From Oscillospiraceae bacterium (lineage in GTDB: Bacteria > Bacillota > Clostridia > Oscillospirales > Ruminococcaceae), in NCBI GenBank assembly GCA_030539275.1, contig JAUNSK010000001.1, forward strand, positions 82,265-116,921: DNA of 34,657 nucleotides, given 5' to 3'. Both the position numbers and the translations under genes were made by a program. Below the pieces are notes generated by a model. It did no database searches. It worked only from the letters and a program-made list of their open reading frames with translations, and was not told where the DNA came from. Positions within the stretch are counted from its first letter, which is position 1. Each line of letters starts with the position of its first letter. Positions 1 to 34,657 of the stretch are shown in pieces.

Positions 1-117
1 GCTGCAAAGAAGCTTTGCAGTGAAGATGATATTCTCATATCGGTAATTGAAAATCCTTATGAGGGTACAAAGGAATTATGTAAAATATCAAAAATAAAAT
101 TTATGGAGGAAAAATAA
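1..117 (+). CDS. 3' end of an unidentified gene of the BMC operon (partial)
   Basis: Frame 1 is open from the window edge to a TAA at 115-117, giving the last 38 residues of a protein that ends in a lysine-rich tail (KFMEEK). I do not recognise the family from this piece. Its reading frame runs to 1 nt before the shell gene that starts at 119, and the ribosome binding site of that gene (GGAGG, 104-108) lies inside this coding end. It is therefore probably the preceding gene of the same microcompartment operon. It could encode a core enzyme, a shell protein or an accessory factor; the upstream sequence is needed to tell. Confidence 0.6.
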
Positions 118-118
118 T

Positions 119-394
119 ATGTCATCAGCAATCGGAATGATCGAAACAAGAGGTCTTACAGCATCAATAGAGGCAGCAGATGCAATGCTCAAGGCAGCAG
201 ACGTTGAACTCGTAGGAACAGAAAAGATTGGTTCAGGACTTGTAACAGTAATAATCAAGGGTGAAGTAGGCGCTGTTAAGGCTGCAACAGAATCAGGTCA
301 GGAAGCAGCTTCAAGACTTGGCGAACTCGTAGCAGTTCACGTAATCCCAAGACCACATACAGACGTTTCAAAGATCCTTCCTTCTATCAAGTAA
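119..394 (+). CDS. BMC-H hexameric microcompartment shell protein (PduA/EutM/CcmK type)
   Basis: A 91-residue single-BMC-domain protein, the usual length for PduA/EutM-type subunits that form hexagonal tiles of the BMC shell facets. The N-terminal strand with the GMIETRG motif, the central [10 protein letters not shown] strand and the late HVIPRPH motif are typical of the family. The pore-facing segment KIGSG resembles that of PduA-like proteins that pass small polar metabolites. A good Shine-Dalgarno (GGAGG, 104-108) precedes the ATG. The protein is almost identical over its core to the one encoded at 732-1055, which indicates a fairly recent duplication. The adjacent shell, PduL and vertex genes support the call. 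Confidence 0.95.
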
Positions 395-409
395 GCGGGA
401 AAGATAACT

Positions 410-709
410 ATGAGGACTGAAGCTGTTGGAGTAATAGAAGTAAACTATTACTCCAACGCAGTCGTTGTACTGGATGCGATGCTCAAGGCATCAGATGTCG
501 ATCTTGTTTCCTGCCATAAGAGACTCGGCGGACGTATGGTCCATGCTGTAGTAAAGGGCAGTGTTTCAAATGTTGACGCATCAGTAGAGACTGCAAAGGA
601 AACTGAAAATATTATAGGCAAGGGAAATCTGAAGGTTGCTATAAATATAAGCAATCCTCACCCGGAAGTTGTAAAACTTATGAATATGCTCGATAAGAAG
701 TTATCGTAA
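410..709 (+). CDS. BMC-H shell protein, divergent paralogue
   Basis: A 99-residue BMC-domain protein beginning [11 protein letters not shown], which corresponds to the first strand of the BMC fold. It has a [10 protein letters not shown] helix and a [13 protein letters not shown] segment matching the second half of the domain. It diverges clearly from the two PduA-like neighbours: the pore segment reads CHKRLGG instead of TEKIGSG, so the pore probably differs in charge and selectivity. It starts 15 nt after the preceding shell gene with a GGGAAAG ribosome binding site and belongs to the same operon. Single-domain BMC shell identity is secure; the exact subtype is not resolved. Confidence 0.9.
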
Positions 710-731
710 AATATATCTGGAGGTAAAGAAC

Positions 732-1055
732 ATGGCAGAAACTAAAGCCGCTGCAGTAAGCACACCAGCTGCTGCAAGAAAGATCGGTGCACTCGGAATG
801 ATCGAGACAAGAGGTCTCACTGCATCAATAGAAGCTGCAGATGCTATGCTAAAGGCAGCTGACGTTGAACTTATCGGAACAGAAAAGATCGGTTCAGGTC
901 TTGTTACTGTAATGGTACAGGGCGAAGTAGGCGCAGTTAAGGCTGCAGTAGAATCAGGACAGGAAGCAGCATCCAGACTCGGAGAGCTTGTTGCTGTACA
1001 CGTAATCCCAAGACCACACAACGGTGTTGCAGGAATTCTTCCTTGTCTTAAGTAA
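732..1055 (+). CDS. BMC-H shell protein with Ala-rich N-terminal extension (duplicate of the 119-394 gene)
   Basis: A 107-residue BMC-domain shell protein. From residue 19 on it is nearly the same as the protein at 119-394; the changes are mostly conservative (I/V, T/V) and at the extreme C-terminus. Its first 18 residues form an extra Ala/Lys-rich segment ([17 protein letters not shown]) missing from the other copy. Such tails could alter packing, mediate contact with cargo or neighbouring tiles, or be disordered. The ribosome binding site (GGAGG, 719-723) fits the ATG at 732. The gene is followed 15 nt later by pduL. Confidence 0.94.
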
Positions 1056-1070
1056 GGAGCGTAATAGATA

Positions 1071-1742
1071 ATGGTATCACAGCAGACAGTCAGATATATA
1101 ACTGAGCTTATCATAGATACAGCCAGAGAGCTTGAAGAAAATCCGTTTGCTGTTCCTGTCGGAATATCTGCAAGACACGTTCACTTATCACGTGAGGCAA
1201 TCGATATACTGTTCGGCCGCGGCTATGAGCTGACTGTTTTTAAAGGTCTGAGTCAGCCTGGACAGTATGCAGCAAATGAAACTGTTGGTGTCGTTGGTCC
1301 GAAAGGATCTTTTAAAAAAGTTAGAGTCCTCGGACCGGCAAGACCGCAGAGCCAGATCGAGATCTCACAGTCGGACACTAGAACTCTGGGAATTTCTGCT
1401 CCGCTTCGTGAATCAGGAGATCTTAACGGAACTCCGGGCGTAAAGCTCGTCGGACCTGCAGGAGAAGTTGAACTCAAAGGTGGTCTTATAATAGCAAAAA
1501 GACATGTCCATATGAGTCCGGCAGATGCAGCCTGGTTCGGCGTAAAGGACAAGGACATCGTAATGGTCAGAGCCGACGGTGAAAAGGGCGGGATCTTTAC
1601 TGATGTAGTTGTCAGAGTTAATGAAAACTACAGTCTTGATATGCATATTGATACGGATGAAGCAAATGCCTTTGGTATAAAACCGGGACAAAAGCTCACA
1701 CTTATAAAAAATGGCTTTAATTTTAAGGAGGGCTTGAGATGA
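1071..1742 (+). CDS. pduL: PduL-type phosphate propanoyl/acetyltransferase (phosphotransacylase)
   Basis: A 223-residue protein matching the PduL family, which interconverts acyl-CoA and acyl-phosphate inside metabolosomes and recycles CoA for the aldehyde dehydrogenase. The two repeated beta-barrel halves each carry a zinc-site motif: HVHLS with H36 and H38, and HVHMS with H145 and H147. A further His lies in MHIDTDEAN (H192). The conserved KGLSQPGQYA and RVLGPARPQSQ blocks are present. The first ~22 residues form an amphipathic-looking helix ahead of the catalytic domain, the usual form of an encapsulation peptide. The stop lies 4 nt inside the vertex gene (ATG 1739), so the two are translationally coupled. 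The substrate (acetyl, propionyl or other) cannot be read from the sequence. Confidence 0.95.
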   Translation: MVSQQTVRYITELIIDTARELEENPFAVPVGISARHVHLSREAIDILFGRGYELTVFKGLSQPGQYAANETVGVVGPKGSFKKVRVLGPARPQSQIEISQSDTRTLGISAPLRESGDLNGTPGVKLVGPAGEVELKGGLIIAKRHVHMSPADAAWFGVKDKDIVMVRADGEKGGIFTDVVVRVNENYSLDMHIDTDEANAFGIKPGQKLTLIKNGFNFKEGLR

Positions 1743-1993
1743 TACTCGGCACTGTAAAAGGCAATATAGTATCTACCCGTAAATGTGATAATCTTGTAGG
1801 TCTTAAGTTTCTTGTGATCGAACCGTACTACGGTGACAAATCAGCTGTCTTTATAGCGGCAGACAATCTTGGTGCCGGTGTGGGTGAACTGGTACTTATC
1901 ACTACAGACCAGACAACTCAGTATGCACTGGGCAAATCAGCTCCTGTTGATGCATGTGTCGTTGGTATTGTAGACGCACCGCCGCTTGACTGA
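1739..1993 (+). CDS. BMC-P pentameric vertex protein (EutN/CcmL family)
   Basis: An 84-residue protein of the EutN/CcmL family, whose pentamers cap the vertices of the icosahedral shell. The start MILGTVKGNIVSTRK, the central DNLGAGVGELVLITT block and the ending ACVVGIVDAP are characteristic. The length matches the family (about 80-100 residues). It overlaps the end of pduL by 4 nt, suggesting coupled expression, and its 3' end abuts the solute-binding-like gene. Only one BMC-P gene is visible here; metabolosome loci often have more, possibly upstream. Confidence 0.95.
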   Translation: MILGTVKGNIVSTRKCDNLVGLKFLVIEPYYGDKSAVFIAADNLGAGVGELVLITTDQTTQYALGKSAPVDACVVGIVDAPPLD

Positions 1994-2030
1994 TAAAATA
2001 ATAATTACTGCTGCAAAGGTTGAGTTTGAT

Positions 2031-3149
2031 ATGAATGAAAACAAGGATGTTATAAAAGTTCTGGCTGTGGCTGATCCTGCAGTCAGGGCATATACAGATA
2101 CAAGACTGAATCTGCTCGGTGAATTTCCTTATCCGGTTCAGTTTGATGTATTCCCATGGGATGTATACTACAAAACCATGTGCGATGTTTTTGAAGGGAA
2201 GGAATATTATGATGTTATTATGGCTGCCGGTCATCTATGGAAGAGAGAACTGGTCCAAAACAATAATATCGTACCTATAAACTTCAACAGAAATGAAATT
2301 GCTGAAAGCATAGGCAATGAAATGTATTATAACGGTAATGCTTATCTTTCGCCTTCATTCTGCGACGGACATATGATATTGTTCTCGAAAAGCATATTTG
2401 AAAAAGAAAATATACATTTTTCCGGCATGATAATAAAGCCTCAGGAGTATATAGATGCAGCTGAGAAACTGCATAAAGCAGGATATACTATCCCGATGAA
2501 AGCTGCAAAATCAGAAATTTTCACAGATGCTCTAGTATTTATGAGAATGTACGGCAAAGACGTATACGACAGTGAAACTCATGAGATACAGTGTGACAGT
2601 GAAGAAGTAATAAGCGGACTTGAAAAGTATCTTTCACTCAGGGAATATGCTTTTGAAAACACTTATACTTTCGGCAATGATGAGGTTGCAAAGGCTCTAA
2701 GAGACGGCACAAGTCCGCTTGGCGTGACATGGAGCGGTCAGATGGGGGTTGTGCTGGACTCAGGATGTAAGTGCAGGGATGATTTCGGCTTTGCCACATT
2801 TGATACAGCCTGGAACGTTACCTGGTCATTTGCTGTAACTGAGAAAAGTACTCAGAAGGAAAAAGCAGACAGGCTCCTGGAGTTCCTAAGAAGCAGAAAT
2901 GTTGATAAGAAGGCAGGTGCTGTAAGCGGTGCACCGGTCAGGGTATTTAACTACATTTCAGGAATGAAGGATTACCCATGGTATGACTGTCAGCTGAAAA
3001 TGATACAGAATGCAAAACCGCTGCCTGATATCAAAAATGCCGGAGATAAAAATGCTTGTCTTTACGATGAGATATATAACGCATTTATCGGCAGAAAGAT
3101 GGCTGCTCAGGCTATGAAGGATGCCGCTGCTGCTATAAGAAATCTGTAA
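2031..3149 (+). CDS. Solute-binding-protein-like protein without signal peptide, in the BMC operon
   Basis: A protein of 372 residues resembling family-1 extracellular solute-binding proteins (sugar/ferric type, periplasmic-binding-protein fold). Supporting features are an opening strand VIKVLAVADP, a YDVIMAAGHLW strand, a mid-protein hinge-like AYLSPSFCDGHMILFSKS, and C-terminal helices around LLEFLRSRNV. It has no signal peptide and no lipobox, so it should stay in the cytoplasm, unlike normal ABC-transporter binding proteins. The frame opens at a TTG at 1986 that overlaps the vertex gene and has no Shine-Dalgarno; the ATG at 2031, preceded by AAAGG at 2015-2019, starts directly before the fold and is preferred. 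No permease or ATPase gene lies nearby. It could be a ligand sensor, chaperone or cargo factor of the microcompartment. The fold call is fairly sure; the role is unknown. Confidence 0.75.
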   Translation: MNENKDVIKVLAVADPAVRAYTDTRLNLLGEFPYPVQFDVFPWDVYYKTMCDVFEGKEYYDVIMAAGHLWKRELVQNNNIVPINFNRNEIAESIGNEMYYNGNAYLSPSFCDGHMILFSKSIFEKENIHFSGMIIKPQEYIDAAEKLHKAGYTIPMKAAKSEIFTDALVFMRMYGKDVYDSETHEIQCDSEEVISGLEKYLSLREYAFENTYTFGNDEVAKALRDGTSPLGVTWSGQMGVVLDSGCKCRDDFGFATFDTAWNVTWSFAVTEKSTQKEKADRLLEFLRSRNVDKKAGAVSGAPVRVFNYISGMKDYPWYDCQLKMIQNAKPLPDIKNAGDKNACLYDEIYNAFIGRKMAAQAMKDAAAAIRNL

Positions 3150-3179
3150 TTTTACTAAGTATAAAAATGAGGTATTAAA

Positions 3180-4340
3180 ATGAGTGAGGTCAGACTTGAA
3201 GCTGTAACGACCAGCTTTTTCGGCTATGGTTGTATAGATATGCTGTCCGCTGAAATAAAAAAGAGAGGCTACAGGAGATCTCTTATCGTTACAGACAGCT
3301 TCCTTTACAAATCAGGCACAGCTGACAGGGTAGGACAGGCGATCCTTGGCGGCGATGCCGAGTATGCAATATTCTATCTTGTAACACCTAATCCGACAGT
3401 TGAAGTTATAAACGAGTGTATAAAAGCCGCAAGGGCACTTGATGTTGATTTTCTTACAGCAGTAGGCGGCGGGTCTGCAATAGACACAGCCAAGGCTGTA
3501 AGCATCGTACTTGCGAACGGCGGAAGAGTTGAGGACTATGAGGGTGCGAACAGATCCCTCAAGGCAGGAATGCCGGTAGTTGCTGTAAATACTACTGCCG
3601 GAACTGGTTCAGAGGTTACGCAGTTCTATATAGTAACCGACACTGTAAAGCACAGCAAGATGTGTATGGTGGATGTAAACTGCAAGATCGCTATTGCGAT
3701 AAATGATACACAGTTCATGGTTTCTATGCCGAAGGGACTGACTGCTGCAACAGGCATGGACGCAATGACTCATGCGATCGAAGCAGTTCAGGCTAAAACA
3801 GCAAATCCACTTACAAACAAAGATGCGCTGTGGGCAATAACACAGATAAACAATTATCTTCCGACAGCCGTAAGCACTCCTGACAATGTACAGGCAAGAG
3901 ATATGATGTCATATGCACAGTACACAGCAGGAATGGCATTTTCAAACTCCGGTGTAGGAATGGTCCATGCAATGGCACATGCACTCGGCGGCAAGTACAA
4001 TCTTCCGCACGGCATCTGCAATGCAGTTCTTCTTCCGTACATAATGAGCTATAACGCATCACATGCAAACCTTGAAACACAGTTCAGAAGCATTGCATGT
4101 GCACTCGGGATAAACGGTGCATATACAATGGACTACAATGAACTGAGCAGTTCAGCTGTAAACCACATCAAAGCACTGTCAGCACAGGTAGGAATCACAC
4201 AGACGCTGAACGACCTTAAGGTAAAGCGTGAGGATCTGCGTGAACTCGCAGCTACAGCAATGAAGGATCTGTGCATGCAGAGCAATCCTGTAATGCCGAC
4301 AGCTGAGGATGTTGTAAGCGTTTATGAACAGGCGTTTTAA
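3180..4340 (+). CDS. Iron-containing (type III) alcohol dehydrogenase, BMC-associated
   Basis: A 386-residue Fe-type alcohol dehydrogenase. An NAD-binding GGGS motif sits at 96-99. Metal ligands are D194 and H198 (GMDAMTHA), H263 and H277 (NLPHG), with the extra conserved H267 in HAMAHALGG, in the same spacing as in FucO. In BMCs such an enzyme (PduQ/EutG role) reduces part of the aldehyde to an alcohol and regenerates NAD+ for the aldehyde dehydrogenase. It is the last gene of the operon and is followed by the hairpin at 4358-4388. No obvious encapsulation helix is seen. The substrate could be acetaldehyde or propionaldehyde, depending on the signature enzyme outside the window. Confidence 0.93.
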   Translation: MSEVRLEAVTTSFFGYGCIDMLSAEIKKRGYRRSLIVTDSFLYKSGTADRVGQAILGGDAEYAIFYLVTPNPTVEVINECIKAARALDVDFLTAVGGGSAIDTAKAVSIVLANGGRVEDYEGANRSLKAGMPVVAVNTTAGTGSEVTQFYIVTDTVKHSKMCMVDVNCKIAIAINDTQFMVSMPKGLTAATGMDAMTHAIEAVQAKTANPLTNKDALWAITQINNYLPTAVSTPDNVQARDMMSYAQYTAGMAFSNSGVGMVHAMAHALGGKYNLPHGICNAVLLPYIMSYNASHANLETQFRSIACALGINGAYTMDYNELSSSAVNHIKALSAQVGITQTLNDLKVKREDLRELAATAMKDLCMQSNPVMPTAEDVVSVYEQAF

Positions 4341-4357
4341 GAAAAATTAATAAAATA

Positions 4358-4388
4358 AGAAGCCCGCGGTCTGATGCCGCGGGCTTCT
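4358..4388. terminator. Bidirectional terminator between BMC operon and convergent membrane gene
   Basis: A 12-bp perfect, G+C-rich stem (AGAAGCCCGCGG / CCGCGGGCTTCT) with a 7-nt loop. On the - strand it is followed by a T-rich tract (complement of the A-rich 4341-4357), so it fits best as terminator of the 4419-4889 gene. It also lies 18 nt after the alcohol dehydrogenase stop. Confidence 0.85.
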
Positions 4389-4418
4389 CTGCATGCCTGT
4401 CTGTAATATTAAATGCGT

Positions 4419-4889
4419 TTATATAAAAAATCTCTCATGTCTGCTCTGGAATACACGAACGCAGGAGAATAATACAGCTGCTTGAGCGATATTTCCGATA
4501 ACCAATACAATTACCGGTACTATGATCATCATGGCTGTTATTCCTGTGTTGGTTTTATAGGTATATAACAGGTTGAGAGCCGAGTAGAGAACATCAATAA
4601 CTGTTATTATTACTGCAAACTTCACATAAAAGCGTTTCGGGTCATCAGGGTAATCACACAGACTCTTTTTTGATATGTACTTCTGTGTTGAAAATACTGC
4701 CAGTATAACAGTAAGAACATTTAACGCACATCCAAGCAGAATACTTAAGAAACAAGCCGGAATAAATGACATTGAAAGCGTATCAACAATTACTGCAGTA
4801 GAGATCTTCAGAAGAAGTGACGCACCTATGCCTATGAATAGAAAATCGATAATAAACTGAAGTATAAACTTTGTAGAAAACTTACTCAA
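4419..4889 (-). CDS. Small four-helix membrane protein, unknown function
   Basis: A 156-residue hydrophobic protein with about four predicted membrane helices (near residues 8-28, 37-65, 88-110 and 118-145) and a short, charged cytoplasmic-type loop (SKKSLCDYPDDPKRF) between helices 2 and 3. I do not recognise a family. It starts with TTG, preceded by a strong ribosome binding site (AGGGGAG) 8 nt upstream. It is monocistronic, with a consensus promoter at 4924-4951 and the terminator at 4358-4388. Confidence 0.75.
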   Translation of the reverse strand: MSKFSTKFILQFIIDFLFIGIGASLLLKISTAVIVDTLSMSFIPACFLSILLGCALNVLTVILAVFSTQKYISKKSLCDYPDDPKRFYVKFAVIITVIDVLYSALNLLYTYKTNTGITAMMIIVPVIVLVIGNIAQAAVLFSCVRVFQSRHERFFI

Positions 4890-4923
4890 AAAATATCTCC
4901 CCTTTTCATATAATTATATATCA

Positions 4924-4951
4924 ATTATACTACCATATATAGTCATGTCAA
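4924..4951 (-). promoter_or_regulatory. Sigma-A promoter of the 4419-4889 gene
   Basis: On the - strand a perfect TTGACA (4946-4951) and a perfect TATAAT (4924-4929) are separated by 16 nt, placing transcription start about 25 nt upstream of the TTG start codon. Confidence 0.8.
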
Positions 4952-5097
4952 CAAATATATAAGTATTTCAGAGATTTATTTAATATTAATACAGCTTTTT
5001 GATATATGTGACACAAAAATAGCGCGAAATGTCAAAATAAATTAAATAGTATTTAAATTCCTGAACAAAGCGATGCTTCGTTTTATTGTTGCTATAC

Positions 5098-5976
5098 TCA
5101 GGTGCAGGCTTCTTTTATCTTATCCAGAAACATCTCCTGCAGCTTTGATAATCTCTGATATTTTTTCCATACAAAGCAAAGTTCCGCAGTCAGTTTCGGG
5201 TATAACGGCCTGAAACAGAGATGATTATTTTCAACTGTAGAAATGATATTGGCCAGACCAAGAACATAGCCGTAACCACACTGTGCAAACAGGGAAGCGT
5301 TGTATATGAGGTTATAGGTTCCGACTATATTCAGCGATGAAATATCTTTTTTCATCCACTCATTCATTTTAACACTGCCCAGTGTCTGCTGTGAAATAAT
5401 AAGCGGTTTATCCCACAGATCCCCGGGGGTAATATATACTTTTTGTGCCAGTTCACAGTCGTCTCTCATTAAAATGCCCCAGGTATCACTTACCGGCAGA
5501 CGCAGATATTCATATTTTGAAATGTCAAACGGCTCGACAAGCATACCGAAATCAAACAGTCCCTTGTCAAGCTTTTCGGTAACATGAGCGCCGTCTGCAC
5601 TGTAGATATGATAATGTATATCAGGATAAAGCTGCTGCAGTTCTTTTGCGGCATGAGCAATGATCGACACTGCCTGCGTTTCTCCGCTTCCTATGAAAAT
5701 ATCTCCGCTGACGGTGTCTGACGAGCGGCAAAGTTCTGATTTGGTTTTCTCGAACAGTTCAACTATCTCCTCAGCTCTTTTCTTCAGTATCAGGCCGTCT
5801 TCGGTAAGTGTTAATTTCTTTTTCCCTCTGATAAATAAAACTTTGCCGAGTTCTTCTTCAAGTTCCTTAAGCTGTCTTGAGAGCGGAGGCTGTGTCATAT
5901 TCAGAAGCTGTGCTGCTCTTGTGATACTTTCTTCCTTTGCTGCTGCAAGAAAATACTGCAGGACTTTTATATCCAT
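5098..5976 (-). CDS. LysR-family transcriptional regulator
   Basis: A 292-residue LysR-type regulator. The N-terminal winged helix-turn-helix (about residues 1-60) contains the standard SITRAAQLLNMTQPPLSRQL recognition region, followed by a linker helix and a periplasmic-binding-like effector domain (about 90-290). Length is typical. It is divergent from the redox operon beginning at 6149, and the shared 172-bp region holds a canonical T-N11-A LysR box (6047-6061). This arrangement usually means the regulator controls the neighbouring operon and represses itself. The effector is unknown; the redox and flavin nature of the target operon suggests an electrophile, quinone or oxidant, which is inference. 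Confidence 0.93.
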   Translation of the reverse strand: MDIKVLQYFLAAAKEESITRAAQLLNMTQPPLSRQLKELEEELGKVLFIRGKKKLTLTEDGLILKKRAEEIVELFEKTKSELCRSSDTVSGDIFIGSGETQAVSIIAHAAKELQQLYPDIHYHIYSADGAHVTEKLDKGLFDFGMLVEPFDISKYEYLRLPVSDTWGILMRDDCELAQKVYITPGDLWDKPLIISQQTLGSVKMNEWMKKDISSLNIVGTYNLIYNASLFAQCGYGYVLGLANIISTVENNHLCFRPLYPKLTAELCFVWKKYQRLSKLQEMFLDKIKEACT

Positions 5977-6030
5977 AAGTTCATCCCCTCTGTTTATTTA
6001 CGTTTTTTTCCTGAATACTTTGTTATCTTC

Positions 6031-6039
6031 ATTATAACA
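6031..6039 (-). promoter_or_regulatory. Extended -10 of the LysR gene promoter
   Basis: On the - strand TGTTATAAT (TGn plus perfect -10). No good -35 is present at 17-18 nt; the LysR box at 6047-6061 lies just upstream, where a bound regulator would hinder RNA polymerase. Confidence 0.5.
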
Positions 6040-6046
6040 TATTTTC

Positions 6047-6061
6047 ATACCTTTCTGGTAT
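6047..6061. promoter_or_regulatory. LysR-type operator (T-N11-A dyad)
   Basis: ATACC-N5-GGTAT is a perfect 5-bp dyad containing T-N11-A, the consensus LysR box. It lies 23 nt upstream of the -35 of the divergent operon promoter (about -65 from the expected start), the usual activation-site position, and covers the -35 region of the regulator's own promoter. Confidence 0.65.
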
Positions 6062-6084
6062 ATTGACTCATATAATATATGTAT

Positions 6085-6113
6085 TTGATATATTAATATC
6101 TGTGTGATATAAT
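6085..6113 (+). promoter_or_regulatory. Promoter of the redox operon 6149-9527
   Basis: TTGATA (6085-6090), a 17-nt spacer, then perfect TATAAT (6108-6113). The expected start is about 6120, leaving a ~30-nt leader before the ATG at 6149 with its CAGGGGAAA ribosome binding site. Confidence 0.75.
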
Positions 6114-6148
6114 CATGATGTAAATAAATTATTGACAGGGGAAATATA

Positions 6149-6715
6149 ATGCAACTGGATGAATTTTTAAGATTTGTTAAAACAGGAGCCGAAATACCTT
6201 TTGATTCTGATTACCATGATTATATGAATGCAATGAGCAGTGAGGCAATGAAAATACAGACTCAGCTCAATACTGAGTATCACACGCCTGCTGAAGTGCG
6301 CAATATTTTTGAAAAACTGACAGGAAAGAAAGTTGATGAAACATTCTGTTTGTTTGCGCCGTTTACTACCGACTTCGGAAAAAATATAACAGTCGGTAAA
6401 AATGTGTTTATTAATTCCGGCTGCAGATTTCAGGATCACGGAGGAATAACGATCGATGACGGGGCACAGATAGGACATAATGTTGTGATCGCGACACTCA
6501 ATCATGCACTGTCACCGCAGCGTCGGGCTAACGTTATTCCAAAGGCAGTGCATATAGGCAAAAATGTCTGGATAGGATCCGGCAGTGTGATTCTTCCGGG
6601 AGTAACTATAGGAGATAATGCCGTTGTCGGTGCAGGTTCTGTTGTAACTCATGATGTTGCGCCTATGACAGTTGCGGCCGGAAACCCTGCAAAAAAAATA
6701 AAAGATATTGAGTAA
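6149..6715 (+). CDS. Hexapeptide-repeat sugar O-acetyltransferase (LacA/Maa family)
   Basis: A 188-residue acyltransferase with an N-terminal helical cap typical of maltose/galactoside O-acetyltransferases (about residues 1-60). A left-handed beta-helix follows, with imperfect hexapeptide repeats ([20 protein letters not shown]) from about residue 75 to 185. The catalytic His of the family is expected in NHAL (about residue 119). It transfers acetyl from acetyl-CoA to a sugar or related hydroxyl in the cytoplasm. It is the first gene of the LysR-linked operon, 21 nt ahead of the ABM gene. Acetyltransferases of this kind often occur in flavin/cupin operons of gut Firmicutes; the substrate there is unknown. 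Confidence 0.9.
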
Positions 6716-6736
6716 GTATTACGCGAGGAAAATATA

Positions 6737-7039
6737 ATGGCATTAACAATAAATATTTATTATACAGGAAAGAATTCTGATGCTCTTCATTTTGCTGAAG
6801 AAATGACTGCATCAGGGATCGTCCGGGACATCAGAAATGAGGAAGGAAACTTAAGATATGAGTACTTCTTCCCGATGGATGATAAAGAAACAGTTTTGCT
6901 TATTGACAGCTGGACAGACCAGAAGGCACTTGATATTCATCACAAGTCTGAGATGATGAAAAAGATAGCAGAGCTGAGAGTAAAATATAATCTTAAAATG
7001 AGAGTTGAACGCTACTACAGTGAAAAACAGGAGGATTAA
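6737..7039 (+). CDS. Putative quinol monooxygenase, ABM (antibiotic biosynthesis monooxygenase) superfamily
   Basis: A 100-residue protein with the dimeric ferredoxin-like alpha/beta barrel pattern of ABM/YgiN proteins. The EEGNLRYEYFF strand, the LLIDSWTDQKALDIHHKS segment (conserved W followed by an H) and the final strand MRVERY all match. YgiN-like members act on quinols or other small aromatic compounds without a bound cofactor. The gene follows the acetyltransferase closely and is 3 nt ahead of the CMD-cupin gene, so it is in the same operon. The superfamily is reliable; the reaction is not established from sequence. Confidence 0.85.
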   Translation: MALTINIYYTGKNSDALHFAEEMTASGIVRDIRNEEGNLRYEYFFPMDDKETVLLIDSWTDQKALDIHHKSEMMKKIAELRVKYNLKMRVERYYSEKQED

Positions 7040-7042
7040 AAA

Positions 7043-7798
7043 ATGTCAGTAAAACAGACAGCAGGAAGAGATCAGCTGGGTGAGTTTGCACCAAAGTTTG
7101 CGCAGCTTAATGATGATGTATTATTCGGTCAGGTGTGGTCAAGAGAGGACAAGCTCTCTCTTCGTGACCGTTCACTTATTACAGTCACCGCCCTTATGGC
7201 ACAGGGACTTACCGATGATTCATTCAGGTATCATCTCATGAGTGCTAAGACAAACGGGATCACTAAAGATGAGATAGCAGAAATAATTACTCATGCAGCA
7301 TTCTATATGGGATGGCCCAAGGCATGGGCAGTTTTCAGAATGGCTAAGGAAGTATGGAATGATTCATCAGATGCCGTGTCAGAAAAGGATAAGCATGCAA
7401 AGACTATGATCTTTCCTGTCGGAGAGCAAAACGATGCCTTTGCAGAGTATTTTACAGGTCAGAGTTATCTTGCACCGGTTTGCGTGGATCAGGTCGGTAT
7501 ATATAATGTAACATTTGAGCCGGGCTGCCGCAATAACTGGCACATACACCGTGCAGACAAGGGCGGCGGTCAGATCCTCATATGCGTTGCAGGCCGCGGC
7601 TGGTATCAGGAATGGGGCAGGGATGCTGTGCTTATGACAGCAGGAGATGTTGTAAATATTCCTGTGGGAGTAAAACACTGGCATGGAGCGGCAAAGGACA
7701 GCTGGTTTTCACATCTTGCTGTTGAGGTGCCGGGGGATAACAGTTCAAATGAATGGCTTGAAGCTGTTACAGACAAGGAATATGATCTGGTAAAATAA
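7043..7798 (+). CDS. Carboxymuconolactone decarboxylase (CMD)-cupin fusion protein
   Basis: A 251-residue two-domain protein. Residues ~15-115 are a CMD/AhpD-like helical domain (DRSLITVTALMAQG, DEIAEIITHAAFYMGWPKAW) that lacks the CxxC pair of AhpD peroxidases, so it is closer to gamma-CMD-like proteins. Residues ~140-240 are a cupin with the metal motif near NNWHIHRADKGGGQ and the second motif NIPVGVKHWHG. The fusion is common in gut anaerobes beside LysR regulators and flavodoxins. Function is unproven; redox or aromatic-compound detoxification is an inference from the neighbours. A GGAGG ribosome binding site lies in the end of the preceding gene. Confidence 0.9.
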   Translation: MSVKQTAGRDQLGEFAPKFAQLNDDVLFGQVWSREDKLSLRDRSLITVTALMAQGLTDDSFRYHLMSAKTNGITKDEIAEIITHAAFYMGWPKAWAVFRMAKEVWNDSSDAVSEKDKHAKTMIFPVGEQNDAFAEYFTGQSYLAPVCVDQVGIYNVTFEPGCRNNWHIHRADKGGGQILICVAGRGWYQEWGRDAVLMTAGDVVNIPVGVKHWHGAAKDSWFSHLAVEVPGDNSSNEWLEAVTDKEYDLVK

Positions 7799-7821
7799 AT
7801 AATATTAAGGAGAAAATACAT

Positions 7822-8361
7822 ATGTCAAAGAATGTGCTTATTATTTCATCAAGTCTCAGAAACCACAGCAACAGTGAAGCTCTTGCGCAAAAATTTATGC
7901 AGGGCGCTCTTGATGCAGGTCATAAAGCAGAAATAATTTCACTCAAGGGAAAAAAAATCGGATTCTGCACAGGCTGTCTTGCCTGTTCAAACACACAGAA
8001 ATGTGTTATAAGGGATGACAGCACTTATATAACTGAAAAAATGCTGAACGCTGATGTTATAGCATTTGCAACACCTGTTTACTATTACGGAATGTCAGGC
8101 CAGCTCAAAGTCCTGCTTGACAGAGCAAACCCACTCTACTCATCAGACTATAAATTCAGAGACATCTGTCTTCTTGCGTGTGCTGCAGAGGATGAAAAGA
8201 CAACAGTTGACGGCACAGTTACAGGAATTATGGGATGGATCGACTGCTTTTCAAAGGTAGAGCTTAAAGGTACGGTATTTGCAGGCGGTGTAAATGATGC
8301 AGGAGATATCAAAGGTCATAATGCACTTGAGAAAGCCTACGCGTTAGGACAACAATTATGA
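7822..8361 (+). CDS. Flavodoxin-family NAD(P)H:FMN reductase / iron-sulfur flavoprotein-like
   Basis: A 179-residue flavodoxin-fold protein. The N-terminal ISSSLRNHSNSEAL is the FMN phosphate loop typical of NADPH-dependent FMN reductases, and ATPVYYYGMSGQLKVLLDR is the family signature. C49, C52, C55 and C61 form a compact C-x2-C-x2-C-x5-C cluster, the pattern of archaeal-type iron-sulfur flavoproteins (Isf), so a 4Fe-4S cluster is possible. It presumably passes electrons to or from partners in this operon. Its stop overlaps the start of the next gene (ATGA, 8358-8361), indicating translational coupling with the exported flavodoxin. Confidence 0.9.
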   Translation: MSKNVLIISSSLRNHSNSEALAQKFMQGALDAGHKAEIISLKGKKIGFCTGCLACSNTQKCVIRDDSTYITEKMLNADVIAFATPVYYYGMSGQLKVLLDRANPLYSSDYKFRDICLLACAAEDEKTTVDGTVTGIMGWIDCFSKVELKGTVFAGGVNDAGDIKGHNALEKAYALGQQL

Positions 8362-9527
8362 AAAAACTGATGTCTGTATTTGTGTCACTGCTATTAATGT
8401 TGTCTTTCATTTCATGCAGTGTACGAAATACAGATTATAAAGCTTCTCAGATAAACCCGCAGACCCTTGTGTCTCAGGTTTCTTCTGCAGCAGAGCAGGT
8501 GACGACGAAAACAGCATTTTCTTCTGAGGATATCAAAAACTTCACAAATTTTCTGCTTGGGGTATCACAGATGTCATCACAGTCTGAATATGACCTGAGC
8601 AATGACGGAAATTTTAATGTACTTGATCTGTGCCTTATTAAGCAGGATCTTCTTTATAACGCTCAGAAAGAGGAAAATAATATCCTTGTTGCATATTTTT
8701 CTGCGACCGGGGCAACTCAGATGATGGCAGGCTATATGACCACACTGCTTGACTGCGATACATATGAAATAATTCCGGCTGTCCCTTATACTCCGGAGGA
8801 TCTGGATTATACAGACTCTGAGAGCCGTACAACGAAGGAACAGCGTGACACATCCGCAAGACCCGGGATAAGCGGAGAAATTCCTGATATTTCTCAGTAT
8901 GATACGATATTTATCGGGTACCCGATATGGCATGGCCAGGCACCGAGAATCATCAGCACATTTCTCGAAAGTGCAGATTTTTCTGATAAGACAATAATTC
9001 CTTTCTGTACATCCGCAAGCAGTCCTATAGGATCAAGTGATACAAACATCCATTCGCTTGCTGACAGCGCAGACTGGGTTTCCGGAAGACGTTTTTCGTC
9101 CTCATCATCAGAGGATGACATTTCACAGTGGATAAGTGAGCTTAACATAACAAAAGACGCTGCACCAAAAAACGAGATAAAAGTTACCGTCAATAACACG
9201 ACCCTTACAGCTTTGCTTGAAGATAATTCAAGTGCAGCTGCATTCATGCAGCTGCTTTCAGAGGGTGATCTGACAGTTCAGATGAGCGATTATGCAGGTT
9301 TTGAAAAGGTCGGAAACATCGGCACTTCACTTGTAGAAAATAACAGTCAGATAACAGCCGGAGCAGGGGACATCATTTTATATCAGGGCGATAAGATAAC
9401 AATTTACTATGATACAAACAGCTGGAATTTTACAAGGCTCGGAAAAATACAGGGCATTTCACAGGATGAACTGATAACATTGCTTGGTACAGGCAGTGTG
9501 ACAGTGACATTCTCTTGTGCATCTTAA
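8358..9527 (+). CDS. Exported lipoprotein: dockerin-like segment + flavodoxin + cyclophilin-like domain
   Basis: A 389-residue protein. A signal sequence with a lipobox-like FISC puts the lipidated Cys at position 20. Residues ~56-100 look like a degenerate first and an intact second dockerin-type repeat (DLSNDGNFNVLDLCLIKQDL). Residues ~108-263 are a flavodoxin domain (VAYFSATGATQMMA, FIGYPIWHGQAPR). Residues ~272-388 match the cyclophilin-like fold found fused to flavodoxins (YQGDKITIYYD, FTRLGKI). Flavodoxin_4-type domains are often exported in gut Firmicutes. It is the last gene of the operon, overlapping the cytoplasmic flavodoxin, so the pair could link inside and outside redox chemistry (inference). 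No clear terminator follows. Confidence 0.87.
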   Translation: MKKLMSVFVSLLLMLSFISCSVRNTDYKASQINPQTLVSQVSSAAEQVTTKTAFSSEDIKNFTNFLLGVSQMSSQSEYDLSNDGNFNVLDLCLIKQDLLYNAQKEENNILVAYFSATGATQMMAGYMTTLLDCDTYEIIPAVPYTPEDLDYTDSESRTTKEQRDTSARPGISGEIPDISQYDTIFIGYPIWHGQAPRIISTFLESADFSDKTIIPFCTSASSPIGSSDTNIHSLADSADWVSGRRFSSSSSEDDISQWISELNITKDAAPKNEIKVTVNNTTLTALLEDNSSAAAFMQLLSEGDLTVQMSDYAGFEKVGNIGTSLVENNSQITAGAGDIILYQGDKITIYYDTNSWNFTRLGKIQGISQDELITLLGTGSVTVTFSCAS

Positions 9528-9600
9528 GATCTGATCTCTGAAATTTTTATGATAACGGGAAATGTTAATCAGATTAATACTGGAATTAACTTCTTTATTG

Positions 9601-9609
9601 TGATATAAT
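9601..9609 (+). promoter_or_regulatory. Extended -10 upstream of the AlkD-like gene
   Basis: TGATATAAT gives a TGn extension and perfect TATAAT 72 nt before the ATG at 9681; the -35 (TGGAAT, 9581-9586) is weak. The leader holds a small hairpin (ATGACTG ... CAGTCAT, about 9619-9647) of unknown meaning. Confidence 0.5.
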
Positions 9610-9680
9610 CAGATTATAAATGACTGGAAAAATATTTAATCAGTCATCAGAAATATCATATAAAAGGAGACTTTAAAACA

Positions 9681-10373
9681 ATGGACGAAATATCAGAGAA
9701 AATACAAAAACAATTATTTGAAGTACAGGACCTTAAAAATAAAGCATTTGTGTGCAAGCTGATACCTACTGTAGATCCCGACACTGTTATAGGTGTACGT
9801 ACACCGGACATGAGAAAGATAGCAAAGGAATTTGTTAAAACCCCGGATGCTATGGAGTATCTGAAGATCCTGCCTCACAGGTATTATGAAGAGAATAATA
9901 TTCACGGCAGCATCATTATGGCGATGAAGGATTACGATGCGGTAATCAATGAAACAGAAAGATTTCTGCCGTACATCGACAACTGGGCAACATGTGACAG
10001 TCTGTCACCGAAGATATTCAAAAAACATACCGAAGAGCTTTATGAAAAGATAAAGATATGGATAAAGTCGGACAAGACATACACTATACGTTTTGCTATA
10101 GGAATGCTGATGGGATTTTATCTTGATGAATACTTCACGACAGATTCCGCAGAGCTTGTAGCGCAGGTAAGAAGTGAGGAGTACTACGTAAATATGATGA
10201 CCGCCTGGTACTTTGCAACAGCACTCGCAAAGCAGTATGATGCGACTATAGGATTTATTACAGGAAAAAGTCTTGACAAATGGACTCACAATAAGGCAAT
10301 CCAGAAGGCTGTTGAGAGCAGAAGGATAACAGATGAGCAGAAGGTTTATCTGAGGACGCTGAAGATAAAATAA
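9681..10373 (+). CDS. DNA alkylation repair protein, AlkD-like HEAT-repeat family
   Basis: A 230-residue all-helical protein of the DNA alkylation repair enzyme family. It has the conserved GVRTPDMRKIAKEF near the N-terminus, the EENNIHGSIIMAM helix, the DNWATCDSLSPKIF block and the RFAIGMLMGFYLD repeat. AlkD-type enzymes excise positively charged N3- and N7-alkylpurines without base flipping, using HEAT-like repeats to hold the DNA. The length matches small firmicute homologues. The ribosome binding site AAAAGGAGA (9661-9669) fits this ATG. The gene appears monocistronic; the short frames downstream look decayed. Confidence 0.9.
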   Translation: MDEISEKIQKQLFEVQDLKNKAFVCKLIPTVDPDTVIGVRTPDMRKIAKEFVKTPDAMEYLKILPHRYYEENNIHGSIIMAMKDYDAVINETERFLPYIDNWATCDSLSPKIFKKHTEELYEKIKIWIKSDKTYTIRFAIGMLMGFYLDEYFTTDSAELVAQVRSEEYYVNMMTAWYFATALAKQYDATIGFITGKSLDKWTHNKAIQKAVESRRITDEQKVYLRTLKIK

Positions 10374-10374
10374 T

Positions 10375-10538
10375 ATGTCTGTATACAAAGAGCATAAAAC
10401 ATCCACATATGGGATTTCAGGCTTGATGATTCTGATATGAACGAAATAGCAGGGCTTGACATCGGACACAGTGAAATTATTGACCATTCACTTCCGTCTA
10501 CTGCAAAATTCCTGAACTCGTTAAAGATTCACGATTAA
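10375..10538 (+). pseudogene. Possible frameshifted small gene (two short frames)
   Basis: An ATG at 10375, 1 nt after the AlkD-like stop, opens a 21-codon frame (MSVYKEHKTSTYGISG...) ending at 10440. A second frame, open from 10398, continues to a TAA at 10536-10538 and contains MNEIAGLDIGHSEIIDHS. Shifting between them in the shared stretch would give one ~50-residue protein-like sequence. I recognise no family. It could equally be two chance frames. Confidence 0.3.
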
Positions 10539-10581
10539 TGATTGTTGTGAAGTATAATAATTTTAAATAAATATAATTAGT

Positions 10582-10625
10582 AAAAAGGTGTACATTTCAT
10601 TCAGAGGATGAATTGTACACCTTTT
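10582..10625. terminator. Rho-independent terminator downstream of the AlkD-like region
   Basis: A 12-bp perfect stem AAAAGGTGTACA / TGTACACCTTTT, with a 20-nt loop that can pair further. The T-run at the end of the right arm continues as TTTTAATTT. Confidence 0.75.
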
Positions 10626-10662
10626 AATTTAACAATGCTGAATCGGAATCCGGTTAGATTTT

Positions 10663-10761
10663 ATGTGTGTTAAAACAGGATTTGAGATTGATAGCTTGAC
10701 TCAACATGATTTATATGAACTGAAAGATTTTTTGTCTGTCATATATAAGTTGAATCGTTGA
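10663..10761 (+). pseudogene. Short orphan coding fragment (32 codons)
   Basis: ATG at 10663 to TGA at 10759-10761, encoding MCVKTGFEIDSLTQHDLYEL and 12 more residues; the frame is open back to 10642. No ribosome binding site is evident and the last bases overlap the -35 of the next promoter. It looks like the 3' end of a decayed gene just upstream of the orphan SUKH gene. Confidence 0.25.
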
Positions 10762-10786
10762 CATAAAAAGTATAAAAATGTATAAT
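10758..10786 (+). promoter_or_regulatory. Perfect-consensus promoter of the SUKH gene
   Basis: TTGACA (10758-10763), 17-nt spacer, TATAAT (10781-10786). It predicts a start near 10793 and a ~165-nt leader before the ATG at 10961. Confidence 0.8.
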
Positions 10787-10960
10787 AAAATAAAATTTTC
10801 AACATTAATAAAAGATTAGTAGTTTAAAAATATTGTAGTAAGTATTTCTTTGAACGAGAGTTTTTTGAGAGCGGACAAGACCAGCAGTATCTTGGTAATG
10901 AGTCAGAAAAATATTGTACGAAACAAGTACAACAATAATAGGACAGAAAGGAACATAAAT

Positions 10961-11524
10961 ATGATGACCAGCAATTATGACGAATTAACGATAAAAGAAA
11001 TATTTGAAAAGATGAAAGAATGCAGTGAGATGCTCAGGGATAATGGAGAAATAATACTTAAACCTCCGGCAACAGACAAACAGATTACTGCTTATATTGA
11101 TAAAGTCGGATCTGATATAATACCAAAAGATTATCAGGAATGGTTAAGGTATTGTAATGGTGCAATCTTACCCATGGGCATAACTATTCATGGAATATGT
11201 AATAATGGAATATTCGGTCATATCAGGGTGCCGAGCGAATACAATTCCGTTGGTGAAACAAGTATAGATGCTTATGTTTTTTCATTTCACGATGGAGCGT
11301 TCTATATTTATGATCATGACGGATTAGTAAAAAGTTCATTCAGAGATATGCTTTATTTCTGTCTGGAGACATGTGAGGATACAGTTTCACTATACACAAG
11401 AGAGACAAAACACGACAAGGATGGAAAACTGATGAGAGATGATGAAGCTGAATGGATAATAAAAAAGTATGGTGTGAATGTATATGAAGAGTATTGTAAA
11501 GCACTAAAACAATCAAGGAGTTGA
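10961..11524 (+). CDS. SMI1/KNR4 (SUKH) family protein, orphan immunity-like
   Basis: A protein of 187 residues with the SMI1/KNR4 (SUKH) pattern. It has an N-terminal helix, the IIPKDYQEWLRYCNGAILP segment (family core: [DE]-hydrophobic-x-x-[FY]-x-x-NG), then strands IHGICN, DAYVFSFHDGAFYIYDHDG and SSFRDMLYF. SUKH proteins are commonly immunity proteins for polymorphic nuclease toxins. No toxin gene is in the neighbourhood, so this one is an orphan. The frame extends upstream to 10850, but the AGAAAGGA ribosome binding site at 10945-10952 supports the ATG at 10961 (or 10964). It has its own perfect promoter. Confidence 0.82.
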   Translation: MMTSNYDELTIKEIFEKMKECSEMLRDNGEIILKPPATDKQITAYIDKVGSDIIPKDYQEWLRYCNGAILPMGITIHGICNNGIFGHIRVPSEYNSVGETSIDAYVFSFHDGAFYIYDHDGLVKSSFRDMLYFCLETCEDTVSLYTRETKHDKDGKLMRDDEAEWIIKKYGVNVYEEYCKALKQSRS

Positions 11525-11566
11525 GACTCAACAGTTATTTAAAAGTTCAATACAGAAATATTTCGT

Positions 11567-11636
11567 GCACTCCCGAAAAAACACCGCAGCATTCACGCCT
11601 TCGGCGCGCATACTACAGTGTAATTTTCGGGAGTGC
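11567..11636. repeat. 70-nt imperfect palindrome between convergent genes
   Basis: A 13-bp perfect outer stem (GCACTCCCGAAAA / TTTTCGGGAGTGC, 11567-11579 and 11624-11636) encloses a second imperfect stem of about 19 positions that closes on GCC-TTC-GGC near 11597-11605. It lies between the SUKH gene (+) and the CODH operon (-) and may act as a bidirectional terminator. The length and G+C-rich interior are more like a dispersed palindromic (REP-type) repeat. Confidence 0.6.
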
Positions 11637-11658
11637 TGCAATTATGAGGATATGCCTG

Positions 11659-11964
11659 CTATTTATCTGACCTTTTTACTACAGCAACCGGATCAGTGAT
11701 CAACAATCTGATAACCCATATTACAAGACCGAGTGTAATAGCTGACAAACCAAGAAAAGCATCATTTATCATATCTGTTATGTCAGGAGAGAAGTAATCT
11801 GCGCCGTTTCTGAGATACTCCACTGCCGCATCAACACTCCACATTATTGAAGCCCCCCAGTACATGTAGCAAAGCATTCCGGTCTTCAGAGTTCTGGCCT
11901 TCTCGCTTAAGTACCAGATAAGTGTAACGATAACTGATGCGATAAGTGATATTAAAAGTGTCAT
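11659..11964 (-). CDS. Small three-helix membrane protein, last gene of CODH/ABC operon
   Basis: A 101-residue membrane protein with about three hydrophobic helices (residues 1-20, 30-45 and 70-92) and a charged connecting stretch EYLRNGADYFSPDITDMIND. The frame is open further upstream, but the ATG at 11964 is chosen. It has a GGGAGG ribosome binding site and overlaps the stop of the preceding gene (TAATG), indicating coupling. I know of no assigned function. Its pairing with the 122-residue protein upstream resembles pairs of small membrane proteins in other anaerobes (from memory, unverified). It may form a membrane complex with its partner. Confidence 0.7.
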   Translation of the reverse strand: MTLLISLIASVIVTLIWYLSEKARTLKTGMLCYMYWGASIMWSVDAAVEYLRNGADYFSPDITDMINDAFLGLSAITLGLVIWVIRLLITDPVAVVKRSDK

Positions 11965-12332
11965 TATCTCAGGCCTCCCTGTAAAACTTTCTGTTTTTGA
12001 TCTGCATGAACGGATACATAAGTGATAACAGCCCATATAGAAGTAACTGAAACAGCCATTGCGACCCCTGAAGTCCCCATTTCATAGAGCATTCCGGACA
12101 GGTCAGCAGGATCTGATGCCTTTGTCAGAAACGGGAAAAATGGTGTGATCTCTCCGTGCCAGATATGTTCAAAAGCGAGAAGAACAGAGCCGCCCCATAA
12201 AAAGCCGTTGAGTCGATCAAGATGCTTTGAAAAGCCGTTACTGATCTCATTTTTTAATTCATGTGATTTTATCACTTTTGAAGCTATTGTTGTAGCAACA
12301 GCTTCTGCTGCAGGTACTAAAAAGCAAGCCAT
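11964..12332 (-). CDS. Small membrane protein following cooS homologue
   Basis: A 122-residue protein with two clear membrane segments (about residues 46-58 extending into FEHIWHG, and 88-108) and a hydrophobic N-terminus (MACFLVPAAEAVATTIASKV) that may insert as a third. Between them is a His/aromatic-rich loop, FEHIWHGEITPFFPFL, which could bind metal or a cofactor. The ribosome binding site is AGGAGG, ideally spaced. It lies 15 nt after the CODH-like gene and overlaps the next membrane gene by one base. The function is unknown; the operon suggests a role in the transport or membrane attachment of the CODH-like system. Confidence 0.75.
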   Translation of the reverse strand: MACFLVPAAEAVATTIASKVIKSHELKNEISNGFSKHLDRLNGFLWGGSVLLAFEHIWHGEITPFFPFLTKASDPADLSGMLYEMGTSGVAMAVSVTSIWAVITYVSVHADQKQKVLQGGLR

Positions 12333-12347
12333 ATGTATATCCTCCTG

Positions 12348-14447
12348 TTAATCCCAACCGAGATTTTTTCTTTTTTCTTTCATATCAGCAATAATTTTAC
12401 GGGCAAGTGAAACAGGGTCTGTATCTACATTCATAGTTGAACCGAGCAGATCCTTTGTGCCGTACTTCAGAAATTCTATTACATTTTTTGAACCATATAT
12501 CTGGGCTTCAACACAATGGTATGAGCTGATGCCATTGAGACGAAATCCGAGAGCTGCATCAATACCTTTTTCATTTCCCCATTCAGGAGAAGAAAATGCA
12601 TAAGGCAGTTCATACATAGGGTGTCCGAGCTCATTTGCAATTCCTGCAAAAATTCCGCTTGAGCGTGTATTGTCTATACACTCACCGACGTGCCATACAG
12701 GCGGCAGATCAGTTCCGAGAAACTCTCTTAATGTATCTCCGGCTTTATGTATGCCTGAAACAGCGCAATATCCCAGTTTCATAAGCGGAAACGATGCGCA
12801 GCCGTTAGACAGGATAAGTACATTATTTTTGAGAAGCGTGTCAGCAACATCTGCAATACATTTTTCATATAAGACCTTTGGATTATTACAGCCTACCATA
12901 TTCACGATACCAAGAATTTTTCCGCTCTTAACAGCATCTGCAAGCGGCTTCATGCTGCCGAACCTTCTGTAAATGTATTCAACGGAAAAACCGACTTCTG
13001 CTTCAACTTCGTAAGGCGGGATATAGACAGGTATTCCTTTTCTTGTCTCAAAGCTGTCAATTGCACGTCTTACGATCTTTTCGGCAAGCTCCTTTGTTTT
13101 GCTGATGTTCTCATGATGATGGTCATATTCATATCTTTGCGCACCGGGAAGTCTTGCTGAGTCACTTGTCGTAACAACAACTGTCTTAAAACATTTTGCA
13201 ACTTCCATAATAGATGGGAAAACATCCTGAACATCTGCGACCCAAAGATCCAGTGCACCTGTTGCAAGTACAAGTTCAGCGGACACGGCATTTGAAAGAG
13301 GGATAACACCGCTGTACCTGTACATAGCTGAAAGACCTGAACAGCAGATACCATAAAAACGGATTCCCTTTGCACCTTTCTTCCTTGCAAGTTCTGTCAG
13401 ATCCTCACGCTTTCCGGCTTCAACTATCTGACTGACAAGCAGCGGAAGATGTCCATGAACAGCAATATTGACATATCCCTTTTGCAAAGCACCGATATTT
13501 ACCTTTGAAGTTACTCTGTCACCGACACCAAATAAACTGTCAGTAGCAATAGATGCACCGACAACACCGGAGAATGTAAATGCCAGTCCGCAGCGTAAAA
13601 ACTGCTGCATAATCGATCTCCAGTCACCGTCTGTTGCACAGCCTGATTTATGATAAGCTTCAAATACTTCATGATATGCACTGACAGGGAGGATATCAAG
13701 TTCCTTCCAGACTTTCTGACGTTCAGGTGCTGCACAGGCTGTGATGGTTCTATATTCATCAGGAACACTTCTTGAAAGATCCTCAAGCAATGCATCAGCA
13801 AGATCCTTTGCAACATTTTTAAGCTGTCTGTTTTTCTGCCTGATCCCGAAAGCTTCTGCTGTAGAGCGGATCTTCTGTTCGCCTAATATCGGAATATCAA
13901 GTTTTCCTTCTGCCGCCCACTTTAGTGCAAGCATTACCTCTCTTGCATGCATACCATGCTGTGCAGCTCCTGCAGCAGCACTGCGGAGAAGATTTCGTGC
14001 CACTATCAGATCAGCATCTGCACCGCATACACCTTTCGGAGATTTTGCAGTAATACGGCATGGTCCCATATTGCAGACTTTGCAGCAGATGCCGGCCAGA
14101 CCAAAGTTACACTGTGGTTTTTGCCTGTCGAACCTGTCAAATGCTGTATCGATCCCAAGCTGCTCCATTCGTAAAAGCATTTCTCTTACAGCAGGGTCAG
14201 GAGTCTCATCGATAACATCCTGTTTTGAGGGAAATGTTTTTCTGTATTCATTAACAGCATTCATATAATCCTTTATAAATGCCTGTGGGTCATCGTCATA
14301 ATTATGATCATCAGTATGATGAGAAGCTTTTAAAGTAACTACGGGTATTCCATGTTCATCAAATCCGATCAGGTTACGATGAGAATGAATATGTGAAATA
14401 TCATCATTATGATGATGGTCATGTTCGTGTTCATGTTTCTGGTTCAT
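12348..14447 (-). CDS. cooS: CooS-like anaerobic Ni-type carbon monoxide dehydrogenase homologue, His-rich N-terminus, altered C-cluster ligand
   Basis: A 699-residue homologue of the anaerobic CODH catalytic subunit. D-cluster C113 and C121, B-cluster C122, C125, C130 and C141, and acid/base residues H164 and K627 are all in place. C-cluster ligands are present at H333, C369, C520, C550 and C590, but the Cys expected in the DVQC motif (C333 of Carboxydothermus CODH-II) is Asp (D408, DVQD). The first 24 residues contain nine histidines, with three more by residue 48, a tail absent from typical CooS (about 630-640 aa). The gene follows a NitT/TauT-type ABC transporter 9 nt downstream (ribosome binding site AAGGAG) and precedes two small membrane proteins. 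No cooC, cooF or acetyl-CoA synthase gene is seen. CO oxidation should not be assumed; an altered-cluster activity is possible. Confidence 0.93.
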   Translation of the reverse strand: MNQKHEHEHDHHHNDDISHIHSHRNLIGFDEHGIPVVTLKASHHTDDHNYDDDPQAFIKDYMNAVNEYRKTFPSKQDVIDETPDPAVREMLLRMEQLGIDTAFDRFDRQKPQCNFGLAGICCKVCNMGPCRITAKSPKGVCGADADLIVARNLLRSAAAGAAQHGMHAREVMLALKWAAEGKLDIPILGEQKIRSTAEAFGIRQKNRQLKNVAKDLADALLEDLSRSVPDEYRTITACAAPERQKVWKELDILPVSAYHEVFEAYHKSGCATDGDWRSIMQQFLRCGLAFTFSGVVGASIATDSLFGVGDRVTSKVNIGALQKGYVNIAVHGHLPLLVSQIVEAGKREDLTELARKKGAKGIRFYGICCSGLSAMYRYSGVIPLSNAVSAELVLATGALDLWVADVQDVFPSIMEVAKCFKTVVVTTSDSARLPGAQRYEYDHHHENISKTKELAEKIVRRAIDSFETRKGIPVYIPPYEVEAEVGFSVEYIYRRFGSMKPLADAVKSGKILGIVNMVGCNNPKVLYEKCIADVADTLLKNNVLILSNGCASFPLMKLGYCAVSGIHKAGDTLREFLGTDLPPVWHVGECIDNTRSSGIFAGIANELGHPMYELPYAFSSPEWGNEKGIDAALGFRLNGISSYHCVEAQIYGSKNVIEFLKYGTKDLLGSTMNVDTDPVSLARKIIADMKEKRKNLGWD

Positions 14448-14456
14448 AACTGCTCC

Positions 14457-15230
14457 TTAAATAACATAATCTATATATTCTTCTGTTTTCAGGTTGAAGA
14501 GTTCAAATATTTTATCTCTGACATAGAGAAAGTCAGAGCCTGTTCTGTTGCGGTGTTCTCCGAGAGGAACCTTAACTATACTTTTGATCCTTCCCGGATC
14601 TGCCATCATAACTACTATTTTATCTGCCAGAAAAACTGCTTCTTCAATATCATGTGTTACAAAGATGATGGTTTTCTTTTCTTCTTTTGATATTTTCAAT
14701 ATATCATCCTGCAGTTTCATTCTGGTTATTGCATCCAGTGCACCAAAAGGTTCATCCATAAAAATGATATCAGGATCGACCGCAAGACCTCTTGCAATTG
14801 CTACTCTTTGCTGCTGGCCGCCTGACAACTGTTTCGGATAACGCTTTTCATATTCGCCAAGACAAACAAGGTTTAAATATTTGCGTGCTGTTTTCTTACG
14901 CTCAGATCTGTCCTTTATTTTAGCTTCCAGACCAAGTTCAACATTTTTCAGAACATTTCTCCAGGCAAGAAGTCCATAATTCTGAAAGATAGTAATGTTC
15001 TTTTCACTAGGTTCAAAAACTTCTTTTTCATCTATCTTAATGATTCCGCTGTCTGGTTTTTCAAAACCTGCAAGAGCATTAAGCAATGTGCTTTTACCGC
15101 AGCCGGACGGTCCGAGAAGGCAGATAAACTCACCTTTATGGATATCAAGAGATACCTGGTCAAGTACTGTTACGGATTTACCGGCTTGATGATATGTTTT
15201 GCAGGCATTTTTTATTTCAATATATGCCAT
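14457..15230 (-). CDS. ABC transporter ATPase, nitrate/sulfonate/taurine (NitT/TauT) type
   Basis: A 257-residue ATPase with Walker A GPSGCGKS (40-47), signature LSGGQQQRVAIARG, Walker B IIFMDEPFGALD and switch His in VTHDIEEAVFLADK. The sequence around MDEPFGALDAITR is that of the SsuB/TauB/NrtD subfamily. It energises the permease encoded just upstream; the start overlaps the permease stop (TGATG at 15228-15232), so translation is coupled. The substrate is not evident: the subfamily carries nitrate, sulfonates, taurine, thiamine precursors and related anions, and linkage to a CooS homologue suggests a ligand or cofactor used by that enzyme (inference). Confidence 0.93.
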   Translation of the reverse strand: MAYIEIKNACKTYHQAGKSVTVLDQVSLDIHKGEFICLLGPSGCGKSTLLNALAGFEKPDSGIIKIDEKEVFEPSEKNITIFQNYGLLAWRNVLKNVELGLEAKIKDRSERKKTARKYLNLVCLGEYEKRYPKQLSGGQQQRVAIARGLAVDPDIIFMDEPFGALDAITRMKLQDDILKISKEEKKTIIFVTHDIEEAVFLADKIVVMMADPGRIKSIVKVPLGEHRNRTGSDFLYVRDKIFELFNLKTEEYIDYVI

Positions 15231-15991
15231 CAGCTTATACCTCCCCAGGATCTTAAAATTCGTTTTTCAAGGCTTTTAAGAAGACTGTCAAGAATGATCC
15301 CGATGATCCCGATAACTATAATAGTAGCAAGAAGGATATCTGCACGAATATTATTTCTTGCATCTATTATCTGGAAACCCAGTCCCGACTGTGCACCGAC
15401 CATTTCACCTGCAACAAGGAAGATCCATGATGTTCCGATCGCTAAATGAATACCGTTCGCTATCTGCGGAAATGCCGCAGGCAAAATTACTTTTAAAGTA
15501 AGCTGGGGCTGTCTGATCCCGAAATTCCTTGCAACCTTAAAATATATCGGATCAATACCTGAGACAGCAGATACAGTTGATAACACGACAGGGAAGAACG
15601 CCGCAATAAATATGATCACAATAGCAGGAATATCTCCGATCCCGAACAATAATACTATAAACGGCATCCACGCTGTCGGAGATATAGGACGCAAAAGCTG
15701 AAAAGCAGGATTGATATATTTGTAAACTGACGGTAGTCTGCCCAAAATCAGGCCCAGAACAACCGCTGCAATTACAGATGAAACATAACCAACAGTAAAA
15801 CGATACATACTCGCTTCAATATTTGAAAGCAGGGAACCGTCTTTTATCATTTCGATGAGTGCAAGAAATGACTGAAACGGTGACGGAAAAAGAGTATCAC
15901 TGTAATCGCTCATCAGATATGCTGTCTGCCATAATCCTATCAGCACTGAAACAGAGACTACAGCATTTTTAATAGATATTATTTTTTTCAT
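15230..15991 (-). CDS. ABC transporter permease, NitT/TauT type
   Basis: A 253-residue membrane protein with about six helices. Its cytoplasmic EAA-type coupling loop reads KVARNFGIRQPQLTLKVILPAAFPQIANG, shown here in outline around residues 150-178 (key residues G157, the LP and the final NG). The N-terminal YSDTLFPSPFQSF and the C-terminal GIIGIILDSLLKSLEKR are typical of SsuC/TauC. It sits 15 nt after the binding-protein gene and overlaps the ATPase gene by one base. Confidence 0.92.
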   Translation of the reverse strand: MKKIISIKNAVVSVSVLIGLWQTAYLMSDYSDTLFPSPFQSFLALIEMIKDGSLLSNIEASMYRFTVGYVSSVIAAVVLGLILGRLPSVYKYINPAFQLLRPISPTAWMPFIVLLFGIGDIPAIVIIFIAAFFPVVLSTVSAVSGIDPIYFKVARNFGIRQPQLTLKVILPAAFPQIANGIHLAIGTSWIFLVAGEMVGAQSGLGFQIIDARNNIRADILLATIIVIGIIGIILDSLLKSLEKRILRSWGGIS

Positions 15992-16006
15992 ATATCCCCC
16001 TATTTG

Positions 16007-16927
16007 TCAATGATAAATAAACTCATCATATGTTGGCGGATCGTCCGAAAGGCCATACTTTTTCACCTTTTCTACAAGCCTGTTATATGTATTTTCTGTT
16101 ATCTCAAGGTCATTATAGGAGATCCATTGCAATGAAGTGTCAAGTATTTCATCACTTTGCTTAAGATATTTTTTAGCAGTTTCTTTTGCAGTATCCTTAT
16201 CAAGACTGTTACCGGCCTGCTTATAGTTTTCAATAAATGTTCTGGCATCGTCTGTACGCGAATCAAGAAATTTATCTGTCAGGACAAGTGCGCAGCAAGC
16301 TGAGTCTTTCCATAATTCTTCTGATGTATATAAAACCTTTCCGGCTTTGCTTGCAACGGCCATTGCACCGAATGGTTCAGCAACACAATAACCATCGATC
16401 TGACCGCTCGCAAGAGCAGAAGGCATTTCTGTTGGTGCAAGTTCTGTTATATTCACATCATCTATTGTCAGACCGCCCTTAGAAAGTGCATCATTAAGCA
16501 GTATGTAGTGAGATGACTGTCTGTGAGGAATTGCAAATGTCTTGCCTTTCAGATCACCGGCACTATTAATTTTATCAGATACAACGATCACATTACCGTC
16601 TCTGTGACCAAGTGCTGCTGCTTTGATTCCTACTCCTTCCTGTTTAGACTTCATTGCAAGTTCGATCAGAACAGATGCACCGTCAACTTTATTAGAATTA
16701 AGTGCATCAAGCAGTTCAGTCCATGAACCAAATTTAACGAGTTCAATATTTAAGCCGCTGGATTCTGAGTATTCATCTGCTTCTTTTAAAACTGCAAGGG
16801 AATGTGTAATCGGAAGATAAGCAATTTTGATCGTATTTTTATCTTCTGTTTTATTTACGCAGGCGGTCAGAGAAGATATAACCAGTACGGATGATATGAG
16901 TATCGGTAACAATTTTATCTTTTTCAT
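16007..16927 (-). CDS. ABC transporter substrate-binding lipoprotein, NitT/TauT type
   Basis: A 306-residue lipoprotein with a signal sequence ending in lipobox LTAC (Cys 23). The mature part has the SsuA/NrtA/TauA-like fold: IKIAYLPITHSLAVLKEA at the start, GKTFAIPHRQSSHYILL, and DGYCVAEPFGAMA, the conserved VAEP hinge motif. The frame can be read from a GTG at 16936, but the ATG at 16927 follows an AAAGGA ribosome binding site and begins a normal MKK signal peptide. It is the first gene of the operon ABC-SBP, permease, ATPase, cooS, two membrane proteins. The ligand cannot be deduced. Confidence 0.92.
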   Translation of the reverse strand: MKKIKLLPILISSVLVISSLTACVNKTEDKNTIKIAYLPITHSLAVLKEADEYSESSGLNIELVKFGSWTELLDALNSNKVDGASVLIELAMKSKQEGVGIKAAALGHRDGNVIVVSDKINSAGDLKGKTFAIPHRQSSHYILLNDALSKGGLTIDDVNITELAPTEMPSALASGQIDGYCVAEPFGAMAVASKAGKVLYTSEELWKDSACCALVLTDKFLDSRTDDARTFIENYKQAGNSLDKDTAKETAKKYLKQSDEILDTSLQWISYNDLEITENTYNRLVEKVKKYGLSDDPPTYDEFIYH

Positions 16928-17023
16928 ATAAATCACTGTCCTTTATTAATGGTCGAAGTGTGCTTCAAACGAGTTTTATTTAATGTGCTTCAGATATGGT
17001 TGCATTATCTGCCGATAAGCATA

Positions 17024-17035
17024 TGATACATATCA
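17024..17035. promoter_or_regulatory. Palindrome upstream of the CODH/ABC operon
   Basis: TGATA-CA-TATCA, a perfect 5-2-5 palindrome about 97 nt upstream of the binding-protein start, between it and the small ORF. It could be an operator for the operon; being A/T-rich, it could also be chance. Confidence 0.3.
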
Positions 17036-17063
17036 AATTAGTAGGCTATATACGCAAAAAAAA

Positions 17064-17210
17064 TTAAATGCACATTGATGAATACACACATAGGTTACTG
17101 CTGTAAGGAAGAAGTGGCATATTAATTCTGCTTTTACCATTCGCAGCTGCAAAAATTTCGTAAACATTGTTATTACTTACGAAGTACATGCGTTTCTGAT
17201 AAGTTTTCAT
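17064..17210 (-). CDS. Small peptide gene, 48 residues, unknown function
   Basis: An ATG at 17210 with an excellent Shine-Dalgarno (GGAGGT, 17218-17223, 7 nt spacing) opens 48 codons ending TAA at 17064-17066. The peptide starts MKTYQKRMYFVSNNNVYEIF, then has a short Ala/Lys stretch and ends in a Ser/Tyr-rich tail with two cysteines (CVYSSMCI). A consensus promoter lies upstream (17267-17295). It lies on the same strand as the ABC/CODH operon, 136 nt ahead of its first start codon, with no clear terminator between. It may therefore be the first cistron or a leader peptide. I recognise no family. Confidence 0.55.
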   Translation of the reverse strand: MKTYQKRMYFVSNNNVYEIFAAANGKSRINMPLLPYSSNLCVYSSMCI

Positions 17211-17266
17211 ACTGATTACCTCCGGTTATGATTGTCTTACTAATCCTATCTATTTAGTATGTAAAG

Positions 17267-17295
17267 ATAATAACATAGTTTCTTTGATGTGTCAA
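17267..17295 (-). promoter_or_regulatory. Promoter of the small peptide gene (and perhaps the CODH/ABC operon)
   Basis: On the - strand TTGACA (17290-17295), 17-nt spacer, TATTAT (17267-17272); the expected start is near 17260, about 50 nt before the peptide ATG. Confidence 0.75.
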
Positions 17296-17733
17296 TAGGG
17301 TATAAAATTTTTTTCATAATTTTTATTATATAATTTGGAGTTGCTTTAAATAATTATCATTCTTTTATAAGATAGCAACAGGAGGTACTTTCAGAAAAAG
17401 ACGCAGACATGTTAAATATCTCAGTGCTTTTGTTACAAATATTATTGATGGCAAGATTATAAGATAATCTTCTCTGGGCTTTTCAGGTACCTTCACTTAA
17501 ATTTACATTCCACTATGGTAAGATTAAAAGAGGACCATAAACGAATCACACAGTTACGTCGTTTAAAAGGTACATATTGTCTATATAACTATTATCTTCA
17601 ATTATACAACAAAAAATAATTAAATACAACAGCAAAAATCTCTGCAAGCATAGATATTTCCTTGGATTGTCGACCCCCATATGTTTTTACAGTATCGGAG
17701 GTCGACAAGCCAGAAAAGCAGGTTTTCGGGATC
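17296..17733. other. A/T-rich gap without a convincing gene
   Basis: The stretch holds only minor items. One is a + strand frame of 34 codons at 17515-17619 (MVRLKEDHKRITQLRRLKGT and 14 more residues) with no good ribosome binding site. Another is a perfect 7-5-7 inverted repeat AAGATTA/TAATCTT at 17453-17471. The third is the longer inverted repeat at 17667-17708. It may contain remnants of a lost gene, but nothing is identifiable. Confidence 0.4.
17667..17708. repeat. Inverted repeat downstream of the histidine kinase gene
   Basis: TTGTCGACC (17667-17675) and GGTCGACAA (17700-17708) form a 9-bp perfect stem, extendable with one mismatch by CC/GG, around a ~24-nt loop. It lies 26 nt beyond the - strand stop at 17734. 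There is no T-run on that strand, so it is a weak terminator candidate and may be an RNA-stability hairpin. Confidence 0.45.
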
Positions 17734-18765
17734 TCATCCCTCCACCGCATCCTCAAACCAAAGACTCACCATAAACAATGCACCATCATCTTCTTTAATT
17801 AACTCCGCATCAACCCTCGCACACAGCATCTCGCAGAATTTCTTCACAAAATACAGCCCCATTCCGGATGCAGTACGGCGGTTCGGGGAATCTCCTGTAA
17901 ATCCCTTGTCAAATATAAACGGCATGTCTTCTTCATGGCAGTTCTTTGTATTGTTGCAGATTTTAAGACATGCAGGGCAGTCGGCACCTGAGGTAATACT
18001 TATCTGTACCTCAGGTGCACTTTTGTCTGAGTACTTGTAAGCATTTGAGATGAGCTGTGAGATTATAAAAGAAATAACACGTTTGTCTGTCTTTACTGTA
18101 CATTCATTAAGAGACAGGTAAGGCTTAATGCCCCGTTCCTCGCATTCACCGGAAAAATTCATTATAACATCCGAAACGACTTCCTTAAGATCTGTTTTTT
18201 CAAACTTGTAGTCAGCATGAACTGCACTGAGTCTTGCATAGTAGAGTATTCTGTCAACATCTGAGCTTACAGAGTGTCTTACGTGTTCCATGCGGCTGAA
18301 AACATATGGTGACATTTCGTCCTTATGGTTGTCAAGGACCAGTACTGCAAGAGACAGGGGCGTTTTTATTTCATGCGCCCATGCCTCGATAAATTCCCTG
18401 TATTCGTTCAGTTCATTCTGCGCGCAGCGCAGCTGTTGTATAAGCTGATTATTAGCAGTGGCAGCATTTTCTATGTCTGATCTCCAGCAGGAGTCTGCCG
18501 CACTGATGAGGGCATTTTCACTTTCCTGATCAGGATGTGATATGAAGTTTTCAAGAGCTTTCTTTATTATATCTTTCTTTCTGTTCTGATAATAGCAGCC
18601 TGCAAATATAGTAATTATGCTGAAAAGAGCAATTACCGTTATATATTTTATTATTTGTCCGCTGCCTGCTGTCCACAGGAGCACTGAGAAAAATATGTCA
18701 CCTGCGGCAGTAAGTATGATCCACGCAGCCTGAGAATCTGTGAGCCTCGATAATATCTTTTTCAT
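17734..18765 (-). CDS. Intramembrane-sensing histidine kinase, BceS type
   Basis: A 343-residue sensor kinase with two closely spaced N-terminal membrane helices (about residues 14-33 and 39-58) and almost no extracellular loop. This is the form of Bce-type kinases that read the state of their partner ABC transporter instead of binding a ligand. The H-box contains WAHEIKTPLSLA (phospho-acceptor H131), and the ATPase domain shows the N-box NAYKYSD and the G-box GMGLYFVKKFCE. It is the last gene of the four-gene module and starts 1 nt after the response regulator stop. Bce modules confer resistance to cell-wall-active peptides such as bacitracin or lantibiotics; which one is not visible. Confidence 0.92.
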   Translation of the reverse strand: MKKILSRLTDSQAAWIILTAAGDIFFSVLLWTAGSGQIIKYITVIALFSIITIFAGCYYQNRKKDIIKKALENFISHPDQESENALISAADSCWRSDIENAATANNQLIQQLRCAQNELNEYREFIEAWAHEIKTPLSLAVLVLDNHKDEMSPYVFSRMEHVRHSVSSDVDRILYYARLSAVHADYKFEKTDLKEVVSDVIMNFSGECEERGIKPYLSLNECTVKTDKRVISFIISQLISNAYKYSDKSAPEVQISITSGADCPACLKICNNTKNCHEEDMPFIFDKGFTGDSPNRRTASGMGLYFVKKFCEMLCARVDAELIKEDDGALFMVSLWFEDAVEG

Positions 18766-18766
18766 G

Positions 18767-19435
18767 TTACTTGTCCTCCAGACAGTATCCTCTGCCGCGC
18801 AAGGTTCTTATGTACCCGTTTATTGAGAGACTGTCAAGATTTTTTCTCAGTCTTGTCATATTCACCATCAGTATGTTTTCGTCAACATATGTGTCAGTGC
18901 CCCAGACGACGCTCAGGAGTTCATTTCGTGAAACAGGTTCGGGGGAGCGTTCAATAAGCAGACGAATTATTTTACCTTCTGTTTCGGGCAGTATCATTGA
19001 TCTGTCCTTATAGACAAGTTTATAGATGTCAGTATTAAGGGTAAGGCCGCATGCACTTACTGTATTCTGTATCTTTGTATATGTACCAAGCAGCCTTGCT
19101 GCACGTGTCAGCAGTCTCTGCGGATGACATGGCTTTGTAAGAAAATCATCGGCACCAAGCTCAAGCGACTGCAGCTCGTCGCTAAGGGTATCACGGGCAG
19201 TGAGGATGAGAACAGGAAATGTACAGCAGGCTTTGATCTTTTTGCAGATCTCGAAGCCGGAACTGTTCGGGAGATTTATATCCAGAACAAGCAGGTCAGG
19301 ACTGTAGGATTTTATCAGACTCACAGTATTACTGAAGTCAGCAACAGCTGTAACACGGTATTGAGCTTTTTCAAATGTATTTACAAGCTCTTCACGCAGG
19401 TAAATATCATCCTCTGCAATAACAATATGGCTCAA
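18767..19435 (-). CDS. OmpR/PhoB-family response regulator, BceR type
   Basis: A 222-residue two-domain regulator. The receiver domain (about 1-118) has acidic residues E8, D9 and D10, phospho-acceptor D52 (LVLDINLP), the conserved T in LTARD and K in LTKP. The C-terminal winged helix (about 125-220) ends with NMTRLRKNLDSL and TLRGRGYCLE. The cognate kinase is directly downstream and the transporter directly upstream. A likely binding site is the CTTACA-N5-TGTAAG dyad at 22302-22318 before the operon. Confidence 0.94.
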   Translation of the reverse strand: MSHIVIAEDDIYLREELVNTFEKAQYRVTAVADFSNTVSLIKSYSPDLLVLDINLPNSSGFEICKKIKACCTFPVLILTARDTLSDELQSLELGADDFLTKPCHPQRLLTRAARLLGTYTKIQNTVSACGLTLNTDIYKLVYKDRSMILPETEGKIIRLLIERSPEPVSRNELLSVVWGTDTYVDENILMVNMTRLRKNLDSLSINGYIRTLRGRGYCLEDK

Positions 19436-19438
19436 GTA

Positions 19439-21463
19439 TCATGCCTCCTTCCCAGACAATGAAAGTGTTTTAAGCTGCCTGCGGCTTATCATTTTTACAA
19501 TGTTCAGATAAATAAGCTCAGCTGCAGCTGTAAAAATAAACGCAGCAGCACAGATGCACAGTATTTTTGAAAATGATACACCTGCCGGCAGATTCAGAAA
19601 ACTTACGTACATTGTTATGACTGCAAATATGCAGCTTACTCCTGAAATGCTTAAAATAAGTGTAAAGAAAAGATTTATCTGTTTATCTGATGATTTAAGC
19701 AAAGATCCGGTATCCGCACCAAGCGTCAGGAGTGTAAGGTAACGGTGTCTGTCATCACGCTGCTGCATCAGAAACTTAAGTCCTATAAATGTGTTTGCAA
19801 TGATAAGAAACATGAGGCCTATATAAATCGTAATATATCCTGATGCGATACTGTAAAAGAGATTTCGGCCTATTCCCTTGAGATAGGTCTCATACTCAAG
19901 ACCTGTCACTGACAGCATATCGTCGAGTTTGAGGATCGACGGCATGAGACCGTTTTTATTTATGTAATCATCGTCAAGACGAATGTTGCAGCAGAAAGGT
20001 GTTGCTGCTTCAGGGAACATAATGCTGAACTGCTCATCTGTTATGATAAACGAATCAATAAGAGTTATAGCTCTGTCAGCACAGATATTTTCATTGTAGA
20101 CTTTATCTATAAGTTCGAAACTTTTCCCTTGAGCCTTAATGACCGGTTTATGCCCGAATGCCTCTTCATATTTTTTGGTATCATTGGAAAATATGTCTGA
20201 TGTATAAAATGCAGCCTGATCATTGTTAAGCGTGATCTGAGGTTTATCATTTGTTTTAAGTATCTGATTAAAGCCTGAAAGTGATATAAAATATGCATAT
20301 CCGGTGTCTTTATAATAGCTGTATCTGTCTTCATCAATATCTGTGAATTCATTCAGGCATCTGTAAATATCATTCAAGTCAACACTATCGTCGTTAGAGA
20401 GGTAAACAGGATAACATTCTGAGATAAATCCTGTTTTAGTGTCTGTATCAAGTAAATTATCAAGTTTTTCGGTGTCGGTGTCAAGAACTGATGCATCAAC
20501 AGTTCTGTAATAAATATTGCTGTAGCTGACGGCGGTAGAAATGCCGAATGTAAGGCATGATACAGCTATAAGGATAAGCAGAGATGATACAGCAAGGACA
20601 CAATTTTTACTTGTTATATTCTCCTGTATCTGTCGGAAAGTAAATATATAAAGTCCGCTCGCAGAGCTCCTTTTATTATTTATAATATATCCGATAAGTG
20701 AACCGAGACCGCGCATTAAGAGAAATGTTCCTGCTGTTCCTGTAATAACGACAGTCATAAATACACGTGAGTCAAGTGTTCTCATTTTAAGTATTGCAAA
20801 CGCATAACAAAAGACAAGCAGAAAAATGCCTGAGATCAGATAAGTCGTACCACGTTTTACTGACATAAGCTTTTGCTGTTGGTGTTTTTGATGTGAGATA
20901 AGCTTTGCCGGCTCGCTGCGTGTGATCTTTGCGCTCAGAAAGAGCATTGAGATAAGCTGTACTGCCGCAAATCCGATAGCTGTTAGGATTACAGCAGGCA
21001 GTGAAAAAGAAACATGGTGAGATGCAGCTGAAAGTCCTATCGTTCTGGCTGTAATAAGGCTTATAAGCTCAGTAAGCAGGAGAGCCAGAGGAATTCCGAT
21101 AATTACAGATACAATACTGTTAAAAAACGTTTCACCCATGAGCATAGAGAAAAGCTTTGACCTCTTCATGCCAAGCATCATGTACATACCGAATTCTTTA
21201 GATCGCCCGTCAAGCTGATATCTGTATGCGAAGTAAACCAGAAAGAAAACAAAAAACAAAGAGATCACATACACAAACGGTATAAGCGTCATCAGTTTTC
21301 TTACAGCATCGCTCTCAATTGTCTCAAGAAATCTCATTACATCAAGACTGCGTATTGACAGAAGTGTATAGAATGAAATGACAGCTGCTATAAGTGAACC
21401 GAAAAAAAGTGTGTTGTCCCTGCGGCTCCTCAGTGCATTTCTTCGTATCTGTTTAAATAACAT
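19439..21463 (-). CDS. BceB-type ABC transporter permease (FtsX domains, large extracellular loop)
   Basis: A 674-residue permease of the peptide-resistance (Bce/Psd) type. It starts with a short N-terminal MLFKQIRRNALRSRRDNTLF and has FtsX-like bundles of helices before and after a ~200-residue hydrophilic extracellular domain (about residues 315-530). The last helices end near LIYLNIVKMISRRQLK. The large loop is thought to detect or bind the peptide antibiotic and signals through the paired kinase. Length agrees with the family (about 640-670). It overlaps the ATPase gene by 11 nt and precedes the response regulator by 3 nt. Confidence 0.92.
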   Translation of the reverse strand: MLFKQIRRNALRSRRDNTLFFGSLIAAVISFYTLLSIRSLDVMRFLETIESDAVRKLMTLIPFVYVISLFFVFFLVYFAYRYQLDGRSKEFGMYMMLGMKRSKLFSMLMGETFFNSIVSVIIGIPLALLLTELISLITARTIGLSAASHHVSFSLPAVILTAIGFAAVQLISMLFLSAKITRSEPAKLISHQKHQQQKLMSVKRGTTYLISGIFLLVFCYAFAILKMRTLDSRVFMTVVITGTAGTFLLMRGLGSLIGYIINNKRSSASGLYIFTFRQIQENITSKNCVLAVSSLLILIAVSCLTFGISTAVSYSNIYYRTVDASVLDTDTEKLDNLLDTDTKTGFISECYPVYLSNDDSVDLNDIYRCLNEFTDIDEDRYSYYKDTGYAYFISLSGFNQILKTNDKPQITLNNDQAAFYTSDIFSNDTKKYEEAFGHKPVIKAQGKSFELIDKVYNENICADRAITLIDSFIITDEQFSIMFPEAATPFCCNIRLDDDYINKNGLMPSILKLDDMLSVTGLEYETYLKGIGRNLFYSIASGYITIYIGLMFLIIANTFIGLKFLMQQRDDRHRYLTLLTLGADTGSLLKSSDKQINLFFTLILSISGVSCIFAVITMYVSFLNLPAGVSFSKILCICAAAFIFTAAAELIYLNIVKMISRRQLKTLSLSGKEA

Positions 21464-22232
21464 TATTGTTTCCTCCTGCCATCTGAGCGGTAACTGTTAT
21501 TATTTTTTCATAAAAGTCATCCTGTGACTCACCTGAAAGTGACCTGCGCAGTTCATGAAACAGTCTGCCGTCTCTGATGAAAAGAACTCTCGAACAATAA
21601 CTTGCGGCTCTGGCATCATGAGTGACCATAACGATTGATGACTTTTTCTCAGTATTCATTTGTCTTAGCTTATCAAGAACGATTTTTGAGTTTCTGCTGT
21701 CAAGAGCGCCTGTCGGTTCATCCATCAGAAGGATATCAGGCTCAGAGATAAGTGCTCTTGCAGCTGCCGTTCTCTGCTTCTGTCCTCCTGACATCTGCGA
21801 AACGAACTTATCAAGCACATCTGTTATATCAAAGTGCTCTGCAAGTTCCCTAAGTCTGTCTTCTGCCTGCTTTTCGGTTATACCGTGAAGTGAGAGGGGA
21901 AGGATGATATTTTCTCTTGCAGTCATATTATCGAGAAGTTCAAAATCCTGAAAGAGATATCCTATTCTGCTGCCGCGGTACTCAGAAAGTTTTGCTCCTT
22001 TGAGCAATGTAAGATCGTCATCACCCAGAAGAATTTTGCCTGAAGATGGTTTTGTCATTGTGGCAATACAGTTGAGAAGTGTGGTTTTTCCCGAACCGCT
22101 CGCACCCATTATACCTAAAAATTCACCTTTCAGAACATCAAAGCTTATTCCTCTGAGTGCTTCTGTTTTTGATAAGTCCTGTCCGAATGTTTTCGTAACG
22201 TTATCGACTTTTAAAATTACGTCAGTTTTCAT
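21453..22232 (-). CDS. BceA-type ABC transporter ATPase
   Basis: A 259-residue ATPase with Walker A GASGSGKT, signature MSGGQKQRTAAARAL, Walker B ILLMDEPTGALD and VTHD switch. It belongs to the MacB/LolD/BceA group that powers FtsX-type permeases. The frame extends 39 codons further upstream to 22349, but those residues are non-homologous and upstream of the likely promoter (-10 at 22273-22278). The ATG at 22232 has an AAAGGAAG ribosome binding site. It is the first gene of the ATPase-permease-regulator-kinase operon, an order that lets the module autoregulate. Confidence 0.93.
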   Translation of the reverse strand: MKTDVILKVDNVTKTFGQDLSKTEALRGISFDVLKGEFLGIMGASGSGKTTLLNCIATMTKPSSGKILLGDDDLTLLKGAKLSEYRGSRIGYLFQDFELLDNMTARENIILPLSLHGITEKQAEDRLRELAEHFDITDVLDKFVSQMSGGQKQRTAAARALISEPDILLMDEPTGALDSRNSKIVLDKLRQMNTEKKSSIVMVTHDARAASYCSRVLFIRDGRLFHELRRSLSGESQDDFYEKIITVTAQMAGGNNNVI

Positions 22233-22272
22233 ATTATGCTTCCTTTCGTCTGTAACTTGTTTTTCTATATTG

Positions 22273-22281
22273 ATTATAGCA
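22273..22281 (-). promoter_or_regulatory. Extended -10 promoter of the Bce-type operon
   Basis: On the - strand TGCTATAAT (TGn plus perfect -10), with no good -35 at 17 nt (TGTTTT). This is the form expected of a promoter that needs an activator; the dyad at 22302-22318 lies immediately upstream of the -35 position. Confidence 0.6.
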
Positions 22282-22301
22282 GTAAAATAAAGAAAAAAAC
22301 A

Positions 22302-22318
22302 CTTACAGACTGTGTAAG
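22302..22318. promoter_or_regulatory. Dyad operator, probable response-regulator (BceR-like) site
   Basis: CTTACA-N5-TGTAAG, perfect 6-bp arms, directly upstream of the -35 of the transporter operon. It resembles the TTACA...TGTAA half-sites described for Bce-type regulators in Bacillus (from memory). Confidence 0.55.
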
Positions 22319-22453
22319 AAAAGTAGTTGTTTATATTTAAGTTTAGCATGACAATGAAATTTTTTCAATTATGCAATAATATGTCTGCATTCAGCATCAG
22401 GGTCTGTATCTGCTTAATAAAGAATAAAAGGAAAGATATTTTTATAAATCCTC

Positions 22454-22482
22454 TTGACAAACTTTATTCCATATGATATCCT
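22454..22482 (+). promoter_or_regulatory. Promoter of the DUF2325 gene
   Basis: TTGACA (22454-22459), 17-nt spacer, TATCCT (22477-22482). The start is predicted near 22489, immediately ahead of the palindrome at 22492-22507, where a bound repressor would block transcription. Confidence 0.6.
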
Positions 22483-22491
22483 TATGTCATG

Positions 22492-22507
22492 GTTAGCAAC
22501 TGCTAAC
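22492..22507. promoter_or_regulatory. Palindromic operator 1 (GTTAG-N6-CTAAC)
   Basis: GTTAGCAACTGCTAAC, a 7-2-7 perfect palindrome at the transcription start of the DUF2325 gene. It shares GTTAG-N6-CTAAC with the site at 22841-22856. The pattern resembles operators of DtxR/IdeR-type metal-dependent repressors. Confidence 0.65.
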
Positions 22508-22528
22508 GATAAAATCGGAGGTGCAGAA

Positions 22529-22819
22529 ATGAGCATTGTAGTTGTCGGAGGAAATGACCGGATGACATCAATATATAAAGACATATGCAGATCATACGAC
22601 TGTAAGGCAAAGATATTTACACAGATGCCTGCAAATTTTGCAGATAAGATAGGAAAACCGGATCTTGTAGTTATCTTTACAAATACAGTTTCACATCAGA
22701 TGGTAGTCAGAGTAAATCAGCGTGCCCAGAAGCTCAGGTTTCCTGTTGCCAGAGTCAACAGTGCAGGAGCGGGAGCTCTGAGGCAGGTACTTTCAGAATA
22801 TGTCGGAGCAGGCGTTTAA
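22529..22819 (+). CDS. DUF2325-family protein
   Basis: A 96-residue protein matching DUF2325: MSIVVVGGNDRM at the start (Rossmann-like first strand), a PDLVVIFTNTVSHQMV strand-helix and a final FPVARVNSAGAGALRQVL. Such proteins are small nucleotide-fold proteins of unknown role, frequently located near iron-uptake (Feo) or flavodoxin genes in Clostridia. The open frame starts at a TTG at 22454, but that codon is the promoter -35; the ATG at 22529 has a CGGAGGTG ribosome binding site and is the true start. A palindromic operator lies between promoter and gene. Confidence 0.88.
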   Translation: MSIVVVGGNDRMTSIYKDICRSYDCKAKIFTQMPANFADKIGKPDLVVIFTNTVSHQMVVRVNQRAQKLRFPVARVNSAGAGALRQVLSEYVGAGV

Positions 22820-22840
22820 CGCTTTATTTTTTACATATAG

Positions 22841-22856
22841 GTTAGTCTAGACTAAC
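22841..22856. promoter_or_regulatory. Palindromic operator 2 (GTTAG-N6-CTAAC)
   Basis: GTTAGTCTAGACTAAC, a perfect 16-bp palindrome 17 nt upstream of the DUF3793 start and just ahead of its AGGAGGA ribosome binding site. It has the same arms as operator 1, so the same dimeric repressor probably controls both genes. Confidence 0.7.
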
Positions 22857-22873
22857 TGTTCAGGAGGAAGATA

Positions 22874-23431
22874 ATGTTTTATACGGACAGCTTTGAAATG
22901 AAGCTTGCATATCACAGTGCGCCGTCACTTCTTGGTATCAAGCCCGCAAATCTTTTTTCGGTAACCAGAAAACAGGCCGGTCAGGTAGAAGAGTTTAACA
23001 TGCGTGCGTCACACAGAGGCTTTAAGATCCGTGTGATGTGTGAATGCAATGAAAGGGTACTTGTAATTCTCTATAATGAAAAAATGCTTTCCACACAGCT
23101 CGATGATCCGGTCAGAAAAGAACTGCTTGACAGCTTCGGCTACGCAGAGTGTAAAACTCTTGAAGCGAAGCTTGATATGCTCAGTAAGGCTATCAGCAGC
23201 TGTGACGGATTTCCGCATGAGATCGGTCTGTTTCTTGGCTATCCGGTGCCGGATGTTACAGGATTTATTGAGAACGCCGGCAGGGATTATATTTTCAGCG
23301 GATACTGGAAGGTTTACCATGAAGAAAATAAGGCAAGAAGGACATTTGGAAATTATGAAAAGTGCAGAAAGTTTTTAGTTGCAAAGCTCAGTCAGGGCAA
23401 GGACATTTATGAGGCACTGAAAATTGCATAG
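22874..23431 (+). CDS. DUF3793-family protein
   Basis: A 185-residue protein of the DUF3793 type. Key points are an N-terminal helix-rich stretch (MKLAYHSAPSLLGIKPANLF), a CECNERVLVILYNEKML strand pair, FPHEIGLFLGYPVPDVTGFI, and YWKVYHEENKA. The family is confined mainly to Clostridia, has no known activity, and usually sits next to Feo iron transporters, DUF2325 and flavodoxins. The AGGAGGA ribosome binding site (22862-22868) is strong. The operator at 22841-22856 suggests it is derepressed under metal limitation. A role in iron or heme supply is inferred from context only. Confidence 0.88.
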   Translation: MFYTDSFEMKLAYHSAPSLLGIKPANLFSVTRKQAGQVEEFNMRASHRGFKIRVMCECNERVLVILYNEKMLSTQLDDPVRKELLDSFGYAECKTLEAKLDMLSKAISSCDGFPHEIGLFLGYPVPDVTGFIENAGRDYIFSGYWKVYHEENKARRTFGNYEKCRKFLVAKLSQGKDIYEALKIA

Positions 23432-23509
23432 CGGTGAGATAAGCTTACAAATTTTAAGCATTTCACTGCATATTACACAGACGTACATTTACAAGAAAGG
23501 ATGTATCAT

Positions 23510-23917
23510 ATGAAAACAGCGGTAATTTACTGGAGCGGGACAGGAAACACGCAGATGATGGCAACAGCTGTTGCTGAAGGCTGCAAAGGGGAGCTTTTTG
23601 AGGTTTCATCATTTACAGGTGATATTTCAGAGTATGACGCGATTGCACTCGGATGCCCGTCAATGGGAGCAGAAGAACTTGAAGAAAACGAATTTGAACC
23701 GTTTTTTATATCAGTTCAGGCACAGCTTAAGGGTAAAAAGGTTCTTCTTTTCGGTTCATACGGCTGGGGAGACGGAGAGTGGATGAGAAACTGGGTCGAA
23801 CGTACACAGGAATGTGGTGCTTATGTATATAAAAATGAGGGCATAATAGTTAATGAGACTCCATCTGATGAAGATCTCACTGTTTGCCGAATGACTGCAG
23901 CCGGATTTGTCAATTAA
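23510..23917 (+). CDS. Flavodoxin
   Basis: A 135-residue short-chain flavodoxin: MKTAVIYWSGTGNTQMMATAV carries the FMN phosphate loop SGTGNT, YDAIALGCPSMGAEE precedes the 50s loop, and LFGSYGWGDGEWM is the second FMN-binding loop. An ATG three codons earlier (23501) directly abuts the GAAAGG ribosome binding site; the ATG at 23510, 9 nt after it, is preferred. Flavodoxin replaces ferredoxin as electron carrier when iron is scarce, which fits the neighbouring DUF2325 and DUF3793 genes and their operators. No own promoter was recognised, so it may be cotranscribed with DUF3793. Confidence 0.93.
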   Translation: MKTAVIYWSGTGNTQMMATAVAEGCKGELFEVSSFTGDISEYDAIALGCPSMGAEELEENEFEPFFISVQAQLKGKKVLLFGSYGWGDGEWMRNWVERTQECGAYVYKNEGIIVNETPSDEDLTVCRMTAAGFVN

Positions 23918-23941
23918 GCTGCAGTACTCTCCTTTAAAATA

Positions 23942-23990
23942 AAACTTATGAGGCGCTTTGCAGGTGATTTGCAAAGCGCCTTGTAAGTTT
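23942..23990 (+). terminator. Terminator after flavodoxin
   Basis: An 11-bp perfect stem GGCGCTTTGCA / TGCAAAGCGCC (loop GGTGATT) extended by a further perfect 7-bp AAACTTA/TAAGTTT after three unpaired positions. The T-content after the stem is modest. Confidence 0.7.
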
Positions 23991-24068
23991 ATATTCAGAG
24001 TGGTGTTATATACTTTGATATTATTATAACATATAAATAATTACATTTTACCATATTTAAATATATAT

Positions 24069-24097
24069 TTGACAAAATGATACAAAAATGCTATATT
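24069..24097 (+). promoter_or_regulatory. Promoter of the secreted SH3-like gene
   Basis: TTGACA (24069-24074), 17-nt spacer, TATATT (24092-24097), about 70 nt ahead of the ATG at 24168. Confidence 0.75.
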
Positions 24098-24167
24098 TAA
24101 TTTCGCTACTTGAAAAATATTACATTTTTTGAGCAATTATTATACTAAAAAAGGATGGTTATCTATC

Positions 24168-24518
24168 ATGAAAAAGCAAACAAAGAAAATCGTATCATCA
24201 CTAATGGCAGTATCAATGCTGCTGTCAGCAGGTGCATTTGCACCATCTAGTGTAGCACAGCAGCTTTTCTCAACAACATCTATCAGTGCTGCAACTTCAG
24301 CCCCAAAGACCGGACTGTGGAAAGTAGCAGCTGACGGTCTTGCTATCCGCAACAAAGCAACCACAAGGAATAGTAAACGGTTAGGATTAATATATGGACG
24401 TCCGTATATTGGTATTTCTTCTGTTGTATGGAATGGCACTGAATGGTGGGGCAAGACTACATACAACGGTATAACAGGATATGTATGTCTCTCATACTGT
24501 GAATTTTACCACAGGTAA
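24168..24518 (+). CDS. Small secreted protein with bacterial SH3-like domain
   Basis: A 116-residue exported protein. The signal peptide MKKQTKKIVSSLMAVSMLLS is followed by a likely cleavage near SISAATS (about residue 43). The mature part resembles an SH3b domain: GLWKVAADGLAIRNKATTRN (start of the fold, RNKAT motif), WNGTEWWGKTTYNGITGYVC (core strands), ending LSYCEFYHR. Two cysteines near the C-terminus (VCLSYC) could pair. SH3b domains usually bind cell-wall peptides. A TTG start 13 codons upstream is possible, but the ATG with the AAGGATGG ribosome binding site gives a normal signal peptide. It is monocistronic, between a promoter and the hairpin at 24569-24608. Confidence 0.85.
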   Translation: MKKQTKKIVSSLMAVSMLLSAGAFAPSSVAQQLFSTTSISAATSAPKTGLWKVAADGLAIRNKATTRNSKRLGLIYGRPYIGISSVVWNGTEWWGKTTYNGITGYVCLSYCEFYHR

Positions 24519-24568
24519 TAATCTTAAGATAAGCAGTATTATCAGAAATTAAAGATATGAGTGTAAGT

Positions 24569-24608
24569 AAAAGCAGCAAATCGTATTTAAAGATGGTTTG
24601 CTGCTTTT
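24569..24608 (+). terminator. Terminator after the SH3-like gene
   Basis: A 12-bp perfect stem AAAAGCAGCAAA / TTTGCTGCTTTT with a 16-nt loop; the right arm ends in a T-run followed by CTTG. Confidence 0.75.
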
Positions 24609-24700
24609 CTTGCATCTGTTTGCGATAGTTTTCGTTTTCTGTATACATATCAAAATTACATAAGTGTTAACTATAATGTTTTTCTGATATGAATCTTTTC

Positions 24701-24729
24701 TTGACATAATTTTTATCAGGTGATATAAT
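24701..24729 (+). promoter_or_regulatory. Perfect-consensus promoter of the DUF2798 leader
   Basis: TTGACA (24701-24706), 17-nt spacer, TATAAT (24724-24729); the start is near 24736, about 155 nt before the coding region. Confidence 0.85.
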
Positions 24730-24735
24730 AAAATC

Positions 24736-24841
24736 TGTAAAAAGTTAAAACTAAATAGGATAGAAACGACACATGTAATACTTTTAAAGTATGTAAATCT
24801 GATTACGGTACTAAACTGCCGGTGATTTGCATTATTTTTTT
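24736..24841 (+). ncRNA. Structured leader ending in an intrinsic terminator (candidate attenuator or small RNA)
   Basis: The transcript from the perfect promoter first meets a 7-bp palindromic hairpin (ATACTTT/AAAGTAT, about 24772-24786 by eye). It then meets a stem formed by ATGTAAATC (24791-24799) and GATTTGCAT (24824-24832; one G-U pair), with an inner CGG/CCG pair. The 3' side runs into TTATTTTTTT (24832-24841). This is a complete rho-independent terminator 50 nt before the DUF2798 start codon. Either it makes a ~105-nt RNA or it is the expression platform of a riboswitch or attenuator. No known riboswitch class was recognised. Confidence 0.5.
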
Positions 24842-24891
24842 AGTCTTACGTGTTTTTTTATGCCTGTTTATAAAAGTGAGGAGTTTGTTTT

Positions 24892-25464
24892 ATGCCAAGA
24901 AATCAGTTTCAGAGAATGATCTATGCACTTATTACCGTTATCATTACAGTGCACGCATTTGTATTTTACAGTCTTTATGTAGTAAACGGCAGCACACTTA
25001 TGGCTGCTGCAGGTGCCGACAGTGTTCTGGGTGCAATAAACAAAATGGGCGGTGTATATATGTTCGGCAGGTCGATGCCGATATGGGCTGTTGTTGCAAT
25101 CGAATTCTGTTTTGCATATTTGCTTGAAAATGTTATGGGAAGTCCGTGTTCATTCAGACTTGCCTGCAAGGTGTTTGAACCGGGAAAGGTACATCCGGTT
25201 CTGTTTGAGTCGGCAATAATATGTTCTACTGTCGGACTTATGTGCCCCGCTATGAGTCTTATAGCTGCTTTTATTTACTATCCTTATTATGAGGGCTTTA
25301 ATATCCTTACAGCACTTGCAAACTGGCTGAAGCTCGTCTGCTTCAATCTTCCGTTTGCATTTTTCTCACAGATGTTCTTTATCCAGCCGCTTGTCCGAAA
25401 GATATTTGGTATTATTTTTAGAAAAGACATTGCAGCAAGAAATAATGTGTCAGAGTCAGCATGA
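24892..25464 (+). CDS. DUF2798-family membrane protein
   Basis: A 190-residue protein with four membrane helices arranged as two related halves. Each half starts with a helix having an aromatic/proline motif (residues ~8-32 and ~80-95 in the first half; ~103-128 and ~140-170 in the second). PRNQFQRMIYALITVIITVHAF at the N-terminus and WLKLVCFNLPFAFFSQMFFIQPLVRKIF near the C-terminus (about 144-172) fit the DUF2798 pattern. The function is unknown. The ATG follows a GAGGAG ribosome binding site. It sits alone between a perfect promoter with a terminator-containing leader and a strong terminator. Confidence 0.85.
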   Translation: MPRNQFQRMIYALITVIITVHAFVFYSLYVVNGSTLMAAAGADSVLGAINKMGGVYMFGRSMPIWAVVAIEFCFAYLLENVMGSPCSFRLACKVFEPGKVHPVLFESAIICSTVGLMCPAMSLIAAFIYYPYYEGFNILTALANWLKLVCFNLPFAFFSQMFFIQPLVRKIFGIIFRKDIAARNNVSESA

Positions 25465-25481
25465 TACATTACAGGCTGCAT

Positions 25482-25518
25482 ATCCGGTTTTCATATTTTA
25501 TGAGAGCCGGATTTTTTC
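25482..25518 (+). terminator. Terminator after the DUF2798 gene
   Basis: A 14-bp stem (ATCCGGTTTTCATA / TATGAGAGCCGGAT, two G-U pairs) with a 3-nt loop, followed by TTTTTC. Confidence 0.85.
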
Positions 25519-25597
25519 TATATCTTTCACTTGTTATTCAAGGCTTGAGAATTTTAATTTATGCATGCAAAAATCATATCATTTAAGCATTTTACCA

Positions 25598-25626
25598 TTG
25601 ATTTTACTATAAAAATAAAGTATAAT
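25598..25626 (+). promoter_or_regulatory. Promoter of the amino-acid ABC transporter operon
   Basis: TTGATT (25598-25603), 17-nt spacer, perfect TATAAT (25621-25626), leaving a ~57-nt leader. Confidence 0.75.
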
Positions 25627-25689
25627 AAAAAAGGTCATGCTATATGAACGGCACAAATTTATAATCATAATACTGAAAGGAAAATAATA

Positions 25690-26472
25690 ATGAAAAAAGC
25701 ATTATCCTTTGCACTCAGTGCATTAATGACATTAACTATGGTTGGATGCGGAGCAGGCAGTTCTAAAAAATCAGATTCAGATTTTCAGTATATCACTGAT
25801 AAGGGAAAAATGATCGTAGGTATAACAGATTACGCACCTATGGATTACAAGGATGACGACGGCAACTGGACTGGATTCGATGCTGAATTTGCACAGGCAG
25901 TAGGCAAAAAGATGGGCGTTGACGTTGAGTTTATGGAGATCAACTGGGACAACAAGTTCCTTGAATTAAATGCAAAATCTATCGACTGTGTATGGAACGG
26001 AATGACTATCACAGAAGAAGTAACAAAGAACACATCATGTTCAAAGGCTTATGTAAAAAATGAACAGGTAGTTGTAATGAAGTCTGACAAGATCTCATCA
26101 TTCAAGGATGCTGAGTCAATGAAGACTCTTAAGTTCTGTGCCGAGTCAGGCTCTGCAGGAGAGTCAGCAGCAAAGGACGCAGGCTTTGATGTTACAGCAG
26201 TATCAGCACAGTCAGATGCTCTTATGGAAGTTGCATCAGGAAGCGTTGATGCATGCGTTATTGACGGTACAATGGCAGCAGCTATGACAGGTGAGGGAAC
26301 AAGCTACACTGATCTTGCTTCATCAATAGTACTTACAACTGAAGAATACGGCGTTGGCTTCCGTAAGGATTCAGATATGACAGAAAAATTCAATACATAT
26401 ATGGATGAACTTAAGGCAGACGGAACACTGACTGATCTGGCTGAAAAATATGAGCTGTCACTTGCTGATTAA
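25690..26472 (+). CDS. Amino-acid ABC transporter substrate-binding lipoprotein (family 3)
   Basis: A 260-residue lipoprotein with lipobox MVGC (Cys 20). The mature part is a family-3 solute-binding domain: GKMIVGITDYAPMDYKDDDG (first strand and ligand loop), NWTGFDAEFAQAVGKKMGV, DCVWNGMTITEE (the conserved WNGMT-type segment), and TEEYGVGFRKDSDM. This is typical for polar amino acids (Gln, Glu, His, Arg or cystine); the specific ligand is not predictable here. It is the first gene of a canonical three-gene operon with permease and ATPase. Confidence 0.94.
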   Translation: MKKALSFALSALMTLTMVGCGAGSSKKSDSDFQYITDKGKMIVGITDYAPMDYKDDDGNWTGFDAEFAQAVGKKMGVDVEFMEINWDNKFLELNAKSIDCVWNGMTITEEVTKNTSCSKAYVKNEQVVVMKSDKISSFKDAESMKTLKFCAESGSAGESAAKDAGFDVTAVSAQSDALMEVASGSVDACVIDGTMAAAMTGEGTSYTDLASSIVLTTEEYGVGFRKDSDMTEKFNTYMDELKADGTLTDLAEKYELSLAD

Positions 26473-26515
26473 TTTCAGGTGATACACAGTATTTTTCCCG
26501 GAAAGGAAGGTATTA

Positions 26516-27166
26516 ATGGAAAAATTTCTATCCGTTACTCTGGATCTTGCCAAAGGTTTTGGTACTACACTTCAGATATTCGGACTGACACTGCTTTTTG
26601 CTCTTCCGATCGGACTGATTATCAGCTTTGGTTCCATGAGCAAATTCAGACCGCTCAGATGGCTTGTCAGAATATTCGTATGGATCATCAGGGGTACGCC
26701 GCTGATGCTTCAGCTCATAGTTATTTATTATGGGCCCGGTCTCATATTTCACTGGGATCTGATGCCCAGATTTACAGCCGTAATGGTTGCATTTGTAATC
26801 AATTATTCATGTTATTTTTCTGAGATTTTCAGGGGCGGAATAGAGAGTGTACCTAAAGGACAGTATGAAGCAGGGCAGGTTCTCGGGATGACAAAATCTC
26901 AGATATTCTTTAAGGTAATTCTTCTTCAGGTTATTAAAAAGATCGTACCGCCTATGAGCAATGAGATAATCACACTTGTTAAGGATACTTCTCTCGCAAG
27001 AATTATTTCTGTATATGAGGTTATCTGGAATGCGCAGGTTTATATCAAGCTTGACGGACTGATATGGCCTCTGTTCTATACCGGTGCGTTCTATCTGCTG
27101 TTCTCGGGAATTCTTACAATTCTTTTCAATCTGATTGAAAAGAAAATGAACTATTTCAGGGGTTAA
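26516..27166 (+). CDS. Amino-acid ABC transporter permease (HisM/GlnP type)
   Basis: A 216-residue permease with about five helices and the family's cytoplasmic coupling motif EAGQVLGMTKSQIFFKVIL. RGTPLMLQLIVIYYG near residue 60 is the signature following the first helices of HisM/GlnP proteins, and NEIITLVKDTSLARIISVYE is the usual C-terminal block. The ribosome binding site is AAGGAAGG. It lies 43 nt after the binding protein and 4 nt before the ATPase gene. Confidence 0.93.
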   Translation: MEKFLSVTLDLAKGFGTTLQIFGLTLLFALPIGLIISFGSMSKFRPLRWLVRIFVWIIRGTPLMLQLIVIYYGPGLIFHWDLMPRFTAVMVAFVINYSCYFSEIFRGGIESVPKGQYEAGQVLGMTKSQIFFKVILLQVIKKIVPPMSNEIITLVKDTSLARIISVYEVIWNAQVYIKLDGLIWPLFYTGAFYLLFSGILTILFNLIEKKMNYFRG

Positions 27167-27170
27167 TGCT

Positions 27171-27935
27171 ATGTCAATATTAGAAGTAAAAGATCTGCGA
27201 AAAACTTTCGGAAAAAATGAAATTTTAAAGGGCATCAGCTTTTCTCTTGAACAGGGCGAGGTCTTATCTATTATAGGATCATCCGGCAGCGGAAAAACCA
27301 CATTGCTCAGATGTCTGAATTTCCTTGAGTTTGCCGAATCCGGAACGATAAGCGTAAAAGGCAGTGAGATCTATAACGGAGTGTCTACAATGATACTCAG
27401 TGATGCACAGATCAGGGAACGCAGACTTCATTTTGGTCTGGTATTTCAGTCGTTCAATCTCTTCCCGCAGTATAATATATTAAAAAACATAACTCTTGCA
27501 CCTTCACTTATGAAACGTGATACACCAAAGGTTATCGAGGCAAGAGCTGTAGAACTGATCGAAAGAGTCGGCCTTAAGGACAGAATGTATAATTATCCCT
27601 GCGAACTTTCAGGAGGTCAGCAGCAGAGAGTAGCGATAGCAAGAGCTCTTGCACTTAATCCTGATATTCTGTGTTTTGATGAACCGACATCTGCACTTGA
27701 TCCTGAACTTACAGGAGAGGTACTGAAGGTTATCAGGGAACTCAAGTCATCAGACTGCACAATGATAGTTGTAACTCATGAAATGGAATTTGCAAAGAAT
27801 GTATCAGACAAAGTTATATTTATGGCTGACGGGATCATCGAAGAAACAGGTACTCCTAAACAGGTATTTGAAGATCCTCAGTCTCCGAAAACACGTTCAT
27901 TCTTAAGCAAATCACTTGAAAAGTATAATGACTGA
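27171..27935 (+). CDS. Amino-acid ABC transporter ATPase (GlnQ/HisP type)
   Basis: A 254-residue ATPase with Walker A GSSGSGKT, signature LSGGQQQRVAIARAL, Walker B ILCFDEPTSALDPEL, VTHEMEFAKNV (switch region) and the ending FLSKSLEKY. FDEPTSALDPELTGEVL is diagnostic of the polar amino-acid subfamily. It is the last gene of the operon; the hairpin at 27964-28006 follows 28 nt later. Confidence 0.94.
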   Translation: MSILEVKDLRKTFGKNEILKGISFSLEQGEVLSIIGSSGSGKTTLLRCLNFLEFAESGTISVKGSEIYNGVSTMILSDAQIRERRLHFGLVFQSFNLFPQYNILKNITLAPSLMKRDTPKVIEARAVELIERVGLKDRMYNYPCELSGGQQQRVAIARALALNPDILCFDEPTSALDPELTGEVLKVIRELKSSDCTMIVVTHEMEFAKNVSDKVIFMADGIIEETGTPKQVFEDPQSPKTRSFLSKSLEKYND

Positions 27936-27963
27936 TAAATATTAATTAACTTAAGACAAATTT

Positions 27964-28006
27964 AAAGCAGTGCATTTCACGTTTATGAAATGCACTGCTT
28001 TATTTT
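27964..28006. terminator. Terminator between ABC operon and the convergent protease gene
   Basis: A 15-bp perfect stem (AAAGCAGTGCATTTC / GAAATGCACTGCTTT, 8-nt loop) followed by ATTTTTATA on the + strand. It also serves the - strand gene ending at 28071. The 13-nt arm core AAGCAGTGCATTT recurs in the hairpin at 30198-30237. Confidence 0.85.
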
Positions 28007-28070
28007 TATATACATTACGGGTATTATTTTATTCTATAATATGTCGATACTTAACAAAGTTCTTCGTCAT

Positions 28071-29972
28071 TTATCCTATCATCGACTGTAATTTTACCAG
28101 ATCATTTGAATCAATTCTATTGTCGAAGTTTACATCTGCAAGATATCTCTGACCAGGTGCAGCGAACCCTTGTGTTCCGTTTAAACAATTTCTAAGGAAA
28201 TTGTAATCTGCAGAATCAACTCTTCCGTTATTATTTAAGTCGCCCATTACTTCTGTCGGATCCATAATGCCTACAGCATTAAAGGCAGTTTTTACACTGT
28301 ATAAACAATCCATTCTAGCACCATATCCCCTATATCTGAAAACCTGTAAAGCAGCATTTTCTACAGCAGTTCTGCAGTCAGCCAATGTTGCATTTGATGT
28401 AAGATAGTCAAGAGAAGTAAACCATATTCTTGCATTATCTTCACGATCAATACCGAATTGATCCATTAAGTATGCAGCATGTGAAACAACCATTGACTGG
28501 TCATGGAAATCTGTGCTGTTGTTATTATATACGCTGTCATTATATTTCATTGTTGATGCAGCTATATCTCTGACACAATATTGTTTTCTGTTACTGTTGT
28601 TTTTATTTGTATTACTTAATATCTGATCTGTACCCTGCTGCCATTCGGGTGTCTCATCGACAAGTTCGCCCATTATATCACTGTATGCTTCACTAAGCAC
28701 ACGTGATTCAGATCCATAGAGAAAGAAGCCGACTTTATTCTGAGTAACACTATGTGTATATTCATGAGCAACTACATCCAGATCAGTACCCCAGTTTTGT
28801 GTCTCTAAATTGTCCATCATACCGCCTGCACCGAAGTAAAGAGTACTGCCGTTACTGCATGCATTTGCAACTGGTTGATTATCCTCCATCCATTCAGCTA
28901 TGATGTACATATCGGAGCCATTTCCGTCATAACTATCCCAGTTTAAATCAGAATAAAAATCATATGTTTTTTCTACATTGTACAGTACTGCTAAATTTGC
29001 ATGGTATTCCTGTGCATTCGGATTTGTTGTTGATACAGAAAATCCCGGACGAGGTTCAAAATAGCCGGTTCTGTGTAAATTTGCCATCCAAATATCACGC
29101 TTTGTGTCATGGAAGTTATATTTGTTATTAACTGGATCTTTTTCAAGGTCAACTGTAAATGAATTGCTATTAAGAATAGGATTATTGTAATTCAATATCA
29201 GAGTGTTCCACCATGAGGTATAGGTTGTAGGCGTGTAATCATTTTCTGTATTTTCCTGGGCACAAAGAATTGAACCGTCAGCTGCATTTACGTACACATC
29301 AGGAACTGTGATATTGTTTGTTGAAACGTGCCATGCTAATTTATATTCGCTTGTCTGAGGATCTTCAAATATAACAAGCTTGGTATCTTCAGATGCTTCA
29401 GCATTGTAAGTATCGAAAACTATCTCTTTTGCTTTGTCAATGGATATTGCAGGAGTAGTATCAATAGAAATATCAGATTTGTATGAATTGTTCAGGAACT
29501 GTGCTTCTTTTGTTTCCTTGTCAACAACAACCTTGATATGAGCATTTTCTATTTCGACTCCATCATAATACTGAATGAAATCATATGTATCATTGTACAG
29601 GCCGCTGTCTGAACGGTTAAACCGGATCTCATTGTCTACGTTGTCAATACCGAGAAGGTTTGATACGTTTGCAATTACATCCCTGGCATCATCTGCAGAC
29701 TTGACTGTATCATCTGAAACAACGCCGTCAATCATCTTGATATCATTATCTTCATCAAGAATTATATCAGGCATTTCTCCGTCATTGATCTGGCTGAGAT
29801 CAACAAGTTCGCGTGCAGATTCATCGCAGTCAATCTGAACGCCTACCTGATCAGCAAGTTTTTCTCCTTCGGCTACTTCATCATAAGCGTTGGCGTTTAC
29901 CATTGCAGTGTTAGTAACTATAAGACTTAAAGCCAGAACAGATGAAATAATTGTTTTAAAATTTTTTCTCAT
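28071..29972 (-). CDS. Secreted M4 (thermolysin-family) metalloprotease with C-terminal dockerin
   Basis: A 633-residue exported protease. A signal peptide (about 1-29, cleavage near NANA) is followed by an FTP/PepSY-type propeptide (about 85-235) with YDGVEIENAHIKVVV. The M4 catalytic domain (about 245-572) has HEYTH (H403, E404, H407), third zinc ligand E428 in SEAYSD and transition-state His H490 (FHDQS). A type I dockerin (about 577-633) has two Ca-binding repeats (GDLNNNGRVDSADYNFLRN and ADVNFDNRIDSNDLVKLQS). The dockerin would dock it to a cohesin scaffold, as in Ruminococcus cellulosomes. It has its own promoter (30041-30069) and an AGGAGAG ribosome binding site. Confidence 0.94.
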   Translation of the reverse strand: MRKNFKTIISSVLALSLIVTNTAMVNANAYDEVAEGEKLADQVGVQIDCDESARELVDLSQINDGEMPDIILDEDNDIKMIDGVVSDDTVKSADDARDVIANVSNLLGIDNVDNEIRFNRSDSGLYNDTYDFIQYYDGVEIENAHIKVVVDKETKEAQFLNNSYKSDISIDTTPAISIDKAKEIVFDTYNAEASEDTKLVIFEDPQTSEYKLAWHVSTNNITVPDVYVNAADGSILCAQENTENDYTPTTYTSWWNTLILNYNNPILNSNSFTVDLEKDPVNNKYNFHDTKRDIWMANLHRTGYFEPRPGFSVSTTNPNAQEYHANLAVLYNVEKTYDFYSDLNWDSYDGNGSDMYIIAEWMEDNQPVANACSNGSTLYFGAGGMMDNLETQNWGTDLDVVAHEYTHSVTQNKVGFFLYGSESRVLSEAYSDIMGELVDETPEWQQGTDQILSNTNKNNSNRKQYCVRDIAASTMKYNDSVYNNNSTDFHDQSMVVSHAAYLMDQFGIDREDNARIWFTSLDYLTSNATLADCRTAVENAALQVFRYRGYGARMDCLYSVKTAFNAVGIMDPTEVMGDLNNNGRVDSADYNFLRNCLNGTQGFAAPGQRYLADVNFDNRIDSNDLVKLQSMIG

Positions 29973-30040
29973 GTCATTTCTCTCCTATTGTTTTTTTTAT
30001 TTGCCTAATATTAACTAAGCTAGTAAATTAAGCAAGACTT

Positions 30041-30069
30041 ATTGTATCATTAAATTACAATTATGTCAA
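30041..30069 (-). promoter_or_regulatory. Promoter of the M4 protease gene
   Basis: On the - strand TTGACA (30064-30069), 17-nt spacer, TACAAT (30041-30046); the leader is about 60 nt. Confidence 0.8.
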
Positions 30070-30197
30070 TATAATATATTTTACGCACAAAATAATGTAT
30101 AATATAATATATGATATATAGAAAATACAATTTTTGAGTTATTAGTATAAAATCGTACAAATTAAATTTATAGTAAGAACATCAATATGTTAATATA

Positions 30198-30237
30198 CAA
30201 CAAGCAGTGCATTTTAAATGAAATGCACTGCTTGTTG
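30198..30237. terminator. Hairpin/terminator downstream of the DNA glycosylase gene
   Basis: A 17-bp perfect stem (CAACAAGCAGTGCATTT / AAATGCACTGCTTGTTG) with a 6-nt loop, 89 nt beyond the - strand stop at 30326. It lacks a long T-run on either side. Its core repeats the 27964-28001 hairpin. Confidence 0.6.
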
Positions 30238-30325
30238 TTTAAATATCCTTATTTCATAGTCAGGATTTATATCGTATATTCTGTTAGCTTGTTACATCTG
30301 CCGAATCAGACTCGGTTTGTAATTT

Positions 30326-30832
30326 TTAAACGTCTTTTATTATCTTCCACGCTTCAACAAGTTTATCTAAGGTCCATGCAGCATTTGCAGGGCTTGTTGA
30401 CGGGAGGACAACGGCATCTCTTCCCGTTACAGGTTTAAGATATTTCCTGTACAGCTGACCTGCTTTGTTTCCGCCTGTATATATGTGTCTGATCTTACAC
30501 TGGCTGAAAATAATATTCAGATCACTCGGCTTGACATTCTTAATGCTGCTGTCTGAGCTGCCTTGAATTTCGCACGAAGATACAACATCCCAGAGAGCTA
30601 TATTATGTCTTTTTAAAAGCTGTTTTTTCTCGTCGATGGTCTGTGGAATATTTTCTGAATATACAACCGCAAGGACTTTCCAGAAACGGTTCTGCGGATG
30701 CCCGTAATAAAAACCTGTCTCACGTGATTTTACAGAGGGAAAGCTTCCAAGTATAAGGATATCTGACGATGGATCAAAAAATGGAGGAAATGATGTATCA
30801 ATAAATTCTGATAGCTGCTGTATTTTTTTCAT
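30326..30832 (-). CDS. Family-6 uracil-DNA-glycosylase superfamily protein (hypoxanthine/deoxyinosine DNA glycosylase)
   Basis: A protein of 168 residues matching the HDG group of the UDG superfamily. Motif 1 is ILGSFPSVKSRETGFYYGHPQNRFW, summarised here as GSFPS at 29-33 and GHPQN with the presumed catalytic N48; motif 2 is LPSTSPANA (143-151). Family-6 enzymes remove hypoxanthine (deaminated adenine) and lack uracil activity. The frame extends upstream to 30934, but that region lies above the predicted transcription start; the ATG at 30832 has a GGAG ribosome binding site and begins the domain. It is a monocistronic gene with its own promoter. Confidence 0.9.
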   Translation of the reverse strand: MKKIQQLSEFIDTSFPPFFDPSSDILILGSFPSVKSRETGFYYGHPQNRFWKVLAVVYSENIPQTIDEKKQLLKRHNIALWDVVSSCEIQGSSDSSIKNVKPSDLNIIFSQCKIRHIYTGGNKAGQLYRKYLKPVTGRDAVVLPSTSPANAAWTLDKLVEAWKIIKDV

Positions 30833-30924
30833 ATTATATCTCCGTAAGTATTGTTTAAATTCATGCGGTTTACGTCGTATGAGCCGGTATTTGTTTAACA
30901 TACATCTGATGAAGGCCTTTAAAA

Positions 30925-30953
30925 AGTATAGCATACCGAAGTGCTTAAAACAA
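30925..30953 (-). promoter_or_regulatory. Promoter of the DNA glycosylase gene
   Basis: On the - strand TTGTTT (30948-30953), 17-nt spacer ending in TGC, TATACT (30925-30930). The start near 30918 supports translation from the ATG at 30832. Confidence 0.6.
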
Positions 30954-31043
30954 GACAGCTGAGTATCCGCGGATATTATATGTAAATATGCCTGGTTTTA
31001 TAAAGCATAGAATTTTTTAACCATTAATTAAAATATGATAAAA

Positions 31044-31073
31044 TTGACATTTAATATATGCTTGTGCTATAAT
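31044..31073 (+). promoter_or_regulatory. Promoter of the caspase-like lipoprotein gene
   Basis: TTGACA (31044-31049), 18-nt spacer ending in TGC, TATAAT (31068-31073). The start near 31080 excludes the upstream frame start at 31035. Confidence 0.8.
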
Positions 31074-31124
31074 AAGTTAATCGTCCTGAATACAGAATCT
31101 GACAATAGAATAGAGATGTATTTA

Positions 31125-32822
31125 ATGAACAATAAAGTTAATAAAGTCGTGATAGCTGCATTGAGTATTTCGTTATTACTGACCTCCTGTGATATGGATT
31201 CATTTTTTAATGGTGATAAAGAAACTGATTCATCATGCAGTAATAAGATAACAACAGCAACACTTCAGCCTGATGTGAACGAGCTGGTTTCTGACGGAAA
31301 CTATAAAATGATGAGTGTTGATGAAACAGCTGATTTTGCTGTCAGATTGTCTGAGGCTGATATAAGCTCCGGAAATATTCCTCAGCTGTGCAGTGAGAAC
31401 GACGGTGAAATATGTTCACTGACCGATGACGGAACAGGTGCGGATGAAGTAGCACATGACGGTATTTTCACATGCAGTGCCAGTGTTAGATCTGATGACG
31501 GCGTTCCTCAGTCCTACTATGTCAGCACCGGTAATCATAAGACTAATGAGATAAAAATGACATACTTTGATGAGCTCACACCAGAAGATTGTAAGCAGCT
31601 TGAAAAAGTCGAAAAGCAGTTTGATAAAGCTGAAGAAGCTTACACAAAGAATGGTTATACAACCAACAAAGCGGCAGCTGTCCTGGCAGCAGAAGAAACA
31701 GCAGAAAAACTGTATGAAAGCGGAGAAGCCGTTGAATACAGGAGCGATCCGGAATCAGGTTCGGTTTATGTAAAACTCAGCAGCGGTATAGCGTATATTT
31801 ATGAAACGACTCAAGAAGGATATGATGGATCTTCAGGCAGTGATGACACAACAGCTGATCATTCAGTCAGCGTTTTGACAGCTGTGCCGATTGCAGTAAA
31901 CTTTAATGATGGTTCCAGCACTTTTCGTATCTGGGTTAATGAAGGAGCTCAGGAAATAGTTGATACTTTTGATAGTATTTCATTTGCAGGCACTTATTGT
32001 AGCGGTAATGTTACACGAGCTTTGCTGTGCAATCTGACACAAAATCAGATATTGCTTTGGTCTGGTCATGGAGGATATAGTGAAAGTGCTCCATTACGTG
32101 TGCAGCTTGGAGAGATTTTTTCCGTAAGTGAAGTAGAAAACAGCAGTGATTATATCAATGAAAGAATAACAGTCACACGAAATGGAAAACTCTGTTTCAC
32201 TTCAAAATTTGTTGATGAATACTGCGGGGACTTAACAAATACGCTGATATATCTGGGTTGCTGTCACACCGGAGAAGTACCGGATATGGCTAACAGTTTT
32301 CTTGATAAAGGAGCTGCTCTGTATATAGGCAACAGTGGTGTAATAGAAAGTTCTTACAATGCATCCATGATTAAATATTTTGCTCAGGGATTAACAAAAA
32401 GGAACATGTCATATAATGATCCTTCAGGTTACAAAAGTGCAAATGATGCCCTGGAATATGCGTTTGATATAAACGAAAAAAAAGACGTATATCCTATAAT
32501 ATTCGGTAATGGTGCTTATAATTTAAAGGGTGTTATAAGAACAGCTGACAACGCTGCGCCAGGTACACAACAGGCAGGCGGCAGCCTTAAAATCAGCTCT
32601 TCATATTTTTCTATGGATACCGCAACAACAAATAATCTTACAATTTCTGACCTTCCTCAGGGATATGAGCTGAGCGACTTTGTGTGGAGCAGCGAAAATC
32701 CGTCAGTTGCGACTGTGGATACAAATGGTGTTGTAACAGCAGTCAGATCAGGAAGCACTATAATCAGAGTTGAATCAGGTGACTCAAAGTACAGTCAGTT
32801 CTGTGCGGTTACCGTGCATTGA
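31125..32822 (+). CDS. Lipoprotein with caspase-like (clan CD) peptidase-type domain and C-terminal Big_2 domain
   Basis: A protein of 565 residues. The signal sequence has lipobox LLTSC (Cys 22). Residues ~45-235 form an N-terminal region that starts with a beta domain carrying an LTDDGTGADE...DGIFTC motif (like choice-of-anchor X domains) and continues into a helical, Lys/Glu-rich part. Residues ~250-470 look like a caspase/CHAT-type fold: ILLWSGHGG with H315 and, after ~60 residues, LIYLGCCHTGE with C379/C380, the order and setting of the His-Cys dyad in clan CD peptidases. Residues ~487-565 are an Ig-like Big_2 domain (SSENPSVATVDTNGVVTAV). The protein should be anchored outside the membrane. 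Proteolysis is inferred from the motifs; substrate unknown. A paralogue of its N-terminal region follows. Confidence 0.75.
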   Translation: MNNKVNKVVIAALSISLLLTSCDMDSFFNGDKETDSSCSNKITTATLQPDVNELVSDGNYKMMSVDETADFAVRLSEADISSGNIPQLCSENDGEICSLTDDGTGADEVAHDGIFTCSASVRSDDGVPQSYYVSTGNHKTNEIKMTYFDELTPEDCKQLEKVEKQFDKAEEAYTKNGYTTNKAAAVLAAEETAEKLYESGEAVEYRSDPESGSVYVKLSSGIAYIYETTQEGYDGSSGSDDTTADHSVSVLTAVPIAVNFNDGSSTFRIWVNEGAQEIVDTFDSISFAGTYCSGNVTRALLCNLTQNQILLWSGHGGYSESAPLRVQLGEIFSVSEVENSSDYINERITVTRNGKLCFTSKFVDEYCGDLTNTLIYLGCCHTGEVPDMANSFLDKGAALYIGNSGVIESSYNASMIKYFAQGLTKRNMSYNDPSGYKSANDALEYAFDINEKKDVYPIIFGNGAYNLKGVIRTADNAAPGTQQAGGSLKISSSYFSMDTATTNNLTISDLPQGYELSDFVWSSENPSVATVDTNGVVTAVRSGSTIIRVESGDSKYSQFCAVTVH

Positions 32823-32911
32823 TTTTTTACATATAAAATGAAAACATACTGTAAGATGTACCAAGTCTTTCTTATGTAAAAACATATAATAACAGAATAG
32901 GAATGATCATT

Positions 32912-33616
32912 ATGAAAAAAAATTTTATAAAGAATGCTTTACTTATGGCACTGGGTGTTACACTCCCGTTTACTTCATGCAACATGAACTCTTTATCAGA
33001 ATCTGATAAAAACAGCTCATCATACAATAATAAAATAACAACTGCTACACTTCAGCCGGATGTAAACGAGCTGGTTTGTAATGTGCACTATTTTATGATC
33101 GGCGAAAGATCAGAAACAGTCTTTGCAGTCAGGTTATCAGGTGATGATATCAGCAAAGGCATCATTCCTGAACTGTACAACTCTGACGGGACAAAAATAT
33201 GTTCTCTGACTGACGACGGTACCGGTGCGGATGAGGTTGAAAATGACGGAATATATACCTGCAGTGCCGATGTCGCAAGCGAAGACGGGAAACCACAGTC
33301 ATACTATGTTATGATAGGAGACACGAAGACAAATCAAATTGAAATGACTTATTTTGATGAGATAACGTCTGAAGACTGTGAGCATCTTGAAGAAGTTCAG
33401 AAAATGTTCAGTGAAGCAGTAAAGGATTATACAAAAGACGGTTATACTACTGACAAAAAGTCAGCAGTAGAGGCTGCAGAGAAAATAGCAAAACAACTGT
33501 ATGAGAGCGGAGATGCAATTGAATATAAATGCGATCCTGACGCAGGCTCTGTTTATGTTAAACTTAACAGCGGATTATCATATATTTATAGTACTCTTGA
33601 AGAAGGATATGATTAG
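32912..33616 (+). CDS. Lipoprotein homologous to the N-terminal region of the upstream caspase-like lipoprotein
   Basis: A protein of 234 residues with a lipobox-like FTSC (Cys 23). After the signal it is collinear with residues ~38-234 of the upstream protein: shared NKITTATLQPDVNELV, LTDDGTGADEVE, DGIYTCSA, KTNQIEMTYFDE and YVKLNSGLSYIY. It stops exactly where the other protein enters its linker (EEGYD then stop), so it lacks the His/Cys domain and Big_2. It could be a free-standing pro-domain, inhibitor or ligand-binding partner, or a truncated duplicate. The ATG at 32912 (MKKNF) is preferred over 32903 because AGGA lies 9 nt ahead. A TATAAT at 32885-32890 lacks a good -35, so it may be cotranscribed. 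Confidence 0.8.
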   Translation: MKKNFIKNALLMALGVTLPFTSCNMNSLSESDKNSSSYNNKITTATLQPDVNELVCNVHYFMIGERSETVFAVRLSGDDISKGIIPELYNSDGTKICSLTDDGTGADEVENDGIYTCSADVASEDGKPQSYYVMIGDTKTNQIEMTYFDEITSEDCEHLEEVQKMFSEAVKDYTKDGYTTDKKSAVEAAEKIAKQLYESGDAIEYKCDPDAGSVYVKLNSGLSYIYSTLEEGYD

Positions 33617-33691
33617 ACTCTGAACATTTTATGTTCTGCAGTAGGGATCTTACGAAAAACGAACAAATGCGCCTGATTTAATAATTATAAA

Positions 33692-33735
33692 ATACAACAG
33701 CCGGTCTGAATCCAGTTTCAGACCGGCTGTTGTAT
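33692..33735 (+). terminator. Strong hairpin terminator after the lipoprotein pair
   Basis: A 19-bp perfect stem (ATACAACAGCCGGTCTGAA / its complement) with a 6-nt loop. The T-run is short (TGTATTG), but the stem is very stable. It separates the lipoprotein pair from the sigma-factor gene. Confidence 0.75.
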
Positions 33736-33771
33736 TGATGAAATCTTTTTGCTTATGATGCATGATACTTA

Positions 33772-33800
33772 TTGAATAATTGATCTGAAAAATGTATAAT
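33772..33800 (+). promoter_or_regulatory. Promoter of the ECF sigma gene
   Basis: TTGAAT (33772-33777), 17-nt spacer, TATAAT (33795-33800): a housekeeping-type promoter, so basal transcription does not require the ECF factor itself. Confidence 0.7.
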
Positions 33801-33894
33801 TAAAAATATTTTATATTTTTTGTCCTTTTTATTATTGCTGGACCGAATATATTATCAGAAAGCATTAAACAAGCAGATAAAAGGCGGTGACAAG

Positions 33895-34473
33895 ATGAAT
33901 GATATTCAATGGATTGGTCTTCTGAAAACAAATCCGGAAAGTGCATATAGTGAAGCTATTGAAATATATGGTGATTATGTATATGCAATAGTGCTCAATA
34001 AACTAAAAAACAATTCATCACGCGAAGACATTGAGGACTGCGTAAGTGATATTTTTGTAGAGTTATTCAGAAGTGCTGACAGATTTGATGCGTCTGCAGG
34101 ATCTCTGAAAACATTCATTGCAACTATTGCAAAGAGAAGAGCAGTTGATGAATACAGAAGACTTATACGAAATAACATCAAGTCAGTTAATATTGATGAT
34201 GATGACACATTTGAAACGCTTTGTACCACAGAAACACCATTAAATCATGCTGAACGCAGGGATGAAAAGAATTTTATATGGCATAAGATACGTGGTCTTG
34301 GTGAACCAGACAGTATAATTCTTATTCAGCAGTATTTTTATGACAAGACAATAAAAGAGATTGCTTCAATGCTTTCTATGACAGCGGCAGCAGTTCAGAA
34401 AAGAAGCATACGTGCCAGGGAATGCCTTAAAGCTGAGCTCACAAAAGAAGGTATTACATATCAGAAAGGGTGA
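33895..34473 (+). CDS. ECF-type RNA polymerase sigma factor
   Basis: A 192-residue sigma-70 family protein of ECF architecture. Region 2 (about 20-95) has REDIEDCVSDIFVELFRSAD and the -10-binding LKTFIATIAKRRAVDEYRR. A short linker follows, and region 4 (about 130-185) has a helix-turn-helix, YDKTIKEIASMLSMTAAAVQ. The open frame begins 25 codons earlier (33820), just past the predicted transcription start; the ATG at 33895 has an AAGGCGGTG ribosome binding site. Its stop is 5 nt from the following gene, the usual arrangement for a sigma/anti-sigma pair. The target genes are unknown. Confidence 0.92.
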   Translation: MNDIQWIGLLKTNPESAYSEAIEIYGDYVYAIVLNKLKNNSSREDIEDCVSDIFVELFRSADRFDASAGSLKTFIATIAKRRAVDEYRRLIRNNIKSVNIDDDDTFETLCTTETPLNHAERRDEKNFIWHKIRGLGEPDSIILIQQYFYDKTIKEIASMLSMTAAAVQKRSIRARECLKAELTKEGITYQKG

Positions 34474-34478
34474 GAAAA

Positions 34479-34657
34479 ATGACAGACAGAGAAAGAGAGC
34501 TTTTATGTGATATGGATGACAGAGCTGTAGAAGAAATTTCCCAGTTCAGCGGCGGCCTTGATGATGCAGCTAAGGCAAGGATACTGGAAAAGTGTAAAAC
34601 AAAGATGAAGAAAGACAACAACAACAATGTGGTTAATGAAAATACAGATGAAAATCA
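34479..34657 (+). CDS. Gene following ECF sigma, probable anti-sigma factor (partial, cut by window end)
   Basis: ATG at 34479, 5 nt after the sigma stop, open to the window edge (59 complete codons). The visible part is hydrophilic and acidic/lysine-rich (MTDRERELLCDMDDRAVEEI, later an Asn-rich DNNNN stretch), like the cytoplasmic N-terminus of a membrane anti-sigma factor. No zinc-anti-sigma HxxxCxxC motif is seen so far. The call rests on position only. Confidence 0.6.
   Translation, partial: MTDRERELLCDMDDRAVEEISQFSGGLDDAAKARILEKCKTKMKKDNNNNVVNENTDEN

Follow-up and report, generated by a model that had tools for sequence, protein, structure and literature searches.

The window analysed here, a stretch of 34,657 nucleotides from an Oscillospiraceae bacterium (GenBank assembly GCA_030539275.1, contig JAUNSK010000001.1), contains a run of minus-strand genes encoding a substrate-binding lipoprotein (SBP), a permease and an ATPase of an ABC importer, a homologue of the carbon monoxide dehydrogenase (CODH) CooS, and two small membrane proteins, here referred to as MB1 and MB2 (Table 1). 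A promoter-like sequence and two operator copies precede the SBP gene. Between both operators, 5' of the SBP gene, lies a 48-codon open reading frame (17065-17211, minus strand), possibly a leader peptide or a small gene. It has a good ribosome site, and its C-terminus (NLCVYSSMCI) contains cysteine. The initial annotation had described the operon as differing from classical CO systems, and this holds. Among the genes of the operon, no ferredoxin, hydrogenase or ACS, the usual CODH partners, was recognised. No sulfur gene lies beside the window's own operon, and an Rfam scan of the window gave no match (no SAM riboswitch).

Table 1. Features of the cooS operon, with positions in the window
Feature	Position	Strand	Remarks
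Promoter-like TTGACA - 17 - TATTAT	17267..17295	(-)	by eye
Operator 1	17245..17261	(-)	directly after promoter; motif as upstream of cysK; PWM 24.3
Operator 2	17029..17045	(-)	about 100 bases 5' of SBP gene; PWM 22.2
Substrate-binding lipoprotein (SBP), NitT/TauT-type ABC importer	16007..16927	(-)	ATG start; GTG at 16936 possible
ABC permease	15230..15991	(-)	PF00528; TauC/SaoP-like, below cut-offs
ABC ATPase	14457..15230	(-)	PF00005; taurine/nitrate-type, below cut-offs
CODH homologue (CooS-like; clade B group B-1 type by features)	12348..14447	(-)	699 aa; TIGR01702 503.8 bits, cut-off 478
His-rich N-terminal extension, residues 5-24, MNQKHEHEHDHHHNDDISHIHSHRN	14376..14435	(-)	group B-1 feature
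Codon GAT, Asp408, at CODH-II Cys333 position	13224..13226	(-)	alignments
MB1, small membrane protein	11964..12332	(-)	EHxWHGE motif; recurs beside cooS
MB2, small membrane protein	11659..11964	(-)	start uncertain; after MB1 in relatives

In the CODH homologue the complete C-cluster set of one His and five Cys is broken at a single place: Asp408 stands in the column of CODH-II Cys333, both when solved CODHs are aligned by phmmer and when CODH-II is aligned by MAFFT, as the initial annotation had read. The remaining C-cluster ligands are kept, namely His333 (H261 in CODH-II), Cys369 (C295), Cys520 (C446), Cys550 (C476) and Cys590 (C526), and so are the B- and D-cluster cysteines (113, 121, 122, 125, 130 and 141) and, in the alignment, the proton-transfer residues His164 (H93) and Lys627 (K563), again in line with the first reading of the sequence. 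That reading had also held the change to be specific, and the relatives agree. Among 103 non-redundant proteins of the Asp/Glu type, a group that is defined by residue 408 itself yet forms one branch in the tree, position 408 is Asp in 97 and Glu in six, and because of this distribution Asp408 is evidently not due to chance or sequencing error. All ligands but one are invariant in these 103 proteins, as are Glu589 (Ser525 in CODH-II), Ala631 (Ile567) and an extra cysteine, Cys561. A cysteine elsewhere that could fill the position, named in the initial annotation as evidence that would count against it, was looked for in the alignment. None was seen adjoining Asp408, Cys419 being an ordinary conserved cysteine, and Cys561 is also present in 11/11 relatives that keep Cys333; it therefore did not arise as a replacement. 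Cys561 may serve as a cluster ligand. Ile567, which we take to face the bound substrate in CODH, is replaced by Ala in the Asp/Glu type and by Gln in the relatives that keep Cys333 (hereafter the Cys type), and the change to Ala suggests room for a substrate larger than CO. His445 and His644 are likewise invariant in 103/103 Asp/Glu-type proteins; the Cys type and the aligned canonical enzymes have other residues at these two positions. A reaction other than CO oxidation, as had been suggested at the outset, appears likely.

The substitution itself is not new, as it has been catalogued within clade B group B-1. The passages of Inoue 2019 (PMC6344411) on this group define it by an acidic residue (Asp or Glu) in place of the second C-cluster cysteine together with a His-rich N-terminus, describe NitT/TauT ABC genes near clade B CODHs and suggest metal import. 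Asp408, the His-rich N-terminus and the NitT/TauT ABC transporter are all found in the window, and an ABC transporter of this kind is present in 20/20 fetched contexts of the class (L052-L071), a count that leaves out one partial match (G724). In the passages on clade B in Bohm & Land 2026 (PMC13056359), the function of the clade is regarded as not deducible from its genomic environment, no clade B enzyme is said to have been characterised, possible degeneration is mentioned and the same transporters are reported (64%); where neighbours above 10% are reported there, ABC transporters and regulators are given for the clade and sulfur genes are not listed. A search for literature tying CODH to S-box or sulfonate systems, cysteine synthase or sulfur starvation found nothing on point among the records listed, and passages from a paper on CymR of C. 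acetobutylicum (PMC3828012) name no CODH. What would be new here is the proposed function, sulfur assimilation.

This proposal starts from the genes next to cooS in related genomes. Of the 73 Asp/Glu loci that have 2 kb or more on each side, 17 have genes of the cysK and/or O-acetylhomoserine sulfhydrylase (OAHS)/cystathionine-synthase families no more than 5 kb away, on the same strand in 16 and including cysK in 10; the other 56 have no such gene within that distance. The remaining 30 of the 103 loci were dropped (<2 kb on a side), and two of these, L089 and L131, also carry cysK. The Cys type, about 36-39% identical, came to light in searches that started from the binding protein instead of the CODH. 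In it, cysK directly adjoins the cooS-ABC genes on the same strand in 10/10 loci with flanks, one of which (L071) came from a different search; the two cysK genes scored against NCBIfam encode cysteine synthase A (TIGR01139, 467 and 489 bits, cut-off 351). At other CODH loci with flanks, neighbours of the cysK/OAHS kind were found in 0/4. The most complete arrangement, in a Ruminococcus flavefaciens MAG (L086), reads cysK-OAHS-SBP-permease-ATPase-cooS-MB1-MB2, with cysK (454.8 bits) and OAHS (643.9 bits) both over their cut-offs; other orders are cysK-SBP (L087), cooS-OAHS-cysK (L099), cysK-MB1 (L106) and ATPase-cysK (L131), and cystathionine-synthase-like genes stand 5' of cooS in L062, L064, L067 and L070. 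Since these gene orders differ, the sulfur linkage was probably made several times; the Asp/Glu loci are related to each other and not independent. From the three cysK-family genes in the 3.68 Mb of the window's own genome, we estimate that a cysK within 10 kb would be met by chance at about 1% of loci. As far as gene neighbourhoods tell, the sulfur setting is common to the Asp- and Cys-type members.

In a tree of 62 rows, all ABC-linked CODHs form one group (support 100/98), within which the Cys type (100/99) separates from the Asp/Glu type (100/100); two CooC-adjacent Asp proteins make up a basal branch (95/77), and there is one Glu subclade (100/99). The outgroups are few and long, and on the tentative rooting that they provide the Cys-to-Asp change would have arisen within an existing sulfur setting, as a refinement of a repurposed CODH and not as its cause. 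The initial annotation had treated the substitution as the source of an altered role, a view that does not fit with relatives in which Cys333 is intact and which share the transporter and the cysK neighbourhood. An order-level search (295 genomes, E 1e-120) returned the window's own gene only. The loci named here are the best 80 of at least 516 confirmed matches, and among the matches listed relatives up to 85-91% identical occur across families, in Ruminococcus, Butyrivibrio, Pseudobutyrivibrio and MAGs assigned to other phyla; rumen MAG contigs may owe their phylum labels (Campylobacter, Alistipes, planctomycetes) to faulty binning. Ruminococcus albus 7 also carries an ABC-cooS operon on its plasmid pRUMAL02 (NC_014825.1), which is typed as conjugative; where MB1 and MB2 would stand, this operon has two small hypothetical genes. 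High identity across taxa and the plasmid copy make horizontal transfer likely.

A second link to cysteine metabolism is regulatory. A de novo EM motif search of 85 non-redundant upstream regions (97 before removal of near-copies) found a palindrome with the core CMTATNNNNNTARTAKG, with an EM score of 720.4, against 128.0, 136.0 and 130.3 when the set was shuffled three times; the operator exceeds the 99th percentile of shuffles in 71/85 upstreams, an in-sample count, as the model was trained on the same 85. Outside the training set, in 24 carrier genomes, a site scoring at least 17 precedes 13/36 cysK genes vs 2/3600 shuffled upstreams. Six of the 36 genes come from the four genomes that gave the idea (3/6 with a site) and 30 were fetched later (10/30); two matches in G035, of which one contains stop codons and the other is 40% identical, were excluded together with a G455 match for which no locus was given, G433 has no cysK at E 1e-90, and G563, G625 and G664 belong to one genus. 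In 13/24 carrier genomes no cysK site reached 17. The best cysK of the window's own genome has a site at 22.7, and no site of at least 17 was found in 93,045 background bases of that genome. The strict operator pattern is not enriched there (11 matches vs 17 for the reversed control), and no sulfur genes were recognised, by eye from ORF starts, at the nine strict-pattern sites outside the operon. In G714, the operator-bearing cysK is divergent from a gene for an Rrf2-family regulator and followed downstream by OAHS; the regulator, scored in this genome only, is over the cut-off for the Rrf2 superfamily and below that of the CymR model (116.5 vs 195). We call the operator CymR-like because it stands upstream of cysK and next to an Rrf2 gene, and not on the strength of a published consensus; a CymR operator sequence was looked for in CymR-related literature passages and not found in them. 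One organism, C. luticellarii, carries a SAM riboswitch 5' of cooS (89.5 bits, gathering 44.4; L057 and L149 represent one and the same contig). No such element was found before cooS at eight other loci, and an Rfam scan of eight more gave no match. The ABC genes are not near cooS in seven loci, and the operator is absent from two of these (L139 and L140). The other five (L119, L121, L122, L125 and L110, from Lachnoanaerobaculum/oral Lachnospiraceae and one Ruminococcus MAG) have an Asp-type cooS with the operator, and their transporter may be located elsewhere or be a different one. The neighbours, the operator, the riboswitch and the transporter beside a flavoprotein (see below) all speak for sulfur assimilation, a role of the operon that we consider very probable.

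How the altered enzyme is supplied with metal can be approached through CooC and the His-rich tail. CooC (E 1e-25) was not found in 22/25 Asp/Glu genomes, including the window's own (assembly 96% complete); it is present in 5/5 Cys-type genomes tested and stands beside cooS in two Asp-type genomes, G852 and G1118. These two Asp-type proteins have no His-rich tail (2 and 1 His), and neither has the Cys type (0 or 1 His). The tail and CooC tend to replace each other across these genomes, although G714, G684 and G735 possess both kinds, and this replacement suggests that the altered enzyme still receives nickel; on balance we lean towards nickel being present in the CODH homologue. MB1 and MB2 gave no Pfam or NCBIfam match at E 0.01, and the predicted structure of MB1 (pLDDT 75, pTM 0.45) matched no fold at E 0.001. 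The EHxWHGE motif is invariant in 20 MB1 sequences. Outside cooS operons, MB1/MB2 adjoin the nickel-pincer genes larE/larB/larC in 11 (L230, L232-L235, L239-L242, L244 and L245) of 20 contexts, fetched from 33 non-own match rows, and this too speaks for nickel. The two proteins are possibly a new nickel-linked transporter or metal-handling pair.

The transporter, for its part, is not restricted to CODH loci. In L181, L183 and L199, a similar ABC type lies beside a gene for an acyl-CoA-dehydrogenase-like flavoprotein with no CODH nearby, and in L181 a methionine-biosynthesis PLP gene is divergent next door. No NCBIfam name could be given to the flavoprotein (L181 scores 47 bits to acryloyl-CoA reductase, far below the cut-off, and L183 and L199 have none); it is possibly an oxygen-dependent counterpart of the CODH-type system. 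The SBP scores below the cut-off of the SsuA model TIGR01728 (129.9 vs 163.5 bits) and has three conserved His. Its nearest solved relative is 3UN6, solved with zinc and possibly the CymR-regulated S. aureus protein NWMN_0117.

Several of these observations would also suit the suggestion of Inoue 2019, namely that nickel or another metal enters through the ABC transporter and is stored by the His tail, for a modified CODH of unknown reaction: the tail itself, the conserved His of the binding protein with the zinc in 3UN6, and the occurrence of MB1/MB2 beside nickel-pincer genes elsewhere. We nevertheless regard metal import as unlikely, as the same transporter type is found with flavoproteins in the three loci that have no CODH, the operator is common to the operon and cysK, cysK and OAHS are neighbours, and Cys-type relatives without the tail keep the transporter.

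Alternatively, the enzyme could be an active CODH whose oxidation of CO provides the low-potential electrons with which another enzyme reduces sulfur, and the conserved proton-transfer His and Lys as well as the full ligand set and the CooC of Cys-type relatives are consistent with this. It is made improbable by the missing C-cluster ligand and the Ala in place of Ile567 in 103/103 Asp/Glu proteins, by an operon in which none of the electron-transfer partners or ACS was recognised, and by the distribution of sulfite reductase: PF01077, the siroheme sulfite/nitrite reductase family, was not found in 12/25 Asp/Glu genomes, the window's own included. A further explanation, with still a little less in its favour, is a reductase resembling hybrid cluster proteins (HCPs), with an Fe-S-O cluster that reduces hydroxylamine, NO or similar nitrogen species. 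Here the parallel is CooS-V, in which, according to the passages of PMC9311411 that describe it, one C-cluster cysteine has likewise become a carboxylate at another position, and the lack of a recognisable CooC in most Asp/Glu genomes would agree with it. The initial annotation had drawn the same comparison and had proposed assays with hydroxylamine. However, the cysteine replaced in CooS-V is a different one, and we have rejected the analogy on this ground: at the Cys295 position the window's protein has Cys369 and not Glu. The protein also scores far below the cut-off of the HCP model TIGR01703 (19.5 vs 360.8 bits), the gene context points to sulfur and not nitrogen, and an ABC importer makes little sense for substrates such as hydroxylamine or NO. 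In addition, the genome already encodes two HCPs (L029 and L030, on C8 and C34), with hydroxylamine reductase over the cut-off, for which reason a hydroxylamine role was put low. Least probable of all is a degenerate or regulatory relic that binds metal or senses redox within the cysteine regulon without catalysis, for although a ligand is lost, CooC is mostly not found and degeneration is raised as a possibility in the clade B passages of Bohm & Land (PMC13056359), simple degeneration is rejected on the constraint across 103 sequences, in which all ligands but one together with Glu589, Ala631 and Cys561 are invariant, on the identities of up to 85-91% across families among the matches listed, and on the likely horizontal spread of the gene together with its operon.

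We return to sulfur assimilation, within which the CODH homologue is, in our judgement, likely to be the sulfur-releasing catalyst. The reading that we favour, and consider reasonably probable as a whole, is that the operon is a cysteine-starvation system in which an anionic sulfur compound is imported and its sulfur freed by the CODH homologue. In this model, an Rrf2 (CymR-type) repressor would release the operator when cysteine is scarce, and the lipoprotein-dependent ABC transporter would take up a small anionic sulfur compound. Electrons would reach the CODH homologue via its D and B clusters, and the altered C-cluster, with Asp408 for one Cys ligand and Ala631 for Ile567, would cleave the compound and set free reduced sulfur. 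In the simplest case this would be sulfide, from which CysK and OAHS would then make cysteine and homocysteine. Nickel supply would probably be the task of the His-rich N-terminus and of MB1/MB2, and the CODH homologue would fill, in the absence of oxygen, the role that flavin enzymes seemingly have next to this kind of transporter elsewhere. CysK and OAHS both use sulfide. In the genomes in which PF01077 was not found, sulfite would be a dead end and sulfide is the likelier product; in the 13/25 Asp/Glu genomes that have PF01077, sulfite is a possible product. The leading candidate substrates are small sulfonates, suggested by the transporter family, and one-carbon thio-anions, suggested by the bicarbonate-like binding fold and the CO2-like chemistry of the scaffold. 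More tentatively, and at somewhat less than even chances, we propose that a Ni-Fe-S enzyme on the CODH fold, in which a carboxylate stands for one cluster cysteine and the pocket is opened, reductively cleaves a C-S bond to give sulfide for the synthesis of cysteine, as the oxygen-free counterpart of flavin desulfonases, and has spread horizontally in rumen and gut bacteria, in one case on a conjugative plasmid. A CODH relative would then have a task apart from CO and hydroxylamine chemistry.

If the enzyme does liberate sulfur, sulfur chemistry would be added to the CO/CO2 and hydroxylamine reactions known for this fold, and part of the answer would be at hand to how strict anaerobes gain organic sulfur without oxygenases. 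Caution would then be needed before such genes in metagenomes of gut and rumen are assigned to CO metabolism, and a candidate function would be available for the clade B branch, which the passages of PMC13056359 dealing with it leave unexplained.

Compared with known systems, nothing was seen in the protein that sets it apart from the group B-1 CODHs, and the difference lies in the proposed role, sulfur assimilation rather than metal import. CooS-V of Carboxydothermus resembles it as a CODH scaffold with one C-cluster cysteine turned into a carboxylate and, in the passages of PMC9311411 on its active site, differs in the residue, with Cys295 changed to Glu there and Cys333 to Asp with Cys295 kept here. 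Passages of PMC5480029 place a TauABC-type operon of S. aureus in the CymR regulon. The Ssu/Tau sulfonate systems and the CymR regulon of Bacillota likewise combine an importer of NitT/TauT kind with cysteine-linked control and feed cysteine synthesis; in the Ssu/Tau systems, the catalytic step is performed by an oxygen-dependent flavin enzyme, whereas a CODH homologue occupies that place here. The methylthio-alkane reductase MarBHDK, a nitrogenase-related enzyme under SAM-riboswitch control, frees sulfur by reductive C-S cleavage. It too is a metal-cluster enzyme with kinship to another family, and its fold and cofactor are unrelated to those of CODH, so that the likeness is one of analogy only.
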